Assembly (NCBI GenBank): GCA_009885955.1
Contig: VFJS01000016.1
Coordinates: forward strand, 1-64,000
DNA length: 64,000 nucleotides
Reading direction: 5' to 3'
From: Spirochaetia bacterium
GTDB lineage: Bacteria > Spirochaetota > UBA4802 > UBA5550
The notes below the pieces were generated by a model. The model did no database searches and was not told where the DNA came from. It saw only the letters and a program-made list of their open reading frames with translations. The stretch's first letter is position 1. Each line of letters begins with the position of its first letter. This document shows, one piece after another, positions 1 through 64,000 of this stretch. The position numbers were made by a program, and so were the translations under genes.

Positions 1-2769
1 AGGTATGGTGACGCCGTCGGTGGAATATTTGATGATTGCCCCGGTCGTGGTAGCAGTGATGGTTATGGTCTGGTCAGAAGTGAATGCCCCTCCTGCCGGA
101 TATATGATGGGATCCGCAACGGTAATGGAAATGGCCGATGTAGTGGCATTGGATGATGTGGCCCACCCGGTATTTGCTGCAATGGCATTGATGTAAGCAG
201 GAGCACCCGCGCTCACGGTGATAGGCCCGGTGTATACCGTACTTGTGGCCGAGGCAAAGGCTGTGGGGCTGCTGCTTGCTGTATAATAAATGGTCACGCC
301 CGGTGTCGTGCATGTGATAAAAACTGTAATATCAGTTGTAGATGTGGAATTTCCTGGGGAGATGACCGGCTGTGCGGCCTGCATTGTATATATATTCTGG
401 ACATACTGGCTTGTTGAAGTGCTTGTTAATCCAGAACCGGTTTTATATGCCATTGCCCGTACTGTCATTGTGGTTGTTGCGGTAAAGGGTCCGGTGTATA
501 ATGTCCCTGTTGTAGGAGTGGGAATCGTAACGCCGTCCGTTGTGTACCGTATAAGTGCGCCCGAAGACGTTGAAGTGAGAGTGATGGTCTGGTAAGAAGA
601 GTAAGTTCCTCCTGCCGGTGAGATTATCGGGTCTGGAACGGTGATGGAAATCTGTGATGTGGTGGCATTGAGCGAATCTGTCCACCCGGTTTTGACCGCT
701 ACTGCATTGATATACGCCGGAACGCCTCCGTTAACGGGGAAGGGGCCGGTGTATACCGTACTGGTGGTTGTGGCAATCACGTTTGTGCTGCTCACGGTGT
801 AGTAAATGGTTGCACCCGGTGTAGCCGATGTTATGCTCACGAACTGGTCAGTGACGAAAGACCCGGTCCCCGGTGTTATGACCGGCTGGGCCACGGTTCC
901 GGAGCCGGTTGCCTGGAGATTGATCTGATAAAACTCCTCGGTGTCCCCATCTGTCAGGTCATCGTTGTTGACTATTGTTATCTGAGCATTCTTCACTCCT
1001 GAACTGATCGGGGTAAAAATGACATTGAAAGTGGTATTTCCGCCCGGTGCAATTTCAAAGATGGTACCCGTGAAGTCCAATGAATATTCAGCAGCATTGG
1101 CCCCGGTAAGGGTGAAGTTGCTTATAGTTGTTGTTGCAGTCCCCAAATTTCCCACAGTAAAGGTGTATGGCACGCTGGGGATCCCGATGGTGGAACTGTT
1201 GACCACGGCGGTACCGCCGTCTGCCACTCCGACAACATTAATTTCCGGTGCTATTCCGAACCCTGAAACTGCTATATCGGTACTTGTGGCAACATTGTAA
1301 TTGTCGTTTTGAATTCTCAATGTAGAGCTTCTCAGCCCGATAGTTCCTGGAGAGAAATAAAGAGAAATGCTTCTGTTGCTCCCTGCCTCCACAGTGAACG
1401 GTGTTGAAGGGTTTGATGTTGCAAAATCCCCCAGGTTTCCGCCTGTCATAAATATGGATGATATGGAGAGATCTTTATTCCCGGTATTGTCAATGGTAAA
1501 TGATACGGGAGAAGAGGTCTCTCCTGTATTTATATTTCCGAAGGTATAGGGACTGGGAGAAACGTTAATTGCCGGTGCCAGGCCTGTCCCTTTTGCAAGG
1601 AAGGTATAGGATGATTCACCGCCGGTGGTATCGTCATTTGTTATTGTGATTGTGGATGTGGCAAGACCCATTCCCCCAGGCGCCGCACCCGGGGTGAAGG
1701 TGAGATCAAATGTGATGATGTTGCCAGGAGTGATCGTTGCAGGAAATCCCGGAAGTCCGGTCAGTGCAAATTTTGCATTGCTGCTTGTGATTGTAGGGTT
1801 CAACGTCAGATTCGCCATGCCGAGGTTCTGGACAGTGAAGGTCACTGCACCGCTTGCCGACCCGGTATCGATGCCCCCGAAGTCATAAACTCCAGACCCG
1901 CTTGTAAGGTTAGTAGTTGTCCCCTGTTTTACATTTATCTCGGGAGATGCAGGCGATGATACGTATCCGTAAACGGTAAAGGTGTATGGATTTTCGTCAG
2001 AATCGTCATTTGATATATTAATAGTTGCAGAATGGGTCCCAATGGTGGATGTGACAAAGGATATGGTAAAGAAACCTGAGCTGTTGGGCGCAATTGTTGT
2101 CAGGGCGCTCGATACACTGAACATGGTCATGTCGCTGCTTGTGGCACTCGTAATATTGAGTGTCTGCTGCCCTATATTATTGACCGTGAAGGTTTTCGTG
2201 GAGCTGGCCAGCATGGTTTTGTTTCCGAAATTATATGTCCCTATGCCCGATAAAATATTGTTCCCCAAACTGTCCTTGACATAGATTTCCGGGAGGTTCT
2301 GGGAACAGATTCCCGACAGCTTTATGACATAGGGATTTTCCGATGCGCTTAAATCGTTATGGGTAAGGTTAATCTGCGCGTACTTTGTTCCTACTGCCGA
2401 CGGTGTGAATATAATGTTAAAGGTATAGCTGCCGCCGGCTGCTATACTCGGTGTGCCTACGATGTCATGGGAAAAATCCGATGAATCGGAGCCTGTTATG
2501 CTGGTGGCCAGTATGGATAACGGGGCGCCCCCGGTATTTTCAATGGTAAAGGTGACCGGGGTGCTCGATATTGCCGGCGCAACGTTTCCAAAGGGGAATG
2601 GCCCTCCGCTGGAAAATATGATTGAGGTAAGCCTTTTTAAAATAATTCTCGGCTCAGTGGAGGAGCTTGCCGTACTCGCGGCCGGCTTGCTTGTGGAGCT
2701 TGTGCCGCCGCAGGAGATTAATATCATCAGTAACAGAATTCCGGATACTATACGCGCATGTATCAGCAT
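1..2769 (-). CDS. Large surface lipoprotein with ASH-like and chitobiase-C-like repeats (partial)
   Basis: The reading frame is open from an ATG at 2769 (AAGG about ten bases upstream) to the window edge, 923 codons with no stop seen, so the C-terminus is missing. Residues 1-20 are a lipoprotein signal peptide ending in the lipobox LISC. A Ser/Thr-rich linker follows. Then come about five tandem modules of about 110 residues with the pattern YxFGN...PVxFTIxNTG...LxIxS, typical of choice-of-anchor D/ASH beta-sandwiches. From about 900 down to 1 the repeats change to a chitobiase/hexosaminidase C-terminal-like type (QPVI...GATIYYT...TVYTGP and GALIRYTTDGVTIP), alternating in two subtypes. No catalytic domain is visible, so a structural or adhesive surface role is inferred. 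It is transcribed in the same direction as the next lipoprotein gene (3161-4117). Confidence 0.85.
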   Translation of the reverse strand, partial: MLIHARIVSGILLLMILISCGGTSSTSKPAASTASSSTEPRIILKRLTSIIFSSGGPFPFGNVAPAISSTPVTFTIENTGGAPLSILATSITGSDSSDFSHDIVGTPSIAAGGSYTFNIIFTPSAVGTKYAQINLTHNDLSASENPYVIKLSGICSQNLPEIYVKDSLGNNILSGIGTYNFGNKTMLASSTKTFTVNNIGQQTLNITSATSSDMTMFSVSSALTTIAPNSSGFFTISFVTSTIGTHSATINISNDDSDENPYTFTVYGYVSSPASPEINVKQGTTTNLTSGSGVYDFGGIDTGSASGAVTFTVQNLGMANLTLNPTITSSNAKFALTGLPGFPATITPGNIITFDLTFTPGAAPGGMGLATSTITITNDDTTGGESSYTFLAKGTGLAPAINVSPSPYTFGNINTGETSSPVSFTIDNTGNKDLSISSIFMTGGNLGDFATSNPSTPFTVEAGSNRSISLYFSPGTIGLRSSTLRIQNDNYNVATSTDIAVSGFGIAPEINVVGVADGGTAVVNSSTIGIPSVPYTFTVGNLGTATTTISNFTLTGANAAEYSLDFTGTIFEIAPGGNTTFNVIFTPISSGVKNAQITIVNNDDLTDGDTEEFYQINLQATGSGTVAQPVITPGTGSFVTDQFVSITSATPGATIYYTVSSTNVIATTTSTVYTGPFPVNGGVPAYINAVAVKTGWTDSLNATTSQISITVPDPIISPAGGTYSSYQTITLTSTSSGALIRYTTDGVTIPTPTTGTLYTGPFTATTTMTVRAMAYKTGSGLTSTSTSQYVQNIYTMQAAQPVISPGNSTSTTDITVFITCTTPGVTIYYTASSSPTAFASATSTVYTGPITVSAGAPAYINAIAANTGWATSSNATTSAISITVADPIIYPAGGAFTSDQTITITATTTGAIIKYSTDGVTIP

Positions 2770-3160
2770 TATTCAAACCTTGCAAAATATATTTTTTTGA
2801 TAAAATAAGTTAGTCTAATTTGATGTGTATTCATTGTTTTATAAAATTCAGAATAATTTTCTCCCCCTTTCTATTTCCCGCATATTATGATTATTTTTGA
2901 TAAAATTGTATTTCTAAAGTAATATACAATAAATTATAAAAAAAGGAAAATTAATTTAATACTCATGATATAATTTAATTTATATGGTTAAATTAAATTA
3001 TATAAATATTATTAATCAATAATAACAAAATTTCAATCTACTCTCAATTTTCAGAATTAACTTAAATGCTTAGATAAAATTTGAATTTTTATTCCCTTTT
3101 TAATGTTTTCCTGCCAGGGGAGCGATAGGGATTAATTCAAGTTCTTAAAATGGTTCATGT
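2770..3160. other. AT-rich intergenic region
   Basis: This stretch of about 390 bases is very AT-rich, with several short imperfect inverted repeats of AATTTAAT type around 2950-3010. It separates two minus-strand lipoprotein genes and should hold the promoter of the large lipoprotein and the 3' end of the upstream transcript. I see no coding potential, no GC-rich terminator and no convincing RNA. Confidence 0.5.
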
Positions 3161-4117
3161 CTAAGGCATTACGGTAAATGTAACAACTGTCTCTGTTACG
3201 CTGTTTCCCTGGAAATCCTTTATGCTGTCCCCGGCAGATACTTTCAGCTGATACTGATCGCCATATAAAAGCGTATCAACGGGAGTAACATATATTGTTT
3301 TAAAATCATTGTCGTTATAATCAAATATAACTGATATTGCAGACGATGTGCTTAGTGTTGTATTATAAAGCTGTATGGTAAATTCATTTACCGTCATCGG
3401 ATTGATCATGGGAATTATATTGTCACTGAATATCAGCTGAAACGGTGTGGATGAGGTATATGTATTCGGGTCTACATTGACTTCGCCGTCGGTTGGAATT
3501 GATGAGAATAAATACGGTTTGATGACATCATGTATGCCCGAAGGCCCGGTCCTGAATTTATATTCCACGTAATACGGGTTCACGGGACTGAGGGAATTTG
3601 CAGGCGGTTCAACAAGGTTCTCAAAAGACAGGATCCTTGTGCTGCTGCCGATTACATAGGCATATTTATAGATCCGCAGGGTATATTCAGTGTTTTCCTT
3701 GTACTCATTAACAGCCGGGTTTATTATGAAGGTCTTTGATGAGGTTGCCGGGTAGATGCTTACCGGTAACAGAGTACTATCTTCATATATTGAAAAAACA
3801 AATTTCATTGGAATTGTCGGAGTTGCATTATCCATGAGATGGGAAAAGACAACAACAAAGTTTGCGTTTGATGGATTCACATCGGTCAGGTATGGATCCG
3901 GGACATCCAGGGTCTGCAGGGATCCGGGATAGACAAACTGTATGGTTGGATTGATTGTACCAAGATCCTCGGAAGGGGTGAGTACATAATCCGGTATCGT
4001 TGTGATTGTGGGTGAACGGGCGCAGTTCATCAGGAGCGCCAGGGATGCCAGCATCAGGGATATTGTAAATCTGATGGTTTTATTCCCGGGATTATTTCTT
4101 TTAATTTTTTTAAACAT
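3161..4117 (-). CDS. Lipoprotein with bacterial Ig-like (Big_5/SbsA-type) domains
   Basis: A 318-residue secreted lipoprotein. The N-terminus has Lys/Arg residues, a hydrophobic segment and the lipobox LMNC at about residue 32. Two Ig-like modules follow. The second (about 205-318) has the features of SbsA/Big_5 domains: SSIPTDGEVNVDPN near its start, LIFSDNI, and a closing YGDQYQLKVSAGDSIKD-type strand followed by G-N-S. Such domains are known as spacers in surface proteins; no enzyme motif is present. It lies upstream of the larger lipoprotein at 1-2769 on the same strand, and divergent from the FN3/FlgD-type protein at 4335. The three probably belong to one envelope locus (inference from composition and position). 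Confidence 0.8.
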   Translation of the reverse strand: MFKKIKRNNPGNKTIRFTISLMLASLALLMNCARSPTITTIPDYVLTPSEDLGTINPTIQFVYPGSLQTLDVPDPYLTDVNPSNANFVVVFSHLMDNATPTIPMKFVFSIYEDSTLLPVSIYPATSSKTFIINPAVNEYKENTEYTLRIYKYAYVIGSSTRILSFENLVEPPANSLSPVNPYYVEYKFRTGPSGIHDVIKPYLFSSIPTDGEVNVDPNTYTSSTPFQLIFSDNIIPMINPMTVNEFTIQLYNTTLSTSSAISVIFDYNDNDFKTIYVTPVDTLLYGDQYQLKVSAGDSIKDFQGNSVTETVVTFTVMP

Positions 4118-4334
4118 AATGTTACTTTACTTGATTATAATTTATTGTCAAAAAATTATATATAAAAATATTTATGAACAATTTTTAAGTTTTACCGTTG
4201 AAATTATATTTTAATTCTTTCAACCAATAATTAGATATTTATCCTATCTAATTTATAAAAATTTATAGGATATTGTCAATAATTAATAATTGAAAATTAT
4301 TTTATTATTAAATAGATTGGTTATTAGAAAAATT

Positions 4335-6065
4335 ATGATACCTATTATGACATATCGTCGGGGAAAACTATTTTCATCCAGATTATTATTAACAGTCCTG
4401 TTATTGACGCTTATATTTTTTTTTATTGGTGAAATCGGGAAAAGGAGCGGGATACATGCCGCTCCGCCGTATACTGTTACTGTTAAAAATACCAGGTTCC
4501 TTTATGGCCTCGGAAGGGGCCCCACTCATTCACCGCCGAACAATATTACAACCTATTACAGGGGCTATGGAATGCCGGGGACGGTTATTGAGATCACTGC
4601 AGAGATGAATGTCAACGGAATCCCGAGCCCCATGTATGGTGATACGGTCATCGCCGTGCAGTTTACCGATGGCACTGGCACCGGGACTTTTAATGTCACC
4701 ATACCTTCCGGCTCCAATACAGGCACAGCAGGTATCCCGTACAATACCATATCCGCGCCGGCATTTATTGTTGCTGCCAGTTCCACTGTGCCATGGACCT
4801 ATACCGCCATCGGAGTTTCGGGGAATCCTCTGGCATCTTCGACCTATACATCCAACCCCCCCTTTGACACTGCGGTGATATACTGGGACAACCTGGATGT
4901 CCCTGATGACGTTAATTTTCCTCCACTGCTTCCGACGGATATTGTGTTGAATCTGACCACCTCATCTTTCAAGCTTTTATGGAAGCCCGTGAATACTGCA
5001 GCCTTGCTTAATGAGGATTTTTACGAATACAGGGTCTACTACCAGGAGAAGGGGGCTGCAATATGGAAACTCTGGAACGGGGCAAATGACCCCTCTCTCA
5101 GGGGGCTTATCAATAATCCCGCAGGCCCCGCCTGGCCCGATGATCCGGCAAAACATTTTTCCGGGGGATTGAAATACACCACTATCCCTAATTTGAAAAT
5201 TTTTACAAAGTACAGCTATTATATCACGGCAGTGGATGTCTTTGGAAATGAAACCAAACCCCCTGCCGTGCCATTCGATGTCCTGACTCAGCCCTATTCT
5301 ATTCTGATAAAAATTTCCGACGGGATTACTTCATATACAGACTTTTCCAACCTGGCCAATCCGCAGCTGCGTACGCTCAGGGAGACAAATACCAAGGTCG
5401 AAATAGAAATTGTCAGCTCAGCAACACAGCCCGATTTTATCCGGGTCTGGTATACGTACAACATCTATGCCGGGACATCGACGGATATCATTGCCGGGAG
5501 CAATACGATAAATAGCGCGGGATTTCCCCCTGATACGCTCTTTTCAGTTCTTGCCGAAAGGAAGGCCCCGAATAAATACGTGGCCTATTTATCATCCCAG
5601 ACACCTGTAATAAAGGCCGGGAATGAGGTACGGTTTATCATTGAGTCGAATTTTTCCAATGTCCCCACATACTCTGATATGGACATGACCGATGAAAATC
5701 CGAATAATAATGAATGGACCTTTTATGTTGATACGCAAAAACCGAAATTCTCCCCGTGGCCCGTGAGGATACTCAATAATGTCATAACCGCTAAACATCC
5801 CGTCTCCTATCCCTCCTATTACCTGAGCGAGGATGCCATGGTTTCCATTAAAGTCTATGATGTGAATGGCAGGCCTGTTACCACAATCATTGACAACCAG
5901 TTCAGAAGAGGCGGCCAGAATATCAAGGAAGACGGCTGGACCGGCGTTAACAAGGCCAACAGGAAACTCGGTATCGGGCTCTACTATATGCATTTTTACG
6001 CGAAGAGGGTTTCGGACCATAAGATTATCCTGGACAAGTTCCAGAAACTTGTGGTCGCTAAATAA
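4335..6065 (+). CDS. Secreted FN3 protein with C-terminal FlgD-like Ig domain
   Basis: The frame opens at a TTG at 4290, but the ATG at 4335 (A-rich upstream, weak ribosome site) or the ATG at 4347 gives a better signal peptide: RRGK, a long Leu/Ile/Phe core and the cleavage site IHAA. About 575 residues. The middle (about 200-320) has a fibronectin type III pattern (LLWKPVN...YEYRVYYQEKG...YSYYITAVDVFGNET). The C-terminus (about 500-590) has the FlgD-Ig pattern SIKVYDVNGRPVTTI...GGQN...GWTGVNKANRKLGIGLYYM, often found as the last domain of proteins exported by type IX-like or other surface systems. No catalytic residues are apparent. A structural, surface or secreted role is inferred. It has no close downstream partner. 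Confidence 0.75.
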   Translation: MIPIMTYRRGKLFSSRLLLTVLLLTLIFFFIGEIGKRSGIHAAPPYTVTVKNTRFLYGLGRGPTHSPPNNITTYYRGYGMPGTVIEITAEMNVNGIPSPMYGDTVIAVQFTDGTGTGTFNVTIPSGSNTGTAGIPYNTISAPAFIVAASSTVPWTYTAIGVSGNPLASSTYTSNPPFDTAVIYWDNLDVPDDVNFPPLLPTDIVLNLTTSSFKLLWKPVNTAALLNEDFYEYRVYYQEKGAAIWKLWNGANDPSLRGLINNPAGPAWPDDPAKHFSGGLKYTTIPNLKIFTKYSYYITAVDVFGNETKPPAVPFDVLTQPYSILIKISDGITSYTDFSNLANPQLRTLRETNTKVEIEIVSSATQPDFIRVWYTYNIYAGTSTDIIAGSNTINSAGFPPDTLFSVLAERKAPNKYVAYLSSQTPVIKAGNEVRFIIESNFSNVPTYSDMDMTDENPNNNEWTFYVDTQKPKFSPWPVRILNNVITAKHPVSYPSYYLSEDAMVSIKVYDVNGRPVTTIIDNQFRRGGQNIKEDGWTGVNKANRKLGIGLYYMHFYAKRVSDHKIILDKFQKLVVAK

Positions 6066-6105
6066 TACATTGTACAATCACGATCTGCTTAAAAAAAAGA
6101 ATTTT

Positions 6106-6329
6106 GCCACAGAGGCTCAGAGACACAGAGGCGGAGTAGTACTCATATATTGTAACTATTCAGCCATGAAGAAGGAATTGGCTCACGGATTAGCACGGAT
6201 TAAATGGGAATTTCATATTAATGATATTAACAAATCCGTGAACTAATATTTATAATTAAGTTATTTTAGCCATTTCATTAATATATATATTAAAAGCTAT
6301 AAAAACTCCGTGCCTCTGTGTCTCCGTGG
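6106..6329. repeat. Dispersed inverted-repeat element, family A, with a nested family B unit
   Basis: The left arm starts GCCACAGAGGCTCAG at 6106-6134 and an imperfect inverted arm ends GTCTCCGTGGC at 6305-6329. Between them, GCTCACGGATTAGCACGG at 6181 and AATCCGTGAAC at 6233-6243 form a second inverted pair (family B). Related arms recur at 35927-36068 and 50576-50601 (A), and at 28361-28470 and 44585-44737 (B). The element fills the spacer between the FlgD-Ig protein and the gene at 6385. It has no coding content. Confidence 0.8.
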
Positions 6330-6384
6330 CTGACTTATTTTGATAATTACAGCCTGTTTATTATATGATTGAGGTATGAATCCC

Positions 6385-9327
6385 ATGATAAAATTTTCCC
6401 TCAAAACACTGTTGCTGACCCTCTCTATTTTATCCGCTGCTGACGCCATCCATGCCGGAAATGAACCGGTTTATAATTTAAGGGTCCGGCTTGATCCGAC
6501 AAGGATGTACCTGGAAGGATGGGCGGAAGTAATTCTGCGCGGTGATTCTGCTGCGCGGTTTACAGCGGGAAATACGAAGATTTCCACGATAACCGTGGAC
6601 GGGAAAGAGTTCAGGGATTTTACAGAGGATGGGAAGGAGTTTAATGTGAAGAAGGGGGTGGAAAAGGTATTGATACATTACACTACCCCTGTCCGCCGGG
6701 AAACGGCTGGAACGGGAAAAGGAATTCCGGCCGGTGAAATTGATGAACTCACGTTCCTCAAAGGCTGGTATCCCGATCCCGGCATGAACTCTTTATATAA
6801 CCTTACCGTGGAACTACCGGCTGCCTGGGATGCAGTCTCGGAATCGGAAAAGAGCCATTCCCCGGTTGCCGGCGGAATGAAAACAGTGAAGTTTACATTC
6901 TCCGGTCCTGTTCCAGGGATAACCCTCCAGGCCGGAAAATATAAGTCCAGGGAGGAACTTTTCAGGGGCATCAGTATAAAGATTTTTTTTCACAGCGGTG
7001 ACGAAAAGCTATGGAATGAATATTTCGGTACGGTCACAAGAAATATTTCCATTTATGAAAATCTCATCGGCCCCTTTCCATATAAAAGTCTTTCCATTGC
7101 CGAATACGGCGGCGATGAAACTGTCTCATCCCCATCGGTAATCCTTCTTCCATCCAGGCTCATAAAATCGTCGGGGGCCCTGGAGTCCGGGCTGAGGCAT
7201 GAAATCATACGGCAGTGGTTCGGGAATTATATCTTTGCAGGCAGGGGCTCATGGGACTGGACTCAGGGGATGGCCCTGTTCCTTGAAGGGTACTGGAACA
7301 AACCCGACGGCAGGGAGGGGGCGCTGCAGAGAAAAAAAATCATAACAGCCTATGAGGGCCTCATGTCAGGGAATGATGATAAGGCCGGGCTGCCCAGGGC
7401 AGGTTATGGAAAGGCGGCGATGTTTTTCCACATATTGAGAAAGAGCATGGGAGCAGAGAAGTTTTTTACCGCATTAAAAAAGGCTCTTTCTGAAAAGGGG
7501 TTTCAAAACACCGGCTGGGATGATATGGCGGCATATTTTCCCGGCATAGGCGGAGTAAATGACCCGGCACTCCGGCAGTGGCTCGAGAACAGCGGGACTC
7601 TGACGCTGAAGGTTCATCATATACATCTTTCGTACCGGGAAGGGGCGTATCAGCTTGATATCCGCATGGAACAGGCCGGCCCGGTTTATAATTTCATGCT
7701 TCCTGCCAGGGTCATGACCGGCAGGGGCGGGGAAAGTTTCGAGATAAAAGTCGATAAAAAAATAATTAATTTCACAAGGCGTTTCGCGGAAAGGCCGGTG
7801 AAGGTCCTCCTCGATGAGAACTATGATCTCATGAGGAGACTGGACAGTTCGGAAAAGCCCATGGTTATCCTGTCGCTCCTCAGCGAGAGGAACCAGCTTA
7901 TTGTCGTCCCCGGCGAGGTGAAGGATACCTATTCTTCTGTGATAAAGATGTTTATGAAGAAGGGGTGGAGGATGAAGGACGACAGGGATGTTCTGAATTC
8001 TGATTTAAAAACCGGTGCGGTACTCTTCCTGTCATCTTCAGGCAGAACTTATCAAAGGCTCTTTGCCGGCAGGAAATCCGCCGATGCCGGGGTGTCTGTC
8101 CAGGTAACTAAGAACCCCCTTAATCCTGAAAAGGCGGCAATGGTCATAGACGCAAGGAGTGAAAGTGAACTGGAAAAGGCGGCAGGCATTATTGAGAAAT
8201 ACGGGAGTTATTCCCGCGTTTTGTTTAAGAATGGCGAGGCAGTGTCCAGGGAGAGGGCATGGGAGAATATGGGAATCACCAGGTTATTTCCACTGGATGC
8301 CAACGGCCTTGAAACAGGGAAGCTCCTTGGCCTGGACGGAATTGTTGAAAAGATACGGGACAGGGAGGTTGTGTTTATCGGTGAAAGCCACACGAAATAT
8401 TCCCATCACGTGATGCAGCTGGAAATAATCAGGAGGCTCTATGGTTTGAAGGGCGGAATGATTATCGGCATGGAAATGTTCCAGGCCCCTTTTCAGGAGC
8501 ACCTGGACAGGTATATAGGCGGTGAAATCAGCGAAGGCGAACTGCTCAGGAAAACGGAATATTTCAAAAGATGGAAATATGACTACAACCTGTATCGCGA
8601 CATTCTCCATTTTGCCAGGGAGAAAAAAATACCTGTCATTGCCCTGAATCTGCAGGAGGAGATTACAAAAAAAGTTTCACGCGGGGGCATCGACACTCTG
8701 AGCAGCGATGACTATTCCAGGATACCCCGTTATATTGACATGACCGGCGACCAATACCGCGAAAGCATGAAAAAAGTGATGGGGACCCATGAACGGACCT
8801 ATAATTTCGATAATTTTTTCCAGGCGCAGGTACTCTGGGACGAAACAATGGCCCATAATACCGCAAAGGCAATGAAGAAATATCCAGGTAAAATAATGGT
8901 CGTACTTGCCGGGAATGGACATATCCAGAATTCATGGGGGATACCGGACAGGGTGAAGAGGCTCACCGGCGCGAGCCTTGTAACAATACTGAATGAGGCA
9001 GGGCCGGAGGTGAATGAAGATTCAGGGGATTTTATCCTGTTTCCTGACGACATTGATGGGACTTCGAGCCCCAGGCTGAATGTGTATCTCAGTGAGGAGC
9101 AGGACGGCCTTACCGCCGGGGAGATAATGAAAGACGGCCCGGCATTTACCGCGGGGATGACATCGGGGGACATCATCAGGGGAATTAATGATACTCCCAT
9201 CAGTGACCTTGCCGATCTTAAAATTGCAATCCTGGACTTTAAGAAGGGGGACAGGGTTAAGGTCAGAATTTTAAGAAAAGTTTACTTCTATTTTATAAGA
9301 GAGGTCATCCTGGACCTGGAGTTTTGA
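6385..9327 (+). CDS. Secreted M1-peptidase-like / ChaN / PDZ fusion protein
   Basis: An ATG at 6376 opens the frame, but the second ATG (6385) has GAGG nine bases upstream and gives a cleaner signal peptide ending in AIHA. About 980 residues. The N-terminal half resembles an M1 aminopeptidase: a beta-rich domain, then HEIIRQWFGN (7198-7227) and DWTQGMALFLEG. In active M1 enzymes these would read HExxH-x18-E. Here the second zinc His is Arg, the Glu ligand is Gln, and the GAMEN exopeptidase motif is not seen, so this half is probably not a peptidase. Residues about 660-880 are a ChaN-like domain (VVFIGESHT, GMEMFQAPFQ, VLAGNGHIQ), a family linked to haem binding and the TIKI fold. The last 90 residues are a PDZ domain (GPAFTAGMTSGDIIRGINDTP). 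A periplasmic role is inferred. Confidence 0.8.
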   Translation: MIKFSLKTLLLTLSILSAADAIHAGNEPVYNLRVRLDPTRMYLEGWAEVILRGDSAARFTAGNTKISTITVDGKEFRDFTEDGKEFNVKKGVEKVLIHYTTPVRRETAGTGKGIPAGEIDELTFLKGWYPDPGMNSLYNLTVELPAAWDAVSESEKSHSPVAGGMKTVKFTFSGPVPGITLQAGKYKSREELFRGISIKIFFHSGDEKLWNEYFGTVTRNISIYENLIGPFPYKSLSIAEYGGDETVSSPSVILLPSRLIKSSGALESGLRHEIIRQWFGNYIFAGRGSWDWTQGMALFLEGYWNKPDGREGALQRKKIITAYEGLMSGNDDKAGLPRAGYGKAAMFFHILRKSMGAEKFFTALKKALSEKGFQNTGWDDMAAYFPGIGGVNDPALRQWLENSGTLTLKVHHIHLSYREGAYQLDIRMEQAGPVYNFMLPARVMTGRGGESFEIKVDKKIINFTRRFAERPVKVLLDENYDLMRRLDSSEKPMVILSLLSERNQLIVVPGEVKDTYSSVIKMFMKKGWRMKDDRDVLNSDLKTGAVLFLSSSGRTYQRLFAGRKSADAGVSVQVTKNPLNPEKAAMVIDARSESELEKAAGIIEKYGSYSRVLFKNGEAVSRERAWENMGITRLFPLDANGLETGKLLGLDGIVEKIRDREVVFIGESHTKYSHHVMQLEIIRRLYGLKGGMIIGMEMFQAPFQEHLDRYIGGEISEGELLRKTEYFKRWKYDYNLYRDILHFAREKKIPVIALNLQEEITKKVSRGGIDTLSSDDYSRIPRYIDMTGDQYRESMKKVMGTHERTYNFDNFFQAQVLWDETMAHNTAKAMKKYPGKIMVVLAGNGHIQNSWGIPDRVKRLTGASLVTILNEAGPEVNEDSGDFILFPDDIDGTSSPRLNVYLSEEQDGLTAGEIMKDGPAFTAGMTSGDIIRGINDTPISDLADLKIAILDFKKGDRVKVRILRKVYFYFIREVILDLEF

Positions 9328-9475
9328 TATTTACGGGACAGTTCAATGCAGTTCCTTCCATCGAGAGGCATGCATACGCAAATAGGGTTGACAATTATTT
9401 CATGGGAAAGATTTGATGCATTTCAATATGCTTGGGCGGAATTATCATTTTAAATATCATTCCTCAGTGTCTCTG
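9328..9475. other. Spacer with a family A repeat remnant at its end
   Basis: No coding signal. The end of the spacer (CCTCAGTGTCTCTG, 9462-9475) matches the right arm of the family A element at 36051-36064 and stops exactly where the group II intron-like sequence begins. This suggests the intron inserted into a copy of that repeat. Confidence 0.5.
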
Positions 9476-9850
9476 GTGCGCCGCGAGGCGCTGAAAATAC
9501 CAGCCGGTGGAAATCCGTCACGAGTAATTGGTCTTTCACTCGGAAGATGATAAAACAATCAAACCGGTGACGGGAAAGGTCGAAGCTTTTTGAATCAGTC
9601 CGCAGGCCGTAACGAAAGTGAACACGCTGGCCCCGTTACACAAATGTAGTCGGTGTGACTGCCGGATATGCGCGAAACCCGCTGATTTCACCGGAAGCAA
9701 AGGCCGGATGCACGATGAAATGACTACCGGAGTTAAGAGTGATTGCATGTGAACAAAAATAAACAGGGATTTCAGTAGGTGAGCTACCCGGCAAAATATG
9801 CCCCACCTGTGAATACTTGAGATGAATTGTGAAGATGCTGAAATTACAAA
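9476..9850 (+). mobile_element. Group II intron 5' fragment (no maturase, no domain V)
   Basis: The sequence begins GTGCGCC, the usual 5' end of bacterial group II introns, and at once forms a GCGCC-GCGA-GGCGC hairpin with a GNRA loop. It continues with blocks I recognise from domain I of such introns: GGTGGAAATCCGTCACG, AACCGGTGACGGG, GGCCGTAACGAAAGTGAAC, CCGGAAGC...GGATGCACGATGAAATG, and GCCCCACCTGTGAA. In intact introns the maturase gene would start about here. Instead the sequence runs directly into hypE at 9863, with no reverse transcriptase and no domain V/VI helix, so the 3' part has been lost. The call rests on recalled family features and was not run through a covariance model. Confidence 0.65.
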
Positions 9851-9862
9851 AGGAAAAGGAAG

Positions 9863-10864
9863 ATGAAAGACATTTTACTGGAACATGGATCCGGCGGTGA
9901 AAGCTCGTCAAAGCTGATTGGCGATGTATTTCTTAGCGCCTTTTCAAATCCCATCCTTGACAGGCTGGAGGATGCCTCCCCTTTTAAAGGGATGAAAAAC
10001 ATGGCGGTGACAACCGACAGCTATACGGTAAAGCCTGTATTTTTCAAAGGAGGAGACATAGGTAAACTGGCTATTTGCGGAACATGCAACGACCTTTCGG
10101 TCATGGGGGCCAGGCCGGTATATCTCTCCTGCGGATTCATCATCGAGGAAGGTTTCAGTATTATGGACCTGGAGCGCATAGTGGCATCCATGAGCGAGGA
10201 ACTTAAGGTGAACGGCGCCGGGATAATTACCGGCGACACCAAGATTGTACCGCGGGGCGCCGCCGACGGAATATTCATAAATACAACAGGTATCGGCGAG
10301 GTCATCTATGAAGGTATATCAGCATCAAACCTGGCCGATGGGGATGCGGTTATTGTTTCCCGCGGCATAGGGGAGCACGGGGCCCATATCTACATAAGCA
10401 GGGAGGAGATTAACATCAGGAGCGCTCTTAAAAGCGATTGCGCAAGCCTGTGGCCCATCGTGAAGGATCTCCTTGGCGAAGGAGGGTTGAGGATTAAAGC
10501 AATGCGCGATGCCACACGGGGAGGGCTCAGCGCCGTTCTGAACGAATGGGCCCAGAAATCCGGTATTTCCATAATGATTGAAGAAAAAAATATACCCGTG
10601 CTGGAGGAAGTTAAAGGGGTATGCGAACTCCTGGGCTTTGAGGCCTACCACCTTGCATGCGAAGGGGCTTTTGTGATGGCGGTACACAGGGATGATGCGG
10701 CTGCCGCCCTGAAGATCATCAAAAATCATGAAAACGGCGCGAATGCATCAATCATAGGCCATGTGAACATGGAGTATCCGAAAAAGGTTATACTCCATAC
10801 ATCAATAGGCACCAGGAGAATCCTGGATATGCCGACTGGATTTCTCCTCCCGAGGATCTGCTGA
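9863..10864 (+). CDS. hypE: Hydrogenase maturation protein HypE
   Basis: HypE (333 residues) dehydrates the thiocarboxamide that HypF places on its C-terminal Cys, giving the thiocyanate that becomes the CN ligands of [NiFe]-hydrogenase. The sequence ends in PRIC, the conserved carbamoyl-acceptor tail. The N-terminus has HGSGGESS and TTDSYTVKP. GGDIGKLAICGTCNDLSVMGA and GDTKIVPRGAADGIFI are the PurM-like ATP-binding signatures. AGGAAAAGGAAG precedes the ATG. The stop overlaps the hypA start (TGATG), so the two are translationally coupled. The remaining hyp genes and the hydrogenase are not in this window. The gene sits directly behind a truncated group II intron that now forms its leader. Confidence 0.95.
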   Translation: MKDILLEHGSGGESSSKLIGDVFLSAFSNPILDRLEDASPFKGMKNMAVTTDSYTVKPVFFKGGDIGKLAICGTCNDLSVMGARPVYLSCGFIIEEGFSIMDLERIVASMSEELKVNGAGIITGDTKIVPRGAADGIFINTTGIGEVIYEGISASNLADGDAVIVSRGIGEHGAHIYISREEINIRSALKSDCASLWPIVKDLLGEGGLRIKAMRDATRGGLSAVLNEWAQKSGISIMIEEKNIPVLEEVKGVCELLGFEAYHLACEGAFVMAVHRDDAAAALKIIKNHENGANASIIGHVNMEYPKKVILHTSIGTRRILDMPTGFLLPRIC

Positions 10865-11205
10865 TGCATGAATTTTCTGTTGCAAATCATCTCCTTGAAC
10901 TTTGCCTCAAAAATGCACGCGAAAATTCCGCCACGACAATAAGTAGGGTAACCATTAAGATAGGTAAACTGAGCGGTGTGGAACCGCATTTTCTGCAGAA
11001 CGCTTTTGATGTTTTAAAGGATAAAACCATTGCTCAGGCCGCAGTACTTGACATTATCCATCAGGATGTGGTGATTCATTGCATCGACTGCGTAAAAGAT
11101 TTCACACTGAAGGAAAATGAGTTCAGCTGCCCCGAATGCAGCGGGGTGAATATAAATGTCATTGACGGCGAAGAAATGTTTCTCATGACAATGGAACTTG
11201 GCTGA
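10864..11205 (+). CDS. hypA: Hydrogenase nickel-insertion protein HypA
   Basis: HypA delivers nickel to the [NiFe]-hydrogenase large subunit, usually together with HypB. The protein has 113 residues, the normal size. It starts MHE, where His2 is the nickel ligand. The C-terminal half has the structural zinc site: two CxxC pairs (CIDC and CPEC) separated by 14 residues. The start codon shares one base with the hypE stop. The small size and the exact motif order leave little doubt. No hypB follows; the next gene is a metallo-beta-lactamase-fold hydrolase after an 80-base spacer. Confidence 0.95.
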   Translation: MHEFSVANHLLELCLKNARENSATTISRVTIKIGKLSGVEPHFLQNAFDVLKDKTIAQAAVLDIIHQDVVIHCIDCVKDFTLKENEFSCPECSGVNINVIDGEEMFLMTMELG

Positions 11206-11284
11206 AGAGAGGGTAGAATTTTTGCATGGAAACAGTTCCCCGTTTTTTTTAGTATGAACCTGGTTTATAATGAGTAGAGGGATC

Positions 11285-12067
11285 ATGATAAAAATTAATC
11301 CGGTCAGGGCTTTAAGCGATAATATCATCTGGGTCATTTCTGACGACTCCACCGGGGCGGCTATCGCCGTTGATCCCGGGGACCCGGCGCCTGCCATCAA
11401 TTTTTTCAGAGAAAATAATCTCATACCGGCGGGAATACTGATCACCCACCATCATATGGATCATACCGGCGGCATCGGCACGATTGCCGGCGCGTATACC
11501 ATTCCCGTGTACGGCCCGTCCGGTGAGGATATCCCGGGCGTCACCGTAAAATTAAAAGATGGAGATTCATTCAGGTTTGAAGGAATCAGTATGGATTTTT
11601 CAGTAATTGAGACTCCAGGCCATACCAGGGGGCATATTGTATATGTTGCCGAAGGGGAAACCGGGAGCCATATTTTTACCGGGGATACACTTTTTACCGG
11701 AGGCTGCGGGAGGATATTCGAAGGGACCGGTGAAGAGATGTTCCAGTCGCTTTCAAGGATTGCCTCCATGCCTGTTGATACATTGGTGTATCCTGCTCAC
11801 GATTATATCAGGGATAATTTCAGGTTCATCGCCGCAGTGGATCCTGGAAACCCGGAAGCCGGGGAATTCATAAAAAAGGATAAGGCGCTCAGGGATGATG
11901 GGAAATTATCAATCCCCACGACCCTTGAATTTGAACTGATGGTGAACCCCTTTCTCCGATGCGCCGTCAATGCAGTCCACGGGTCCGTTGAAACATGGGC
12001 CGGGAAGAGTTTCAACAGCGCCGTTGACGTGTTCATTTCCCTGAGAAGCTGGAAGAATATATTTTAA
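11285..12067 (+). CDS. gloB: Metallo-beta-lactamase-fold hydrolase, glyoxalase II-like
   Basis: The start is set at 11285 because AGAGGGATC lies just before it; the ATG 15 bases earlier lacks a ribosome site. About 260 residues. Zinc-site motifs appear in order: THHHMDHTGG (HxHxDH variant), GHTRGHIV, FTGDTLFTGGCGR and YPAHDY. The C-terminal part (NPEAGEFIKKDKALRDDGK...TLEFELMVNPFLR) matches the glutathione-contact region of hydroxyacylglutathione hydrolases, which split S-lactoylglutathione in methylglyoxal detoxification. The first motif reads HHHMDH rather than HxHxDH, but the pattern of ligands is retained. Related thioesterases cannot be excluded, hence a moderate call on the exact substrate. 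Confidence 0.8.
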   Translation: MIKINPVRALSDNIIWVISDDSTGAAIAVDPGDPAPAINFFRENNLIPAGILITHHHMDHTGGIGTIAGAYTIPVYGPSGEDIPGVTVKLKDGDSFRFEGISMDFSVIETPGHTRGHIVYVAEGETGSHIFTGDTLFTGGCGRIFEGTGEEMFQSLSRIASMPVDTLVYPAHDYIRDNFRFIAAVDPGNPEAGEFIKKDKALRDDGKLSIPTTLEFELMVNPFLRCAVNAVHGSVETWAGKSFNSAVDVFISLRSWKNIF

Positions 12068-12136
12068 AAAATAATCATTGATTTTATATCACAATAAAAG
12101 AGTATATCGGCAATTAGATGAATACCGGGTGAAAAA

Positions 12137-12922
12137 ATGAAGATGAACATACTGCTTACCAATGATGACGGGATCAATGCCGTAGGACTGAACGTTCTTT
12201 TTGATGTTCTCTCTCCGGAATTTAATGTCTATGCCATTGCCCCGGAAAAGGAGAGGAGCGCCTGTTCCAATGCCTTCAGCATCCATGGGGAACTCCTGGT
12301 CAAAAAATTGGAAGAGAGAAAATATTCCGTCAACGGTTATCCCGCCGACTGCGTATGCGTGGGTATGTACAGCGGAATGTTTCCTGAACCGGATCTTGTA
12401 GTGTCTGGAATCAACCATGGCCCGAACCTGGGGTATGACCAGTTTTTTTCCGGTACGGTGGCAGGCGCAAGGACCGCTTACATTTACGGTAAGTCAGGGA
12501 TTGCAGTATCCATGAACAGCTATCACAAGCCCTCGGAATATTTTCATGAGGCCTCGGAGTTCATCAGGGAATTCATCCACAGTATCATGGGGGAAGTTAA
12601 AAATAGCCGGTCCCTTTACAGCATTAATTATCCGGATCTTCCGAAAGGGAAAATTAAAGGGGTAAAGTATACCTTCGGGAGCAGGCGGTTTTACCAGGAT
12701 AAATTTGATATTACGCCCCTTGGCAGGGATGAATTTATCATGAAGCTCAGCGGTACAATCAGCGGCGAAAAACTCGACGGGAGCGATCTGGCGGAACTTG
12801 AAAAGGGCTATATATCTGTTACACCCATGACCATTGAATGTACAGATTTTGAACTGATAGAGAGGAAAAAAAAACTCCATGAAACTGCCGGGTCCTATGA
12901 CAGGGTGGAATCAAAAAATTAA
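12137..12922 (+). CDS. surE: 5'-nucleotidase SurE
   Basis: SurE is a metal-dependent nucleoside monophosphatase, linked to stationary-phase survival and stress. The 261-residue protein has the N-terminal metal site TNDDG (Asp8-Asp9 region), APEKERSACSNAFS (the Ser/Asn metal and phosphate contacts), VNGYPADCV and VSGINHGPNLGYDQFFSGTVAGAR, all in canonical order. The C-terminal third is the less conserved dimerisation part. A TPR gene follows after 23 bases on the same strand, likely in one transcript. Confidence 0.95.
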   Translation: MKMNILLTNDDGINAVGLNVLFDVLSPEFNVYAIAPEKERSACSNAFSIHGELLVKKLEERKYSVNGYPADCVCVGMYSGMFPEPDLVVSGINHGPNLGYDQFFSGTVAGARTAYIYGKSGIAVSMNSYHKPSEYFHEASEFIREFIHSIMGEVKNSRSLYSINYPDLPKGKIKGVKYTFGSRRFYQDKFDITPLGRDEFIMKLSGTISGEKLDGSDLAELEKGYISVTPMTIECTDFELIERKKKLHETAGSYDRVESKN

Positions 12923-12945
12923 TCAATCCCGGATTTTATGCTCCT

Positions 12946-13659
12946 ATGGCTGAAATTGATATAAATGAAAGGATCAATAACCTCATCACCCTGAGCGTTG
13001 AAAAATTTCATGTAAAGAATTACAATGATGCGATCCGCGATTTGAAGGCCGCGGAGGTTCTCGATCGGAACAATCCCGAGATACTCTACAACCTGGGCGT
13101 TAATTATGCCAGGTTAGGCCTGTATAGAACTGCTATTGAATATTTTAACAGGCTGATTTCAGCGCCAAATGATTTTATAGAGCCCTTGAATATCAAAAAA
13201 ATACTTGCTATTTCACTCATCAAGACCGTGCAGTATCAGAAGGCAGCGGAACTGCTGGCCGGTATTATCAAACTCAACCCGGGTGATATAGCGGCAATCA
13301 GCATGCTGGGCTACTGTTTTGAAAGAGATAAAAAGTTTTTTGAGGCCATCAGGACTTACAAGAGGGTAATAGAGCTCGATACAAGGAATTTCAATGCATA
13401 CAACTCCCTGGCGTATATATATGTCACAACCGGCGGGGACCTGGACAAGGCCCTTGAATATGCCAGGATGTGTTATCGATCCAATGTGACAAACCCCGCA
13501 TACATAGACACCCTTGGGTATGTGTATCTTAAAATGAACAGGCTTGCGGAAGCGGCGCTTCATCTTGAAAAAGCCCTTTCCCTGCAGCCCTTTTCTCCAG
13601 ACATAAAAGCCCATGTCATGGAACTGTCAGAGCTGAGGAAGAGGGGAGGGCAATTCTGA
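12946..13659 (+). CDS. TPR repeat protein
   Basis: A 237-residue soluble protein with no signal peptide, made almost wholly of tetratricopeptide repeats. Examples are NPEILYNLGVNYARLGLYRTAIEYFNRLI, GDIAAISMLGYCFE...FFEAIRTYKRVIELD, and NPAYIDTLGYVYLKMNRLAEAALHLEKAL. TPRs mediate protein-protein contacts; the partner is unknown. It lies 23 bases after surE. Its 3' end overlaps the convergent MFS gene by 33 bases. Confidence 0.85.
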   Translation: MAEIDINERINNLITLSVEKFHVKNYNDAIRDLKAAEVLDRNNPEILYNLGVNYARLGLYRTAIEYFNRLISAPNDFIEPLNIKKILAISLIKTVQYQKAAELLAGIIKLNPGDIAAISMLGYCFERDKKFFEAIRTYKRVIELDTRNFNAYNSLAYIYVTTGGDLDKALEYARMCYRSNVTNPAYIDTLGYVYLKMNRLAEAALHLEKALSLQPFSPDIKAHVMELSELRKRGGQF

Positions 13660-14865
13660 TTTTATGCTTCTGTAAAGTGCAAAGTAAACTGTCATTGAAA
13701 CTGCCTGCAGTATGATGATGGTCATGGTGATATACCTGATATCTATTGTGTAAAGTATCCCGAAGAGAGAACTCCCCAGGAACATGGCAATGCCGTATAC
13801 AGCGTTGAAGATGCCGTATCCCAGGCCCCTCTTTTTAATATGGGTGATGTCGGCAATGGATGATTTCATGATGGTTTCATGGGCTCCCATTACTATCCCC
13901 CATATAACCACTCCTATAATGATAAAATGGGTCTCATTCATGAATACGAATATGGGGATAAACAGTGTTAATACAGGGATGATTATGAGGGACATCAATC
14001 CTGCATGGTCATTGTTATGCCTTTTTTTGAGGCGGTCATAGATTTTGCCGATTGCCAGGGCAGCCAGGGCGTCCACCCCCATTGCGATGGAATAGAAGAG
14101 GGGAATCTGGGCATCGGAGAGGAGCTCTTTTTCTTTGTAATGATATCCAAGGATAACGAAGGTTATAAATCCCAGGGTCGTGGTAAACGTAAAGGCAGTA
14201 TAAATCCAGAATGTTTTTGAAAGTTTTTCACTAACCGGGATTCCTGCCGTTTCGGTTTCAAAGGCTCCGGGATCGGGGACTTTTTTCCATGCGGCATATA
14301 CGCATGCCATTACTAAAATGAAGGGTATCCAGAGCCAGGCGAATCCCCTCTGGTAGTCTGAAAGTACTATGCCCCTCTCCCCGTGAACCAGGAACAGGCC
14401 GGTAAAAATAAGCGGCCCTGAAAGGGCTCCAACCTGGTCCATGGCCTCGTGGAGCCCGAACCCCCAGCCGGTGCCGATTTTCTTCGCTGCCTGTGACATG
14501 AGTGTGTCTTTTGCCGGGCTTCTTACAGCTTTGCCGAGCCTTTCGCAGACAATGAACAGGGCTGCAATCTGCCATGTCCCGGTGAGAGAGAGGAGGGGTA
14601 CGCTTGCGAGCATTCCATACCCGATAAAAGTGAAGGCCCAGTATGCCTTTGTCCTGTCTGAAAAATATCCAGAAACAAGCCTTATAAAATAGCCAAGGAA
14701 TTCGGCCGCTCCTGTTATAAGGCCCACCAGGGCTATATCCATATGCATGGTCTTTGTGTAGGGCCCGTAAACGCTCCGTGCGCCTTCATAGACTATGTCA
14801 CCGAAAAGGCTGATGAATCCGAAGAGAATTATCAGCCAAACCGCCCTTTTTCTGCTTAGTTCCAT
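13627..14865 (-). CDS. MFS transporter
   Basis: The frame extends up to 14949, but the ATG at 14865 has AGG eight bases upstream and begins the usual short cytoplasmic N-terminus MELSRKRAV before TM1. About 412 residues with about 12 hydrophobic segments, and a loop DRTKAYW after TM2 plus DRLKKRH in the middle, both typical of the major facilitator superfamily. The substrate is unknown. No neighbouring pathway fixes it; the divergent gene is an FGGY sugar kinase, so a sugar or polyol is one possibility. It converges with and overlaps the TPR gene 3' end. Confidence 0.85.
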   Translation of the reverse strand: MELSRKRAVWLIILFGFISLFGDIVYEGARSVYGPYTKTMHMDIALVGLITGAAEFLGYFIRLVSGYFSDRTKAYWAFTFIGYGMLASVPLLSLTGTWQIAALFIVCERLGKAVRSPAKDTLMSQAAKKIGTGWGFGLHEAMDQVGALSGPLIFTGLFLVHGERGIVLSDYQRGFAWLWIPFILVMACVYAAWKKVPDPGAFETETAGIPVSEKLSKTFWIYTAFTFTTTLGFITFVILGYHYKEKELLSDAQIPLFYSIAMGVDALAALAIGKIYDRLKKRHNNDHAGLMSLIIIPVLTLFIPIFVFMNETHFIIIGVVIWGIVMGAHETIMKSSIADITHIKKRGLGYGIFNAVYGIAMFLGSSLFGILYTIDIRYITMTIIILQAVSMTVYFALYRSIKSELPSPLPQL

Positions 14866-15007
14866 AAAATAGCCTGTTGAAAATATATGATGAATTCTGA
14901 TATAAAATATAAATGGATAAAACCTGTAAATGATTTTTTTGCTGGACATGGCAGCGAATTTAGGGATAGTATATGAATATCATAAGCATTTCAAAACAGG
15001 ACAGCAA

Positions 15008-16561
15008 GTGAAAAAAAATTATAAGGCCGGTGAGACTATTCTTTCCATTGACATGGGGACCCAGTCTGTCAAGGCGGCCCTCATTGATTGCGACGGGGAT
15101 TTTCTTTCTTATGTTAAAGTCGACATGACGCCATATTATTCAGTGAAGCCCGGCTGGGCCGAACAGGATCCTGAATATTACTGGAGCAGTCTTAAAGCAG
15201 CATGCAGAAAATTACTCATCAGCGGGGGTAAAAAGGGGATTAAGGGTGTAACCATAACCACTCAGAGAAGTACCATGATTAATCTCGGGCGAGACGGAAA
15301 GCCGCTCAGGCCGGCAATTGTATGGCTGGACCAGCGGGAGGCTGCTATTGAGAAATGGCCCCCTTTCTACATGAAGGCGATCCTGGGCGGATTGAAACTG
15401 CTTGAATCGGTGAAGTATACTATCAGAAACAGCGATGCCAACTGGATAAGGCAGAATGAGCCGGAAATCTGGGGGAAGACCTGTAAATTTCTTCAGCTCT
15501 CGGGCTATCTAACCTACAGGCTCACCGGAGAATTCCATGATTCATCGGCATGCCAGGTGGGGTTTCTCCCTTTTGACTATAAGAAGCAGGCCTGGGCCGC
15601 AAGTTCACATATATACTGGAATATAACACCAATGGACAGGGGCCTCCTGCCGGACCTTTTTCAGCCTGGAGAAATTCTTGGCACAATCAGCACAGAAGCG
15701 GCAAGGGAAACCGGCATTCCGGCAGGCCTGCCGCTCATTGCATCTGCCACTGATAAAGCCTGTGAAGTCCTCGGTTCCGGGTGCCTCACTCCTGAAACGG
15801 CATGCCTCAGTTATGGCACAACGGCGACAATAGAAACTACGAATTCCAGATATGTTGAGGTCACACCCTTTATTCCCCCGTTTCCAAGCGCAGTCCCCGG
15901 TTACTACAACAGCGAAGTGATGGTGTACAGGGGATACTGGATGGTGAGCTGGTTTAAAAAAGAATTCGGCCATCTTGAAACGCTTTCGGCAACAAAAAAT
16001 GACCTCGTACCTGAAGTTTTATTTGATGAACTGATAAGGGACATTGAACCGGGCTCCATGGGACTTGTACTTCAGCCCTACTGGTCACCGGGCGTGAAAA
16101 TACCCGGTCCCGAGGCCAAGGGCGCCATCATCGGGTTCAGGGATATACATACAAGGGGACACCTCTACAGGGCAATCCTTGAAGGGATAGCATATGCATT
16201 GAAGGAGGGAGCTCTGAGGACCGAAAGGAAAAACAGGATAAAAATTGAGAGGCTCATGGTGTCTGGCGGCGGTTCCCAGAGCAGGGAGGCAATGCAGCTT
16301 ACCGCTGATATTTTTAACATGCCGGCAGAAAGGCCGAAAACTTTTGAGACTTCAGCGCTGGGCGCCGCGATTGATGCTGCAGTGGGTTTGAAATTTCATT
16401 CAAGCTTCACCTCTGCGGTTAAGGCGATGACAGGGACCGGTGATATTTTTATGCCAATTAAAAAAAATAGTGAAATTTACAGTGAAATTTTTGAAAAGGT
16501 TTATCTTAAAATGTACAAAAGGATGAAGCCCCTCTATAATGAGATAAGGGAAATCATATGA
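15008..16561 (+). CDS. FGGY-family carbohydrate kinase
   Basis: The open frame starts at 14930, but a GTG at 15008 with GGA eight bases upstream gives 517 residues, the normal FGGY length, and avoids overlap with the divergent MFS promoter. The N-terminus has LSIDMGTQSVKAALID (phosphate 1 loop). KPGWAEQDPEYYW, TTQRSTM, AIVWLDQRE and LIASATDKACEVLGSG are typical FGGY elements. The C-terminal ATP site is LMVSGGGSQSREAMQLTADIF...SALGAAIDAAVG. These enzymes phosphorylate sugars or polyols such as xylulose, gluconate or glycerol. The sequence does not tell me which. Confidence 0.9.
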   Translation: MKKNYKAGETILSIDMGTQSVKAALIDCDGDFLSYVKVDMTPYYSVKPGWAEQDPEYYWSSLKAACRKLLISGGKKGIKGVTITTQRSTMINLGRDGKPLRPAIVWLDQREAAIEKWPPFYMKAILGGLKLLESVKYTIRNSDANWIRQNEPEIWGKTCKFLQLSGYLTYRLTGEFHDSSACQVGFLPFDYKKQAWAASSHIYWNITPMDRGLLPDLFQPGEILGTISTEAARETGIPAGLPLIASATDKACEVLGSGCLTPETACLSYGTTATIETTNSRYVEVTPFIPPFPSAVPGYYNSEVMVYRGYWMVSWFKKEFGHLETLSATKNDLVPEVLFDELIRDIEPGSMGLVLQPYWSPGVKIPGPEAKGAIIGFRDIHTRGHLYRAILEGIAYALKEGALRTERKNRIKIERLMVSGGGSQSREAMQLTADIFNMPAERPKTFETSALGAAIDAAVGLKFHSSFTSAVKAMTGTGDIFMPIKKNSEIYSEIFEKVYLKMYKRMKPLYNEIREII

Positions 16562-16575
16562 ACCTTATCTCAATG

Positions 16576-17076
16576 TTACTGCCGGGTATATTGCATGCTC
16601 TCCATGGATTTTTTTAAACCGCCTGACAGTGAATGACACAGGGCTACCGCAAGGGCATCCGCGGCATCATCGGGCTCCGGTATCTCCTTTATATTGAAAA
16701 TTTTTTTTATCATATTCTGTATCTGTTCCTTTGTCGCCCTCCCGTATCCTGTAATCGCATGCTTGACCTGCGTCGGCGTGTATTCATCAATTTCAAGGCC
16801 GTTTTTTGCGGTGATGATAGATATTACACCAATGGATTTTGCAACATCAAGCGCAGTAGTATGATTGTTTTTGAAGAACAGTTTTTCCAGGGCAACCTGG
16901 TCTGGATGGAACTTTTCAAATATACGCGTCAGCTCATCATGGATTGTAAGCAGCCTTCTGCACATGGAGATATCCCGGGAAGTTTCAATTACGCCGTAGC
17001 CGAGTATTTTTAAACTGCCGGTGACAACCGACCAGCCGATTATCCCGTAGCCAGGATCGATACCCAGAATTTTCAC
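16576..17076 (-). CDS. ruvC: Holliday junction resolvase RuvC
   Basis: RuvC cuts Holliday junctions made by recombination, working with RuvAB. The 166-residue protein has the family's acidic catalytic residues: Asp7 in GIDPGYG, Glu in ALEKLFFKNN, and the Asp pair in PDDAADALAVALCH. TPTQVKHAITGYGRATKEQIQ is the conserved DNA-binding stretch. The start overlaps the yebC stop by four bases, so the yebC-ruvC order common in many bacteria is kept. ruvA and ruvB are not in this window. Confidence 0.96.
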   Translation of the reverse strand: MKILGIDPGYGIIGWSVVTGSLKILGYGVIETSRDISMCRRLLTIHDELTRIFEKFHPDQVALEKLFFKNNHTTALDVAKSIGVISIITAKNGLEIDEYTPTQVKHAITGYGRATKEQIQNMIKKIFNIKEIPEPDDAADALAVALCHSLSGGLKKSMESMQYTRQ

Positions 17077-17828
17077 TGGTTCTGGCTGATCTTCAGCATT
17101 ATTTCTTCCGGAATGTCATAGTTGGAATAAACATTCTGGATATCATCAAGATCCTCCAGAACCTCAATTATCCTGAGGCACTGTGCCGCCTTCTTTTCAT
17201 CAAGTGGAATTGTGGTAAGGGGAATGTAGGAGACTTCGTTCATAATAAGATTGAATTTTTTGTCCATCAGCTGCTTGGATACGGCATGAAAAATTTCAGC
17301 TGGTGTCGTGACGATTAATTGACCGTCTTCTGTCCTGATGTCGTCAATATTGAATTCGATAAGCAGGTCTATCAGGTTATCCTCGGTTGTCTCAGCAGCG
17401 TCAATTGTAATAATTCCTTTCCGGGCAAAGAGGTAGTTCACAGAACCCGTTTCGCCCAGGTTTCCTCCATTTTTGCTGAATGCAGACCTTATCTCGGGGG
17501 TAGTCCTGTTTTTGTTATCTGTCAGGCAGTCCACCATGATTGCAACGCCTCCGGGGCCGTAACCTTCATAGCGGACTTCTTCATAGATGACGCCTTCAAG
17601 TTTTCCTATCCCCTTGTTGATCCCCCTCTCTATATTATCATTGGGCATATTGTTTGCCTTGGCTTTCAGCACAGCGGTCCTGAGCCTTGCATTTGTCTCA
17701 ATATCGGCGCCACCCTCCCTGGCGGAAACAGTAATCTCCCTGATGATCTTGGTAAATATTGCCCCCTTTTTTGCATCAAGGGCGCCCTTTTTTCTTTTAA
17801 TTGTGGACCACTTTGAATGACCTGACAT
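17073..17828 (-). CDS. yebC: YebC/PmpR-family protein
   Basis: 251 residues. The N-terminus GHSKWSTIKRKKGALDAKKG is the family hallmark. AREGGADIETNARLRTAVLKAKANNMPNDNIERGI and EGYGPGGVAIMVDCLTDNKNRT complete the match. Members act as transcriptional regulators or, by newer work, as ribosome-associated factors that relieve stalling. The four-base overlap with ruvC shows one operon. It is cytoplasmic and of the usual length. Confidence 0.95.
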   Translation of the reverse strand: MSGHSKWSTIKRKKGALDAKKGAIFTKIIREITVSAREGGADIETNARLRTAVLKAKANNMPNDNIERGINKGIGKLEGVIYEEVRYEGYGPGGVAIMVDCLTDNKNRTTPEIRSAFSKNGGNLGETGSVNYLFARKGIITIDAAETTEDNLIDLLIEFNIDDIRTEDGQLIVTTPAEIFHAVSKQLMDKKFNLIMNEVSYIPLTTIPLDEKKAAQCLRIIEVLEDLDDIQNVYSNYDIPEEIMLKISQNQ

Positions 17829-17866
17829 TCTTTTTTCCTTAAGTTTTATATTTAATGTTCTATTTA

Positions 17867-19171
17867 TTAATATCCCCTATTAATTTTCAACTGTAATTTT
17901 GTAATTTTTTTTCTTGCTTCATCGGATTGGTAGTTGAATGAAATTGATTGCCGGTAATATTCAATGGCATCGCTGTAATTTTCAGCTCTTTCATGGGAAT
18001 CAGCTATATGCCATCTGACTCTGCCGGGATTTAATTTTCTATATTCCCTTTTTATTATATTGAGATCCTGCTCGGCCCTGCTTTTATCGTCAATGAGTGT
18101 CTCGTAGGCGGAAAAATCATCATAATTTTTCTTTGTTACAAGGGCATATTTTATGGCTTTAATCTTTGTATCAACATCCATCAGTTTTTTTTCGAATTTT
18201 TTTACTTCCGATTCCATTTTTTCCTGATATTTCAGCGCTTCACCATAAGATATCAGGGCCTGTTTGAAATTAAGGGAATTCCATGCAATATCGCCAATAT
18301 ACTCATGGGCTTTGGATTTTTTTGAAATGTCCTTATCAGACAGGAAAGTCAGGGATTTTGTGAACAGTTCCAGGGCAAGGGGAATGTTTCCGGTCTTTGT
18401 CATGGAAATACTCCCCAGAGCAAAAAGTATATTTGCATCATCAGGTTTTTCTACGAGATACTTTTTGTAATATTTTTCACCCTCAAGGAATTTTCCATTT
18501 TCAATACTGAGATTCCCTATTGTGAGATAAAGCCTGGAATCGATGGCATCTTCAGTTGAGCTGATGTACCTCAGCAGATGATACAATGCCTTTTTTTTCT
18601 GATTTAATTTTATAAGCAGAATTCCTAATTCCAGCGAGTATTCAGGTTTTCGCGGGTTTAGCTCGTACGCCGTTTCAAGGGAATTGGCATAGCCTGGACT
18701 GTTTCCAGCTTTTTTATATACCTGGGCAATTTCATAGAAGATAGGATCATCCCTGTTCGGCTCAATAAGCTTAAACCGGAGGCACTGAAAATAATGGCTA
18801 AGGGAGGAGTTGTATTTATTCAGGTTGGAATAAGATTTTCCTGCATACAGATGCAGGGTATGAATTTCATTATTGGCCTCAGCAAAATTATTTTCAACTT
18901 TTCTGTTTCTGAATAATTTTCTAAGGTCAATATCGCTGTCAGTCTTCCTGGCTGATATAAAATCTGAAGTAACAATTCTGTACTCAATCCGTTTATTATA
19001 AAATTCCTTAAGCCTGTTTTCTATAAGTTCAACGGACTTTAAAAAATTTTTTTCATTAAAAAATTTCATGTAGTCTTCAGTTTTGGCCTGCCCGAAGGTA
19101 ACCTGAGGGGTAATCAGTGTGACGAAGAGGAGCGTGTGCAATGTGAATAATTGATTATTTAATTTTATCAT
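17867..19171 (-). CDS. Secreted TPR protein
   Basis: 434 residues. An N-terminal signal peptide ends near TFGQA, and the rest is helical with TPR units: LHLYAGKSYSNLNKYNSSLSHYFQ, PEYSLELGILLIKLNQKKKALYHLLRYI, ANILFALGSISMTKTGNIPLALELFTK and KAHEYIGDIAWNSLNFKQALISYGEALKY. A coiled-coil-like stretch lies at about 320-385. It is probably periplasmic and a scaffold. It is divergent from the 1010-residue TPR membrane protein starting at 19328, with which it shares the AT-rich promoter region. The codon use is AT-rich, as in the genes to its right. Confidence 0.8.
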   Translation of the reverse strand: MIKLNNQLFTLHTLLFVTLITPQVTFGQAKTEDYMKFFNEKNFLKSVELIENRLKEFYNKRIEYRIVTSDFISARKTDSDIDLRKLFRNRKVENNFAEANNEIHTLHLYAGKSYSNLNKYNSSLSHYFQCLRFKLIEPNRDDPIFYEIAQVYKKAGNSPGYANSLETAYELNPRKPEYSLELGILLIKLNQKKKALYHLLRYISSTEDAIDSRLYLTIGNLSIENGKFLEGEKYYKKYLVEKPDDANILFALGSISMTKTGNIPLALELFTKSLTFLSDKDISKKSKAHEYIGDIAWNSLNFKQALISYGEALKYQEKMESEVKKFEKKLMDVDTKIKAIKYALVTKKNYDDFSAYETLIDDKSRAEQDLNIIKREYRKLNPGRVRWHIADSHERAENYSDAIEYYRQSISFNYQSDEARKKITKLQLKINRGY

Positions 19172-19327
19172 AATTTATACAATTTATTAAGAATATTTAT
19201 CATAATATCGGGTTTTTTTTGATTATTATTAATGCTTTTGAACTCTACTCAAAAAAGTTGTTGTATTTTTTTTGTCGGTTAGAGGTAATAATAGTTAATA
19301 AAGAATATCATTTTGGGGCATTGCTTG

Positions 19328-22300
19328 ATGAGTTTGCTGAAAGAATTCAGTTATTCAAATGCAAATCAGAGAAAGTTGATATATTACAACTCATTTTTAT
19401 CCCTGGCTTCTCTCGGTTTCATTTTTTCTGATTTATGGCTGAAGGATATAAATTTCTATTTTTATTTTCCTGTGGCCAGGGTTATTTTTATTTCTCTTTT
19501 GACCGGACTGTTTTTCGGGAATCTGGCAGGGAGGATACTGTTCAGGGTTATCCCGGATTCCAGGCTCATGTATGTAGCTGCCGAGTTTTTATTTATTTTA
19601 TCATCTATATTTTATTTCATCAAGGGTCAAGTTCTTCCTTCTGGAAATGATCCTCTCATGTTCCTCTTTAATTATTCCCCTTACATGGTTCCGCTTTTAA
19701 TCATGGTTCCCGGTTTTTTTGCCGGTATCAAAATAAATTATTTTCTAAAAATTTCCTGCGCAAATTTTATTGATGAGAAACAGGGCATTGTCAAATTTCT
19801 GTTTTTTTCTCTCATCGGCTTCATCTTCGGTATGACATGCCCCTGGGGAGGAATTATTTCCGGTATGGCAGGCATATGGGACAATTATTTTCATCTTTTC
19901 AGCGCCATTTCCGGGCTTATCATTCCTGCAATGCTCTTTATCAATCTACCTTACAATCCAAGATCTCAATTTATTCAGCATTATTCTGAAAAAGATCAGA
20001 CAGAACCGATAAGTAATTACATAAAAGAAAATTTATTGTTTATATACTTAAATTTTTGTTATGTTATAATTTACATATATTTATCGCTGGAAAGCATCAT
20101 AAAAATTTATGGTGATAATTTTTATATAAAATTTGCATTTATTATAATAGCGCTTCTTGGAATATCGGGAGGATTTATCTGCGGCAATGTTTTAAGAAGC
20201 AGGCTTTTTTATATTTATATAGAAATGATATTCCCCGTTCTTATACTCCCATGCATTTATATGTTAAATATTTATAAAGACGGAATATCCTTTCTTTTAA
20301 GCTTATTAATTTTCCTGCCGGCTTTTTTTATTTTCGGATTCTCACTGCTGCATACGGTTAAAAATGTCATGGGAAGTTATGATTATCAGAAGAGGTATTT
20401 TATCCTTGATATATCTCTCATGGTTATACCCCTTCCTGTAATCGCAGCCCTGAATTATATCAAATTTAACTATATTATATACTTTATATTTCTTTACCTC
20501 CTTGCAATCATGAATATACTGATTCCAGGAATTTCTATTCTGGGGATGACGATAAAAGGTTATAAAAAGATTTTATATTTTGTCTTTTCATTTATCATAC
20601 TGCTGGGGGTGATATTCAGCCATAATTATTTTAAAATTAAATTCAGTACCGATATATATGCCGCGAGGACAAGAAATTATGATGAATTGAAGTCTGTTAA
20701 TTACAACGCAGTGTTTATAAAGAATAAGTCTTCTGTTTACTATAACGGGTCGGTGATTTTTAACATATCTGACAGTATTATCAGAAATTTAAAGAGGTCT
20801 TTGGTTCCTCTATTTCTTTTTGCAGACCATAAAAAGGATGATAAAATTCTCTTTCTCGACGGCAACCAGAAATTTTTTAGAAATCCAGTAATCGGATATT
20901 TCAGCAATGCAATCTGCCTTGATTTACTATCCGATGAGAATGTGGATTATAACCGGCTGCCGGTTTCCGGTAAGCAGTCATATGTAACTGAAAAGGAGTA
21001 CCTTCTTTTCTATCTGAATAAGGAACAGAAAAAATTCAGCACCATTGTTGATATTCCGAATATTTATGATCAGAATTATAACCTGTTCCGTTTTTCCAAT
21101 AACTTTTATACTACTATCAGGGAAAAGCTTAAAAAGGATGGAATTTTCGGACAGGTATTCAATATAAACGACGGGAGGAAGGAATTCTTTTATGAGTTAT
21201 TGAATAACCATAAGAAAAATTTCAAAAAGAGCATTGTTTTTATGTTCTCTAATGTCATGATTATCATCTCTTCGGATAATGCAGCGGCCCTCACAATAAA
21301 TCAGAAAAAATTCGATATGCTTGCTGAAGCTTTCAACAGGCATGATGAGCTCGGAGTACTCTTTTACAACGATATCCATGTCCTTTCATATCTTATATCC
21401 ACAGACATTAACCTTTTTTTACAGCAATTTTCATCTGCCCGGGTGCCCAGGCTATTTTTTTTAATGAAGCCCATGCCTGTAATACTGAATGATTTTGTTA
21501 TTAAAGAATTTACAGATAACAACAGCTTATTTCTAAACCTTGCTGAGAATGTCCAGGAAAATTACGCCTTTATAAATTCCATTTCCGGCAATTCATCTAG
21601 AAGCAACATGCTGTATTCCCTTATCAAAAAAACTGAACTTGCTGAATCAAAAGATAATTATGAAGACGAAACCATGTACCTCTTTCAACTCAACAGCTTT
21701 ACCGATTTCAGGATGAATTTCAAGAAATATCTGAGCAATATTCTATCATACAAGGAGGAATATTACTATAATACCGGCCTGCGTCTTGAAAATGAAAAAC
21801 GATGGAAGGAGGCAAGGTCACTCTACAAGGCAAGTCTTACCATCAATGGTAATAATTTCAACACGAATTACCGTCTGGGGCTCCTGTGCATTATACTTCA
21901 AGATTTTGAAAATGCATTCACATACTTTAACCAGGCCTTGATGATCGACAGGAACCATCCCAAGGTATTTTATCAGCTTGGAGTTCTACTTTTTACCGGC
22001 GGCAAGATTCAGGAGGCAATAAATTATTTCAACAGGGCTGTTGAATTGAGGGAAAACAGTGCGTCACTTTTTTTATATCTGGGACTTTCTTATGAAAAAA
22101 TGAATATGCTGCAGGATGCGGAAAATTATTATACCAGGGCGCTTCTCCTGGACCCTAATGACCAGACAATAATATCCAGGGTGGAAAGTTTGAAGGTAAG
22201 AAAGGAAGAAGAAAGAAATAAATGGAAAACCGGCCCATTGAAAAATGAGACAGAGGCGGAAATGGGTGAAAAAATGCCTCTGCCGATTAATAAGGCAGCC

Positions 22301-22357
22301 CTTGACTGGAGGCTCTCGGATAAGGAGGCGGAAAGCATGAAGGACGGCGATAAATAA
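19328..22357 (+). CDS. Membrane protein fused to a spermidine-synthase-like domain and TPRs
   Basis: The frame starts at a TTG (19313), but the ATG at 19328 is the natural start. About 1010 residues in three parts. Residues about 15-440 hold about 12 transmembrane segments. Residues about 460-760 look like the spermidine/spermine synthase fold found in fused MFS/spermidine synthase proteins. The methyl-donor loop, normally GGGDG, reads ILFLDGNQKFF, so donor binding is doubtful. Residues about 810-950 hold at least three TPRs (WKEARSLYKASLTIN, FENAFTYFNQALMIDRNHPKVFYQLG, IQEAINYFNRAVELRENSASLFLYLGLSYEKM). The C-terminal tail is charged. The function is unknown; an envelope scaffold or polyamine-like transfer role is a guess. 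Confidence 0.7.
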   Translation: MSLLKEFSYSNANQRKLIYYNSFLSLASLGFIFSDLWLKDINFYFYFPVARVIFISLLTGLFFGNLAGRILFRVIPDSRLMYVAAEFLFILSSIFYFIKGQVLPSGNDPLMFLFNYSPYMVPLLIMVPGFFAGIKINYFLKISCANFIDEKQGIVKFLFFSLIGFIFGMTCPWGGIISGMAGIWDNYFHLFSAISGLIIPAMLFINLPYNPRSQFIQHYSEKDQTEPISNYIKENLLFIYLNFCYVIIYIYLSLESIIKIYGDNFYIKFAFIIIALLGISGGFICGNVLRSRLFYIYIEMIFPVLILPCIYMLNIYKDGISFLLSLLIFLPAFFIFGFSLLHTVKNVMGSYDYQKRYFILDISLMVIPLPVIAALNYIKFNYIIYFIFLYLLAIMNILIPGISILGMTIKGYKKILYFVFSFIILLGVIFSHNYFKIKFSTDIYAARTRNYDELKSVNYNAVFIKNKSSVYYNGSVIFNISDSIIRNLKRSLVPLFLFADHKKDDKILFLDGNQKFFRNPVIGYFSNAICLDLLSDENVDYNRLPVSGKQSYVTEKEYLLFYLNKEQKKFSTIVDIPNIYDQNYNLFRFSNNFYTTIREKLKKDGIFGQVFNINDGRKEFFYELLNNHKKNFKKSIVFMFSNVMIIISSDNAAALTINQKKFDMLAEAFNRHDELGVLFYNDIHVLSYLISTDINLFLQQFSSARVPRLFFLMKPMPVILNDFVIKEFTDNNSLFLNLAENVQENYAFINSISGNSSRSNMLYSLIKKTELAESKDNYEDETMYLFQLNSFTDFRMNFKKYLSNILSYKEEYYYNTGLRLENEKRWKEARSLYKASLTINGNNFNTNYRLGLLCIILQDFENAFTYFNQALMIDRNHPKVFYQLGVLLFTGGKIQEAINYFNRAVELRENSASLFLYLGLSYEKMNMLQDAENYYTRALLLDPNDQTIISRVESLKVRKEEERNKWKTGPLKNETEAEMGEKMPLPINKAALDWRLSDKEAESMKDGDK

Positions 22358-22372
22358 ACAGGCGCCGCGTTA

Positions 22373-22591
22373 ATGATGCAGTATCTATTCATACTATTAA
22401 TCATATTAATTGCCGTCATTCTGACTGCAAAGGACTTTAAAAGATATGTAAGCGAGCTTGAAATAAGATATCATCTTGCAGATCTTTACAACAGGACGAA
22501 TAATTTTCAAGCGGAAGTGGATGAGTACAGGATTATTTTAACGATAAATCCTGATGATATCAATGCAAACTACAGAATCGGCCATTTCTGA
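22373..22591 (+). CDS. Small membrane-anchored TPR-like protein
   Basis: 72 residues. An N-terminal transmembrane helix (YLFILLIILIAVILTA) is followed by about one and a half TPR units (YVSELEIRYHLADLYNRTNNFQAEVDEYRIILTINPDDINANYRIGHF). It stops in the middle of the second repeat, and downstream frames do not continue a TPR. It may be a truncated relic of a longer TPR protein or a genuine small one. It lies 15 bases after the large TPR fusion and before a lipoprotein gene. Confidence 0.5.
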   Translation: MMQYLFILLIILIAVILTAKDFKRYVSELEIRYHLADLYNRTNNFQAEVDEYRIILTINPDDINANYRIGHF

Positions 22592-22647
22592 GTTTGTCAT
22601 TAACGCAATTGAAAAAAATAAATTCACGGAAAAAGAAGGGAAAATAG

Positions 22648-23667
22648 ATGGTTAACAAAGGTTCAAATCTTTCTAAATTTCTGGTAGTAATTATTTTATT
22701 AACAATTTCATGCAGTAAAGATCCACAGAAGGTATTTCAGGAAGAAGCTGACAGTTACAGAAAGGAGAGGCATTCACTTCTCGGGAAGGCGCTTCTCGCT
22801 GCATCGTCATCACATAGTTTTAAGTATGACAGGGCCATGAGGATCAATGAAGCATTGTTCAGGCAGGATAACAGAAAGATTTACATATATTATCCATTAA
22901 CTGCAACACTTGATTTAAACGATGACCTTATTATAAAATTTTCTTCACTAGATGAAAAATATGCTGTCCTTTCCGATGGTTCAAAGCTCTGGATATATAC
23001 ATCAAAGGGTGATTTTATTAAGGATGCTATTATTGAAGTTGCAGGAAAAAAAGCAGATGCAATATATATGAATAAAAATGTTGTTTATTGTCTGATAGAT
23101 TCTCAGCTCCACTCATATGATCTCGACAATAAGATTTATAAGCCTTTTGACATTGAAAAATACCTGCCGTCAAACAGTAAGTTTTACCGTGTGATGATTC
23201 AGCAAAGCGGAGAGTTCATGGGAATAATCTCCGGCCTGGCAGGTTCTTATAATCTGGATATTATTAATCTCACTACCGGAAAACCGGTGGTGAAAAAATT
23301 TCAGGTGGATTCATCCAAGCTTCTCCTTTTGGATGGCGATGTTTATTATATAAAGGGAAGTTCAGGCGACTGGAACCTGGAAAAACTTATTCCCGCCGGG
23401 ATGAAGACCTCAATGGTGCTTAAGTTTTCCGACATCATTGATATTGAAATCATGAAAGGAGGAGTATTTTTATTGGACAGCAGGGGGCTTTCCCTGAAGG
23501 GTTTTGATGGAGAATCTGTCAGGATTCCTTTTAACATAGAAGTGAAAGGGAAGTACAGGGACCGGTTTTTTGTCACTTTTGAAAACAGGATATATGCTGT
23601 AGATTACAGCATGATGATGGATAAATTAAAATATCTGAAAAATAAAATTCCCGATGTATTCAACTGA
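22648..23667 (+). CDS. Lipoprotein, probable beta-propeller
   Basis: 339 residues with a signal peptide and lipobox TISC at about residue 25. After a charged helix the sequence is a series of short beta-strand pairs (KYAVLSDGSKLWIYTSKGDFI, NKNVVYCLIDSQLHSYDLDNKIYKPFD, DGDVYYIKGSSGDWNLEKL, GGVFLLDSRGLSLKGFDGE). That pattern suggests a beta-propeller or WD-like fold. No family is recognised. It is the last gene of the plus-strand cluster that begins with the TPR fusion. It converges on the lipoprotein gene 23673-24224, five bases away. Confidence 0.7.
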   Translation: MVNKGSNLSKFLVVIILLTISCSKDPQKVFQEEADSYRKERHSLLGKALLAASSSHSFKYDRAMRINEALFRQDNRKIYIYYPLTATLDLNDDLIIKFSSLDEKYAVLSDGSKLWIYTSKGDFIKDAIIEVAGKKADAIYMNKNVVYCLIDSQLHSYDLDNKIYKPFDIEKYLPSNSKFYRVMIQQSGEFMGIISGLAGSYNLDIINLTTGKPVVKKFQVDSSKLLLLDGDVYYIKGSSGDWNLEKLIPAGMKTSMVLKFSDIIDIEIMKGGVFLLDSRGLSLKGFDGESVRIPFNIEVKGKYRDRFFVTFENRIYAVDYSMMMDKLKYLKNKIPDVFN

Positions 23668-23672
23668 ATTGT

Positions 23673-24224
23673 CTAATTTTTCCGGCTATATTCAATTCTG
23701 AATTTCCCATTTATTCTCATATTAATGTTTTCAGTTTCTCCTGAAATAATTATATCAACAGCATAATCTATGTAACTGCAGCAGAACCTGTCCCGGGGGA
23801 CAGGGAGATTTATTTTTTCCCTGTAAAAATTCTCCATGATGGTCCCAAGAAGTGTAAATCCGAATACCTTGTTGTTTTTTATATCAATTCTTTCAGCATG
23901 AAAGGACGAATTATTTATCGGATTGATAATTACTGCCTCGGCTTTTTTAATTTTTATGTCACCTGATACTAAAACGTAAAATCCCAGGGTATCCCCTTCG
24001 AAATACAGATAATTAAACAGGTCTTTGCCAACATTTAATGCGCCTGGTTCTTTGAACCTGAATATAGTGTTTGTATCTTCAAGCCTTTCAATGGCAATGT
24101 TTATTCCAGTTCCGTATTTTAGAATTTTGGATTTTTTTTCTGAACAGGAGAGGGCCGGCAAGACAGTCGAAATAGTAATGAGAATTATTATAATCAGTCT
24201 GATTGACTTATTTCTGTATTTCAA
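23673..24224 (-). CDS. Small lipoprotein of unknown function
   Basis: 183 residues with a signal peptide ending in lipobox ALSC at about residue 27. The mature part is beta-rich (FRFKEPGALNVGKDLFNYLYFEGDTLGFYVLVSGDIKIKKAEAVIINPINNSSF) and resembles no family I know. Its start overlaps the 3' end of the upstream gene (24208-25149) by 17 bases, so the two are coupled. The lack of a recognisable domain keeps the role open. Confidence 0.7.
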   Translation of the reverse strand: MKYRNKSIRLIIIILITISTVLPALSCSEKKSKILKYGTGINIAIERLEDTNTIFRFKEPGALNVGKDLFNYLYFEGDTLGFYVLVSGDIKIKKAEAVIINPINNSSFHAERIDIKNNKVFGFTLLGTIMENFYREKINLPVPRDRFCCSYIDYAVDIIISGETENINMRINGKFRIEYSRKN

Positions 24225-25149
24225 ATTTTCTCCACCCCTTCATAATCATATCATCATCCCTGAAAAACTTGTATCTGCCGAAATATTCCCTGAGTTTCTG
24301 ATTAAATTCAGTTGTAATTCCAATTTTTCCGTCTTTCAAGGAAAGCTCGCCTGAAAATTTTTTATTTATTGTATCATCATCAATTATTTCATGGTAATCA
24401 GCATAATTTCCGTATATGAAAATAAAAAGGGGTTCAAATAATCCGACACATGTAACTATCTCATCGGGAATGGGGTTTAATACGCTGAAGGTTGCTGTAA
24501 AATAGTCAAAGGGCAAAAAGGGGTAAATTTTTTGAGAAGTTCCGAATAGATCCTGGCTGAATAGCTTTGAAATTTCAAGGGATACTTCCTTTGAATTAAA
24601 ATCATCAAACATAGCGAATGTCTGGAAATGCCCATCGGAATTAACCTTTGTTGAATCAAAAATTCTTATTGGCGTAAAGCCTATAATATCACCATCATGA
24701 TGCAGCAGGCTGTTTTCGGGAATCAGCCTGGATTTATAGTAGAGCCTGCTTGTATTGAACGAGGGATAATAATCACTGTCCCCCTGTTCTGTTATACTTG
24801 ATGTTTCCCCTCCGAATTTGAAGTCAAGTTTGAACATGTGTATAAAGTAGATATGCCTCCCCCGTATGACCTTGACAAAATGGAGATAATGCTGGTCAGC
24901 TGCCGGCATTTTTTTTTTGAGAAGCGCATGGTCATAAAAATATTCAGGTATATATTCAATGATTGATTCAACAATCGGGAGGGCTGTGGAATAATCAAGC
25001 TCATTTACAGATATTCTGGGTATATTTATCTTCCCGTCAAATAATGTAAATTCATTGTTTATGACATTGAGGTAAATATCTCCGGTCCTGTTTTTTGACC
25101 CGGGATTTATACTCTTAATTCTGCTATCTATCTCTTTAATAAGATTCAT
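24208..25149 (-). CDS. Hypothetical cytoplasmic protein
   Basis: 313 residues with no signal peptide and no transmembrane helix. The sequence mixes helices and strands (DIYLNVINNEFTLFDGKINIPRISVNELDY; YPSFNTSRLYYKSRLIPENSLLHHDGDIIGFTPIRIFD). I recognise no motif. It overlaps the following lipoprotein gene by 17 bases, which suggests a functional pair. No clear ribosome site precedes the ATG. It is divergent from cheD; a shared regulatory region of about 175 bases lies between them. Confidence 0.65.
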   Translation of the reverse strand: MNLIKEIDSRIKSINPGSKNRTGDIYLNVINNEFTLFDGKINIPRISVNELDYSTALPIVESIIEYIPEYFYDHALLKKKMPAADQHYLHFVKVIRGRHIYFIHMFKLDFKFGGETSSITEQGDSDYYPSFNTSRLYYKSRLIPENSLLHHDGDIIGFTPIRIFDSTKVNSDGHFQTFAMFDDFNSKEVSLEISKLFSQDLFGTSQKIYPFLPFDYFTATFSVLNPIPDEIVTCVGLFEPLFIFIYGNYADYHEIIDDDTINKKFSGELSLKDGKIGITTEFNQKLREYFGRYKFFRDDDMIMKGWRKFEIQK

Positions 25150-25253
25150 AAATTCGGTGTTTTGTTTAACTCTGTTTTTAAAATATCCCCGGTATATTTT
25201 TCGTCAAGAATTTAATCGAAATATTTTATAATTTAAATTTAAAACAATTACTC

Positions 25254-25281
25254 TTGACAAAAACAATTATAATTATATATT
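25254..25281 (+). promoter_or_regulatory. Candidate sigma-70 promoter of cheD
   Basis: TTGACA at 25254-25259 and TATATT at 25276-25281 with a 16-base spacer, about 45 bases before the cheD start. The spacing is near ideal, but the region is AT-rich, so chance matches are likely. Confidence 0.5.
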
Positions 25282-25324
25282 TAATATTGGTATATAGAAA
25301 AATATAAATTGTTCAGGGAGCAGG

Positions 25325-25825
25325 ATGGAACAGACAAATGATATAATAAATATAGGAGTTGCTCAGGTGAGAACGGGCTCCAAACCTGCCGTTCTGAGAA
25401 CAATCCTTGGAAGCTGCATAGGAATATGCATATATGACAGAATAAAAAAAATAGGCGGCCTTGCCCATATACTTCTGCCAACAGATGCTTCGTCATCCAG
25501 AAAGGGTAATAGTCCGGAAAAGTATGCTGATACGGCAATTCCCCTCCTTGTTGAAAGATTGATACGGGATGGGGCAAAAAAGGAATATTTATCGGCCAAA
25601 ATTGCCGGAGGCGCATCCATGTTCAAGTTCGATACCAATGCATCCCTGGGACTGATAGGAGAAAAGAATGTAGAGGAAACCAAAAAAGCTCTGGGCAGAA
25701 TCGGGATACCCATTCTTGAGCAGGATACCGGCGGCAGCGCAGGAAGGGTTTTAAATTTTTATCTTGAAGACGGACGCCTGAAAGTAAAGGCGGCTGGCAA
25801 AGAAAAGATTTATTACAAAATTTAA
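25325..25825 (+). CDS. cheD: Chemoreceptor glutamine deamidase CheD
   Basis: CheD deamidates glutamines of methyl-accepting chemotaxis proteins and, with CheC, tunes adaptation. The 166-residue protein has the catalytic Cys in TILGSCIGICIYD, the His in GGLAHILLP, and the AKIAGGASMF and GKKN-like (GEKNVEETKKALG) motifs. The C-terminus is EQDTGGSAGRVLNFYLEDGRLKVK. It lies 22 bases ahead of an HDOD gene. No che genes or receptors are in this window, so its receptors are elsewhere. Confidence 0.93.
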   Translation: MEQTNDIINIGVAQVRTGSKPAVLRTILGSCIGICIYDRIKKIGGLAHILLPTDASSSRKGNSPEKYADTAIPLLVERLIRDGAKKEYLSAKIAGGASMFKFDTNASLGLIGEKNVEETKKALGRIGIPILEQDTGGSAGRVLNFYLEDGRLKVKAAGKEKIYYKI

Positions 25826-25847
25826 AGAGTCAACCGGAGCAGTGAAA

Positions 25848-26708
25848 ATGGATTTAAATATAAAACAGAGAATTGAAACAGTCATAACCAATCTTGATCA
25901 GCTTCCGTCAATTCCGGAAGTTGCCACCAAAATAATGAACATGGTTAATGACCCCGATGTGGCTTTCAAAAAGGTTGCCGACGAGATTTCCAAGGATCAG
26001 GCAATGACTACGAATATATTAAAGGTGTGCAATTCGGCATTTTTCAGCAAGGGCAAAGAGATAACATCAATTGAAAAGGCGATAGTTACCATGGGGCTGA
26101 AAGAGGTCAAAGATATCGTCATCCTCATTGTGGCCAAACCAGTACTGGACAAAGCTATTATCGGTTATGACATGGCCAAGGGGGATTTATGGATGCAGGG
26201 CCTTGCGGTTGCAACCCTGTCCAAGCGGATAGCAATGAAAAAAAAGAGGAAGGAAATTGCCGATATAGTTTTCACGGGAGGGCTTATCCATAATGTAGGT
26301 AAAGTCGTTCTCGCGCTTTATGTCCAGAATGTTTACAAGGATATCATAGCGGCCGTTGAAGAAAAGCAGATGACTTTTGATGAAGCGGAAAGGGAGGTCA
26401 TGGGTTTCGATCATCACCAGGTTGGAGAAAAAATGCTGGATAAATGGAAATTTCCGCCGGTCCTGAAATCCATTGTGCGCTATTACCATGATCCTGTAAG
26501 TGCTCCTGTGGAGCACCGGTTTGATGTATCGGTGGTACACATTGCAAATATCATCTGCCTCATGGCCGGTATCGGAATTGGAAGTGACGGATTGTTCCAT
26601 CAATTCAATTCCAGCGCAATAAAATCTGTGGGGCTGAATGAAGGCGAGCTCGAGGAGTTGTATTCGTCCATTCCCGAGCTTATCAAAGAGATAAAAGCTC
26701 TCATGTAA
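25848..26708 (+). CDS. HDOD domain protein
   Basis: About 286 residues. The start is placed at the ATG 25848, eight bases after GGAG; a GTG at 25842 is the alternative. The HDOD signature is clear: LPSIPEVATKIMNMVNDPDVAFKKVADEISKDQAMTTNILKVCNSAFF, followed by IEKAIVTMGLKEVKDIVI and the HD-like FDHHQVGEKMLDKWKFPPVLKSIVRYYHDP. HDOD proteins act as signalling hubs in motility and biofilm control; most are not nucleases or phosphodiesterases. Linkage to cheD suggests a role in chemotaxis or second-messenger response (inference). Confidence 0.9.
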   Translation: MDLNIKQRIETVITNLDQLPSIPEVATKIMNMVNDPDVAFKKVADEISKDQAMTTNILKVCNSAFFSKGKEITSIEKAIVTMGLKEVKDIVILIVAKPVLDKAIIGYDMAKGDLWMQGLAVATLSKRIAMKKKRKEIADIVFTGGLIHNVGKVVLALYVQNVYKDIIAAVEEKQMTFDEAEREVMGFDHHQVGEKMLDKWKFPPVLKSIVRYYHDPVSAPVEHRFDVSVVHIANIICLMAGIGIGSDGLFHQFNSSAIKSVGLNEGELEELYSSIPELIKEIKALM

Positions 26709-26761
26709 ATTTGCGGGGGAAACAGGCCCCGGCTTTAAAAAAGAATATAAATCGATCCTCC

Positions 26762-27160
26762 ATGTTCCTAATAAAAAAATGCACGCAATGTGATAGAAAA
26801 TTACGCTTTCCCATTGATAAAGGAAAATTGAAGGTAACATGCGTCTGTGGACAAACATTTATTGCCGATCCGGACAACCCGGAACTTTTCAAAGGCTCTG
26901 AAATTGATATAAAACCTGACAGAATAAAAGAAAAATCCTTCTTCAGAATGCCCCGGGTAAACATCAGGGATCTGTTTGATCTGAAAAAAATCATCGGTCA
27001 GCTCTACAATACCGGATACAGGCTTCAGAATTTCAAAATACTTCCAGCTTCTGAACAGCGGAAAATTATCCTGCATGTTGTATGCTTTCTGCTGATAGCA
27101 GTGATGTTCATTTTTTTTATGTGCGGGAGTAAGGGAAAAATTTTTACAGGCATTGAATGA
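26762..27160 (+). CDS. Zinc-ribbon membrane protein
   Basis: The frame opens at a TTG (26711), but the ATG at 26762 begins directly before the zinc ribbon and is preferred; neither has a strong ribosome site. The N-terminus has a CxxC...CxC pair (KCTQCDRKL and TCVCGQTF), a zinc-finger-type ribbon. After a charged linker, a C-terminal transmembrane helix (ILHVVCFLLIAVMFIFFMC) anchors it. About 132 residues. The stop overlaps the methyltransferase start by four bases. It probably belongs to one transcript with cheD and HDOD. Function unknown. Confidence 0.7.
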   Translation: MFLIKKCTQCDRKLRFPIDKGKLKVTCVCGQTFIADPDNPELFKGSEIDIKPDRIKEKSFFRMPRVNIRDLFDLKKIIGQLYNTGYRLQNFKILPASEQRKIILHVVCFLLIAVMFIFFMCGSKGKIFTGIE

Positions 27161-28095
27161 AATATTCCCTGAATGATACACGCTCTTACCATATACATGA
27201 CCTTGATACGCTTGGATGGGAATATACCGTTTGCTCATCACTTGAGCCCCCGGATGCGCCGCTCCGTACGCTGCTGCAGAAAAATGCAACCTACGGGAAT
27301 CTTCTCTATGATTTTCTTGAAAGCCGCACATCCATACGTAACGGAGGAAAAATCCTTGAGGTAGGGGGCGGCTATGGTTATTTAATGAGGGATTTTTTAA
27401 AGAGAAATCAAGGGCTCAATGCGACAATGGTTGATATTTCAGAATATCTTCTGTACCGCCAGAAGGAGCACCTGGCTGATTTGGATGCTGACTATATCAA
27501 CGAAGACTTTTTTAATCTTGATGCCGCTTTTCTAGAGAACTTTGATTATGCTGTTTTGAATGAAAACACCGGGGATTTCCCGGCAGTATATGATATTGAT
27601 AAATCGATTCTTACAGAGAATAACGATACTCAGGACAAAATTATATCGGCAATAAGAATTTTTTTTTCCTGTTATTTTCTGGACTATTCAGGGATTAATG
27701 AAAAATTTAATTTTAACCTGGGGGCCATGACAGCTCTGGAAAGATTATGCCATGCCGGAGTAAATACTATTTTTATCAGTGAGCACAGCTGCGAGTCCAG
27801 GGCGCCGGATATATTCAATGAGGGAGAAATAATAAAACCTGAACCAACCCCTGAAAGGATTCATCTTAAAGGGCATGATGAATATACAATTAAATTTTCC
27901 CACCTTGAAGCAGTGGCAAAAAAATTTAATTATAAGACAACACGGGGACCCATGTCTGATTACATTATGATTGATAAGTCTCTTGATGTAGGGCAGATTT
28001 TCCGATCCACAGTATCAACGGGCAGAATGGAAAGTATCCGGCATTTCATCCATGATCTTTATAAATATGAATATCTGCTGATTTGCAAAAAATGA
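27157..28095 (+). CDS. Class I SAM-dependent methyltransferase-like protein
   Basis: 312 residues. Residues about 45-125 have a Rossmann methyltransferase core: KILEVGGGYGYLMRDFL (motif I) and ATMVDISEYLLYRQKEHL (acidic residue of motif II), then NFDYAVLNENTGDFPAV. The second half is longer than usual and lacks a known acceptor motif. The substrate is unknown. It is coupled to the zinc-ribbon gene by a four-base ATGA overlap. It converges on the small gene at 28098, with only two bases between the stops. Confidence 0.75.
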   Translation: MKYSLNDTRSYHIHDLDTLGWEYTVCSSLEPPDAPLRTLLQKNATYGNLLYDFLESRTSIRNGGKILEVGGGYGYLMRDFLKRNQGLNATMVDISEYLLYRQKEHLADLDADYINEDFFNLDAAFLENFDYAVLNENTGDFPAVYDIDKSILTENNDTQDKIISAIRIFFSCYFLDYSGINEKFNFNLGAMTALERLCHAGVNTIFISEHSCESRAPDIFNEGEIIKPEPTPERIHLKGHDEYTIKFSHLEAVAKKFNYKTTRGPMSDYIMIDKSLDVGQIFRSTVSTGRMESIRHFIHDLYKYEYLLICKK

Positions 28096-28097
28096 GT

Positions 28098-28304
28098 TCA
28101 GTCCAGTTTCAGTTCTTTTTTCCGCTGCACCAGGTGCTTGTAGTATGTTGAATGAATCCGGTTTTCCTTTTCATGGTCGCTTATCCTGCTTACTAACTCT
28201 GCCGTTGTCAGTTTATTTACTTTTTTCTTCTTTTTTTCTGCCGCCTGAAGGGCAGCGGGATCGGCGGTTGTGCCTTCTGCTGAATTTTTAATTTCTTCTG
28301 ACAT
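28098..28304 (-). CDS. Small hydrophilic protein, unknown
   Basis: 68 residues, rich in Lys, Glu and Ala. AGAGGTG sits just ahead of the ATG, a good ribosome site, which argues that it is a real gene. The C-terminal 40 residues (NKLTTAELVSRISDHEKENRIHSTYYKHLVQRKKEL) should form two helices. I know no family for it. Confidence 0.6.
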   Translation of the reverse strand: MSEEIKNSAEGTTADPAALQAAEKKKKKVNKLTTAELVSRISDHEKENRIHSTYYKHLVQRKKELKLD

Positions 28305-28360
28305 TTTTCACCTCTTTTAATATAATTTCATATTTTTGTAACTTTTCACCTGTAAATATT

Positions 28361-28470
28361 TGCTCACGGATTCATGCAGATATTCACGGATTTTTTTATT
28401 TAATATCGATATCAAACATTTTCATTAAAATTTCATATTTATCAGTTTATCCGTGCAAATCTGTGAGCCA
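28361..28470. repeat. Dispersed inverted-repeat element, family B
   Basis: The left arm GCTCACGGATTCATGC and a second half ATTCACGGA are mirrored by TTTATCCGTGC and CTGTGAGCC at the right end. The same arms occur at 6181-6243 and 44585-44737. The copy lies in the AT-rich spacer between the 68-residue gene and smpB. It is non-coding. Confidence 0.75.
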
Positions 28471-28542
28471 TTATTTATATTATAGCTTACTAATAACATA
28501 TATAACAATATTTGTTAAACTTTAATAATACCCTGATTTTGT

Positions 28543-29004
28543 CTATCCATATTTTTTGATTTCTCTCGCCATGTCCATTTTAGCATCGCGGTCACGGATG
28601 GTTTTTCTCTTGTCGTATTGGGCCTTGCCCTTCCCCAGTCCCAGGAGTATTTTAGCCTTTCCGTTTTTGAAATAAATCTTAAGCGGAACCAGTGTGTAGC
28701 CTTTTTCAGCCAGTTTCCCATGGAGCCTTTTAATTTCCATTTTTTTCAGTAAAAGTTTCCTGTCACGGTCAGGTTCATGGTTAAACCGGTTTCCCATGTC
28801 ATAGGGGGATATATTAAGGCCCACGATAAAAGCTTCGCCATTAATAATCCTTGCATAGGATTCCTGAATACTTACTTTTTTCTGCCTCAGTGATTTAACC
28901 TCTGTCCCTTTGAGTACCATTCCCGCTTCAAAGGTATCAATTATTTCATAGTTAAACCGCGCTTTTTTATTTACGATAACATCTTTAAACTGGTCTTTCA
29001 TCAA
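28543..29004 (-). CDS. smpB: SsrA-binding protein SmpB
   Basis: SmpB carries tmRNA into stalled ribosomes for trans-translation. The 153-residue protein has the expected beta-barrel sequence: NKKARFNYEIIDTFEAGMVLKGTEVKSLR, SYARIINGEAFIVGLNISPYD, RKLLLKKMEIKRLHGKLAEKGYTLVPLKIYF and the C-terminal basic tail KGKAQYDKRKTIRDRDAKMDMAREIKKYG, which enters the decoding centre. AAGGA precedes the first of two adjacent ATGs. No tmRNA gene is visible nearby. Confidence 0.96.
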   Translation of the reverse strand: MMKDQFKDVIVNKKARFNYEIIDTFEAGMVLKGTEVKSLRQKKVSIQESYARIINGEAFIVGLNISPYDMGNRFNHEPDRDRKLLLKKMEIKRLHGKLAEKGYTLVPLKIYFKNGKAKILLGLGKGKAQYDKRKTIRDRDAKMDMAREIKKYG

Positions 29005-29156
29005 TTTCCTTTACCAAGCCCCGGTAACTCGATTGTACAATAATAATATTACAGGGTGATTTTGATAACATATTAAAGATAACCGGTTCTGTCAAATATT
29101 AATCAGCCCCTATCCACCCTGGCTCCTTTTGCATTTAAATTTTTTATCATATCAGA

Positions 29157-30347
29157 TTAAAAATTAGCCTGGAATTTCAGTCCGAGTTTATCTTTAATGG
29201 CAAAATTGTTACTATGAACCCGCCACCAGGCCGGGGCTATATACAAGTTTTTTTCAAGGTAAAACATCAGGTTGGCATAGTATGATCGGGAAATGTCATC
29301 CTCTTTTTTTCCTGAGTTGCCGCTTGATACTTCACGGGAAAATCCGAAATTTATAGTACAAATACCGGCATCAAAGGAAAAATCTAGCCTGCCCCCAATT
29401 GATCTATCATCTATAATTGTTTTTTCATGAATTTCTGTATCTACATCATTTAAGCTTTTTACTCCCATGCTTCCGATATTTTTACCCCGGTAACCGTTAA
29501 AATTCATTGAGAAGTTGGAGATGGCAAATTTAATGCTCAGGGGTATCATGTATCCGGTTATCGATTTTCCATCAATCATGGTCAGGACATTGCTCAGAGC
29601 AGGGTCACTGTTTCCAGAACCTTTTTCAATGGTAAATTTCTGATATACAAAATGGAGATTAACCGAAACCGGCCCCATGGGTACTGTTATCCCGGCAGCC
29701 AGTTTCGGGAGGATATAATGAAAATTTTCACCGGGGATGAGTATAGGGCTTGCAATATTTCCCTGACTGTACCATGAAATATTTTCCTTCCCTGGTTTAA
29801 TCAGGTCCAGGTAAAAATTTTTGAATATGCTGATTTTAATCTGCGGTTGCCGGCCATCATAGGTCCCGGCATCCCAATAGCTCCCATCATCATCGGCAAC
29901 ATTTTTTGATGACTGATAGGTATAGGGAGTCCATGTCTGGCCGAAAATTATATTGAAGGGATTTAAGTTGTAACTGGCATAGAGATGCCTCAGGTAAACG
30001 CTATTACTTTCAGGATTACCGGATTGCTCTTGTGAATTTTCAGGGCTGAAGCCCAATTCAACCTTTCCCCGGACATTATTTATATTGCCGTTTAATCCCA
30101 TGCTGGCGCTGCCTGTTATAGGAAGGTCCTGCATATATTCCACACCGGAGTTGCCGTGCGCACCTGAGCCCGTATCACGGGAATAATTATTGTACCCGGC
30201 CCAAAGTTTTACCTGAAAATAGGGGGCTAAACCTTCTATAATTTTTGAATCCTGCGCGTTAATTTCAATTCTGAAAATAAAAATGGGAATGACCAGAAAA
30301 AGTATAAGAAGCTTTACCGGGTGGTTATTTTTTTGGTTCAAAATCAA
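29157..30347 (-). CDS. Outer-membrane beta-barrel protein
   Basis: 396 residues with a signal peptide ending near INAQD. The mature chain shows alternating hydrophobic strands and ends in aromatic Phe (LGLKFQANF), as outer-membrane barrels do. FGQTWTPYTYQSS and the many short strands recall DcaP-like or porin-like trimers, but the match is only by feel. Its start overlaps the 3' end of the beta-propeller-like gene (30325-31821) by 23 bases, so the two are coupled. A channel for small solutes is the likely role (inference). Confidence 0.75.
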   Translation of the reverse strand: MILNQKNNHPVKLLILFLVIPIFIFRIEINAQDSKIIEGLAPYFQVKLWAGYNNYSRDTGSGAHGNSGVEYMQDLPITGSASMGLNGNINNVRGKVELGFSPENSQEQSGNPESNSVYLRHLYASYNLNPFNIIFGQTWTPYTYQSSKNVADDDGSYWDAGTYDGRQPQIKISIFKNFYLDLIKPGKENISWYSQGNIASPILIPGENFHYILPKLAAGITVPMGPVSVNLHFVYQKFTIEKGSGNSDPALSNVLTMIDGKSITGYMIPLSIKFAISNFSMNFNGYRGKNIGSMGVKSLNDVDTEIHEKTIIDDRSIGGRLDFSFDAGICTINFGFSREVSSGNSGKKEDDISRSYYANLMFYLEKNLYIAPAWWRVHSNNFAIKDKLGLKFQANF

Positions 30348-31821
30348 TTAATGTAAGGGAATAATCGGAATATTTAAAAATTGCAAGTTTTGATTCCCTT
30401 TCATATTTCAATATGACAATTTCGTTTTCACTGTTATATGGCGTGAAGGTTATGTTACGAGGATTTGATTTTTTAATTTTCCAGAAATCAAGGGTGTCCC
30501 ATTTTTTTTTGCTCATATCAAAAATCATGAAAGAGCTCACGTAGTTTGAATCATACTCGGGTTTGAGTTTTACAAAAAAATGGCTGTTGCGGTAAAAGAC
30601 AGATGTTATGACTGTTCTTATTGACCCCATAAAGGTTTTAGGCATAAAGCGGATGATTGATTTAGGTTCAAAATGGTATATAGCATCTTTAGTTGCGATG
30701 AGGATGGAATCTTCGATTATTTCAATGTCAACAATATCAACAATGGCATCGGTAAACCATGAGTATATTCCCATGGTTCTATAGAGGGCATGATCCTCGG
30801 CCTTCTTGTCGCCGTAAAAGGTCCATACTTCATTGGTTTCGTTGCGCGTTGATTTTTTCTGTTTATTTTCCTTTTTTTCACCTTCAAGGGTTTTATTTTC
30901 TACTAATGCGCTTTTTTTATTATCTTTTTCTTCATTCTTTTCCCGGTAATCCTTTATGGCAATTTTTTTCGGCGTCTCTTCGTCATCGTCTTCGTCATCC
31001 TTTTTCTCTTCGATGATGACCTTTTTCTTTTTCTTTTTTCCATCGTACTGGAGCCTGGAAAGACCGGCTGGTGTGACGAACCAGACATTATCACCCTTGA
31101 ATCCCTCATCTTTTTTTTCAGCCCGCATTAAAGTAACAGAGCTGCTCCCCATCTGGGCGTTCGTCATATCAAAGTGGTCCCACTCGCCAGCCATGTTCAG
31201 GCGGGATACTCCCAGATCCATTGACTCTTCATAACGGAACCAGGTGTTCCCCCTGGCATCCACAACGACCTGTGCAACATGATTGGATTTAAGTTCCGAA
31301 GATTTATCATTATACTGGAGGCATTTTGCAGAGCTGGTTTCAAAATCGAATGTGCATTCTGTGGCCCCTGCGCCACCCCTGACCCGGTATGTGACAATGA
31401 GGCTTTTTTTTAAAGGATGCCAGGCTGCATTTCGTATAGTATCGGTTGTGAGCATTTCTTTTTTTATGGAGAGGTGGATTGTTTTTCCGTCAGATATCCT
31501 GATGGCGTATATGCCCTTATTCTCTGAAATAGCAAAAATAGTGTTGTTAAATGTATATACTGTCTTTATAATACCGTAATCTCCATTGTTCAGGGGGCCG
31601 GAAAAGTTAACTAAAGGGGGATTTCCTTTTATATAGGCCAGTTGGCCCTTCGATTTTCTGTCTATGGCAAGTATCAGGGAATTTTCTGCGATATACGAAG
31701 CATCCTTTATCTGGTTTGCTGTTGTGCAGAAATTATTATTAAACAGAAAAAACAGGAGAAAAAAAATAAAAAAAACCTTTCTCCCGCAAAGAGCGGAAGA
31801 AAGGTTTTTGAATGCTTTCAT
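30325..31821 (-). CDS. Secreted beta-propeller-like protein with a charged linker
   Basis: The ATG at 31821 is preferred over a TTG at 31842. About 498 residues. The signal peptide ends around NNNFC, a possible but weak lipobox. The chain has short repeated strand units as in propellers (GDYGIIKTVYTFNNTIFAISENKGIYAIRISDGKTI; GNTWFRYEESMDLGVSRLNMAGEWDHFDM; VWFVTPAGLSRLQYDGKK). Residues about 265-330 are a Lys/Glu/Asp-rich low-complexity linker. An intrinsic terminator hairpin lies within codons 5-17 (see terminator). The next gene, a barrel, overlaps it. Function unknown; sensing or assembly of the barrel is possible. Confidence 0.7.
   Translation of the reverse strand: MKAFKNLSSALCGRKVFFIFFLLFFLFNNNFCTTANQIKDASYIAENSLILAIDRKSKGQLAYIKGNPPLVNFSGPLNNGDYGIIKTVYTFNNTIFAISENKGIYAIRISDGKTIHLSIKKEMLTTDTIRNAAWHPLKKSLIVTYRVRGGAGATECTFDFETSSAKCLQYNDKSSELKSNHVAQVVVDARGNTWFRYEESMDLGVSRLNMAGEWDHFDMTNAQMGSSSVTLMRAEKKDEGFKGDNVWFVTPAGLSRLQYDGKKKKKKVIIEEKKDDEDDDEETPKKIAIKDYREKNEEKDNKKSALVENKTLEGEKKENKQKKSTRNETNEVWTFYGDKKAEDHALYRTMGIYSWFTDAIVDIVDIEIIEDSILIATKDAIYHFEPKSIIRFMPKTFMGSIRTVITSVFYRNSHFFVKLKPEYDSNYVSSFMIFDMSKKKWDTLDFWKIKKSNPRNITFTPYNSENEIVILKYERESKLAIFKYSDYSLTLIDFEPKK
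31761..31809 (-). terminator. Intrinsic terminator inside a coding start
   Basis: On the minus strand a stem of 17 pairs with one G-U wobble (AAAAACCTTTCTTCCGC, loop TCTTT, GCGGGAGAAAGGTTTTT) runs straight into a T-rich tract at 31770-31761. It sits about 48 bases after the stop of the barrel gene 31857-33086, so it would end that transcript. It also lies within the first codons of the 30325-31821 gene. Confidence 0.8.
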
Positions 31822-31856
31822 TTTGAAAAAATTAAACAACAATCAAATTTCGAAAG

Positions 31857-33086
31857 CTACATTTTTTTCTCGTCGTCAAATACGCCTGGATTTCCAAAGA
31901 TGTAAGCGACGTTAACTTCAGCTGCCCAACCGGCTGTTGCGTTACCAGTTACCAGATAAAGTCCATTAGTCAGGAAGGCTCTTGCCAGTTGAGCTTCAAG
32001 AGTCCAATGTCCCATTTTATACTGAAGTCCAAGTGTTCCAGCAGCATTTCCAGAATCAGTCAGCTGCTCGACCTTTGTAGCACCGGTAACTTTTGTTGTT
32101 ACATTCTGATCCCATGTCCTGTTTGCTCCAAGCCTCATGGTCATGTTCTTTGTAAGGTTGGCTTCTGCACCCATGACGAAATTTAAATAAGTTGCATCAA
32201 CAGCAGTTTTGCTGCCGGTGATTTTAGTTTCCTGACCGCGCATTTCATAGAGGAATCCAAAATATACCATTGAGTTTCCTGCGAATTTCATTTCATCAGT
32301 AAGACCAATGAGGGTTCTGTCTATGTTATATTTTACTTTGTTAGTTCCGAGTTTGTCGGCCCTGTCTATCAAGTTATACTTTAACCATACGTGTACGCTG
32401 TTAGTCTGGCTTAGAGCCATGTTGAAACGGGCTGTGACGTCGGTGTCGGAAGTTGATGCTTTATAAACGGTTCCTGCTGCTGTCGGAGCTGTTCCTTTCT
32501 GATCAAAGGCATAGTTGGTCATTTTGAATGCCACGTCGAAGTCCATTCCGCCGCCCAGATCCATGAAGAAACCAACCTGGTAGGTATCAACAGCTTTTTC
32601 ATTTGTTGTACCAGCTGTTGTATTTTTGTCCATCCTGTCAGCTGTTCCATACCTGAGGCCTACGCTCATGGGACCCATTTTATAGGATGCATTGACATTG
32701 TAGTTTTCCCTTACAGCCATGTTCGTTGAGTTCAGGGCTGTAGGTAATTGCTGAAAGTTGCCATAGGTTGCTGTACCGGCATCACCTATTCCAAGGGGAT
32801 ATCCGTTGGCGTTGATAACAATCATCAGATCATCCATCGGCTTCAACCATATACCACCTGTAGAAACTGCAGCTGATGTTTCATTAAAGGTGATAAGAGC
32901 AGGGAACTGTACATAATAAGCTGGATTAACAGTTGCATATGCAGTGTCCTTTTGAATCATCCAGTAGGTATCAGCACCCATACCCAAAGACTTCATTCTT
33001 GTTCCAGATGCATGAGAAGCGGTTACCCCGGCAATGATGAGAACCAGAGCAATTATAAATGTAGAAATTCTTAAAGAATTTTTCAT
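31857..33086 (-). CDS. Outer-membrane beta-barrel protein, probably abundant
   Basis: 409 residues. A signal peptide ends near SHASG. The rest is a beta-barrel of about 16 alternating strands (MDDLMIVINANGYPLGIG; SVGLRYGTADRMDK; YQVGFFMDLGGGMDFDVAFKMTNYAF; NSVHVWLKYNLIDR; AEANLTKNMTMRLGANRTWDQN; LGLQYKMGHWTLEAQLARAFL). Codon use and a very good ribosome site (GGAGG nine bases before ATG) point to high expression. The C-terminal tail FDDEKKM lacks the usual terminal Phe. A strong terminator follows, within the next gene. It has no known name to me; a spirochaete-type porin or surface barrel is the best guess. Confidence 0.75.
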   Translation of the reverse strand: MKNSLRISTFIIALVLIIAGVTASHASGTRMKSLGMGADTYWMIQKDTAYATVNPAYYVQFPALITFNETSAAVSTGGIWLKPMDDLMIVINANGYPLGIGDAGTATYGNFQQLPTALNSTNMAVRENYNVNASYKMGPMSVGLRYGTADRMDKNTTAGTTNEKAVDTYQVGFFMDLGGGMDFDVAFKMTNYAFDQKGTAPTAAGTVYKASTSDTDVTARFNMALSQTNSVHVWLKYNLIDRADKLGTNKVKYNIDRTLIGLTDEMKFAGNSMVYFGFLYEMRGQETKITGSKTAVDATYLNFVMGAEANLTKNMTMRLGANRTWDQNVTTKVTGATKVEQLTDSGNAAGTLGLQYKMGHWTLEAQLARAFLTNGLYLVTGNATAGWAAEVNVAYIFGNPGVFDDEKKM

Positions 33087-33292
33087 TTAAATAAACCTCC
33101 AAAAAGTTAGTTTAATGATTTATAAAATAAATCCTTTGTTATATAAATTAAGTTTAACTATTTATCAAGCTATTTTTACTTATTTTAGTATTTAATTTTT
33201 TAAAATATTAAATGTCAAGCACTTTTTTGAGGTAGTTGCTTTAAATGCAACTTAATTAGTAGGATATGTGTAAGACGTTTTTGTATCCATTT

Positions 33293-33422
33293 TGACCTCA
33301 CCCACTTCGACAAGCTCAGTGCAGCGCCCGGCCCCTCTCCTGGCAAGAGAGGGGGGTAATTGTTTTATGACATTAACTCCCCCTTCTCAGATTCAGAGAA
33401 GGGGGTAGGGGGGATGAGGTCA
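33293..33422. repeat. Dispersed element related to family C, TGACCTCACCC ends
   Basis: TGACCTCACCC at 33293-33303 and GGGATGAGGTCA at 33411-33422 form terminal inverted repeats around a pair of C- and G-rich hairpins (CCCCTCTCCTGGCAAGAGAGGGG and CCCCCTTCTCAGATTCAGAGAAGGGGG-like). It also carries CACTTCGACAAGCTCAG, a motif seen in other dispersed repeats. Family C copies at 40521 and 50376 have TGCCCTCACCC ends instead. Non-coding. Confidence 0.75.
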
Positions 33423-33442
33423 GGGTAGTTAAATGCTTTCAT

Positions 33443-33528
33443 AAGAAGGAGATAGCTGATGTTCTCTATTTTTATCATTTTTTTCATCACTGAGCATCCG
33501 GACAATTTCATGGGTGGGATTTATCTCC
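33443..33528 (-). pseudogene. Partial duplication of the htpG 3' region
   Basis: This stretch of about 86 bases repeats htpG positions 34058-34146 almost exactly: a shared block TCATCACTGAGCATCCGG, then ACAATTTCATGGGTGGG. There are only a few substitutions and one or two bases fewer in a T-run. It lies about 0.6 kb beyond the htpG stop in the same orientation. Its right end fuses to the broken DUF4258 toxin gene. The real htpG is intact. Confidence 0.85.
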
Positions 33529-33670
33529 GATTTTAGGATTCTGTAATAATATGCCATTACATATTGTCGCAGGAATTGACTCTGAAAACGATAGGTATTA
33601 TATTATAACTGTGTATCAACCGGATACTAATATCTGGAATGATACATTCAGGGAAAGGAAAATAAAATGA
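33524..33670 (+). pseudogene. 5'-truncated DUF4258-type toxin gene
   Basis: Reading on from the htpG-like block, the frame gives SPILGFCNNMPLHIVAGID, then SENDRYYIITVYQPDTNIWND and a stop at 33668-33670. This is the C-terminal half of a DUF4258 (RelE-fold-like) protein. The N-terminal half is absent and replaced by the htpG fragment. Its stop overlaps the antitoxin start (ATGA). A 39-residue product from the ATG at 33551 could still be made but would lack the family's start. Confidence 0.75.
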
Positions 33671-33891
33671 AATGTGTTTTATGTAAAAATGGAGAAACAA
33701 AACCGGGGAAAGTTACAACAACTCTTCAAAGGGATGAAACCGTTATTGTTGTAAAAGAGGTGCCTGCCGATGTTTGTGAAAATTGCGGAGAATATTATAT
33801 CTCTCATGATATCACCGGGCAATTATTGTCAAAGGCGGAAGAGGCGGTAAAAAAAGGAGTGGAAATAGAAGTTTTTGAGTTTGTTGCTTAA
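33667..33891 (+). CDS. YgiT-type zinc-finger antitoxin (MqsA-like)
   Basis: 74 residues. Two CxxC pairs, at Cys3-Cys6 (MKCVLCK) and CENCGE, bind zinc, with GETKPGKVTTTLQRDETVIVVKEVPADVCENC between. This is the short YgiT/MqsA N-terminal domain without the C-terminal HTH, the form that pairs with DUF4258 toxins. It overlaps the broken toxin gene by four bases. Here the toxin half is degenerate while this half is intact. The stop is followed by a strong bidirectional terminator. Confidence 0.85.
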   Translation: MKCVLCKNGETKPGKVTTTLQRDETVIVVKEVPADVCENCGEYYISHDITGQLLSKAEEAVKKGVEIEVFEFVA

Positions 33892-33911
33892 ATGTATGCT
33901 TTCATATAATT

Positions 33912-33940
33912 AAAAAAGCCCCATACGTCGGGGCTTTTTT
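33912..33940. terminator. Bidirectional intrinsic terminator
   Basis: AAAAAAGCCCC, loop ATACGTC, GGGGCTTTTTT forms an almost perfect stem with A and T runs on both sides. It lies between the antitoxin stop (33891) and the htpG stop (33965), so it can end transcripts from both. Confidence 0.9.
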
Positions 33941-33964
33941 AATCTGGAGAAGTTGTTGCTCCTG

Positions 33965-35836
33965 CTACAGCAGGGACTTTTCTATGACCCTGTTGAGCCT
34001 TTTTACGAATTCTCCCGGTTTTTTTATCTCAACGCCTTCGATGAGCATGGCCTGTTCAAGAAGGAGAAAGCTGATGTCCTCTATTTTTTTATCATTTTTT
34101 TCATCACTGAGCATCCGGACAATTTCATGGGTGGGATTTATTTCCAGGATTGGTTTGAAATTACTCATGGCGTCCTGGCCCATGGCCTTGAATATGTGCT
34201 GCATCTGCACCGTGGGATCATTCTCATCGGCAACGATGCACGAAGGGGAGTCGCTCAGCCGGGTACTCGCCCTCACATCCTTTACCGCATCGCCCAGGGC
34301 TTCCTTTATTTTTTTTATGAGGGGCTCTATCTCCTTCTCCTTTTCCCTGTCTTCATCGGATTTAAGCCCCTCGGCTGCGTCTGCCCTGTTTACCGATTTA
34401 AGGTCATAGTCCCTGTACTTTGGAATGGAGGATATGACGATTTCATCAATTTCATCATTCATAAGAAGAACTTCAATATTTTTCTTTTTATACATTTCAA
34501 GAAGCGGCGAATCCGTGAGCTTCACTTCTTTTCCGCCGGTTATATAGTAGATTACGTTCTGGTCCGGCTCAAACCGGCTTATGTACTCGTCAAGGGTGGT
34601 AAAGCCTTCGGCCTTGGTTGACCTGTACATTATGAGGTCCATGAGTTTTTCCCTGTTCTCAAAATCCTGGTAAAGGCCTTCTTTCACCGGTATGCCGAAC
34701 TCATTGTAAAAGGCGTTATATTTTTCGCGGTCATTTTTTTTAATATTCTCAAGCTCGGAGAGTATTTTTTTTACCGAGGTCGATTTTATTTTTGATAAGA
34801 CCCTGTTTTTTTGAAGAATTTCCCTGCTCACATTGAGCGGCAGGTCCTCTGAGTCGATGATCCCTTTTACAAATCTTAAATAGGTGGGCATGAGCTCCTT
34901 GTCGTTGTCGGTAATGAAAACTCTTTTCACATACAGTTTCACCCCAGGGGTATAATCGGCCCTGAAAAGGTCAAAGGGTGATTTTTTCGGGATATAAAAG
35001 AGGGTTGAATAGGACTGGGTGCCCTCTGCATGCGTGTGGATGTAATGCAGGGGAGCTTCGGAGTCATGGGATATGACCTTGTAGAATTCGGCATAATCCT
35101 CATCCTTTAATTCGTTCTTCGGTCTTTTCCAGAGGGCTGATGCGGAATTTATCTGTTCCGTGATTTTCTTTTTCGCATCCTTGTTCTCCTTATCGTCTGG
35201 GTCGGCGCCTTCATAATGGAGGTATATTGGAAAGGGTACATGGTTTGAATATTTTTTGATTACGGTTTCTATCTGCCACCTGTTCGCGTACTCCTTTCCT
35301 TCATCATTGAGATAAAGGGTTATCGTTGTGCCCTTTCCATCCCATTTGGCCTCTGCGATATCGTATTCACCCTTGCCGTCGCTGGTCCATTTATACGCCA
35401 GGCCCTCTCCGGCTTTTTTTGATATAACCTCCACCCTGTCCGCCACCATGAACGACGAGTAAAAACCGACTCCGAACTGGCCTATGAGGCTTGAGTCATT
35501 CCTGGCGTCCCCTGTCATCTTTTCAAGAAAAGACCTGGTCCCTGATTTTGCTATGGTGCCCAGGTGGTCTTCAAGCTCTTCGCCGTTCATCCCGATCCCG
35601 GTGTCGGAGATTGTGATTGATGATTCGCCGTCGCTGAGGAACGATATGTCGATCCTGGGGTCTGTTCCGTAGCTTTTGAAATTTTCATCGGTGAGGGTGA
35701 GATATTTCAGTTTATCAAGGGCATCCGAGGCATTGGATATAAGCTCCCTGAGAAATATTTCCTTATGGGAATAGAGTGAATGGATTATTAAATGAAGCAG
35801 CTGGTTCACTTCTGTTTGAAATTTATGTTTTGCCAT
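33965..35836 (-). CDS. htpG: Chaperone HtpG (Hsp90)
   Basis: 623 residues, the normal length. The N-terminal ATPase has the GHKL motifs: ELISNASDALDKLKY, ISDTGIGMN, IGQFGVGFYSSFMVADRV and GTTITLYL. The middle domain contains FRADYTPGVKLYVKRVFITD and GIIDSEDLPLNVSREILQKN, with the catalytic-loop Arg. The C-terminal dimerisation domain ends NRVIEKSLL. HtpG folds client proteins in the cytoplasm under stress. Upstream lies an inverted repeat (35927-36068). No CIRCE element or sigma-32 site is evident in the short leader. Part of its 3' end is duplicated at 33443-33528. Confidence 0.98.
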   Translation of the reverse strand: MAKHKFQTEVNQLLHLIIHSLYSHKEIFLRELISNASDALDKLKYLTLTDENFKSYGTDPRIDISFLSDGESSITISDTGIGMNGEELEDHLGTIAKSGTRSFLEKMTGDARNDSSLIGQFGVGFYSSFMVADRVEVISKKAGEGLAYKWTSDGKGEYDIAEAKWDGKGTTITLYLNDEGKEYANRWQIETVIKKYSNHVPFPIYLHYEGADPDDKENKDAKKKITEQINSASALWKRPKNELKDEDYAEFYKVISHDSEAPLHYIHTHAEGTQSYSTLFYIPKKSPFDLFRADYTPGVKLYVKRVFITDNDKELMPTYLRFVKGIIDSEDLPLNVSREILQKNRVLSKIKSTSVKKILSELENIKKNDREKYNAFYNEFGIPVKEGLYQDFENREKLMDLIMYRSTKAEGFTTLDEYISRFEPDQNVIYYITGGKEVKLTDSPLLEMYKKKNIEVLLMNDEIDEIVISSIPKYRDYDLKSVNRADAAEGLKSDEDREKEKEIEPLIKKIKEALGDAVKDVRASTRLSDSPSCIVADENDPTVQMQHIFKAMGQDAMSNFKPILEINPTHEIVRMLSDEKNDKKIEDISFLLLEQAMLIEGVEIKKPGEFVKRLNRVIEKSLL

Positions 35837-35926
35837 GGTAGTACTCCTTTGTTTATTAATGTTTCACTGAAAATCATTCATTGAAGTTTTTCAGGTTTGC
35901 GGCTGATATTAAAGCAAAATAATTAT

Positions 35927-36068
35927 GCCACAGAGGCTCAGAGACACAGAGAAATTGTATAAAATTATTCAAAATTTTGAATGTATTATATGCATTTATG
36001 ATTATTTTACAAATAAATAATAATGCTGCTAAACTACATTATACTCTGTGCCTCAGTGTCTCTGTGGC
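35927..36068. repeat. Dispersed inverted-repeat element, family A
   Basis: The left arm GCCACAGAGGCTCAGAG (35927-35951) and the right arm CTCTGTGCCTCAGTGTC (36044-36068, inverse, imperfect) bracket about 90 bases of AT-rich sequence. The same left arm is at 6106 and 50601-50576. The copy separates htpG from the secreted protein gene at 36226. Sequence outside it holds only the promoter at 36153. Confidence 0.8.
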
Positions 36069-36152
36069 GGTATTTTAGACAACTCAATAAATTTTCACTA
36101 TTAATCAAGTTTTTTTAATCCTGAATATGAAAATATTAAAAAAATTATGTAT

Positions 36153-36181
36153 TTGACTGCTCTCAGCCCATATCTTATAAT
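36153..36181 (+). promoter_or_regulatory. Sigma-70 promoter of the gene at 36226
   Basis: TTGACT at 36153-36158 and TATAAT at 36176-36181, spaced by exactly 17 bases, 44 bases before the start codon. This is the best -35/-10 match in the window. Confidence 0.75.
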
Positions 36182-36225
36182 AATTATCATGAAGAAGTCG
36201 ATATTTAAATGAAAGAATAAATATT

Positions 36226-37224
36226 ATGATGCTGATAAAAAAAAATTATCCTTATAAATTGCTGATTTGTATATTAATTTTAATACCTCTTTATCTCACA
36301 GGAATGGGCAAGAGACCCCGGTCTTTAACGGAACCTGAAAAAATTTTTGAAAACTATTCTTTTTCAAAAAATATACCGGTTGAACAGAGAGTAAAAAAAA
36401 TTCCTGATTTTGTTTTGAACTATGTCAGGAATCTCGATAAAAAAGATGACTACAGCAATTACATTGTAAGCCCCGGGGATCATGCAATAATAAAGAAATC
36501 CATTGAGATGCTGCCGCCGGGAACGAAAAAAATAATGGATGACAGACTTATAGGGATATTTTTCGTGAATAATTTTCTCGGCAGCGGTTTTGCCGACTGG
36601 GTTCTTGATAAAAACAATAATTTCTACGTTTTTTTCATATTCAATCCACTGGTCCTCAAAAAGGATATTTCACATCTCCTCACCGACAAGGAGAAAACCT
36701 GTTTTGTCATGGATGACCCTTCCTATGACATATCCATGGAAAGCGGCAGGGATTTGACCGGATTTTTTTACATCCTGCTCCATGAATCTGCCCACCTGAT
36801 GGATTATGTTCTGGAATTGACCCCGTATACGGAAGAGGAAATTAAAATTTACAGGGAGAAGATCATGGAATTCACTCCTGTTACCATGAATATCTGGAGG
36901 GGCTACGGCACGACCTTTGCGGATTATCCTTTCAGGAAGGATGTGACATTTTACGGTTTTAACAAGGGGCCCAGGATTCCAACATCCAGGGCGCCGGAAA
37001 CATACCGGGAGCTTTCAAAATCCCCCTTCACCACTCTTTACGGTTCAATGAACTGGACTGAGGACCTGGCCGAATTGCTCACCTTTTATCATATAACTGA
37101 GGTTATGAAAAAAGATTTTATTATCAGGGTCATGAAGAACGGAAAGGAGGTCTATAGAACTGAGCCGATGAAAAATCCCATGGTCAGAAAGAGGTTTCCG
37201 GCGCTGGATATTTTTTACCGGTAA
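36226..37224 (+). CDS. Putative secreted zinc metallopeptidase
   Basis: 332 residues with an N-terminal signal or anchor helix (LLICILILIPLYLTGMG). At residues 186-190 it has HESAH within ILLHESAHLMDYVLEL, the HExxH zinc motif, and about 100 residues later NWTEDLAELLTFYH, which could supply the third ligand (Glu). The order fits a gluzincin-type peptidase acting outside the cytoplasm. I know no family name. The substrate is unknown. It has its own promoter. The next gene is convergent, 16 bases beyond the stop. Confidence 0.65.
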   Translation: MMLIKKNYPYKLLICILILIPLYLTGMGKRPRSLTEPEKIFENYSFSKNIPVEQRVKKIPDFVLNYVRNLDKKDDYSNYIVSPGDHAIIKKSIEMLPPGTKKIMDDRLIGIFFVNNFLGSGFADWVLDKNNNFYVFFIFNPLVLKKDISHLLTDKEKTCFVMDDPSYDISMESGRDLTGFFYILLHESAHLMDYVLELTPYTEEEIKIYREKIMEFTPVTMNIWRGYGTTFADYPFRKDVTFYGFNKGPRIPTSRAPETYRELSKSPFTTLYGSMNWTEDLAELLTFYHITEVMKKDFIIRVMKNGKEVYRTEPMKNPMVRKRFPALDIFYR

Positions 37225-37240
37225 AGCCGGATACACAGTC

Positions 37241-37702
37241 TTACGGGCTCTCGTAATACCGGTAGCTCAGGTACGAGGCTGCCATGAAGATAATGGGAAC
37301 GGCAATGTTGAGAGAATAGCCGAAGTTAAGTTTGTACGGCGCTTTGGATATCTCCCCTGCAGCGTGCAGATAGATCATCTGGATAAGATATAAAGAGCAG
37401 AGCAGCTCCCTTATCATGAAAGTTATTTTATTATAAAATTTCTGCGTTATAAACATGACAATAACAATTCCAATAAGCTGATGGGCGATCTTGTTGTTAA
37501 TGTAGTAATAGGTCTCAAAGATATAATAACTCGCCACCGGGCGTACTATGGCGAAAAATGCGATACCTGCATTAATGACAATTAGTTTTTCAAAGGGGTT
37601 GAGATCAAGAAACCTGTCCTTGAGGAAGGTGAAGATTTGCACGACCTTGCCAAAAACGTAACTGGCTCCATCAGCCAGAAAATTTAAAATGGAACGTATC
37701 AT
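37241..37702 (-). CDS. Small integral membrane protein, unknown
   Basis: 153 residues with about four transmembrane helices (PFEKLIVINAGIAFFAIVRPVASYYIF; HQLIGIVIVMFITQKFYNKITF; ELLCSLYLIQMIYLHAAG; SLNIAVPIIFMAASYLSY). No domain is recognised and no charged active-site motif stands out. It lies between the putative metallopeptidase and the OmpA-like giant, on the opposite strand to the former. Confidence 0.65.
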   Translation of the reverse strand: MIRSILNFLADGASYVFGKVVQIFTFLKDRFLDLNPFEKLIVINAGIAFFAIVRPVASYYIFETYYYINNKIAHQLIGIVIVMFITQKFYNKITFMIRELLCSLYLIQMIYLHAAGEISKAPYKLNFGYSLNIAVPIIFMAASYLSYRYYESP

Positions 37703-37835
37703 TTTTTTTCCCCTTTGCGCCTTACATTACGGATCGGCGCTTGTTCACTTTTTTTTATGCTGCCGCAGAAATCTATCATTTTTTTAAACAATTTCTATTT
37801 TTGCATTTACTGAATGAGGCATGCCCGGGGCATGT

Positions 37836-40460
37836 TCAATATTCCTTCTGCTGGATAAAAATTTCAATCCTCTCATTTCTCCTCCTGTTATCCTCGCCGG
37901 GCTGCTGAAACAGGGGGCTTGTACTCCCCATGCCGGAGTATGTTATCCTGCTCCTTTCTATTCCCCTGGAAGTAAGAAAGGATACAACCGCTTCAGCCCT
38001 CCTCTCTGAAAGTTCCAGGTTTTTTTCTTCGTTTTCCATCTCCCATGTATGCGATTTTACAATGATATCATAATCATCATATTTTTTCAGGATTTCATGC
38101 AAACGGTTCATAAGCGCCTGGCTTCTTTTCTGAATAGAGGAGTCTCTGAATTCAAAATGGAGTGTGCTCAGAGTAATTTTATAGCCTTTATATACTGGCG
38201 CTAGAAGGAGGCCGGTCATTATTGATGCGCTGTCGGATATTCCGGAATTTCCGGCATTGTCTTCTGCCTCAATCCGTATGGAATAATCGATGGCTGACTC
38301 CGGTTCTTCGCTGCCGGAACCCAGGCCGTTCCATATAATTTCCCCAGGTATGGCGCCTTTACCGGAGAATGTCTTAAAAAGCCTGCCGGAATGGGTGAAG
38401 ACAGCCAGGAGCCAGTTTTTGATGCCGGTTTTTTTACTGCAGAGAGTTTTGATTACTAGAAGGTTTTCATTATTGCCGCTGCCTGGAGAAAATACCAGGG
38501 GCAAGGGGGTTATGTTCAGCACAGGAGGGGTGCTGTCGAAAATTACCGGACTTTCCATACCCGTAATGGTAATGCCGTTTTCATATTCAGCCTGCAGCCT
38601 GAAATTATACATTCCGTCGGCCGGCATGCTTCCGGAAGGGCCCCGGCATTCCCATGCAATCTCTTTGGGGATGCTCTCCGATCCCTTGAAAATTCCGGTT
38701 ATGCTGTTTTTGTATGCCATTGTTATATTCCAGGATTTAAGCCCGTTCAGGCGGTTCAGAACCGGGAAAAGTTTCAGTTTTTTACCTGCGAGGCAGGAGT
38801 GGAAGGGCGATTCAAATTTAATATCAGCGTAGTTGACTGTACCCGACATAGTCACATCGTAGATGGAATCACTGGAGCTGTTTCCGCTCCTGTCGGAACA
38901 CTCTGCGGTGTACCGGTACCTGCCGAGGGGGAGTTCCTTCCCGTCCATGTCTCTCCCGTCCCATTGAACCATTGCAGGCACGTCTTTTCCGGCCCAGTGA
39001 TATTTTTTCACCTCCCTTCCCCTGTTGTCATGAAATGAGCCTGAACAGGTGTCGCCGGCCGCTGTTTTTACTGCCTGTTCTATTGATTCGACCATGAGAC
39101 TATCTTTGTCTCCTGTTCCGGCAGAGGGCACCTTTTTTAACATGACCTTCGGAGGGTCATTGTCCACGATGAGTTCACCCTTTTTCTGTACGGAGATGTT
39201 ATTCCATTCATTCCATATATGGAATGAATAGTAATAATGTCCGTCAGGGACAATTCTCCCCTTATCGTCCCTCCCGTCCCAGATGATATAATCAGGGATG
39301 TACATGGATTCGGATTTTGATAGGAACCGGTTTACGAGTACTGCAAGGTCCGGTTTTTTATTATCCGGGGCCAGCCTTATGAATACCCTGACTACTTTCC
39401 CGGCAGAATCGGTTATGGTAAGCCGCCATCCTTTTATTTCACTCCTGTCCCGGGCATCGAGCCTTATCCGTACAAAGTCGTCAATACCGTCGTCATTGGG
39501 GGATATATACATCCTGTCTGGAGAAACGGCTGCCGACGGTATTGTCCTGCCGGTGCCGGAGAAGAGACCGGTGAGTCCCGCATAGTGGAGATAGTTTTTG
39601 TTTTTAAACAGCATGATGGAATAGTCCGCTGATCCCCAAAAGGTGTCATTTGAGTATTTCAGGCCCAGACCGAAGGTGAGGCCCCGGTGTTCATTTGTAG
39701 TCCCGCCCATGGCGCCCATCCTCATCAACAGGGTATTCATGATATCAAATTCAATGCCCGCTTTAGCCGGGAATACCCTGTACCTTGCTGCAAAGGAATA
39801 GTCGTTGTAGAAAGCTGCAGAGAATCCCTCCCTTTTGTAAAAATGAAAGTTATATCCCAATCCTGCTCCGTTGAAGTTGATGTCATCTCTCTCTTTGCCC
39901 GCAGGGATGCCCAGGTTTATTAAAAGTCCAATGGCAGGGCTGAAAAGGCCGAAGCCGTCACCCCGGGAGGAGTACATGAAACGGTAGATGCCTCCCAATG
40001 CTGCGCCTGCATAATAATTTATATTATCTGAATCAGAGTAGTATGATTTTATCGAGAATCCAAGCTTAAGAGATTCGGTGAAGTCCCTGCCCCAGCCCAT
40101 GTTGATTCCTGTCATATGGCCCGGTCCGGGATCCCCGGGGAAGATGATGGTCTTCAGCGAGGCGCCGAATATCCCGTATGATGTGGCCATGCCAATGGAC
40201 AGGGAAGGGTTGTAGAATTCCCTGTTCCCCGGCACAGTTCCGTACTGAAGGCCAAAGGCAGAATCCCTCACGCCCCACAGGGATGCCGGATTTTTTGAAA
40301 ATGAGTCAATGCCCGGGGATGATAATCCTGTACCGCCTCTCCCCAGGGATGCAGGGGAGTCATCGATGAAAAATATTGCCCGGTCCCGGTAATCTGACGG
40401 GAATGAAGATTTACCAGCCATCAGGAGGAATGTTACGGTAATAAAAATGTATTTTATCAT
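37836..40460 (-). CDS. OmpA-like outer-membrane protein with barrel and FlgD-like repeats
   Basis: 874 residues. A signal peptide (FITVTFLLMAGKSSFPSD) is followed by an N-terminal region of about 300 residues with PorV/PorQ-like strands (LGRGGTGLSSPGIDSFSKNPASLWG; SLSIGMATSYGIFGASLKT; LGFSIKSYYSD). Then SPNDDGIDDFVRI starts three FlgD-like Ig modules of the type W-D-G-R-D-x-x-G-x-x-(V/L)-P-x-G-x-Y-x-Y. Residues about 760-874 are an OmpA/MotB peptidoglycan-binding domain: HFEFRDSSIQ, YDIIVKSHTWEMENEEKNLELSERRAEAV, SRGIERSRITYSGMGSTSP and RRRNERIEIFI. It probably ties the outer membrane to the wall. Confidence 0.85.
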   Translation of the reverse strand: MIKYIFITVTFLLMAGKSSFPSDYRDRAIFFIDDSPASLGRGGTGLSSPGIDSFSKNPASLWGVRDSAFGLQYGTVPGNREFYNPSLSIGMATSYGIFGASLKTIIFPGDPGPGHMTGINMGWGRDFTESLKLGFSIKSYYSDSDNINYYAGAALGGIYRFMYSSRGDGFGLFSPAIGLLINLGIPAGKERDDINFNGAGLGYNFHFYKREGFSAAFYNDYSFAARYRVFPAKAGIEFDIMNTLLMRMGAMGGTTNEHRGLTFGLGLKYSNDTFWGSADYSIMLFKNKNYLHYAGLTGLFSGTGRTIPSAAVSPDRMYISPNDDGIDDFVRIRLDARDRSEIKGWRLTITDSAGKVVRVFIRLAPDNKKPDLAVLVNRFLSKSESMYIPDYIIWDGRDDKGRIVPDGHYYYSFHIWNEWNNISVQKKGELIVDNDPPKVMLKKVPSAGTGDKDSLMVESIEQAVKTAAGDTCSGSFHDNRGREVKKYHWAGKDVPAMVQWDGRDMDGKELPLGRYRYTAECSDRSGNSSSDSIYDVTMSGTVNYADIKFESPFHSCLAGKKLKLFPVLNRLNGLKSWNITMAYKNSITGIFKGSESIPKEIAWECRGPSGSMPADGMYNFRLQAEYENGITITGMESPVIFDSTPPVLNITPLPLVFSPGSGNNENLLVIKTLCSKKTGIKNWLLAVFTHSGRLFKTFSGKGAIPGEIIWNGLGSGSEEPESAIDYSIRIEAEDNAGNSGISDSASIMTGLLLAPVYKGYKITLSTLHFEFRDSSIQKRSQALMNRLHEILKKYDDYDIIVKSHTWEMENEEKNLELSERRAEAVVSFLTSRGIERSRITYSGMGSTSPLFQQPGEDNRRRNERIEIFIQQKEY

Positions 40461-40520
40461 TTTAGGATTTTTTTGTAAAATATTGGGAAAACATTATAAT
40501 TTTTTTATCCCCGAATAGCA

Positions 40521-40656
40521 TGCCCTCACCCGCGCTCTGCGCACCCTCTCCCTGTAGGGCGAGGGTTTTTTATATAGAACAAGGGGCTTAAGCCCCTTGT
40601 TCTTGAACACTATCACCCCTCTCCCTATTGCGGGAGAGGGGTCGGGGGTGAGGGCA
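40521..40656. repeat. Dispersed palindromic element, family C (complete copy)
   Basis: The ends TGCCCTCACCC (40521-40531) and GGGTGAGGGCA (40646-40656) are perfect inverted repeats. At 40577-40602 a 26-base perfect palindrome centred on GCTTAAGC lies in the middle. CCCTCTCCCT and AGGGAGAGGGG-type hairpins flank it. A second long copy is at 50376-50570, with 54172-54215 and 44401-44445 as fragments. It has no coding content and sits between the OmpA-like gene and the methyltransferase gene. Confidence 0.85.
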
Positions 40657-40685
40657 TTTTCTTTTTTATATCAGACGGTTCCAGT

Positions 40686-41411
40686 TTATTTTTTCCATAC
40701 GTACATGACAATGCTTTTCGGAAAGAACCAGTCGAAAAAATTCTCTACCCTGGACATGAACCTGGAGGAGATGCTCAGAGCAAGAAATGTATGGTATGCC
40801 CTTGAGAGAGGGTGATCTTCCCTGTGCAGGCCGGCAACGCACCGCATGGCCCACCACGGGGTATGGAGCGAGTGCTTAAAACCGATGTGATAAATTTCAA
40901 GGCCCGAACTGCGGATTATTTTTGCGAGCCTTTTCGGAAGATATTTCCGCACATGCCCGCCGGGGGTTGAGAAGTACTCCCAGGTGAGGGCATTGTAAAG
41001 GGCTTCAGAGAAAAATGTGGGGACCGTGATGGCCATGGTCCCTTTTCTTCTTAAAACGCGGGCCAGCTCCATGCACGCACTGGAGTCGTCGCTGACATGC
41101 TCAAGAACCTCGGAGCAGATGATGTTGTCAAAGGTTTCATCTTTAAACGGAAGGTTCAGGGCGTCTCCCTTGTGTACGAGGAATTCAGAGCCTTCATAAT
41201 TTTTATCGGTATATTTAAGGGTATTGAGAAAGAACCTGGTCTTTAAAAGCGAATCCATGTCGATGTCCATGCACATGACCGAAGCGCCCCTGTTGATGAA
41301 CTCCAGGGAATGCCTTCCATGGCCGCAGCCGGCATCAAGGGCGGCGTTCCCGGGCTTAACTGAAAGCATGTCAAATTCCACGGTAAGCACTGATTGCCTC
41401 CCAGTAGACAT
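40686..41411 (-). CDS. Class I SAM-dependent methyltransferase
   Basis: 241 residues. Motif I is AALDAGCGHGRHSLEFINRG, with the acidic residue in CMDIDMDSLL, and KGDALNLPFKDETFDNIICSEVLEHVSDD is the classic UbiE-like central block. The C-terminal part is a small insertion typical of glycan or lipid methyltransferases. It overlaps the upstream glycosyltransferase gene by 41 bases; an internal ATG at 41369 is an alternative. The location suggests methylation of a glycan or lipid made by the two glycosyltransferases, but the substrate is unknown. Confidence 0.85.
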   Translation of the reverse strand: MSTGRQSVLTVEFDMLSVKPGNAALDAGCGHGRHSLEFINRGASVMCMDIDMDSLLKTRFFLNTLKYTDKNYEGSEFLVHKGDALNLPFKDETFDNIICSEVLEHVSDDSSACMELARVLRRKGTMAITVPTFFSEALYNALTWEYFSTPGGHVRKYLPKRLAKIIRSSGLEIYHIGFKHSLHTPWWAMRCVAGLHREDHPLSRAYHTFLALSISSRFMSRVENFFDWFFPKSIVMYVWKK

Positions 41412-42615
41412 CCATCATCATCCTGCCCGCCTTTTCCCAGGTGAAATTTTTCAGTATATGTTCCCTGGCCGCCTTTCCCATTTTTTCCCGCGCCCGCGGG
41501 TTATCCATGAGGTAGTCGATTCCTGCAGCTATCGCGCCGGCGTCCCGTGCAGGTACGATATATGCTGTTTTCATATGTTCCCCGGCAACTTCGGGAAGCG
41601 CCCCGCCATCGGCGGAGATGAGCGGGAGGCCGCAGGCCATGGCTTCAGCAGCGGGGAAACCGAAGCCTTCGTATATGGAAGGGGAAAGGGCTATTTCGCT
41701 TTCGGAGTAGAGGCTGTTGAGCCTCTCCACCGGTATTTTGCCGGTAAATGTCACCCGCCCGTTTACCCCGAACTTCTCGATCATCTGGGGGATAAGGCTC
41801 CGGGCCGGTGTGCCGCCGTCAACGATGGTAAGGGCTGCACGGTTTTTTATCATGCCCAGGGCCTTGATGAGGTAGATGACCCCTTTTTTCCTGTCCTCCA
41901 CGTTCCCTACGAAGATAAGGCTGTTTTTCTTTTTTTTCACCGAGGGCATGGGCCTGAATATCCCGGGATCGAGGCCGTTGTAGACCACCCGTATTTTTTC
42001 CATGGGTACATTGAAGGCCTTGTTAATCTCCTTTGCCGAGTCATGGGATACGGTGACAATCATGTCCATCCTGTTTGATACAATCTTCTGCATGACCAGC
42101 GGATAGTAGAGTATCCTTTTTATCTTCAAATAAAAATCCGACGGGTATTCGAACCAGGTGGAGCGGTCTATGGAAAGGGGGTGATGAATCGTTGAAATAA
42201 ACGGTATGCCCAGGCTTTTTATCATGAGGAACCCGTAGCCCAGGCACTGGTTGTCATGAAGTATATCGAATTTGTATTTTTTTACCAGTTCCCTTAATTT
42301 TATAAAGGCCCGGAAAGAGAAGGCCTCAATTTCAGGGAATATACCGAATTTTGAAGAGAGGAATTCATAAAAGTTCAGCGGGGATAGGGAGGCAAAGGGT
42401 TTTTCCGGATTGATAAAGTCTGATGCGTTATTGAAATAGTTCTGGTTCTCGATTTTGTGAATAATCAGCCCTTCAACTTCATCGGGGTAGGGGGGGCCCA
42501 CGATGAGATGGACCTCATGGCCCATTTTTATCAACTCCCTGGCAATATAGTAGACATAGATCCCCTGGCCGCCGCAATAGGGGTTGCCTCTGTAGCTCAA
42601 AAGACAGATCCTCAT
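41371..42615 (-). CDS. GT4-family glycosyltransferase
   Basis: The frame begins at 42684, but the ATG at 42615 has AGGAAA upstream and overlaps the previous stop by four bases (ATGA). About 414 residues with the GT-B fold: N-terminal YRGNPYCGGQGIYVYY (the glycine-rich donor-side loop), LIFVGNVEDRKKGVIYLIKAL in the middle, and the C-terminal sugar-nucleotide block PSIYEGFGFPAAEAMACGLPLI with the E-x7-E motif. It transfers a sugar, probably retaining its anomeric form. Its closest visible relative is the adjacent gene at 42612-43853. Confidence 0.88.
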   Translation of the reverse strand: MRICLLSYRGNPYCGGQGIYVYYIARELIKMGHEVHLIVGPPYPDEVEGLIIHKIENQNYFNNASDFINPEKPFASLSPLNFYEFLSSKFGIFPEIEAFSFRAFIKLRELVKKYKFDILHDNQCLGYGFLMIKSLGIPFISTIHHPLSIDRSTWFEYPSDFYLKIKRILYYPLVMQKIVSNRMDMIVTVSHDSAKEINKAFNVPMEKIRVVYNGLDPGIFRPMPSVKKKKNSLIFVGNVEDRKKGVIYLIKALGMIKNRAALTIVDGGTPARSLIPQMIEKFGVNGRVTFTGKIPVERLNSLYSESEIALSPSIYEGFGFPAAEAMACGLPLISADGGALPEVAGEHMKTAYIVPARDAGAIAAGIDYLMDNPRAREKMGKAAREHILKNFTWEKAGRMMMDVYWEAISAYRGI

Positions 42616-43853
42616 GATTTTTTCCTGAAATTTTTCAGAACATCCTCGTATACCTTGATGGTATTTGCCGCTGCAACGGTCCATGAGAAGTTTTTTTCTA
42701 CCCGCGACCTGCCGGCGATTCCCATACGTTTCATCATATCCCTGTTTTTCATAAGCAGCTCCATGGCAGATTTCAGCTCCCCCGGGTTTTTCATCGGGAC
42801 TACAATCCCGCAGTCCCGGTCCACCACCTCACAGAGGGCCCCGGCATCGGTGACAACAACCGGGGTGCCGCACGCCATGGCTTCCACTGCCGGAAGGCCG
42901 AACCCTTCAAAAAGGGAGGGCATGACCAGGAGCGCCGCCCGGCTGTAGAGGGAGAGGAGTTTTTTGTGCCCCACTTTTCCCGTGAATTCCACCCTGTCAT
43001 GGAGTTTCAGCCTGTCAATTAATTTTGTTGCCGTAAGCTTGAGGGGCGGGCCTTCATCCACAATCGTGAGCCTTACATTTTCGGGCAACATCCTGAGCGC
43101 TTCTAGGAGATATATCAACCCCTTTTTCTGATCCTCTGTGTTTCCGACAAAGAGGATGGAATTCTCATCCCGTTCCTCGCCGGTGTTGCGGAACATTCCG
43201 GTGTCGATGCCGTTATATACCACGCTGATTTTGTCAGCCGCCAGGGAATAGGCCCTGCCCAGCTCTGCCACTCCCCCCTTGAAGGAGGTTATGACCCTGT
43301 CGAGCCTGTTTATCACCATCTTCTGCATCACGAGGGGATAGAAGAGAACAGTGGTGATATCCTGCCACAGGGTGGAGTTTGCCCCGATGTCTGCTTCCCT
43401 GTCTTTTGTAAGAGGGTGGTGTATGGTCGATATAACGGGTATTCCGAATCCCTTCATTGGAAGGTTTCCCCAGCCCAGGGTGTTGATATCATGAATGAGG
43501 TGGAACCCTTTTTTTTCCACAAGTTTTTTCATTAAGGAAAAGGCCCTCATGCTGAAGGTCTCCATTTCAGGGAAGACGTGGGCCCGGGTAAGGAGGTAGT
43601 CGATAAAGTTCCACGGGGAAAAGATGCGCAGGAGCTTCTCCTCTGAAAAATCCTTTGTCTTCACTGCCCATATGTTCAGGTTCTCCAGCTTGTGGACGCA
43701 GGCCCATTCGTCTACGGGGTCAGGGTAGGGAGGGCCCACTATGACGTCGATCCCGATACCGGACCCGGCAAGTTCCTTTGAAAGATGATAGAGATACACC
43801 CCCTGGCCGCCGCAGTAGGGATTTCCCCTGTAGAGTAAAAAAACAATATTCAT
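42612..43853 (-). CDS. GT4-family glycosyltransferase (paralogue)
   Basis: 413 residues, with the same plan as its downstream neighbour. The N-terminus is LLYRGNPYCGGQGVYLYHLSKEL, close to the neighbour's LLSYRGNPYCGGQGIYVYYIARE. SILFVGNTEDQKKGLIYLLEAL and PSLFEGFGLPAVEAMACGTPVVV (E-x7-E) mark the donor site. It is the upstream gene of a three-gene unit with the second glycosyltransferase and the methyltransferase. The pair most likely arose by tandem duplication. It may build a cell-surface glycan or glycolipid. Confidence 0.88.
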   Translation of the reverse strand: MNIVFLLYRGNPYCGGQGVYLYHLSKELAGSGIGIDVIVGPPYPDPVDEWACVHKLENLNIWAVKTKDFSEEKLLRIFSPWNFIDYLLTRAHVFPEMETFSMRAFSLMKKLVEKKGFHLIHDINTLGWGNLPMKGFGIPVISTIHHPLTKDREADIGANSTLWQDITTVLFYPLVMQKMVINRLDRVITSFKGGVAELGRAYSLAADKISVVYNGIDTGMFRNTGEERDENSILFVGNTEDQKKGLIYLLEALRMLPENVRLTIVDEGPPLKLTATKLIDRLKLHDRVEFTGKVGHKKLLSLYSRAALLVMPSLFEGFGLPAVEAMACGTPVVVTDAGALCEVVDRDCGIVVPMKNPGELKSAMELLMKNRDMMKRMGIAGRSRVEKNFSWTVAAANTIKVYEDVLKNFRKKS

Positions 43854-43910
43854 CCTGGATTTTTATACGAGTATATATGATGAAGCCCGCATTTTTCAGG
43901 CCCCTCGATC

Positions 43911-44384
43911 CTATTTTTTATGTCCGATTGTAGACCTGGCAGAGATAATGGCAATCCCCACCCAGAAAACAGCGCCAAGTATAACCAGGGTTATGAGGGT
44001 TGATGGGACCGCAAGGGACCAGAAATTCCTTGTATATATGCCGTAAACCAGAATTACAGCCAGGGAGATGGATGCAAGGCAGAGGATCAGGGCCTTTACC
44101 CTGGAATGGCTTTTTTTCACAGAGAGTTCGGGCATGGGCTGCACCACCTTTATTGTTAATATTGTCCATCCGATCCAGAATCCGGTGGAAATGACGGCCA
44201 GGGAGACTGCCATGACCGGGATGGATAGGGCGGCATATGCCGCATTGTCAAGATCGTTTAAGGATATGGAAGATATGTCTTTTCCTGAGCTACCGGCGCC
44301 GGTGTATATTGCATAAAAATAGAGAATCCCTGCAGATGCCGAGATCAGTACAGCAATAGATCCCCAGATTTTTCCCCTTGGCAT
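43911..44384 (-). CDS. Integral membrane protein, unknown
   Basis: 157 residues, four transmembrane segments (WGSIAVLISASAGILYFYAIY; AYAALSIPVMAVSLAVISTGFWIGWTILTI; ALILCLASISLAVILVYGIYT; AVPSTLITLVILGAVFWVGIAIISA). The loop between helices 2 and 3 has a basic stretch. No family is recognised. It is upstream of the glycosyltransferase cluster on the same strand, 57 bases away, so it may share a transcript. Confidence 0.65.
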   Translation of the reverse strand: MPRGKIWGSIAVLISASAGILYFYAIYTGAGSSGKDISSISLNDLDNAAYAALSIPVMAVSLAVISTGFWIGWTILTIKVVQPMPELSVKKSHSRVKALILCLASISLAVILVYGIYTRNFWSLAVPSTLITLVILGAVFWVGIAIISARSTIGHKK

Positions 44385-44400
44385 GAATTGATATCCTTAA

Positions 44401-44445
44401 TGCCCTCACCCGCCCCTCGGCTTTGCCCGGGGAACGTGTAGGTGT
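44401..44445. repeat. Family C element fragment
   Basis: Begins TGCCCTCACCCGC, identical to the family C left end, continues through a short GC-rich stretch and then changes to AT-rich sequence; the palindrome and right end are missing. Confidence 0.65.
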
Positions 44446-44584
44446 AATTAAATTTTTTATTTCCATCAAAATTAATAATTAATTTTTCCCATACAATTGT
44501 CAACATTTTATTCTTTGACAGAAGGGGCGGGGTAAAATATTATGTAATAATGAATTCATAACTGCTCAACGAGGAAAAAAAATT

Positions 44585-44737
44585 GCTCACGGATCAGCAC
44601 GGATTTACACTGATGAATCTGGAATTAGAAGAAAGATGAATGATATAATCAAATATTATAATGATGAATATTCTTATTATCTGATGTACCTGGAAAAAAT
44701 ATAAAAAATCCGTGATTATCCTTGTTTATCCGTGAGC
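44585..44737. repeat. Dispersed inverted-repeat element, family B
   Basis: The left arm starts GCTCACGGATCAGCACGG, and the right end reads CCGTGATTATCC...TTATCCGTGAGC, the inverted version. About 150 bases long with an AT-rich centre. It lies just before pth, and its right end is within 40 bases of the pth start, so it may include the 5' leader. Confidence 0.8.
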
Positions 44738-44774
44738 AAATATTCATTGCAGTGTATTTACGCAGGATTAATTG

Positions 44775-45332
44775 ATGAAAATAATCGCATGCCTGGGGAA
44801 TCCTGGGACTAAATATTCGAGGACGAGGCATAATATAGGTTATATCATCGGCGTGAGTTTCGCCAGGTCCCTTGACCTTTCCCCGGGAAAGAGGATGTTC
44901 CTGTCTGAATGCGCCGCGGGCAGGCTCGACGGGACTGACTTCATGATGATTTTTCCCCAGACGTTCATGAACGACAGCGGTACAGCCGTTGCCCAGGCCC
45001 TGAACTACTACAGGGAGGACCCCTGGAATCTCATTGTGATCCATGACGAGATTGAGCTCCCATTCGGAAAATTCGACACACGGTTCAGCGGTGGGCACAG
45101 GGGCCATAACGGCCTCAGGTCCATTGTGGAGAAGACAGGGACGCGGGACTTTCACAGGCTCAGGTACGGTGTGGGCCGGCCGGAAAATACCGCGTTATCC
45201 GTGGCTGACCATGTCCTTTCCGATTTCCGGGAAGATGAGTTCGCCGGTATCAGCAGCCATATGGCTGAACTCCATGAAATTATCAGGTCCCTTGTTAAAC
45301 TCGAGAAGGAAGCTGAAAAAGATGAAAATTAA
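44775..45332 (+). CDS. pth: Peptidyl-tRNA hydrolase
   Basis: Pth releases tRNA from peptidyl-tRNA that drops off ribosomes. 185 residues from the ATG at 44775 (AGGA nine bases upstream); a TTG three bases earlier is not needed. The family motifs are in place: CLGNPGTKYSRTRHNIGY with the catalytic His, FPQTFMNDSG, VIHDEIELPFGK with the Asp, and GGHRGHNGLRSI. YGVGRP follows. The downstream gene starts 58 bases later. Confidence 0.96.
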   Translation: MKIIACLGNPGTKYSRTRHNIGYIIGVSFARSLDLSPGKRMFLSECAAGRLDGTDFMMIFPQTFMNDSGTAVAQALNYYREDPWNLIVIHDEIELPFGKFDTRFSGGHRGHNGLRSIVEKTGTRDFHRLRYGVGRPENTALSVADHVLSDFREDEFAGISSHMAELHEIIRSLVKLEKEAEKDEN

Positions 45333-45390
45333 GTTGTTGATTTTCCATTCGAATGTTTTAGAATGTGTCTGACTCAGGAGGTCACAGAGA

Positions 45391-46008
45391 ATGAAATTTT
45401 TATTGTCGCTCATAGCAGGTGTGGGGATTTTCATGGTCCTCAGGGTGGTGCTTCAGGGGATTTTTCCCGGTTTCGCCCCGGTCATGCTGGCAGTACTTTG
45501 CGGTACAGTTGGTTTTATCATAGCCCGCCGCTTTCTCAAGCCCATTTTTGATAAGAAAGAGAGCAGCGGGACAGTCGCTGACTCCACTCCGGCAGGCCAG
45601 CAGGCTGCCAAAGCCGTGGATGAGGGAATGAAGGTGATCATGCGCATGAGGAACCAGACCAGGATGGTGCCCAACAACGATGCTGCGAAAAAAATTCAGG
45701 ACATCTGCAAGGTGGGAGTGGAGATTTTCGAGGACGTAAAGAAAAATCCCAAGGATTTAAAGAAGATAAAGACCTTCACCAATTATTATCTCGATTCCAC
45801 TGAGAAGATAGTCAACCAGTACGTTGAGCTTTCAGCCAAGAGGGAAAAGACCCCGGAAATCCTGAGCTCCATTGAGAAGGTGGAGGCCCTCCTCGACCAG
45901 ATAAAGGTCACCTTTGACAAGCAGCTTACAAGCCTCCTTGCCGATGACCTGCTTAATCTTGATGTTGAGCTTTCAGTATTAAAGAAGACCATGAAGTACG
46001 AGGGGTAG
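45391..46008 (+). CDS. XpaC-like membrane protein
   Basis: 205 residues. Two N-terminal transmembrane helices (FLLSLIAGVGIFMVLRVVL; VMLAVLCGTVGFIIARRFL) are followed by a long helical cytoplasmic domain. This contains VIMRMRNQTRMVPNNDAAKKIQDICKVGVEIFEDVKKNP and TFTNYYLDSTEKIVNQYVEL. The order and the spacing resemble the 5-bromo-4-chloroindolyl phosphate hydrolysis protein (XpaC) family. The biochemical role of that family is not clear. It starts 58 bases after pth. Confidence 0.65.
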   Translation: MKFLLSLIAGVGIFMVLRVVLQGIFPGFAPVMLAVLCGTVGFIIARRFLKPIFDKKESSGTVADSTPAGQQAAKAVDEGMKVIMRMRNQTRMVPNNDAAKKIQDICKVGVEIFEDVKKNPKDLKKIKTFTNYYLDSTEKIVNQYVELSAKREKTPEILSSIEKVEALLDQIKVTFDKQLTSLLADDLLNLDVELSVLKKTMKYEG

Positions 46009-46017
46009 GGTTTAGTT

Positions 46018-46422
46018 TTACATATCTATAACTTGTAAAGATGTATTGTCAGCCATTATCGAAAAATCCCTGTCTTTGTGAAGAACGGGCACTTTATAAT
46101 AAATTGCTAAAAATGCGATAATACAATCGTTGCTTTTTCTTACAGTAATGCCTTTTTTTCTCATTGTTCTATATATATCAGCTGATCCAATTGCCAGATC
46201 AATTGGATCGTATTCAAGAATCGGGAAGTCAGTAAGCAATTTTAAAGCAATATTGTAGTCTCTATCCTTTATGAATCCCTGTAAGATTTCCTGTAAAATA
46301 ATTGGACATATGAATACGGGGAAATCTGATTCAATATAGCCCGTTAATATTTTGACTCCTTTATTTTCAATACCATTGAAAAAATCAATCCAGACCGAGG
46401 TATCCACGATCACACCTTTCAT
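46018..46422 (-). CDS. vapC: PIN-domain toxin VapC
   Basis: VapC toxins are Mg-dependent RNases, often cutting tRNA. 134 residues with the PIN acidic residues: Asp7 in VIVDTSVWIDFF, Glu in ILQEILQGF, Asp in VRKSNDCIIAFLA and Asp in LHKDRDFSIMA. The start overlaps the vapB stop by four bases. Both genes look intact, unlike other toxin-antitoxin pairs in this window. Confidence 0.93.
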   Translation of the reverse strand: MKGVIVDTSVWIDFFNGIENKGVKILTGYIESDFPVFICPIILQEILQGFIKDRDYNIALKLLTDFPILEYDPIDLAIGSADIYRTMRKKGITVRKSNDCIIAFLAIYYKVPVLHKDRDFSIMADNTSLQVIDM

Positions 46423-46613
46423 CTGTTTTTTCTCATTTCATCGAGGTTTCCAGCCCAATTTAATTTTCCTTTGTAATCCAGGATTTTTTTTCTGTTGTGG
46501 AGTTTTATTACTTCTTTTAAAGCAAACTCAACAATGCCTTTTTTTGTTTTAATGTTAGTTAACTCCATCGCGGATTTCAATAAGTCATTGTTTATATCAA
46601 TATTTGTTCTCAT
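46419..46613 (-). CDS. vapB: VapB-type antitoxin
   Basis: The frame extends upstream, but the ATG at 46613 has GGGAG six bases before it. 64 residues. MRTNIDINNDLLKSAMELTNIKTKKGIVEFALKEVIKLH has a ribbon-helix-helix pattern that binds DNA and represses the operon. The C-terminal KKILDYKGKLNWAGNLDEM is the toxin-blocking tail that occurs in the VapB family associated with this class of VapC. It overlaps vapC by four bases and is likely to autoregulate the pair. Confidence 0.9.
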   Translation of the reverse strand: MRTNIDINNDLLKSAMELTNIKTKKGIVEFALKEVIKLHNRKKILDYKGKLNWAGNLDEMRKNR

Positions 46614-46828
46614 AATTAAACTCCCTTTATAATACACAAAATTATAGAATAATATACACACAGACAAGTAATTTTTACACAAGCATTAATTTTAATTTTC
46701 CGGGAAGTTTTCTGGCCAGGACAGATTCCGACTTGACATTTATGGACATATGTAAATTTATTGCTGATGATGTGTGATACTTTCGTATTGCTAAATAAAA
46801 AAATATTAAATTTATTTGGAGGAACATA

Positions 46829-47967
46829 ATGAGATCAGCGGTTCAATTATTGAAAAAAGTCTCTCTCTCTCTCTCTCTCTCATACTAATTAGCATTCTAA
46901 CAATAATACCTCTTGGTTGTGATGGAGGAAGCAGTAAGAAGAAAACTGTTACGGAGATAACTGGAGGAACAACCACAGATATATATGTCATTGGATATAG
47001 TATAAATAGTTCTAATGATTGGGTATCTGGGTACTGGAAAAACGGGGTATGGAATACAGCTTCCTCTTCCATTCACGATCTTGAATGTATTGCTGTCTCT
47101 GGAAGTGATGTTTATATTGGCGCAACCGTGTATTATTCTGCTACAAGTACAGTTGGACATCCCGGATACTGGAAGAATGGAGTTTGGAATGTATTGACGC
47201 CTCCAGATCCAACCAAAGATTCAGGTGTTAATGCTTGTACTATTTCAGGGGGTGATGTTTACATCGCTGGTTATAATGTTGCCAATGCTTCTTCATCGTT
47301 AATTGAATATGGTTATTGGAAGAATGGAGTCTGGAATACTGCGACAACCTCCGCACAGGTGCTAGTTAGTGAGATTGCAGTTTCCGGTAGCGATGTTTAT
47401 TTTACTTTAACAAATTACTTTATTGTTCCTAATCCAATTTTTCATGCCGGATACTTTAAAAATGGAGTGTGGAACGAACTGGCTCAAAATTTAGATATTG
47501 CATCGATTGCTGTATCAGGAATTGATGTTTATGTAGCTGGAACTAATGATACATCATTTTACAGTACTAGTACGAGTACTGCAGGCTATTGGAAGAATGG
47601 CGTATGGAACATATTGATACCTCCAGATCCAACTAAAGATTCAGAGGCAATGTCGATTTTTATATCAGGAACTGATGTTTATGTAGCTGGAACTAATGAT
47701 ACATCATTTACCAGTCTTAGTACGAGTACTGCAGGCTATTGGAAGAATGGCGTATGGAACGGACTCACTCTCTTGGATCCGACAAAAGATTCGTCGACCG
47801 ATACAATTTTTGTGTCAGGAACTGATATTTATGTTGGTGGTAATTGCCTGAACAGTTCTGATATATGGGTGGCAGGTTATTGGAAGAATGGGGTGTGGAA
47901 TGGACTGACCCCTCTTGATCCAACAAAAGATTCATATCTTCAATCATTTATAGTAGTAACTCAATAG
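46829..47967 (+). CDS. Phase-variable surface lipoprotein with GYWKNGVWN repeats (out of frame)
   Basis: A good ribosome site (TTTGGAGGAACATA) leads to the ATG at 46829, which reads MRSAVQLLKKVSLSLSLSY then stops at 46886. In the +1-shifted frame, the sequence continues LILISILTIIPLGC (lipobox) and then 360 residues to 47967. The two pieces together make a proper lipoprotein signal peptide, so the gene is split by the (TC)11 tract at 46860-46881. Loss of one TC unit or gain of two would restore the frame. The only other start, a TTG at 46816, lacks a ribosome site and gives an acidic, poor leader. The mature protein has seven units, each with GYWKNGVWN and SGxDVYVAG, as in a beta-propeller. 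Confidence 0.75.
46860..46881 (+). repeat. (TC)11 simple sequence repeat
   Basis: Eleven uninterrupted TC dinucleotides lie within signal-peptide codons, 31 bases from the start codon. Slippage by one unit shifts the reading frame of the downstream lipoprotein. A tract of this length and position is typical of contingency loci. Confidence 0.95.
47520..47762 (+). repeat. Near-identical direct repeat inside the lipoprotein
   Basis: Two units (about 47521-47610 and 47668-47760) share long identical runs such as GATGTTTATGTAGCTGGAAC and TAGTACGAGTACTGCAGGC. The protein repeat is conserved at DNA level, so the number of repeats could change by recombination. Confidence 0.75.
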
Positions 47968-48129
47968 GCATTTTGACTAATCAATAAGATGATCTGAATG
48001 CGGCAGCCGGGTGAGCAGGTTTATGGCTGCCGCATACTCTATTCCCCACCGGTTTTTAATATACCAGTTCTCTGCAGATGTATTAATTATTATCTTGACT
48101 TTTTCATTTATTTATTAGAAATTGATGGA

Positions 48130-48450
48130 ATGGATAATGAAACAAAAGATATAATTCACGGCATTCAATCAATAGTTCGGGAATTTGATAAACAGGGTGA
48201 AGTTATTCTTTATGGTTCGCGGGCCCGTGGTAATGCGGAACCCGATTCCGACTGGGATTTTTTAATTATTTCAAGCCGGGATATTTCTTGGGATGAGGAA
48301 AAAAAAATTCGTTCATCATTATACGGATATGAATTAAAAACTGGAATTATCATGAGCGTAATGATCCGTTCCTGTGAGAGATGGATGGACCCGCGGTCAA
48401 TGATAACCCCTTTTCGCCTTTATGTTGATCGGGAGGGTATTCATTTTTAA
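48130..48450 (+). CDS. MNT-type nucleotidyltransferase antitoxin
   Basis: The frame starts earlier, but the ATG at 48130 begins the usual N-terminus MDNETKDIIHGIQSIV. 106 residues with the minimal nucleotidyltransferase motif GSRARGNAEPDSDWDFL (GS-x10-DxD type). Such proteins modify the partner HEPN toxin by AMPylation and so neutralise it. The stop overlaps the start of the HEPN remnant (TAATG). It appears intact, but the partner is not. Confidence 0.85.
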   Translation: MDNETKDIIHGIQSIVREFDKQGEVILYGSRARGNAEPDSDWDFLIISSRDISWDEEKKIRSSLYGYELKTGIIMSVMIRSCERWMDPRSMITPFRLYVDREGIHF

Positions 48451-48592
48451 TGGAACCACTTGAAGATATTGTCCGCTATCGCCTGGAAAGATCAAAAGAA
48501 ACAATGATTTTTTTATTATGGAATCGGTAGAGATAAATGATCTATTGCCCCGTGCTGAAGAATTTATCTCTGAAATTGCTCGTCTGGTATAA
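48450..48592 (+). pseudogene. HEPN toxin gene with an internal deletion
   Basis: From the ATG at 48450 the frame begins MEPLEDIVRYRLERSKETM, the usual HEPN start, then breaks into a stop at 48528-48530. In another frame, from 48519, the sequence reads MESVEINDLLPRAEEFISE, the usual end of these proteins, up to a stop at 48590-48592. A normal gene has about 390 bases; about 250 are missing from the middle, including the RxxxxH active site. Both ends survive. Confidence 0.8.
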
Positions 48593-48641
48593 TTGCTGCA
48601 TATATTTTATTTGATATAACTTTATAAATTATCAATTTTAC

Positions 48642-48669
48642 TTGACATTCCTCATACTTTGTAGATAAT
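48642..48669 (+). promoter_or_regulatory. Candidate promoter of hicBA
   Basis: TTGACA (48642-48647) and GATAAT (48664-48669), with a spacer of 16 bases. It is about 85 bases before hicB. Confidence 0.5.
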
Positions 48670-48753
48670 TTAAATATGAAATGATTTTGATATTGCTTAG
48701 ACGCTGAATTCATTAGTATTGTGGTAAAAAAAAGAAAAAAGGATTAAATTTAA

Positions 48754-48975
48754 ATGGAATATTATTATAAAATTATAATTGAGCCCCAGGAAGAAGGCGG
48801 TTATACCGCGTATGTTCCAAAACTTCCCGGCTGCGTTTCGGAAGGGGATACCTATGACATGGCGCTCGTGAATATTAAAGAAGCCCTGGAGCTTTATCTT
48901 GAAACGATGAAAGAACGTAATAATATAATCATTAAAGATGATATTCACATTTCAGAAGTCTGCATAAAAATATGA
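48754..48975 (+). CDS. hicB: HicB-family antitoxin
   Basis: 73 residues. EPQEEGGYTAYVPKLPGCVSEGDTYDMALVNIKEALELYLETM is the HicB RNase-H-like fold with the usual order of EEGG, YVPxLPGC and G-D-T. This is the short form with no C-terminal HTH. It neutralises HicA. AAGGA precedes the ATG at suitable distance. It overlaps hicA by four bases. Confidence 0.93.
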   Translation: MEYYYKIIIEPQEEGGYTAYVPKLPGCVSEGDTYDMALVNIKEALELYLETMKERNNIIIKDDIHISEVCIKI

Positions 48976-49193
48976 GTAAAGATCTTCCATCACTGAAACC
49001 GGGTGATGTAATCCGTATGTTAAAAAAAATCGGCTTTGAATTTTATCGGCAAAAGGGGAGCCATAAAATATATGTAAAAGACGGCTATATGGTTATTGTG
49101 CCTGAACATAACAAAGATTTAAAGAAAGGAACGCTTTTCAACATTATAAAAGGAACTGGATTATCTGTTGATGAATTTTTAAAATTTAAATAA
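48972..49193 (+). CDS. hicA: HicA-family mRNA interferase
   Basis: 73 residues with the double-stranded-RNA-binding-like fold: LPSLKPGDVIRMLKKIGFEFYRQKGSHKIYVKDGYMVIVPEHNKDLKKGTLFNIIKGTGLSVDEF. The catalytic His lies in GSHKIY. HicA cuts mRNA. The order hicB before hicA is the less common one but is known. Its stop is 17 bases from the convergent acyltransferase stop. Both partners look complete. Confidence 0.93.
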   Translation: MSKDLPSLKPGDVIRMLKKIGFEFYRQKGSHKIYVKDGYMVIVPEHNKDLKKGTLFNIIKGTGLSVDEFLKFK

Positions 49194-49210
49194 CGATTCG
49201 AATGATGTCT

Positions 49211-50335
49211 TTATCCCAGCTTCTCCCTGTTAATCACAGGGTTGGCATAGGCCTCCAGTATGATTGAACGGATACCAGGTTGAAGCCTTTTATACCGCTC
49301 CAGAAACTTTTCCTTTTCCTCTACAGAATAGAAACCGCTGTATTTTGCCGTGCCGTTTAGTTCATCCAGTGCAATATAATTCGTGGGCCACAGCCTGTAA
49401 CCCGAGATGATTGCCCGGTCAAGGGCATTGGCCGCCTCCTTTTCATTTGAGAATCTTTCCGTGAGGGGCTCAGAGAAGGAGTAGTGGACCCTTCCTTTGT
49501 ATCCTGTAATCCCCATATTTATACTGGCAAGGTCGTCACCTGTTTTTTTTTCGTGAGAGGAGTCACTTTGTTTCCTGAACAGCTCGAGCCCTTTCATCTT
49601 GTCGCAGGGGTCGTATTCATAGGAGACCGACACGGGGACAATGTTGAGTTTCTGGATGAATTCTCCGGCCGGAATTCCCCCATCCTTCTGCGAGAGGGTG
49701 AGCATTTTTATTACCGCGGGGTTTGTGGCATCGTTGCCGTCCTTTGCCCTCCCTTCACGCTGCGCTATCCAGACCGAGATCCCCCTGGATAATGTGTAAT
49801 ATATATATTTTGAAAGATGGACCGATTCCCTGAGCTGCTCCATTATCGGGAGTTCCCTTTTTACTATAAAGGACTTGTTGATACGAATGAGGTCAGATAT
49901 AAACTGGTTAATAAGGAGGTTGTCTCCAAAGGCTATCTCCAATGTATCAAAACTCTTTTCATGGAGACAGTAGGTAAGGAGTGCCGGGTCCAGGGTGATG
50001 TCCCTGTGGTTGCTGATATAGAGATAGGCGCTGCCTTTCGATAACCTCTCAATGCCCGAGGATGTGAGTTCATCAATGGAATTTTTAACCACGGGTTTCA
50101 GCATCATTTCTATGACCACGGCATCCTGGAACTCCTTCACCGTCGTCAAGCTTCTCAGCTTTTTTTTGATAAAATCAACAGCCGTGATATTAACCTTCCC
50201 GTCGGCCCCGGTGATCTTTGTCCCGGTCATGAGCTGAATGCCCGAGATGAAATCACTGCTTTCTATCATCCTGGCAATTACTGATTCAATCTCATGGTCC
50301 CTGAAAGGCCTGATGTCATCGAATTCGCTGTCCAT
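49211..50335 (-). CDS. PlsC-like acyltransferase
   Basis: 374 residues without signal peptide. The acyltransferase motif I is ISNHRDITLDPALL, with five residues between His and Asp rather than the usual four (NHx4D), a variant seen in one subgroup of 1-acyl-glycerol-3-phosphate acyltransferases. WIAQREGRAKDGNDATNPAVIKML resembles motif III (EGxR) with the substrate-binding Arg. These enzymes acylate glycerol-phosphate lipids or similar. The role in phospholipid or surface-lipid synthesis is inferred. It lies downstream of the repeat element at 50376 and converges on hicA. Confidence 0.8.
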   Translation of the reverse strand: MDSEFDDIRPFRDHEIESVIARMIESSDFISGIQLMTGTKITGADGKVNITAVDFIKKKLRSLTTVKEFQDAVVIEMMLKPVVKNSIDELTSSGIERLSKGSAYLYISNHRDITLDPALLTYCLHEKSFDTLEIAFGDNLLINQFISDLIRINKSFIVKRELPIMEQLRESVHLSKYIYYTLSRGISVWIAQREGRAKDGNDATNPAVIKMLTLSQKDGGIPAGEFIQKLNIVPVSVSYEYDPCDKMKGLELFRKQSDSSHEKKTGDDLASINMGITGYKGRVHYSFSEPLTERFSNEKEAANALDRAIISGYRLWPTNYIALDELNGTAKYSGFYSVEEKEKFLERYKRLQPGIRSIILEAYANPVINREKLG

Positions 50336-50375
50336 GTAATATATCCTTTAATTTAGTATTTTTGGAGAAACGGTA

Positions 50376-50570
50376 TGCCCTCACCCGCGCTCTGCGCGTT
50401 CGTCGAGCGCTTTTAGGACATCCTGTCCGCGCTCGACACTAAGGCCTCCTGCCTGTCGCCTCTCCCAGTAGGGCGAGGGTTTATTATACGGAACAAGGGG
50501 CTTAAGCTCCTTGTTCTTGATTGCCAACTCCCCTCTCCCTATTCCGGGAGAGGGGCCGGGGGTGAGGGCA
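50376..50570. repeat. Dispersed palindromic element, family C (long copy with insertion)
   Basis: The ends match the copy at 40521: TGCCCTCACCC at the left and GGGTGAGGGCA at the right. The central palindrome (about 50489-50516) has one mismatch. The left half carries about 60 extra bases, including a hairpin at 50402-50437. Confidence 0.85.
50402..50437. repeat. Nested hairpin within the family C copy
   Basis: GTCGAGCGC at 50402-50410 pairs with GCGCTCGAC at 50429-50437 around a second palindrome GGACATCCTGTCC (50416-50428). The ACATCCTGT core recurs in the hairpin array at 52940-52952. Confidence 0.8.
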
Positions 50571-50575
50571 TTATC

Positions 50576-50601
50576 CCTCTGTGTCTCTGAGCCTCTGTGG
50601 C
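50576..50601. repeat. Solo family A arm
   Basis: The reverse complement of this 26-base stretch is identical to the family A left arm at 6106-6131. There is no second arm nearby. It abuts the family C element. Confidence 0.85.
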
Positions 50602-50644
50602 AAAATTTTTTTGTTTCCGGATATCGCCTACTCCCCTGGTTTCA

Positions 50645-52600
50645 TCAGCTTTTAAGCTCCGGCAGGTCTTTGTAATATTCCAGTGACTCGGGGTTTCTCA
50701 AAGCGTCCCTGTTGAGGACCGCCTCTCCCTGCACCGTTTTTTTAACGGCCAGCTCCACCTTTTTCATGTTCAACGTATAGGGGATGTCGGCCACGGCAAT
50801 TATTTTTGCAGGGACATGCCTGGGCGATGCTTCCTTCCTGATGTTATTTTTTATTTTATCAGCCAGTTTCTGGTCAAGGTTAATGCCGGGTGCTGTTTTG
50901 ACAAAGAGAACCACCCGTACATCATTGTTCCACTCCTGGCCGATGACTATGCTGTCTGCAATCTCATCCATCTGTTCCAAGATCCTGTATATATCCGCGG
51001 TCCCTATTCTGACGCCTCCGGGGTTCAGGGTGGCATCGGACCTGCCGTATATCACCACACCTCCATTTTCGCTGATCTCGATAAAATCCCCATGCCTCCA
51101 TATATCGGGATATACATCAAAGTACGCGGAATGATATTTTTTCCCGTCCGGGTCTTCCCAGAAATTTATTGGCATTGATGGGAACGGCGCCGTGCAGACG
51201 AGCTCCCCTTTTTTGCCGATGACAGGCTTTCCTTTCTCGTCAAAGGATTCCACCTTCATTGCCAGGCCGCGGCACTGGAGCTCGCCTGAATATACCGGTC
51301 CCATGGGGTTTCCCAGCGCGAAGCATCCGTTAAGGTCGGTCCCTCCGGAAATTGAAGCAAGCTGCAGGTCTGATTTTACCTCCCGGTATATGAATTCAAA
51401 CCCTTCCGCTGACAGGGGGGACCCGGTTGAGAGTACGGTCCTCAGTTTTTCCAGGCCGAATTCCTTTCCTGGCTTAAAACCGGTATTCTGCAGGGCTGCA
51501 ATATATCCTGCACTTGTACCGAAAACGGTGAATTTCTCATCCTGGGCCAGTTTCCAGAGTGCCTCGGGCCCGGGGTGGAAGGGATTTCCGTCAAAGAGGA
51601 CTATGGCTGCGCCGGTGGCAAGGGAGCTCACGAGCCAGTTCCACATCATCCAGCCGCATGTGGTGAAGTAGAAAATTGTATCATCCTTTTTCAGATCGGT
51701 ATGCAGGAGGAGCTCCTTCATATGATGGATGAGTATCCCTCCGGCGCTCTGGACCATGCATTTGGGGAGGCCGGTGGTGCCTGATGAATACATCACGTAC
51801 AGGGGATGTCCAAAAGGGAGCTGTTCAAAAATCAGTTCGGGATTTTTATCCTTTGAAATAAAATCACCGTAGAGCACCGCTTTCGGCATTAAACTGATGT
51901 CCGGCGTGGAAGATATATAGGGGAAAACAACAATTTTTTCTATGGTGTCCAGGCTCTTCAGAATTTCCGAAACGACGGTGAGCGAGGAAAAGGACTTTCC
52001 CTTGAAGGAGTATCCGTCTGCGGTGAAGAGGATTCTGGGTTTAATCTGCCCGAAGCGGTCAAGAACTCCCTTCACTCCGAAATCCGGGGAGCAGGAAGAC
52101 CAGAGTGCGCCGATGCTTGTAGCAGCGAGCATTGCAATTACTGCACCGGGGATATTTGGCATAAATCCTGCAATGCGGTCGCCTGGTTTTATCCCCGCAT
52201 TTCTCATGGACAGGGCAAGCCGCGCCACCTCATTGTAGAGCCCGGCATGTGTTATTCTGACCGTGTTGCGCTCCTCGCCTTTGAATATAATGGCGGTCCT
52301 GTCGTCCCTGTGCCTCAGGAGGTTTTCAGCGAAGTTAAGCCTGGCGCTTGAAAACCATTTTGCCCCGGGCATTTTTTGCAAGTCGTCGATCACCTCCCTG
52401 TATCCGCTAGAAGAAATTATTCCGGCCTCTTTCCACATCTCCTCCCAGAACCCGGGGATATTGTCAATGGACCATTGGTAGAGGTCGCCGTATTGGGAAA
52501 AGGTTTGTTCATATTTTTTATTTATGGACTGCATAAATTTATAAAGGTTCGTGTTCCTGATCCGCTCTTCACCGGGCTGCCAGAGTAAGTTTCCCCTCAT
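50645..52600 (-). CDS. aacS: Acetoacetyl-CoA synthetase
   Basis: An acetoacetate-CoA ligase (651 residues) of the ANL superfamily. It activates acetoacetate to its CoA ester for use in ketone-body metabolism or storage-polymer turnover. The family N-terminus is LLWQPGEERIRNTNLYKFM. The AMP-forming motif is VMYSSGTTGLPKCMVQSAGG. The adenylate-binding stretch reads ISGGTDLNGCFALGNPMGPVYSGELQ, and IYGRSDATLNPGGVRIGTADIY near residue 530 has the hinge. The C-terminal Lys is in PYTLNMKKVELAVKK. GGAG lies seven bases before the ATG. No other ketone-body gene is adjacent. Confidence 0.92.
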   Translation of the reverse strand: MRGNLLWQPGEERIRNTNLYKFMQSINKKYEQTFSQYGDLYQWSIDNIPGFWEEMWKEAGIISSSGYREVIDDLQKMPGAKWFSSARLNFAENLLRHRDDRTAIIFKGEERNTVRITHAGLYNEVARLALSMRNAGIKPGDRIAGFMPNIPGAVIAMLAATSIGALWSSCSPDFGVKGVLDRFGQIKPRILFTADGYSFKGKSFSSLTVVSEILKSLDTIEKIVVFPYISSTPDISLMPKAVLYGDFISKDKNPELIFEQLPFGHPLYVMYSSGTTGLPKCMVQSAGGILIHHMKELLLHTDLKKDDTIFYFTTCGWMMWNWLVSSLATGAAIVLFDGNPFHPGPEALWKLAQDEKFTVFGTSAGYIAALQNTGFKPGKEFGLEKLRTVLSTGSPLSAEGFEFIYREVKSDLQLASISGGTDLNGCFALGNPMGPVYSGELQCRGLAMKVESFDEKGKPVIGKKGELVCTAPFPSMPINFWEDPDGKKYHSAYFDVYPDIWRHGDFIEISENGGVVIYGRSDATLNPGGVRIGTADIYRILEQMDEIADSIVIGQEWNNDVRVVLFVKTAPGINLDQKLADKIKNNIRKEASPRHVPAKIIAVADIPYTLNMKKVELAVKKTVQGEAVLNRDALRNPESLEYYKDLPELKS

Positions 52601-52726
52601 ATCGTATCTCCATAATTATGAAAATTTTTTTATTCTAATAAATTATTCAGAAAAAAGTATTTTAGATAATCATAAATAGCTGAAACATCGTTGTTTTAAA
52701 TGTCAATGATTTTATTATAAAATATG

Positions 52727-52960
52727 GCCTGCGGCCGGATTGTCTCCATGCAGGAGATGGGCAAGTTCGGATTGTCATCCGATGTGAATGTCCAGTGGGC
52801 TGGACTTGAACATGATAGGGGGCGTCTCCCGACGGCCGCCGTCGCAAAGCTGATTGCGACGTCTCGCGATAGGAAGTCGCAATGCCGGCCCAGCCACAGG
52901 ACGTGGCGAAAAGGGCCGGCCTGTCGCGGCTTTGCATTCGAACATCCTGTTCAGCACCTA
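52727..52960. repeat. Array of GC-rich hairpins
   Basis: Successive palindromes, in order: CGGAT-TGTC-ATCCG (52768-52781), GTCCAG-TGGG-CTGGAC (52790-52805), GACGGC-C-GCCGTC (52831-52843), GTCGCAA-AGCTGA-TTGCGAC (52841-52860), GCCGGCCC with GGGCCGGC (52884-52891 with 52913-52920, holding GCCAC-AGGAC-GTGGC within), and GAACA-TCC-TGTTC (52940-52952). The region has much higher GC than its flanks. I find no convincing gene; a frame of 131 codons across it is of odd composition and has no ribosome site. The rest of the spacer to 53375 shows only AT-rich sequence. Confidence 0.7.
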
Positions 52961-53375
52961 TCGACCCCCGCGTCGCTCGCTCAACGCCGCGAGGGGCTGT
53001 CTTGTTCTATTTATGAATTTATTCAATCGCCTGCGGATGCTCCTCCTGAGCAATCCTCGGCGCATTTCGCTCGACGTCCCTGTCTCGCTCAAAATTGGGC
53101 TAAAATCAGTATGGATTAATGATTCATTATCTACAAAGTTTCAATAGTAATTTTAAAAGAACATTATATTAATTATGCTTCAGGATCATTACGATTGTAA
53201 ATTTAAATGATGAAAATTTTTTGAATAAAAATAATTTATTTGTCAGAACAGAGTTGAAACGGTGTTGAAGCGGAGTAGTTATACGGCGGAAAAAGATAAA
53301 AAATATTATTCTTATTGCATTATTATTAACTTATTATAGATTTTCGTTTCACTAATAAATGATTATGGATTTTTA

Positions 53376-53657
53376 ATGGATAAGGAATCTGCTTTTAAAA
53401 AAATATCTGAGCTAATTCATCGTTTTGAAGAACATAAGGAATCTTATAAAAAAAGCGATTATAATGAAACTCAGACCCGCAGGGATTTTATTGACCCGTT
53501 TTTCAAGGCACTTGGCTGGGATATTGATAATGAACAGGGATTGGCCGAGGCTTACCGTGAAGTTATTCTTGAGGATAAATTAAAAATTGATGAGATGGTT
53601 TATAAACTATACGGACTTTCTGAAGAAGGAATACGGATTGTGAAAGGTGCATTGTGA
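53376..53657 (+). pseudogene. Type IIG restriction-modification remnant (N- and C-terminus fused)
   Basis: Residues 1-70, with FEEHKESYKKSDYNETQTRRDFIDPFFKALGWDIDNEQGLAEAYREVI, are the N-terminal nuclease-side start of Eco57I-like type IIG enzymes. Residues 72-93, DEMVYKLYGLSEEGIRIVKG, are the usual C-terminus of the same proteins. About 900 residues in between, including methyltransferase and target-recognition domains, are gone in frame. The 93-residue product is most likely inert. The stop overlaps the next gene's GTG start. Confidence 0.75.
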
Positions 53658-53905
53658 AAGTAATTTTACATCCTCATGCAGTGCAGCGGCTTCCTGAACG
53701 TGGAGCTTTAGAGGAAGAAGTAATCAAAACTGTTTTACATGGGGAAGAATTTCCAGCTAAATTTAGCAGAACCGGTTTTAGACTCAATCATCCTTTAACC
53801 GGTATTTGGCGTGGCAAAACATATAACATTAAACAGATTGAGGCCTTTGCAGTTAAGGAAAATGATTATTAGCTTGTCATCACCATCATTGTTAAGTATT
53901 TTTAA
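53654..53905 (+). pseudogene. DUF4258-family toxin gene with an in-frame stop
   Basis: It starts with GTG overlapping the previous stop by four bases. The frame gives HPHAVQRLPERGALEEEVIKTVLHGEEFPAKF, RTGFR and GIWRGKTYNIKQIEAFAVKENDY, as in DUF4258 proteins. Then a TAG at 53870-53872 interrupts, where family members usually have Trp, and the same frame continues LVITIIVKYF to a TAA at 53905. One base change (TGG to TAG) explains it. It is probably inactivated; a truncated 72-residue product could still be made. Confidence 0.8.
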
Positions 53906-53921
53906 TAAAGAGAGGCAGCTA

Positions 53922-54158
53922 ATGGAATTAAGTTACGATTCAAAATATAATATCGCCTATATCAGATTTAGGGACAAAGTTGATGAGGTCGAAACAATCA
54001 AAGTAAGCGATGAGCTTTTTATTGACTTGTCCCCGGATGGTAAAGTTTATGGTATAGAATTGCTCAATGCCGGCGATCAGCTCGGTATGCTGGAGGGTAA
54101 ACCATTTACATTTATCAATGAAGCGGAAAATAAAAAGACTGAAATGCCGATAGTTTAA
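53922..54158 (+). CDS. DUF2283-family antitoxin-like protein
   Basis: The true start is the ATG at 53922 with GAGAGG nine bases upstream; longer in-frame extension upstream overlaps the toxin. 78 residues. MELSYDSKYNIAYIRFRDKVDEVETIKVSDELFIDLSPDGKVYGIELLNAG is the DUF2283 pattern. Such proteins occur next to DUF4258-type toxins and are predicted antitoxins. It is intact while the toxin gene before it is interrupted. Confidence 0.85.
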   Translation: MELSYDSKYNIAYIRFRDKVDEVETIKVSDELFIDLSPDGKVYGIELLNAGDQLGMLEGKPFTFINEAENKKTEMPIV

Positions 54159-54171
54159 GTTTATTATAAGA

Positions 54172-54215
54172 AACCCTCGCCCTACCGGGAGAGGGCGCGC
54201 CGGAGGCGGGGTGAG
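54172..54215. repeat. Family C element remnant
   Basis: CCCTCGCCCTACCGGGAGAGGGC and a closing GGCGGGGTGAGG recall the family C ends and hairpin, but lack the palindrome. It lies just after the DUF2283 gene. Confidence 0.55.
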
Positions 54216-54238
54216 GAAATCAGGATTGTGGAAGGTAT

Positions 54239-54328
54239 CTGAACCTTGATTAAAGGATTAAATGATTAAGAAAAGAATTATTGCTTTTAAATCAAGTTAA
54301 TCCTGAAATCACGTGAATCAAGGTTCAG
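54239..54328. repeat. Short inverted-repeat element, family D
   Basis: CTGAACCTTGATT (54239-54251) and AATCAAGGTTCAG (54316-54328) are perfect 13-base terminal inverted repeats around 64 bases. Inside, GGATTAAATGATTAAG and GTTAATCC pair loosely. It is non-coding and lies between the DUF2283 and MNT genes. Confidence 0.85.
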
Positions 54329-54370
54329 TCGGATTCGGAAAATGACAGCATCATTTTATGGAGAAATATG

Positions 54371-54655
54371 ATGGACAAGCAGGAAATTTTAAATTTTTTA
54401 AGAAAGAATAAACCGGTATTCAAACAAAAGTATAATGTAGACAGGATTGGCCTGTTCGGCTCATACGCTTCAGACAGGCAAACAGAAAAGAGCGATATTG
54501 ATATTATAGTCTCAATGCCTTCAAGTTTTGATAATTTCTATGATCTGAAAGAATTTTTAGAATCAAATTTTCACTGCAGGGTCGATCTGGGGCTTGAAAA
54601 AAACATGAGGGATTTTATAAAAAAAAGTATTGAAAAAGAGATAATATATGTCTGA
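54371..54655 (+). CDS. MNT-type nucleotidyltransferase antitoxin
   Basis: 94 residues from the second of two adjacent ATGs; GGAG is seven bases upstream. The core motif is GLFGSYASDRQTEKSDIDIIV (GS-x10-DxD). In this class (partner of DUF86 HEPN proteins), the antitoxin AMPylates the HEPN toxin. The end overlaps the start of the HEPN remnant by eight bases. Unlike that partner, it appears complete. Confidence 0.88.
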   Translation: MDKQEILNFLRKNKPVFKQKYNVDRIGLFGSYASDRQTEKSDIDIIVSMPSSFDNFYDLKEFLESNFHCRVDLGLEKNMRDFIKKSIEKEIIYV

Positions 54656-54809
54656 GCGGGATATTACACTTTATATTGTCGATATTTTGATAGCGATAGA
54701 CAGAATAAAACGATACACTGAAAATTTTAATAACGCTTCTGATTTTCACCGCAGTGAACTTGAGTGGGACGCTGTGGTGAGGGCATCCGGTATAAAGGAT
54801 ACAAAGTGA
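54648..54809 (+). pseudogene. Truncated DUF86-type HEPN toxin
   Basis: Starting at the ATG 54648, 53 codons give MSERDITLYIVDILIAIDRI, then KRYTENFNNASDFHRSELEWDAVVR, the normal beginning of a DUF86 HEPN protein. At the point where the family reads NLEIIGEA, the sequence changes to ASGIKDTK and stops. About 60 residues with the RxxxxH RNase motif are missing. The break is at GTGAGGGCA, the same sequence as the right end of family C. Confidence 0.8.
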
Positions 54810-54830
54810 GGATACAGAAATTACTGACCT

Positions 54831-55478
54831 ATGGCAAATGAAACAATGATGAACCTCCTGACCCATGAAATAGAGCTGCTGAAGAAGACCGCTGCCCTCA
54901 CCGGCGGTATTGCCGCGGGCAAATCCACGGTAGCCGGAATTTTCAGGGAACTGGGCGCCTCCATTGTCGATACCGATGCCATAGCACGGGAGATTGTACA
55001 TCCAGGCGGCCCGGTGCTTGCAAGCATCATCAATGCCTTCGGAAAAGATTACCTGAAAACCGACGGTACCCTTAACAGGGAAATGATGAGGAGCGCAATA
55101 GTCCGTTCCGGGGAAAAGCGCCTTCTTCTGAACAGCCTTATCCATCCAGCCATAATGAACGAAACCCTGAGGCAGATTGGAGTATGCCTTGCACAGGGGA
55201 GTAATCCGGTTATTGCCGACATCCCCCTTCTCTTTGAAACCGGCTGGGACAATTTTTTTAGTGTCATTATCCTTGTATATGTACCAGGGGAACTCCAGGC
55301 TGAAAGGCTGATGAAGCGGGACTCCCTGGACAGGGCTGCTGCCCTTGAGACCATATCTGCCCAGATGGATATTGAAACCAAAAAGGGCCGGGCAAAGATT
55401 GTTATTGATAATTCCGGAACAATTGAAGACACAAGGAGGGCAGCTGAAGGGGTTTATAAAATTCTTACATCCTGCTGA
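54831..55478 (+). CDS. coaE: Dephospho-CoA kinase
   Basis: CoaE phosphorylates the 3'-OH of dephospho-CoA, the last step of CoA synthesis. 215 residues with the P-loop TGGIAAGKSTV preceded by an N-terminal extension of about 20 residues that most members lack, so the start could be further in. IVDTDAIAREIVHPGGPVL, HPAIMN, PLLFETGWDNFF (with Glu/Asp base) and RDSLDRAAALETISAQM are the typical blocks. Its 3' end overlaps the convergent gene by 14 bases. Confidence 0.94.
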   Translation: MANETMMNLLTHEIELLKKTAALTGGIAAGKSTVAGIFRELGASIVDTDAIAREIVHPGGPVLASIINAFGKDYLKTDGTLNREMMRSAIVRSGEKRLLLNSLIHPAIMNETLRQIGVCLAQGSNPVIADIPLLFETGWDNFFSVIILVYVPGELQAERLMKRDSLDRAAALETISAQMDIETKKGRAKIVIDNSGTIEDTRRAAEGVYKILTSC

Positions 55479-56679
55479 TTTTTTTTGACGGCTTCTTCGG
55501 GTCGTCATTGCTCAGGTAGTTCACCGCGAGGGTAATAATCCTCTTTACCCGGGAATTTTTTTCGGTTTTCATGGCCTTCATAAGTTCGGGAAGCGCCGGG
55601 AAATAATCATAAAATATCATTGTCTCAGCAGTTTTTTTTCTTATCGCCGGGGATTCATCATTTATGAGGCCCATGAGTTTTTCCGGGAGCTCCACCGATT
55701 TCATGGTCTTTAATTTTTCAATGGTATCGATCCTGGTATCGGGAGAGGCTGATTTATTCCCCACGATCTCAAAGAGCCTCCTCTCCTCAGCCCTCCACTC
55801 CGGTGTAAATAGTACCTCTCTTGCGAATTTGGAGAAATTCTGATATCGAACAGGATAAAAGATTATTTTTCTTTTTGCCGCAATGCGCACCATCCTGGGG
55901 AGCATCCAGCGAAAACCCGGGGTGGCCTCTGGGTGTCCGGACAGGAGGAGGACTACTCCCTTCCCCTTCCTGGCCCTGAGTAAAAAGGTTTTTCCCGGGG
56001 AATCATCCTTGCCTTCAGGGCTTCCATGGTATACGTTCGATTCAAACTGCATAAGCTCCTCGTAACCGTAACCGTTTTCATCCTCCGGGATCATGAGGGG
56101 CCCGTTTGCATAGTACAGGTGGATTATTGACATCTTCCCGAATTCAGGGAAGTATTTTTTCCCCGTGTGGGTGAGCCTTACCCTTATGACTGCTTCGCCC
56201 CTGTCGCTGTTTCTCCCGAAATTGAAAACCGAGGCATTGACAAGCTTAAGACTGTACCCTGGCATGTTAAAGTCGTAGCTCTGGCCGATAAAGGCCCCTG
56301 CGCATATGCCGATATATCCCCCCCCATTTTCCACGAATTCCTTAATCTTGTCCCTACCGGCAGGGTTGAGGCTGTCTGACTGCCCGCCCCCGCTTCCGCC
56401 CGGGAATATTACCACGTCTATGTCGTTCAGGACGCCGTTTTCAATATCCTTGGAAAATATGAGTTGGACAGAATTTTCCGGTTCAATGGATTTTAAGATA
56501 TCGGCTATCACGTTCGTGTAGTCAATTTCATTTCCAGGGTAAAGGCCCACTCCCTGGTCTGAATAGATGGCAACTCGTATAATATCGCTTTTATGGATGG
56601 CAGATGATTTGGAATGAGGCGCAAGATATGCCCCGAACATAAGAAAAAGTAAAATGACGATGTAGATGCTTTTTTTCAT
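55465..56679 (-). CDS. Secreted amidotransferase-like protein with HEAT-like repeats
   Basis: 404 residues. An N-terminal signal or anchor helix is followed by a class-I glutamine amidotransferase-like fold of the biotin-ligase-N type: IRVAIYSDQGVGLYPGNEIDY, VVIFPGGSGGGQS, NGGGYIGICAGAFIGQS (nucleophile-position Cys), and KGVVLLLSGHPEATPGFRWMLPRMV. Residues about 300-395 look like helical HEAT-type repeats (NKSASPDTRIDTIEKLKTM; NDESPAIRKKTAETMIF; MKTEKNSRVKRIITLAV). Members of this family are predicted to be exported; enzymatic activity is unproven. Function unknown. Confidence 0.75.
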   Translation of the reverse strand: MKKSIYIVILLFLMFGAYLAPHSKSSAIHKSDIIRVAIYSDQGVGLYPGNEIDYTNVIADILKSIEPENSVQLIFSKDIENGVLNDIDVVIFPGGSGGGQSDSLNPAGRDKIKEFVENGGGYIGICAGAFIGQSYDFNMPGYSLKLVNASVFNFGRNSDRGEAVIRVRLTHTGKKYFPEFGKMSIIHLYYANGPLMIPEDENGYGYEELMQFESNVYHGSPEGKDDSPGKTFLLRARKGKGVVLLLSGHPEATPGFRWMLPRMVRIAAKRKIIFYPVRYQNFSKFAREVLFTPEWRAEERRLFEIVGNKSASPDTRIDTIEKLKTMKSVELPEKLMGLINDESPAIRKKTAETMIFYDYFPALPELMKAMKTEKNSRVKRIITLAVNYLSNDDPKKPSKKISRM

Positions 56680-56736
56680 TTCCCATCCTTTTTCTTGTAA
56701 GAAAAAGATTTCATCATGCGGTTACAGGCGAACATA

Positions 56737-58626
56737 CTATTTTGCCTCCCCTTTTTTTACTGCAATGGCAATGGCTTTTAATACGTCCTTTTCTGAATAC
56801 ATATCCCTCAGGCAGACCGGATTTTCAAAATGTTTTCCTGCCGGGAAAACCGCGAGAAAGGGAATGGACCGGCTTTGGAGTTTTACCAGCAGTTCCCGTG
56901 CCGGGATGTTGCCGTGGGTCAGGTCTGCTTTTATGAAATCAATCCTGTTTGCAAGCATTTCATTTTCAACCATCGGGGTCTCAAGGGACAGTTTCTCAAC
57001 AAGTTTGCAGTTAGGGCACCAGTCAGCTGTAAATTTCACCATTGATATGATACCTTTATCCCTGTTTTCCCTGAGCCTTTCCAGGCTGAAATTGTTTAAT
57101 GAAATGCTGCCGGTCTCTTTTTTTACATATAAATAATTAAATGAAAAAAGATAACCAACCGTCAGCAGCACAATCAGCGTAATGGAAGATGTCAATCTTC
57201 TTCTGCCGGGATTCGCAAGCGATCCGTATTTTCCAAACTGCCAGAAGGCCAGCGCTATGAATGCGAGATAGGTTACCATGGGAAGGATTTTTTTTTCTTC
57301 GAGAATGGTTATCAGGTATATCACCGTGAACAGGAGGAGGAACCCCATAACCGCTTCAAAAGTCCTTGTCCATTCTCCCGGTTTCGGGATGCGGTTTATC
57401 AGGTCGGGTTTGAAAGAGAGAAATATATAAGGGGCAGCCATGCCCGTGCCAATGCTTACGAATATGATAAAAATTGTCGCCGCCGGCTGGGCAAGTGTCC
57501 ATGCCAGGGTCCCTCCGAGAAAAGGGCCGCTGCAGGGTGTTGCCATGGCCGTTGCAAGGAGCCCTTTGAAATAGGCATCGGCATAGGGGTTCTTCATGTT
57601 TTTTGAGGCCCTGCCGATAAATGACGGGGCATTGATTGTAAATATCTCAAACATGGAGAGCGCCAGGGCAAAGATAATGGAAGCGAGTATGATGATAAAG
57701 AGACTGTACTGAAACAGGTCTCCCCAGTTGTGCCCGAAAAATGCCGCCAGGACAGCGAGCCCGATAAAACTTGTGATAATCCCCAGGGAAAAGACAATTC
57801 CCTGCCTGGCGATTTGGCCCCTGTCCTTTCCTGAATATTTCATGAAGCTCATAACCTTCAGGCTCACGACCGGAAGGACGCAGGGCATGAAATTCAGTAT
57901 GAATCCTGCGATGAGGCCGAAGATGATGGCTTCAAGTATCCCGGCCACACTGGAAGTTTCCATGAAGCGGGGGGTAAAGGTTTCGTTGATGAGTTCTGCC
58001 TGCAGAGGCCTTTTTTCATCTTTTTTTTCATCAACCGTATTTTTTAGCGGTCCATCACCTGTTCCCGATTTCAATCTATCAGAGGGCGGCCTGGAGCCCT
58101 TGAACTGCTCAATAATATCCAGGCTGTAAACGGCGGCCCTGTTTTTGTCCGCGCTGATTTCTATCACAACGCTCATGTCAAAGTTTTTCGGAATGCATGA
58201 CGAATCATTGCACATGAGGATATCAAGATTAACAGGAATTTTATGCGTCCCCGGCACAGCTTTTCCGGAAATTGCAAAGGGGATAAAGATCAATGTTTCA
58301 CTGCTGTAAATCCAGGTGTATTCCTTCTCCCCTTTAGCCAGGTGTTTTTCAGGATTCAGGAACCTGGCTTCACCGAAGGTGATTGCCCCGCCCCAGGTTC
58401 CGGATTTAATTCCGGCAGCGGTTTCCCTGCCGGTGCCCGGGCCCTTCGGGTTGCCATAGATGTAATGGCCCGCAGGCATTTCCACCTTCAGGGCAATGAA
58501 GGATTTTTCCCCGGGCTGTACGGCTATGCTACCAGGTGAGGGATACGCATTGAATTCTGAATATTTTTTTTTACACGAAAACGGTATAAAAATTATTAGA
58601 AATAATAGTATTATTCTTCTGACCAT
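56737..58626 (-). CDS. dsbD: Thiol:disulfide interchange protein DsbD
   Basis: The ATG at 58626 starts a short signal peptide with the lipobox-like FSCKKK; an in-frame ATG at 58680 gives a longer, unlikely leader. About 629 residues. An N-terminal DsbD-alpha-like domain (LKVEMPAGHYIYGNP; ILMCNDSSCIPKNFD) is followed by eight transmembrane helices with the two redox cysteines (NFMPCVLPVVSLKVM and TPCSGPFLGGTLAW). The C-terminal thioredoxin domain has FTADWCPNCKLVE (CxxC). It carries electrons from cytoplasmic thioredoxin across the membrane to reduce periplasmic disulfides. All the expected Cys residues are there. Confidence 0.92.
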   Translation of the reverse strand: MVRRIILLFLIIFIPFSCKKKYSEFNAYPSPGSIAVQPGEKSFIALKVEMPAGHYIYGNPKGPGTGRETAAGIKSGTWGGAITFGEARFLNPEKHLAKGEKEYTWIYSSETLIFIPFAISGKAVPGTHKIPVNLDILMCNDSSCIPKNFDMSVVIEISADKNRAAVYSLDIIEQFKGSRPPSDRLKSGTGDGPLKNTVDEKKDEKRPLQAELINETFTPRFMETSSVAGILEAIIFGLIAGFILNFMPCVLPVVSLKVMSFMKYSGKDRGQIARQGIVFSLGIITSFIGLAVLAAFFGHNWGDLFQYSLFIIILASIIFALALSMFEIFTINAPSFIGRASKNMKNPYADAYFKGLLATAMATPCSGPFLGGTLAWTLAQPAATIFIIFVSIGTGMAAPYIFLSFKPDLINRIPKPGEWTRTFEAVMGFLLLFTVIYLITILEEKKILPMVTYLAFIALAFWQFGKYGSLANPGRRRLTSSITLIVLLTVGYLFSFNYLYVKKETGSISLNNFSLERLRENRDKGIISMVKFTADWCPNCKLVEKLSLETPMVENEMLANRIDFIKADLTHGNIPARELLVKLQSRSIPFLAVFPAGKHFENPVCLRDMYSEKDVLKAIAIAVKKGEAK

Positions 58627-58753
58627 GACTGGGACACGATATAAATTTAACCGGAAAATACAATAACTTTTGCTGATCATATGCCAAATTTTTCACCGGG
58701 CTCAAATCAGTTAGGCCGTTATGCATATATTATAACAATAATGATTAAAAAAG

Positions 58754-59656
58754 TCAGCTTTTTTTTGGAAGAAATTTTAGCGGATTCTGAGGTTTTCCTG
58801 CATAATCTATCTGGAAATGGAGCTTTTTTTCAACCGGGTCTATTTTTCCGATCTCCCTTCCCGCGTTTACAGACTGGCCCTGTGTGACACAGATTTCGCC
58901 CAGGTTTGAATAAACCGTGGCATATCTGTCGGAATGTTCAACGATTATATACTTTCCGAATCCCCGCATTTTTCCGATTTTTTTAACTGTTCCCCGGGAT
59001 GATGAAAGAACCGGGGACCCGGGTTTGCCGAAAATTATCAGCCCTATGGATTTGACGCCGTTTGCCTCGTCACTTTTATATTCCATAACCCTGTTCACAG
59101 GCCAGCTGAACCGGGGAACTTTGGCCGGTGTGGATGCATTCCTGTCTCCTTGAACAGGTTTTTCCACCCGCAGACCATTTGTTCTGCAGCCCGGTATTTT
59201 CAGAACCATGTCCCTTGTAAGCCTGGCATCCATGGCGAGGCCGTTGCATGAGGCAAGATCATTCATGGACAGGTGGAGTTTTTTTGATATCCCGTACAGG
59301 GTGTCCCTGTTTTTTACACGGTATGTTGATCCATTCCTCTCATCAGCCCCCCTGCTTTTATTTTTTTTTAATGGGCCGCCAGTCTCATTTTTGTGTGTAC
59401 TTCTTTCTTTATAATAATTTTCATAGGAATCATTGATTGAATTGCTTTTTGTATCCTTTTCATCTGGAATTTTTATCTCACTGATGCCGGGCCTGTAATC
59501 ATTCCAGCCGTGCCCGGTTTCACCTGTATCCCTGAATGCCACATCGGTGCCTGCTCTTACCCTTTCGCCGGCCCATGATAATGATGGAATTATCAATACA
59601 GCGATTAATAATATCCTTACAGGTATGAGGCATATTGACTCAACAGGTCTGTCCAT
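58754..59656 (-). CDS. NlpD-like LysM and degenerate LytM protein
   Basis: 300 residues. A signal peptide and a variable spacer lead to a LysM domain (YRVKNRDTLYGISKKLHLSMNDLASCNGL) that binds peptidoglycan. The C-terminal part is an M23/LytM fold: KPGSPVLSSSRGTVKKIGKMRGFGKYIIVEHSDRYATVYSNLGEI and LHFQIDYAGKPQNPLKFLP. The zinc ligands of active M23 peptidases are incomplete: no HxxxD at the first site, and the H of YxHL is replaced by Asn (YSNL). It is therefore probably an amidase activator in cell separation, like NlpD or EnvC, not a hydrolase. Confidence 0.85.
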   Translation of the reverse strand: MDRPVESICLIPVRILLIAVLIIPSLSWAGERVRAGTDVAFRDTGETGHGWNDYRPGISEIKIPDEKDTKSNSINDSYENYYKERSTHKNETGGPLKKNKSRGADERNGSTYRVKNRDTLYGISKKLHLSMNDLASCNGLAMDARLTRDMVLKIPGCRTNGLRVEKPVQGDRNASTPAKVPRFSWPVNRVMEYKSDEANGVKSIGLIIFGKPGSPVLSSSRGTVKKIGKMRGFGKYIIVEHSDRYATVYSNLGEICVTQGQSVNAGREIGKIDPVEKKLHFQIDYAGKPQNPLKFLPKKS

Positions 59657-59778
59657 ATATTTACCAGTTTACCCAGATAAGGGGAATAGGCGAAATTTTT
59701 GAATAATTTCCCCTTAATCATTATATCGGCCTCATTTCCTTTATAGTTGAGCATAATAATTTTTTTTTGATTTTACAA

Positions 59779-59833
59779 TTGCAGCCCGGATGGAACGATA
59801 TTGAAAAGGAAAAATTTAATATCAGGGCTGCAA
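59779..59833 (+). promoter_or_regulatory. Structured element in the purA leader region
   Basis: TTGCAGCCC (59779-59787) pairs with GGGCTGCAA (59825-59833). GATATT and AATATC pair inside, making a long two-part hairpin. It lies about 95 bases before the purA start. I recognise no riboswitch. The rest of the spacer shows nothing else. Confidence 0.5.
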
Positions 59834-59928
59834 ATTGGAGCTGCGGCATATGAAAAAAGCTTGTTATTTTAATAATGGTATAGATACTGTCATAAATGAG
59901 AATTATTATGATCTATGCAGAGGTATAG

Positions 59929-61197
59929 ATGGGCTGTAATGTTGTTATAGGTTCCCAGTGGGGTGATGAAGGCAAGGCCAAGATGGTCGATTATTTTACC
60001 AGGGAATCTGATATAGTTGTAAGATACCAGGGCGGCGCCAATGCAGGACACACCGTTGTCGTGGGAGGGAAGAAGTATGTTTTTCATCTTATCCCATCCG
60101 GAATTCTCCATAAGGACAAGATCTGTGTCATCGGGAACGGCGTTGTTCTTGACCCTATTCAGTTTCTGAAAGAGGTTGAGACGCTTGAGGAGCAGGGGTT
60201 CAATGTAAAAAAAAGAATTTTCATATCAGACTGCCTCCACCTCATACTCCCGTACAATATCGACCTTGACAGGGAGATGGAATCGATGAGGGACGACAAA
60301 CTGGGGACCACATTCAGGGGAATCGGGCCCAGTTATGCTGATAAATGCCTCAGGATCGGGATACGGGCAGGTGATATCTTCGACGAGCAGCAGCTGAAAT
60401 TGAAAATTGACAATGTGCTTAAATTTAAAAATCTCCAATTCGAAAAGATGTTTAACACTGAAGGCTACACCCCTGCAAAAATTTTGAAACTGTTAAAAAA
60501 TTTCAGGATAAAGGCCGGGGATATGATAAAAAATACCCAGCGCTATCTGCATGAATCCCTGTCTAAGGGAAAGAATATACTCCTTGAAGGCGCGCAGGGA
60601 TACGGCCTCGATGTTGATCACGGGACCTATCCCTATGTAACATCATCGAACCCCACTATTGGAGGAGCGCTTCTCGGCACCGGGTTGAATTCGTTCAATA
60701 TAAATGAAGTCATTGGTATTTCCAAGGCCTATGTCACCAGGGTGGGAGAAGGCCCCTTCCCGACGGAAGACAAAGGGCCTGACGGCGACCGCCTCAGGGT
60801 TAACGGAAGTGAATTCGGATCCACAACCGGGAGGCCCAGGAGATGCGGCTGGTTTGATATAGAACTAATAAAACTTTCTGCAAGGATAAACGGCTTTACC
60901 GGCATTGCCCTGACAAAGATTGATGTGCTCACCGGATTTAACAGCATTAAAATTGCCACCGGATACAAAATTAACGGAAAGGATACGGGATATTTTCCAT
61001 CAGCCGATCTGGATAAGGCTGTTCCAGTGTATGATGAACTTGAAGGCTGGGAGGAAAATTTAAGCAAATGCAAAAAATATAAACAGCTTCCCAAGGCCAC
61101 AAGAAATTACATTGAGTTCATTGAAAAGAAAAGCGGCGTCCCTATAACGGTAATCTCAGTCGGCCCCGACAGGGAAAATACCTTTAAAAAGGAGTAG
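59929..61197 (+). CDS. purA: Adenylosuccinate synthetase
   Basis: PurA joins IMP and aspartate with GTP, the first step from IMP to AMP. 422 residues. The N-terminus is NVVIGSQWGDEGKAKMVDYF, where the usual second Gly of GDEGKGK is Ala. GGANAGHTVV has the catalytic His. DKLGTTFRGIGPSYADK, EGAQGYGLDVDHGTYPYVTSSNPTIGG and GEGPFPTE follow in order. AGAGG precedes the ATG. Two tRNA genes follow after a short spacer. Confidence 0.95.
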   Translation: MGCNVVIGSQWGDEGKAKMVDYFTRESDIVVRYQGGANAGHTVVVGGKKYVFHLIPSGILHKDKICVIGNGVVLDPIQFLKEVETLEEQGFNVKKRIFISDCLHLILPYNIDLDREMESMRDDKLGTTFRGIGPSYADKCLRIGIRAGDIFDEQQLKLKIDNVLKFKNLQFEKMFNTEGYTPAKILKLLKNFRIKAGDMIKNTQRYLHESLSKGKNILLEGAQGYGLDVDHGTYPYVTSSNPTIGGALLGTGLNSFNINEVIGISKAYVTRVGEGPFPTEDKGPDGDRLRVNGSEFGSTTGRPRRCGWFDIELIKLSARINGFTGIALTKIDVLTGFNSIKIATGYKINGKDTGYFPSADLDKAVPVYDELEGWEENLSKCKKYKQLPKATRNYIEFIEKKSGVPITVISVGPDRENTFKKE

Positions 61198-61222
61198 AAT
61201 ACCTAATTTTTTTTATTTTTTG

Positions 61223-61251
61223 TTGACAGTGGGTACCCCTTTCAGTAATTG
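61223..61251 (+). promoter_or_regulatory. Candidate promoter of the tRNA genes
   Basis: TTGACA at 61223-61228 is followed at 17 bases by TAATTG (61246-61251), a weak -10, with the tRNA starting 17 bases further on. A T-run before it might end the purA transcript. Confidence 0.4.
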
Positions 61252-61267
61252 GTATTTCTACGCCTTT

Positions 61268-61340
61268 GAGGCGCTAGCTCAGTCGGTAGAGCAACTGCCT
61301 TTTAAGCAGTGGGTCCAGGGTTCGATTCCCTGGCGCCTCA
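61268..61340 (+). tRNA. tRNA-Lys (anticodon TTT)
   Basis: The acceptor stem GAGGCGC pairs with GCGCCTC. The D arm has GCTCAGTCGGTAGAGC. The anticodon arm is ACTGC-CTTTTAA-GCAGT, giving anticodon TTT. The T arm is CCAGG-GTTCGAT-CCTGG-like. The discriminator is A and the CCA is not encoded, so a CCA-adding enzyme is needed. Confidence 0.95.
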
Positions 61341-61359
61341 ATGATCAGTAGATTATTTT

Positions 61360-61432
<73 letters not shown>

Positions 61433-61448
61433 CATGGATGTAAAAAAA

Positions 61449-61482
61449 ATCAGGCGGAATTTTTTCCGCCTGATTTTTTTTT
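61449..61482. terminator. Intrinsic terminator after the tRNAs
   Basis: AATCAGGCGGAA, loop TTTT, TTCCGCCTGATT, followed by T8. A-runs on the other side let it act for the convergent gene at 61493 as well. Confidence 0.92.
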
Positions 61483-61492
61483 ATGCAGCTCT

Positions 61493-62044
61493 TTATTTTT
61501 CCGGTTTTTCAGGAGGCAGGTATCCCCATTTTTCATTGAGCATAAGGGAGTTCGTATCTTCGTAGTCAAGGTCAACTTCAACTGGAGTTCCCATGACCCG
61601 GGAGACGTAATCGGTAAAACTGTTTGTCAGACTGGTTATGTCATTGATTGACGCAAATTCGATAATCCCGATTACGGTCTTAATATCGAATATCTCCTTC
61701 ATTTTGCTGTTCAATTCAATTCCTTTTTTCCGGTCATAATCAGCCTCTTTCATTACCTTATCAATCCTGGTGTAAAATGAGTACCAGTCATTTATCGGCT
61801 TGTTCTGCGACGCAACGGTATAATTGGTCAGCGCTACATGATTGATTGTAAGTGAATAAAAAATTTTGCTGTAAAAGGACTGGAAGAACCCGTAAAAGCT
61901 TTCCCCGGCATCATTAAACCGGCCTTTGATTATAAGGATGTCATTGAAATCCCCGCTCACCAGCCTTTTAGCTTTTTCCATGTTCCCGTTGCAGAATTTT
62001 TCCGCCATTGCTATTTTTTTAAAAAAACCAGGTGTTCCCATCAT
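61493..62044 (-). CDS. Hypothetical cytoplasmic protein
   Basis: 183 residues, no signal peptide. AGAGGA is seven bases before the first of two adjacent ATGs. The sequence is mostly helical (FFKKIAMAEKFCNGNMEKAKRLVSGDFNDILIIKGRF; WYSFYTRIDKVMKEADYDRKKGIELNSKMKEIFDIKTVIGIIEFASIND). No family is recognised. It shares the terminator with the tRNA pair. Confidence 0.7.
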   Translation of the reverse strand: MMGTPGFFKKIAMAEKFCNGNMEKAKRLVSGDFNDILIIKGRFNDAGESFYGFFQSFYSKIFYSLTINHVALTNYTVASQNKPINDWYSFYTRIDKVMKEADYDRKKGIELNSKMKEIFDIKTVIGIIEFASINDITSLTNSFTDYVSRVMGTPVEVDLDYEDTNSLMLNEKWGYLPPEKPEK

Positions 62045-62214
62045 GTTTTTTTCCTCTGAAATAGAAAATAATAATATGAAGTTTCACTAATCATAGGGAA
62101 AATGCGCAATAGTTTTTTTATGAGACATGAAATTTTTACCTTGTCCTGGGGAATAGGAATTTTTCATTATTTTTGCAGTTCAAGGGATCAGTCCACATTT
62201 TTTGTGTAAGATAT

Positions 62215-62360
62215 TGGGGATAGGGGGATGGAGGAGATAGGGAGATGGAAAAAATATTTATAATTAATAAGTCATTAATGCATACATTAGAAATTTCATG
62301 TCTAACTTCCAGTACACTATTATTTATCCCCATATCTCTACCATCCCCCTATCCCCCTTT
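62215..62360. repeat. Inverted-repeat element with GGGGGATGG / CCATCCCCC arms
   Basis: GGGGATAGGGGGATGG (62217-62232 region) and CCATCCCCCTATCCCCC (62341-62357) are inverse copies, each with a second half-site (GATAGGGAGATGG and CCCATATCTCTACC). The centre is about 90 bases of AT-rich sequence. It fills the spacer before the radical-SAM gene. Only one copy is in this window. Confidence 0.75.
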
Positions 62361-62410
62361 CTTATATTTTTGTTGGCAGAAGTGGGACTTATGAGAGAAG
62401 GGTTCAGATA

Positions 62411-64000
62411 ATGATAAAGGTTCTCCTTGCCGGCATAAATTCCAGGTTCTCCCATTCCAGCCTTGCCCTCTACTCCCTGCGCACCTATGCCGCAGATCCG
62501 GGCCATGACATCAAAATTATAGAATTTACCATAAACCAGGAGATGAGCTATATTCTGCGTGAAATTAACAGGGAAGAGCCCAATGTATTGGGGCTCTCTG
62601 TTTATATATGGAATGTGGAAATGGTAAAACTTTTGATTCCCGAAATAAGGAAAGAACTGAAAAGCTGCACTATTGTGCTTGGCGGACCTGAGGTGAGCTA
62701 TGATCCCGCCTGGTGGATTGAAAACATCACCGGGATAGATTTCATCATCAAAGGCCCCGGCGAGGCCGGATTCAGAAATCTTCTTTTGAACCGGGGACTG
62801 GTCACCGGCCCGGTAATTGAAACAGAGAATCCCCACTTCTCAAAAATTCCCTTTCCCTATATCGATTCTGATTTCCCCGGCCTCGTAAATAAGAATATCT
62901 ATTATGAAGCAGGCAGGGGATGCCCCTTCAAGTGCACCTACTGCTTATCATCACGGCTCGACCAGAAACTGGAGTTCAGAGAACTTGACCAGGTGAAGAT
63001 GGAGCTGGATATCATCATAAGCCACAGGCCCCGCATTATTAAATTCGTTGACCGGACTTTTAATGCCAGGAAGTCCTTCTATCGGCCTGTATGGGAGCAT
63101 ATTGTAGACAGGCATTCAATGAGCGGCGCCAGGTTTCATTTCGAGATTTATCCCGGGCTTTTAAATGATGATGACTTTATTTTTCTTGCGAAATGCCCTG
63201 CCGGCCTTTTCCAGTTTGAAGTGGGCATACAAACCACATCACCCCGGTCACTGGCAGCAGTAAACAGGAATTCAGACTGGCAGGATATAAAACAGGCGGT
63301 AATCAGGCTGACTGCCATGAAAAACATTCCTGTCCATGTGGATCTCATCGCAGGGCTCCCCTTCGAGGACCGGGCTTCGTTGAAGGATTCCTTTAATGAA
63401 ATCCATTCCCTGAAGGCCGGGCACTTCCAGCTTGGCATTCTGAAAGTTCTGAAGGGGACGGGGATGTATGATGATGCCGGGACCTATGGAATAAGATACA
63501 GCGGCAGGGCCCCCTATGCCGTCATATCGAACCGGTGGTTGAGCGAAGGGGAGATGGGGAGGATAAAGGTCATTGCAAAGCTTGTGGACATGCTCTACAA
63601 CAGTCTCACCTTTGCCCGGACCCTTGAAATCCTTGAAGGCCATTTTGAATCAGGTTTTGATATGTATGATAATCTTGCAGAATTTATCATGGAGAGGTAT
63701 CCGGGCAGCAGGTCCAATTCATGGGAGGATAAGGCGGCAGGGATTCTTGAATTTGCCGGGCATCTGTTTCCCCTGGAGAGGGATTTTTTCCTTGATGCCC
63801 TGACCTGGGACTGGTGCGGATATACAAAGCTCAATTATTTCCCCCGGATCCTTGCCGGGGACGGGAATAAGAATATCAGGAAAACCGGCCGTAAATATTT
63901 TTATTCCTTTATGGATATGAGGATAATAAATTATAACGGCATTGAATTCAGTGAACATGAGCTGAAGAGGTCCCTGTTCATGATGCCTGCTTCCGCCAGG
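62411..64000 (+). CDS. B12-binding radical-SAM protein (partial)
   Basis: Open from the ATG at 62411 (GAGAAGGG upstream) to the window edge, 530 codons, so the C-terminus is missing. The N-terminus is a cobalamin-binding-like Rossmann domain: IKVLLAGINSRFSHSSLALYSLRTYA, PNVLGLSVYIWN, LKSCTIVLGGPEVSYDP and IIKGPGEAGF. The radical-SAM cluster motif is EAGRGCPFKCTYCLSS (CxxxCxxC), then KFVDRTFN, FEVGIQTTSPRSLAAVNR and VDLIAGLPFE. Residues about 350-530 fit a DUF4080-type C-terminal region (YGIRYSGRAPYAVISNRWLSEGEMGRIKVIAKLVDM). The substrate is unknown; members of this subclass do methyl transfers or other radical reactions. Confidence 0.85.
   Translation, partial: MIKVLLAGINSRFSHSSLALYSLRTYAADPGHDIKIIEFTINQEMSYILREINREEPNVLGLSVYIWNVEMVKLLIPEIRKELKSCTIVLGGPEVSYDPAWWIENITGIDFIIKGPGEAGFRNLLLNRGLVTGPVIETENPHFSKIPFPYIDSDFPGLVNKNIYYEAGRGCPFKCTYCLSSRLDQKLEFRELDQVKMELDIIISHRPRIIKFVDRTFNARKSFYRPVWEHIVDRHSMSGARFHFEIYPGLLNDDDFIFLAKCPAGLFQFEVGIQTTSPRSLAAVNRNSDWQDIKQAVIRLTAMKNIPVHVDLIAGLPFEDRASLKDSFNEIHSLKAGHFQLGILKVLKGTGMYDDAGTYGIRYSGRAPYAVISNRWLSEGEMGRIKVIAKLVDMLYNSLTFARTLEILEGHFESGFDMYDNLAEFIMERYPGSRSNSWEDKAAGILEFAGHLFPLERDFFLDALTWDWCGYTKLNYFPRILAGDGNKNIRKTGRKYFYSFMDMRIINYNGIEFSEHELKRSLFMMPASAR

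Follow-up and report, generated by a model that had tools for sequence, protein, structure and literature searches.

Terminators are normally looked for in intergenic DNA. The locus examined here raises the question of why two genera should keep one within a gene's 5' codons, where the RNA stem has been preserved together with the signal peptide that it overlaps. The window (a whole stretch of 64,000 nucleotides from a Spirochaetia bacterium) contains a gene for an outer-membrane-barrel-like protein, followed on the minus strand by a gene for a secreted beta-propeller-like protein and by a porin-like gene (Table 1). A hairpin with the appearance of a strong intrinsic terminator lies within the first codons of the second gene. 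Several points need to be settled for this hairpin, including whether it has the features of a terminator, to which gene it belongs, and how the propeller gene could be expressed past it.

Table 1. Features at the barrel-propeller junction, in positions of the window.
Feature	Position	Strand	Basis or details
Outer-membrane-barrel-like gene, upstream (409 aa; TAG stop 31859-31857)	31857..33086	-	ORF and orthologs
Weak stem pairing the propeller start codon with sequence just past the barrel stop	31815..31857	-	-9.4 kcal/mol, z -2.1 (segment chosen after the structure was seen)
Secreted beta-propeller protein gene, ATG 31821	30325..31821	-	ORF, gene caller and orthologs
17-pair stem-loop of the intrinsic terminator, propeller codons 5-17	31771..31809	-	Sequence and fold
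T-rich tract 3' of the stem, TTTATTTTTTTTCTCCTGT	31752..31770	-	Sequence; codes for the Phe-rich signal-peptide core
Porin-like gene that follows the propeller gene and overlaps its stop	29157..30347	-	ORF

The original prediction, a near-perfect 17-pair stem with a T-tract in codons 5-20, describes the hairpin correctly. Seven of the 17 pairs are G-C and one is G-U, the loop has five nucleotides and is followed, after the 3' arm, by TTTATTTTTTTT, and stem and T-tract together occupy codons 5 to about 20-21 of the 498 propeller codons. When folded alone, the hairpin reaches -25.9 kcal/mol (z -7.3), a value equalled by none of 200 shuffled sequences, and it ranks second in stability among the terminator-like stems across the 812 kb sampled from the genome. 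The distance to the stem is 47 nt from the barrel stop and 12 nt from the A of the propeller start codon. A stable stem-loop is thus placed directly before a U-tract and more than 30 bp past an upstream stop, as in intrinsic terminators, which agrees with the earlier claim that it is rightly positioned to end the barrel transcript; 3' ends are predicted at approximately 31770-31762. Termination of a plus-strand transcript was ruled out, because no T-tract lies directly on that side. No known riboswitch, leader or attenuator family was found in Rfam at the hairpin site. A weaker second hairpin (31787-31752, minus strand, -12.9 kcal/mol) was also observed, the 3' arm of which, GGAGAAA, pairs with TTTCTCC just past the U-tract.

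The start of the propeller gene determines whether its mRNA has to carry this element. ATG 31821 was also chosen by a home-made coding-potential gene caller, and the next in-frame start is codon 123, which lies within the conserved domain. A later start, which was part of a refuting case set out for the original prediction, was therefore ruled out from the sequence, every functional propeller mRNA contains the terminator, and the original prediction that propeller transcription must pass the hairpin is upheld. The predicted translated ORF overlaps the terminator, as in ribosome-dependent attenuators. The leader, MKAFKNLSSALCGRKVFFIFFLLFFLFNNNFC, matches the lipoprotein-like signal peptides of two orthologs, and Cys32 lies within 1-2 residues of their lipobox Cys in the alignment rather than in one column with it; the product is probably a lipoprotein. 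A beta-propeller fold is likewise probable, based on a marginal match to a PorZ propeller (E 0.003, below the curated cut-off), an all-beta model of low confidence (mean pLDDT 63), and Foldseek hits with low TM-scores, to BT4663 among other propellers. Residues ~260-330 (30831-31044, minus strand) form a low-complexity insertion rich in Lys, Glu and Asp, which is mostly missing in both orthologs. The porin-like gene presumably shares the read-through mRNA with the propeller gene.

The question of ownership was addressed with the two further barrel paralogs in the genome. In one of them (L007, 70% identical), the core TCTTCCGC....GCGGGAGAA recurs with T9 as a terminator 50 nt past the stop codon; no plus-strand gene lies over it, and the first long ORF beyond runs in the convergent direction. 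L008, the second paralog, lacks such a terminator. In the 812 kb sampled, the core stem was found only at the barrel gene and at L007, which rules out a generic repeated terminator element. The preferred reading is that the hairpin is an intrinsic terminator belonging to the barrel gene.

To examine how widely the layout is conserved, the propeller was searched in genomes of the family, order and class and in a sample of the phylum, in which full propellers were detected in G005 and G158 only, plus a fragment in G075. The contig scan placed these loci on JAKLIV010000035 ('Spirochaetes bacterium') for G005 and JAOUOS010000041 ('Spirochaetia bacterium') for G158. G005 belongs to the same family and another genus, and its propeller is ~31% identical. 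Its barrel and propeller genes are adjacent, and a 14-pair terminator is present in the signal-peptide codons of the propeller (MQMFFRNPQSKIPSLLREGIFFLILTITVGLSGGC). When this stem was anchored at its base on the 17-pair stem, five of the 14 pairs differed on both sides and all were still paired, in a register set by hand and not as a statistical test of covariation. The more distant G158 also keeps the gene pair (its barrel is 25% identical, E 1e-22), but the two genes lie 540 nt apart. The proposed check of whether orthologous signal peptides keep the hairpin is thus answered by its presence in G005 and by a G158 leader without a terminator, and since G158 keeps the pair nonetheless, propeller function does not depend on the overlap. 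The barrel stop precedes the stem by 47 nt in the window and by 38 nt in G005, and the stop of L007 precedes its stem by 50 nt, all above the 30 bp that full activity requires in Escherichia coli (PMC4824070). The distance from ATG to stem, in contrast, is 12 nt here versus 29 nt in G005; the stem therefore appears to be placed relative to the barrel gene. The overlap is known from two genomes, both draft assemblies, and an independent gain of the hairpin in each is possible. The same layout with a different sequence in a distant relative suggests a fixed volume control over a chance overlap.

A survey with one scanner (stems of dG <= -18 followed by a T-tract) was performed on 812 kb of the source genome, with 726 predicted genes. 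Sixteen strong terminator stems could be detected, including 14 intergenic, one antisense, and the propeller hairpin, the sole one to fall within 40 codons of a gene's start. In the family member G011 (400 kb, 333 genes), 17 were intergenic, one was antisense and none lay in 5' codons. These counts are lower bounds, given the strict scanner and home-made gene calls. No other case occurred among the 726 and 333 genes, giving no indication that such overlaps are a common habit of the genome or family. Terminator finders that drop coding hits would miss the propeller hairpin. No report matching a natural terminator inside the signal peptide of a downstream gene was found in the literature, the coverage of which was incomplete. 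Elsewhere in the window, positions 61445-61478 hold a strong, near-symmetric and apparently bidirectional terminator (-22 kcal/mol) with T-tracts on both strands.

We consider it probable that the barrel's native Rho-independent terminator, overlaid on the signal-peptide codons of the propeller, acts as a constitutive leaky attenuator that fixes a high barrel-to-propeller ratio. Under such a mechanism, most RNA polymerases leaving the barrel gene would halt in the U-tract, and a minority would read through to transcribe the propeller gene and probably also the porin-like gene, so that a constant intercistronic attenuation would hold the ratio high. Translation of the propeller would begin at ATG 31821 on the read-through mRNA, and the stem, which starts at +13 of this ORF, may also slow initiation. 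The sequences themselves show the anatomy, the matching stem at L007 and the layout kept in a second genus; termination, the level of read-through and its stoichiometric role are what we infer here, with measurements in E. coli as a guide. For the tR2 terminator, termination is maximal (~0.9) when the stem lies more than 30 bp past the upstream stop, and a translating ORF with its AUG 30 bp before the terminator cuts termination by only ~10%, because a newly initiating ribosome fails to catch up within the first 100 bp (PMC4824070). These measurements make a leaky terminator likelier than a switch, and, assuming that the E. coli figures hold in a spirochaete, the hairpin should end most barrel transcripts and pass a minority. 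The codon bias of the barrel, propeller and porin genes is alike (~85th percentile), with no sign of an expression difference between barrel and propeller. The earlier description of the barrel as highly expressed finds no confirmation in these values. Terminator and signal peptide are compatible within one stretch of DNA, since the Lys/Arg n-region of a signal peptide is naturally encoded by A-rich codons and the Phe/Leu core after it by U-rich ones. The case suggests that terminators can be accommodated in signal-peptide codons, and that overlaps of this kind can determine the expression ratios of adjacent envelope genes.

The original prediction had gone further, proposing that ribosomes starting at 31821 would keep the stem from folding and that translation of the leader could serve as an antitermination switch. 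A strong effect of this kind is unsupported in view of the ~10% figure, since an initiating ribosome would arrive too late (PMC4824070). A more specific version, in which ribosomes finishing the barrel gene restart at ATG 31821 and enter the stem while the polymerase is still in the U-tract, so that barrel translation licenses propeller transcription, is regarded as unlikely. Only 12 nt separate the ATG from the stem, a ribosome coming off the barrel stop could arrive at the ATG sooner than one newly recruited, and ribosomes are known to suppress pyrL-type terminators (PMC5021804). No Shine-Dalgarno motif precedes the propeller start, and such a motif was found before 183 of 311 sampled genes versus 42 of 311 in a control segment, the former count being somewhat inflated because the gene caller favours starts with it; the G005 start, on the other hand, has an AAGG motif, and its ATG is more distant from the stem. 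Moreover, in both genomes a weak stem pairs the propeller start with sequence at or just past the end of the barrel gene, so that a ribosome terminating on the barrel could open that start. Translational coupling by this stem is possible, but its z-scores (-2.1 here; -2.5 in G005, at -10.9 kcal/mol) are marginal and come from segments picked after the structure had been seen. Neither a pause hairpin nor a competing antiterminator is evident; the single-sequence MFE fold contained no pairing that competes with the terminator, and the start stem and terminator coexist in it. It is accordingly doubtful that reinitiating ribosomes open the conserved terminator carried by the signal-peptide codons and so couple the translation of one envelope protein to the transcription of the next.

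A frozen overlap with no regulatory role appears quite unlikely. In this scenario, the propeller start would have been captured upstream of the barrel terminator in an ancestor of the family, with both parts now fixed in place and with read-through being incidental or the propeller supply low and unimportant, which fits both the paralog terminator that exists independently of any propeller and the absence of the overlap from G158. Against it, the stems are intact in two genera despite their divergence, implying that the terminator at least is kept, and the propeller and its signal peptide are kept as well, so that some read-through must be useful. Very improbable is a hairpin that terminates nothing in vivo and serves RNA stability (3' end protection of a processed barrel mRNA) or slows initiation, for although the stem starts at the edge of the initiation footprint, the long U-tract right after it here, in the paralog and in G005 is a canonical termination signature that a stability stem would not need.

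Comparison with known systems helps to place the leaky terminator favoured here. Among intrinsic terminators that are read through inside or between operons is the one upstream of vtrB in Vibrio parahaemolyticus; as proposed for our locus, an upstream operon ends at an intrinsic terminator and read-through feeds the downstream gene, but that terminator is described as following the upstream operon (PMC10971746), whereas ours is embedded in the opening codons of the propeller ORF. The pyrBI/pyrL attenuator also places an intrinsic terminator within a brief translated segment close to a start codon. However, pyrL serves as a leader ORF whose pause sites couple ribosome and polymerase (PMC4824070), whereas the translated segment at the propeller is the signal peptide of a functional protein, with a fold that revealed neither a pause nor an antiterminator structure. 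The brfA gene of Bacillus subtilis, like arfA of E. coli, is read from non-stop mRNA, in the case of brfA through an intrinsic terminator in the coding sequence. The brfA terminator lies close to the 3' end of the brfA ORF, yielding a nearly complete protein under trans-translation control (PMC6881298), while the propeller terminator is at the 5' end of its ORF and would end the RNA of the upstream gene. A non-stop regulator of the brfA/arfA type was therefore rejected, the terminator lying in codons 5-20 of 498. Nearly the same geometry is offered by the E. coli tR2 construct W48, in which the terminator lies past the upstream stop and 30 bp after a downstream AUG; this construct is synthetic (PMC4824070), whereas the propeller overlap is natural and occurs in two genera.

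On a terminated barrel mRNA, ribosomes initiating at 31821 would meet no stop codon and run off after ~20 codons, and would therefore need ribosome rescue (SmpB/tmRNA). The rescue factor gene smpB is located at 28543-29004 on the minus strand, two genes downstream of the propeller start. A promoter-like site is present at 29095-29067, and smpB may have its own promoter. A link between smpB and the overlap is speculative, because smpB is not adjacent to the propeller gene in G005.

Further analysis of the surrounding genes placed htpG near the barrel-propeller pair in both genomes, with an orientation relative to the pair that differs between them. In G005, an 18-pair hairpin (locus L009, 5151-5110, minus strand) lies between the convergent propeller and htpG genes. 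In the window, a small protein with two CxxC motifs is encoded on the opposite strand between the barrel gene and htpG (33667-33891, plus strand), which we take to resemble zinc-finger antitoxins of the YgiT/MqsA type.

Follow-up and report, generated by a model that had tools for sequence, protein, structure and literature searches.

A TC-repeat tract in the signal peptide of a spirochaete lipoprotein gene as a probable phase-variation switch

Results

The lipoprotein gene and its TC tract

The window (the whole 64,000-nucleotide stretch analyzed) is contig 25 of a 4.77-Mb Spirochaetia assembly that is 98% complete. The genome encodes FlaA, the sheath protein of the spirochaete periplasmic flagellum, as do 19 out of 19 relatives searched and none of 14 control genomes; on this basis we place it in the phylum Spirochaetota. 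The gene under study encodes a putative lipoprotein, and its features are collected in Table 1. It lies between toxin-antitoxin modules: VapBC (46018-46613, minus strand) is on one side, and a nucleotidyltransferase (48130-48450) with an apparently broken HEPN-type partner and HicBA (48754-49193) are on the other (whole region, 46018-49193).

Table 1. Coordinates of the features of the lipoprotein locus and loci of GA tracts in other genomes
Feature	Position	Strand	Basis or remark
Shine-Dalgarno (SD) sequence GGAGG	46818-46822	+	6 nt 5′ of ATG 46829
ATG and 19-codon frame MRSAVQLLKKVSLSLSLSY*, OFF in the assembly	46829-46888	+	TAA 46886-46888
(TC)11 tract, signal-peptide h-region, (SL)n in any frame	46860-46881	+	Sequence, TRF
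Remaining h-region and lipobox-like PLGC, product frame	46882-46920	+	Cys codon 46918-46920; PLGC 46909-46920
Lipoprotein frame as mechanically listed, TTG start without SD, 383 codons	46816-47967	+	ORF list
Predicted seven-bladed beta-propeller, seven GY(W/F)KNGVWN repeats, first at 47029	46972-47964	+	AlphaFold, Foldseek, repeat-unit dN/dS
Shared 5′ cassette: CTTGAC element, GTGTGATACTT-CGTATTGC block, RBS region	46733-46828	+	Own-genome DNA search, three-locus alignment
GA-tract loci at or just before lipoprotein starts, other spirochaete families	L112, L125, L126, L130, L141, L144, L146		

From its ATG the gene reads a basic leader, MRSAVQLLKK, into a perfect (TC)11 tract (TRF, 100% match) and closes after 19 codons, letter for letter as a first-pass annotation of the sequence had described it; tract lengths here and below come from a draft assembly of 117 contigs and may be off by one unit. 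The lipoprotein frame is a different one. It is intact from TTG 46816 to the TAG at 47965-47967 and reads ILISILTIIPLGC, followed by ∼348 residues with seven GY(W/F)KNGVWN units. The annotation had counted seven GYWKNGVWN repeats: the number stands, although only six are exact and one reads GYFKNGVWN. Its arithmetic for joining the two halves, one TC fewer or two more, is right. By the genetic code alone the tract is read as (Ser-Leu)n in all frames and so yields a passable hydrophobic core at any phase.

The only start in frame with the lipoprotein, TTG 46816, overlaps the SD sequence of the ATG, has no SD sequence upstream of it, and would begin a leader of net charge -3, much as the annotation had noted (no ribosome site, acidic leader); judged by these features, its use appears unlikely. 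A promoter scan gave no more matches than in shuffled sequence. Under an order-3 Markov model trained on 174 kb of the same genome, (TC)11 is expected 5e-7 times per genome. The locus thus has a perfect tandem repeat, far longer than chance would give, within a coding frame and with a unit that is not a multiple of three; changes in unit number connect or disconnect an SD sequence and ATG with an intact gene.

The signal peptide of the window protein has an n-region of charge +3 and an h-region. The lipobox PLGC named in the annotation is present, but with Pro at -3 it misses the strict PROSITE motif PS51257, which nine out of 11 homologues pass. Pfam returned no family above cut-off, and a sequence search found no solved structure of a relative. 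AlphaFold on nine homologues gives 28 strands, four for each of the seven repeats (pLDDT 83.6, pTM 0.84), and so predicts a seven-bladed beta-propeller, which supports the propeller-like fold first proposed. The best Foldseek matches in the PDB are kelch domains, designed kelch-like propellers, and a Ralstonia lectin, with query TM scores of only 0.37-0.45 and blade numbers that may differ. Between repeat units dN/dS is mostly 0.1-0.5 and at most 0.7, in the youngest pair; many pairs approach saturation in dS. Values below 1 indicate that the encoded protein has been in use, and the downstream gene bears a signal of past purifying selection.

TC tracts across the source genome

The genome contains 14 (TC)≥7 tracts of 8 to 19 units, where the Markov model expects 0.03. 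A general excess of simple repeats was rejected as their cause, since the genome has no (CA)≥7 tract and no poly-G run above 10. Each of the 14 tracts is on the sense strand relative to the gene that follows (P about 1e-4). A start codon, in most cases with a good SD sequence, precedes 11 of them by 10-52 nt, for which a rough uniform model gives P about 2e-15. These 11 sit between a mostly basic n-region and the remaining hydrophobic core of a signal peptide. The source genome therefore carries several loci of this type with envelope products, 11 in signal peptides and three upstream of genes.

In nine of the 11 signal-peptide loci, the best SD sequence belongs to a start whose frame differs from that of the envelope protein; the latter frame is intact and 127-750 codons long. 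One of the two in-frame loci, C9:30704, encodes a YARHG lipoprotein behind a TC14 tract; its ON form, MKKLSLSLSLSLSVFTLLVLSTFILSC, is a canonical lipoprotein signal peptide and shows what the TC tract is for. The other, C74:102308, encodes just 92 residues of a truncated paralogue. Two in-frame loci out of 11 are compatible with free phase, which would give about one-third (P = 0.23 for so few), and unlike what is expected of constantly expressed genes. The products comprise YARHG (two), Big_2, SH3_3 (two, in tandem), PEGA, NHL/DUF5018, CsgG-like, and F5/8-C-like proteins (one full, one truncated), and the window propeller. A lipobox-like Cys is present in 10 of the 11, and three meet the strict PROSITE motif; lipoboxes of spirochaetes are looser than that motif.

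The remaining three tracts lie outside signal peptides. Two of them, TC11 and TC19 in similar leaders (L064:4986-5007 and L072:5001-5038, reverse-complement coordinates), precede CsgG-like paralogues at distances of 208 and 301 bp; the third, TC9 (L071), precedes a KaiC-like ATPase gene by 205 bp. L064 also carries (TTGC)5. TTGACA boxes ∼150 bp before two of the three suggest, from sequence, that these tracts would lie in a transcribed leader.

Loss of mismatch repair was rejected as an explanation for the tracts because both MutS1 and MutS2 are present. There is thus no obvious mutator background, and slippage would need to occur despite these proteins, as it does in other phase-variable bacteria that have repair.

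A leader shared by three unrelated genes

A DNA search of the source genome matched the window leader to those of the Big_2 gene (C16, 78% identity) and the PEGA gene (C42, 79%) and, the tracts themselves aside, to nothing else. In an alignment of the three loci, similarity covers ∼100 bp upstream, the RBS, the n-region, and the tract and fades past the h-region. The proteins behind these leaders are unrelated, which indicates that some members of the set arose when a leader was copied to a position before another gene.

Relatives and other Spirochaetota

Of 98 Spirochaetota genomes, 19 (the source included) encode a homologue of the window protein, as does one Bacteroidales MAG; the protein is single copy in its own genome, with no paralogues. 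The first-pass annotation had proposed a search of this family for SSR tracts at the same place. Homologues with a full N-terminus have ordinary, nonrepetitive leaders where the tract sits in the window protein, a contrast that we count in favor of phase variation. Their identity to it is only 23%-44%, so they are too distant to stand in for close relatives, in which a conserved nonrepetitive leader would speak against phase variation. The ordinary leaders of the homologues suggest that the tract was acquired in the source lineage. We found no close relative of the locus for comparison of tract length in the genome, phylum, and viral collections, and no congener of the source genome among the relatives or in the species collection. 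Relative G007 carries a perfect (GTAT)21 tract of 84 bp (L024:524) near a fragmentary member of this repeat-protein family.

Any (TC/GA)≥9 tract is found in only 22 of 393 Spirochaetota genomes, and an SD sequence with ATG and (TC)≥7 in five: the source, G016, G022, G148, and G056. The tracts of G016, G022 (TC7), and G148 (TC9) are in lipoprotein leaders, all out of frame, the latter two as single instances of the same layout; that of G056 is not in a lipoprotein. In G016 there is an extra stop between tract and lipobox, which indicates that some such genes decay. TC tracts of G009, G010, G013, and G014, from the same family, were set aside for want of a recognizable lipoprotein start or because they lie at a contig end. 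Many (TC/GA)≥9 tracts occur in G115 (L114, L115), which has 182 overlapping matches in 1.5 Mb, and in G192 (L129), G162 (L116, L117), and G275 (L118-L120); their contexts differ at the one to three sites sampled.

In four further genomes (G280, G340, G266, and G143) we see the mirror image, the tract in its opposite-strand reading: (GA)n encodes ERERER before the hydrophobic core of long lipoproteins. Sampling 420 kb of G280, a single contig of 2,227,296 bp, yielded three more GA tracts, each right after an ATG that is out of frame with a lipoprotein of 726-810 codons, these lipoproteins forming one family; several GA-tract genes of G280 belong to a paralogous family with 700-800 codons. An in-frame Met downstream of the G280 tracts means that these may act from a leader.

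Discussion

The locus is very probably, on the sequence evidence, an SSR contingency locus that varies in phase by slipped-strand mispairing. Ribosomes would start at ATG 46829 and read a basic n-region and then the TC tract within the hydrophobic core of a lipoprotein signal peptide. Mispairing during replication would alter the number of TC units, and only one of the three length phases would put the lipobox and the seven-bladed propeller in frame with the start. At the 11 units of the assembly the frame closes after 19 codons, and the cell would make no lipoprotein (OFF). With at least 11 such genes, each switching at random, the cell would have an envelope whose protein composition varies combinatorially. 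The tract, the frames, the SD sequence, the intact downstream gene, and the recurrence of this architecture across the genome are read directly from the assembly. From them we infer that the tract slips at some rate, that ON and OFF cells would be mixed, that the product would be lipidated and exposed at the surface, and that switching may bring a benefit, e.g., against phage, predators, or a host.

Tract lengths are known from a draft assembly only, and an assembly or sequencing error in a gene that is always in frame is a very unlikely alternative. Such an error may change the phase, but it would not produce the 14 tracts, all on the sense strand and 11 at the same place in signal peptides; besides, (TC)11 is 22 bp and fits inside one short read, and if the tracts were constant all 11 loci should be in frame. 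Decay would account for several features: the majority of loci are OFF, C74:102308 is truncated, and G016 has its stop after the tract. We nevertheless consider it slightly less probable still that these are pseudogenes, dispensable by now, in which neutral slippage expanded the tracts. The downstream frames of the nine OFF loci are otherwise intact, the repeat units of the window gene carry a purifying signal, and neutral expansion would be expected to affect other units, the other strand, and sites outside signal peptides as well.

The least likely of the alternatives is that protein is made at any phase, by initiation at TTG 46816 or by frameshifting on the tract. The TTG frame is indeed open across the tract, but that start occupies the SD sequence of the ATG, has none of its own, and encodes an acidic leader wrong for export; an in-frame start is missing from most out-of-frame siblings, and where one exists it lacks an SD sequence. 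Against slipped-strand phase variation we counted the three upstream tracts outside signal peptides, the 92-residue product of C74:102308, the presence of MutS1 and MutS2, and the G016 stop. We prefer it because each alternative covers a part of the data and fails on the genome-wide pattern. That pattern, 11 tracts of the same unit, strand, and position in largely unrelated envelope proteins, strongly supports the original proposal that a tract within the signal peptide slips.

CT-repeat outer membrane protein genes of Helicobacter pylori include sabA, babB, and hopZ. In oipA of the same species, CT repeats lie in the signal-peptide coding region, and slipped-strand changes in their number switch the gene ON and OFF (PMC10564699). 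The window gene has its CT repeat in the same region and would work alike, but its lipobox-bearing predicted propeller matches no Pfam family above cut-off and is not a Hop-family beta-barrel; whereas the H. pylori genes encode paralogous outer membrane proteins of a pathogen, those found here encode mostly lipoproteins from at least seven unrelated families in an uncharacterized spirochaete. In the opa genes of Neisseria, about 11 copies per genome, the part that encodes the leader peptide contains CTCTT repeats, which put the gene in or out of frame (PMC3745409). The 11 signal-peptide tracts described here likewise are short repeats in leader-coding sequence; in contrast to the opa pentamer in one paralogous adhesin family, the unit is a dinucleotide, the products are unrelated, and some share a duplicated leader cassette. 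The window gene is not an opa-family member.

Among spirochaetes, Treponema pallidum has homopolymeric G tracts, often near promoters. The source organism resembles it in being a spirochaete with SSR-type loci and differs in having TC tracts in signal peptides and no long poly-G. A recent review names T. pallidum as a species with SSR phase variation and describes the combinatorial ON/OFF lipoprotein sets Vlp and Vpma of Mycoplasma as recombination-based shuffling (PMC11868660). The set found here would likewise turn lipoproteins ON and OFF, through a dinucleotide tract in the signal peptide and not by recombination. In the open-licence literature we found no report of SSR phase variation in spirochaetes other than T. 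pallidum, uncultivated ones included.

More tentatively, and possible rather than probable, promoter, RBS, basic n-region, and TC tract may form a transferable leader module that is copied in front of unrelated lipoproteins and would make any exported protein phase variable, with a mirror-image (GA)n/ERERER solution at or before the lipoprotein n-region in other spirochaete lineages. If this is true, nonmodel Spirochaetota would repeatedly have adopted dinucleotide tracts to control lipoprotein export.

The tract loci offer a ready panel in which switching could be counted in metagenome reads, culture-free. Most known repertoires of phase-variable proteins belong to a small number of host-adapted pathogens. 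A set of 11 or more envelope proteins under TC control in an uncharacterized spirochaete would show convergent evolution of randomly switching envelopes outside such pathogens, by the same signal-peptide trick as in H. pylori and Neisseria.
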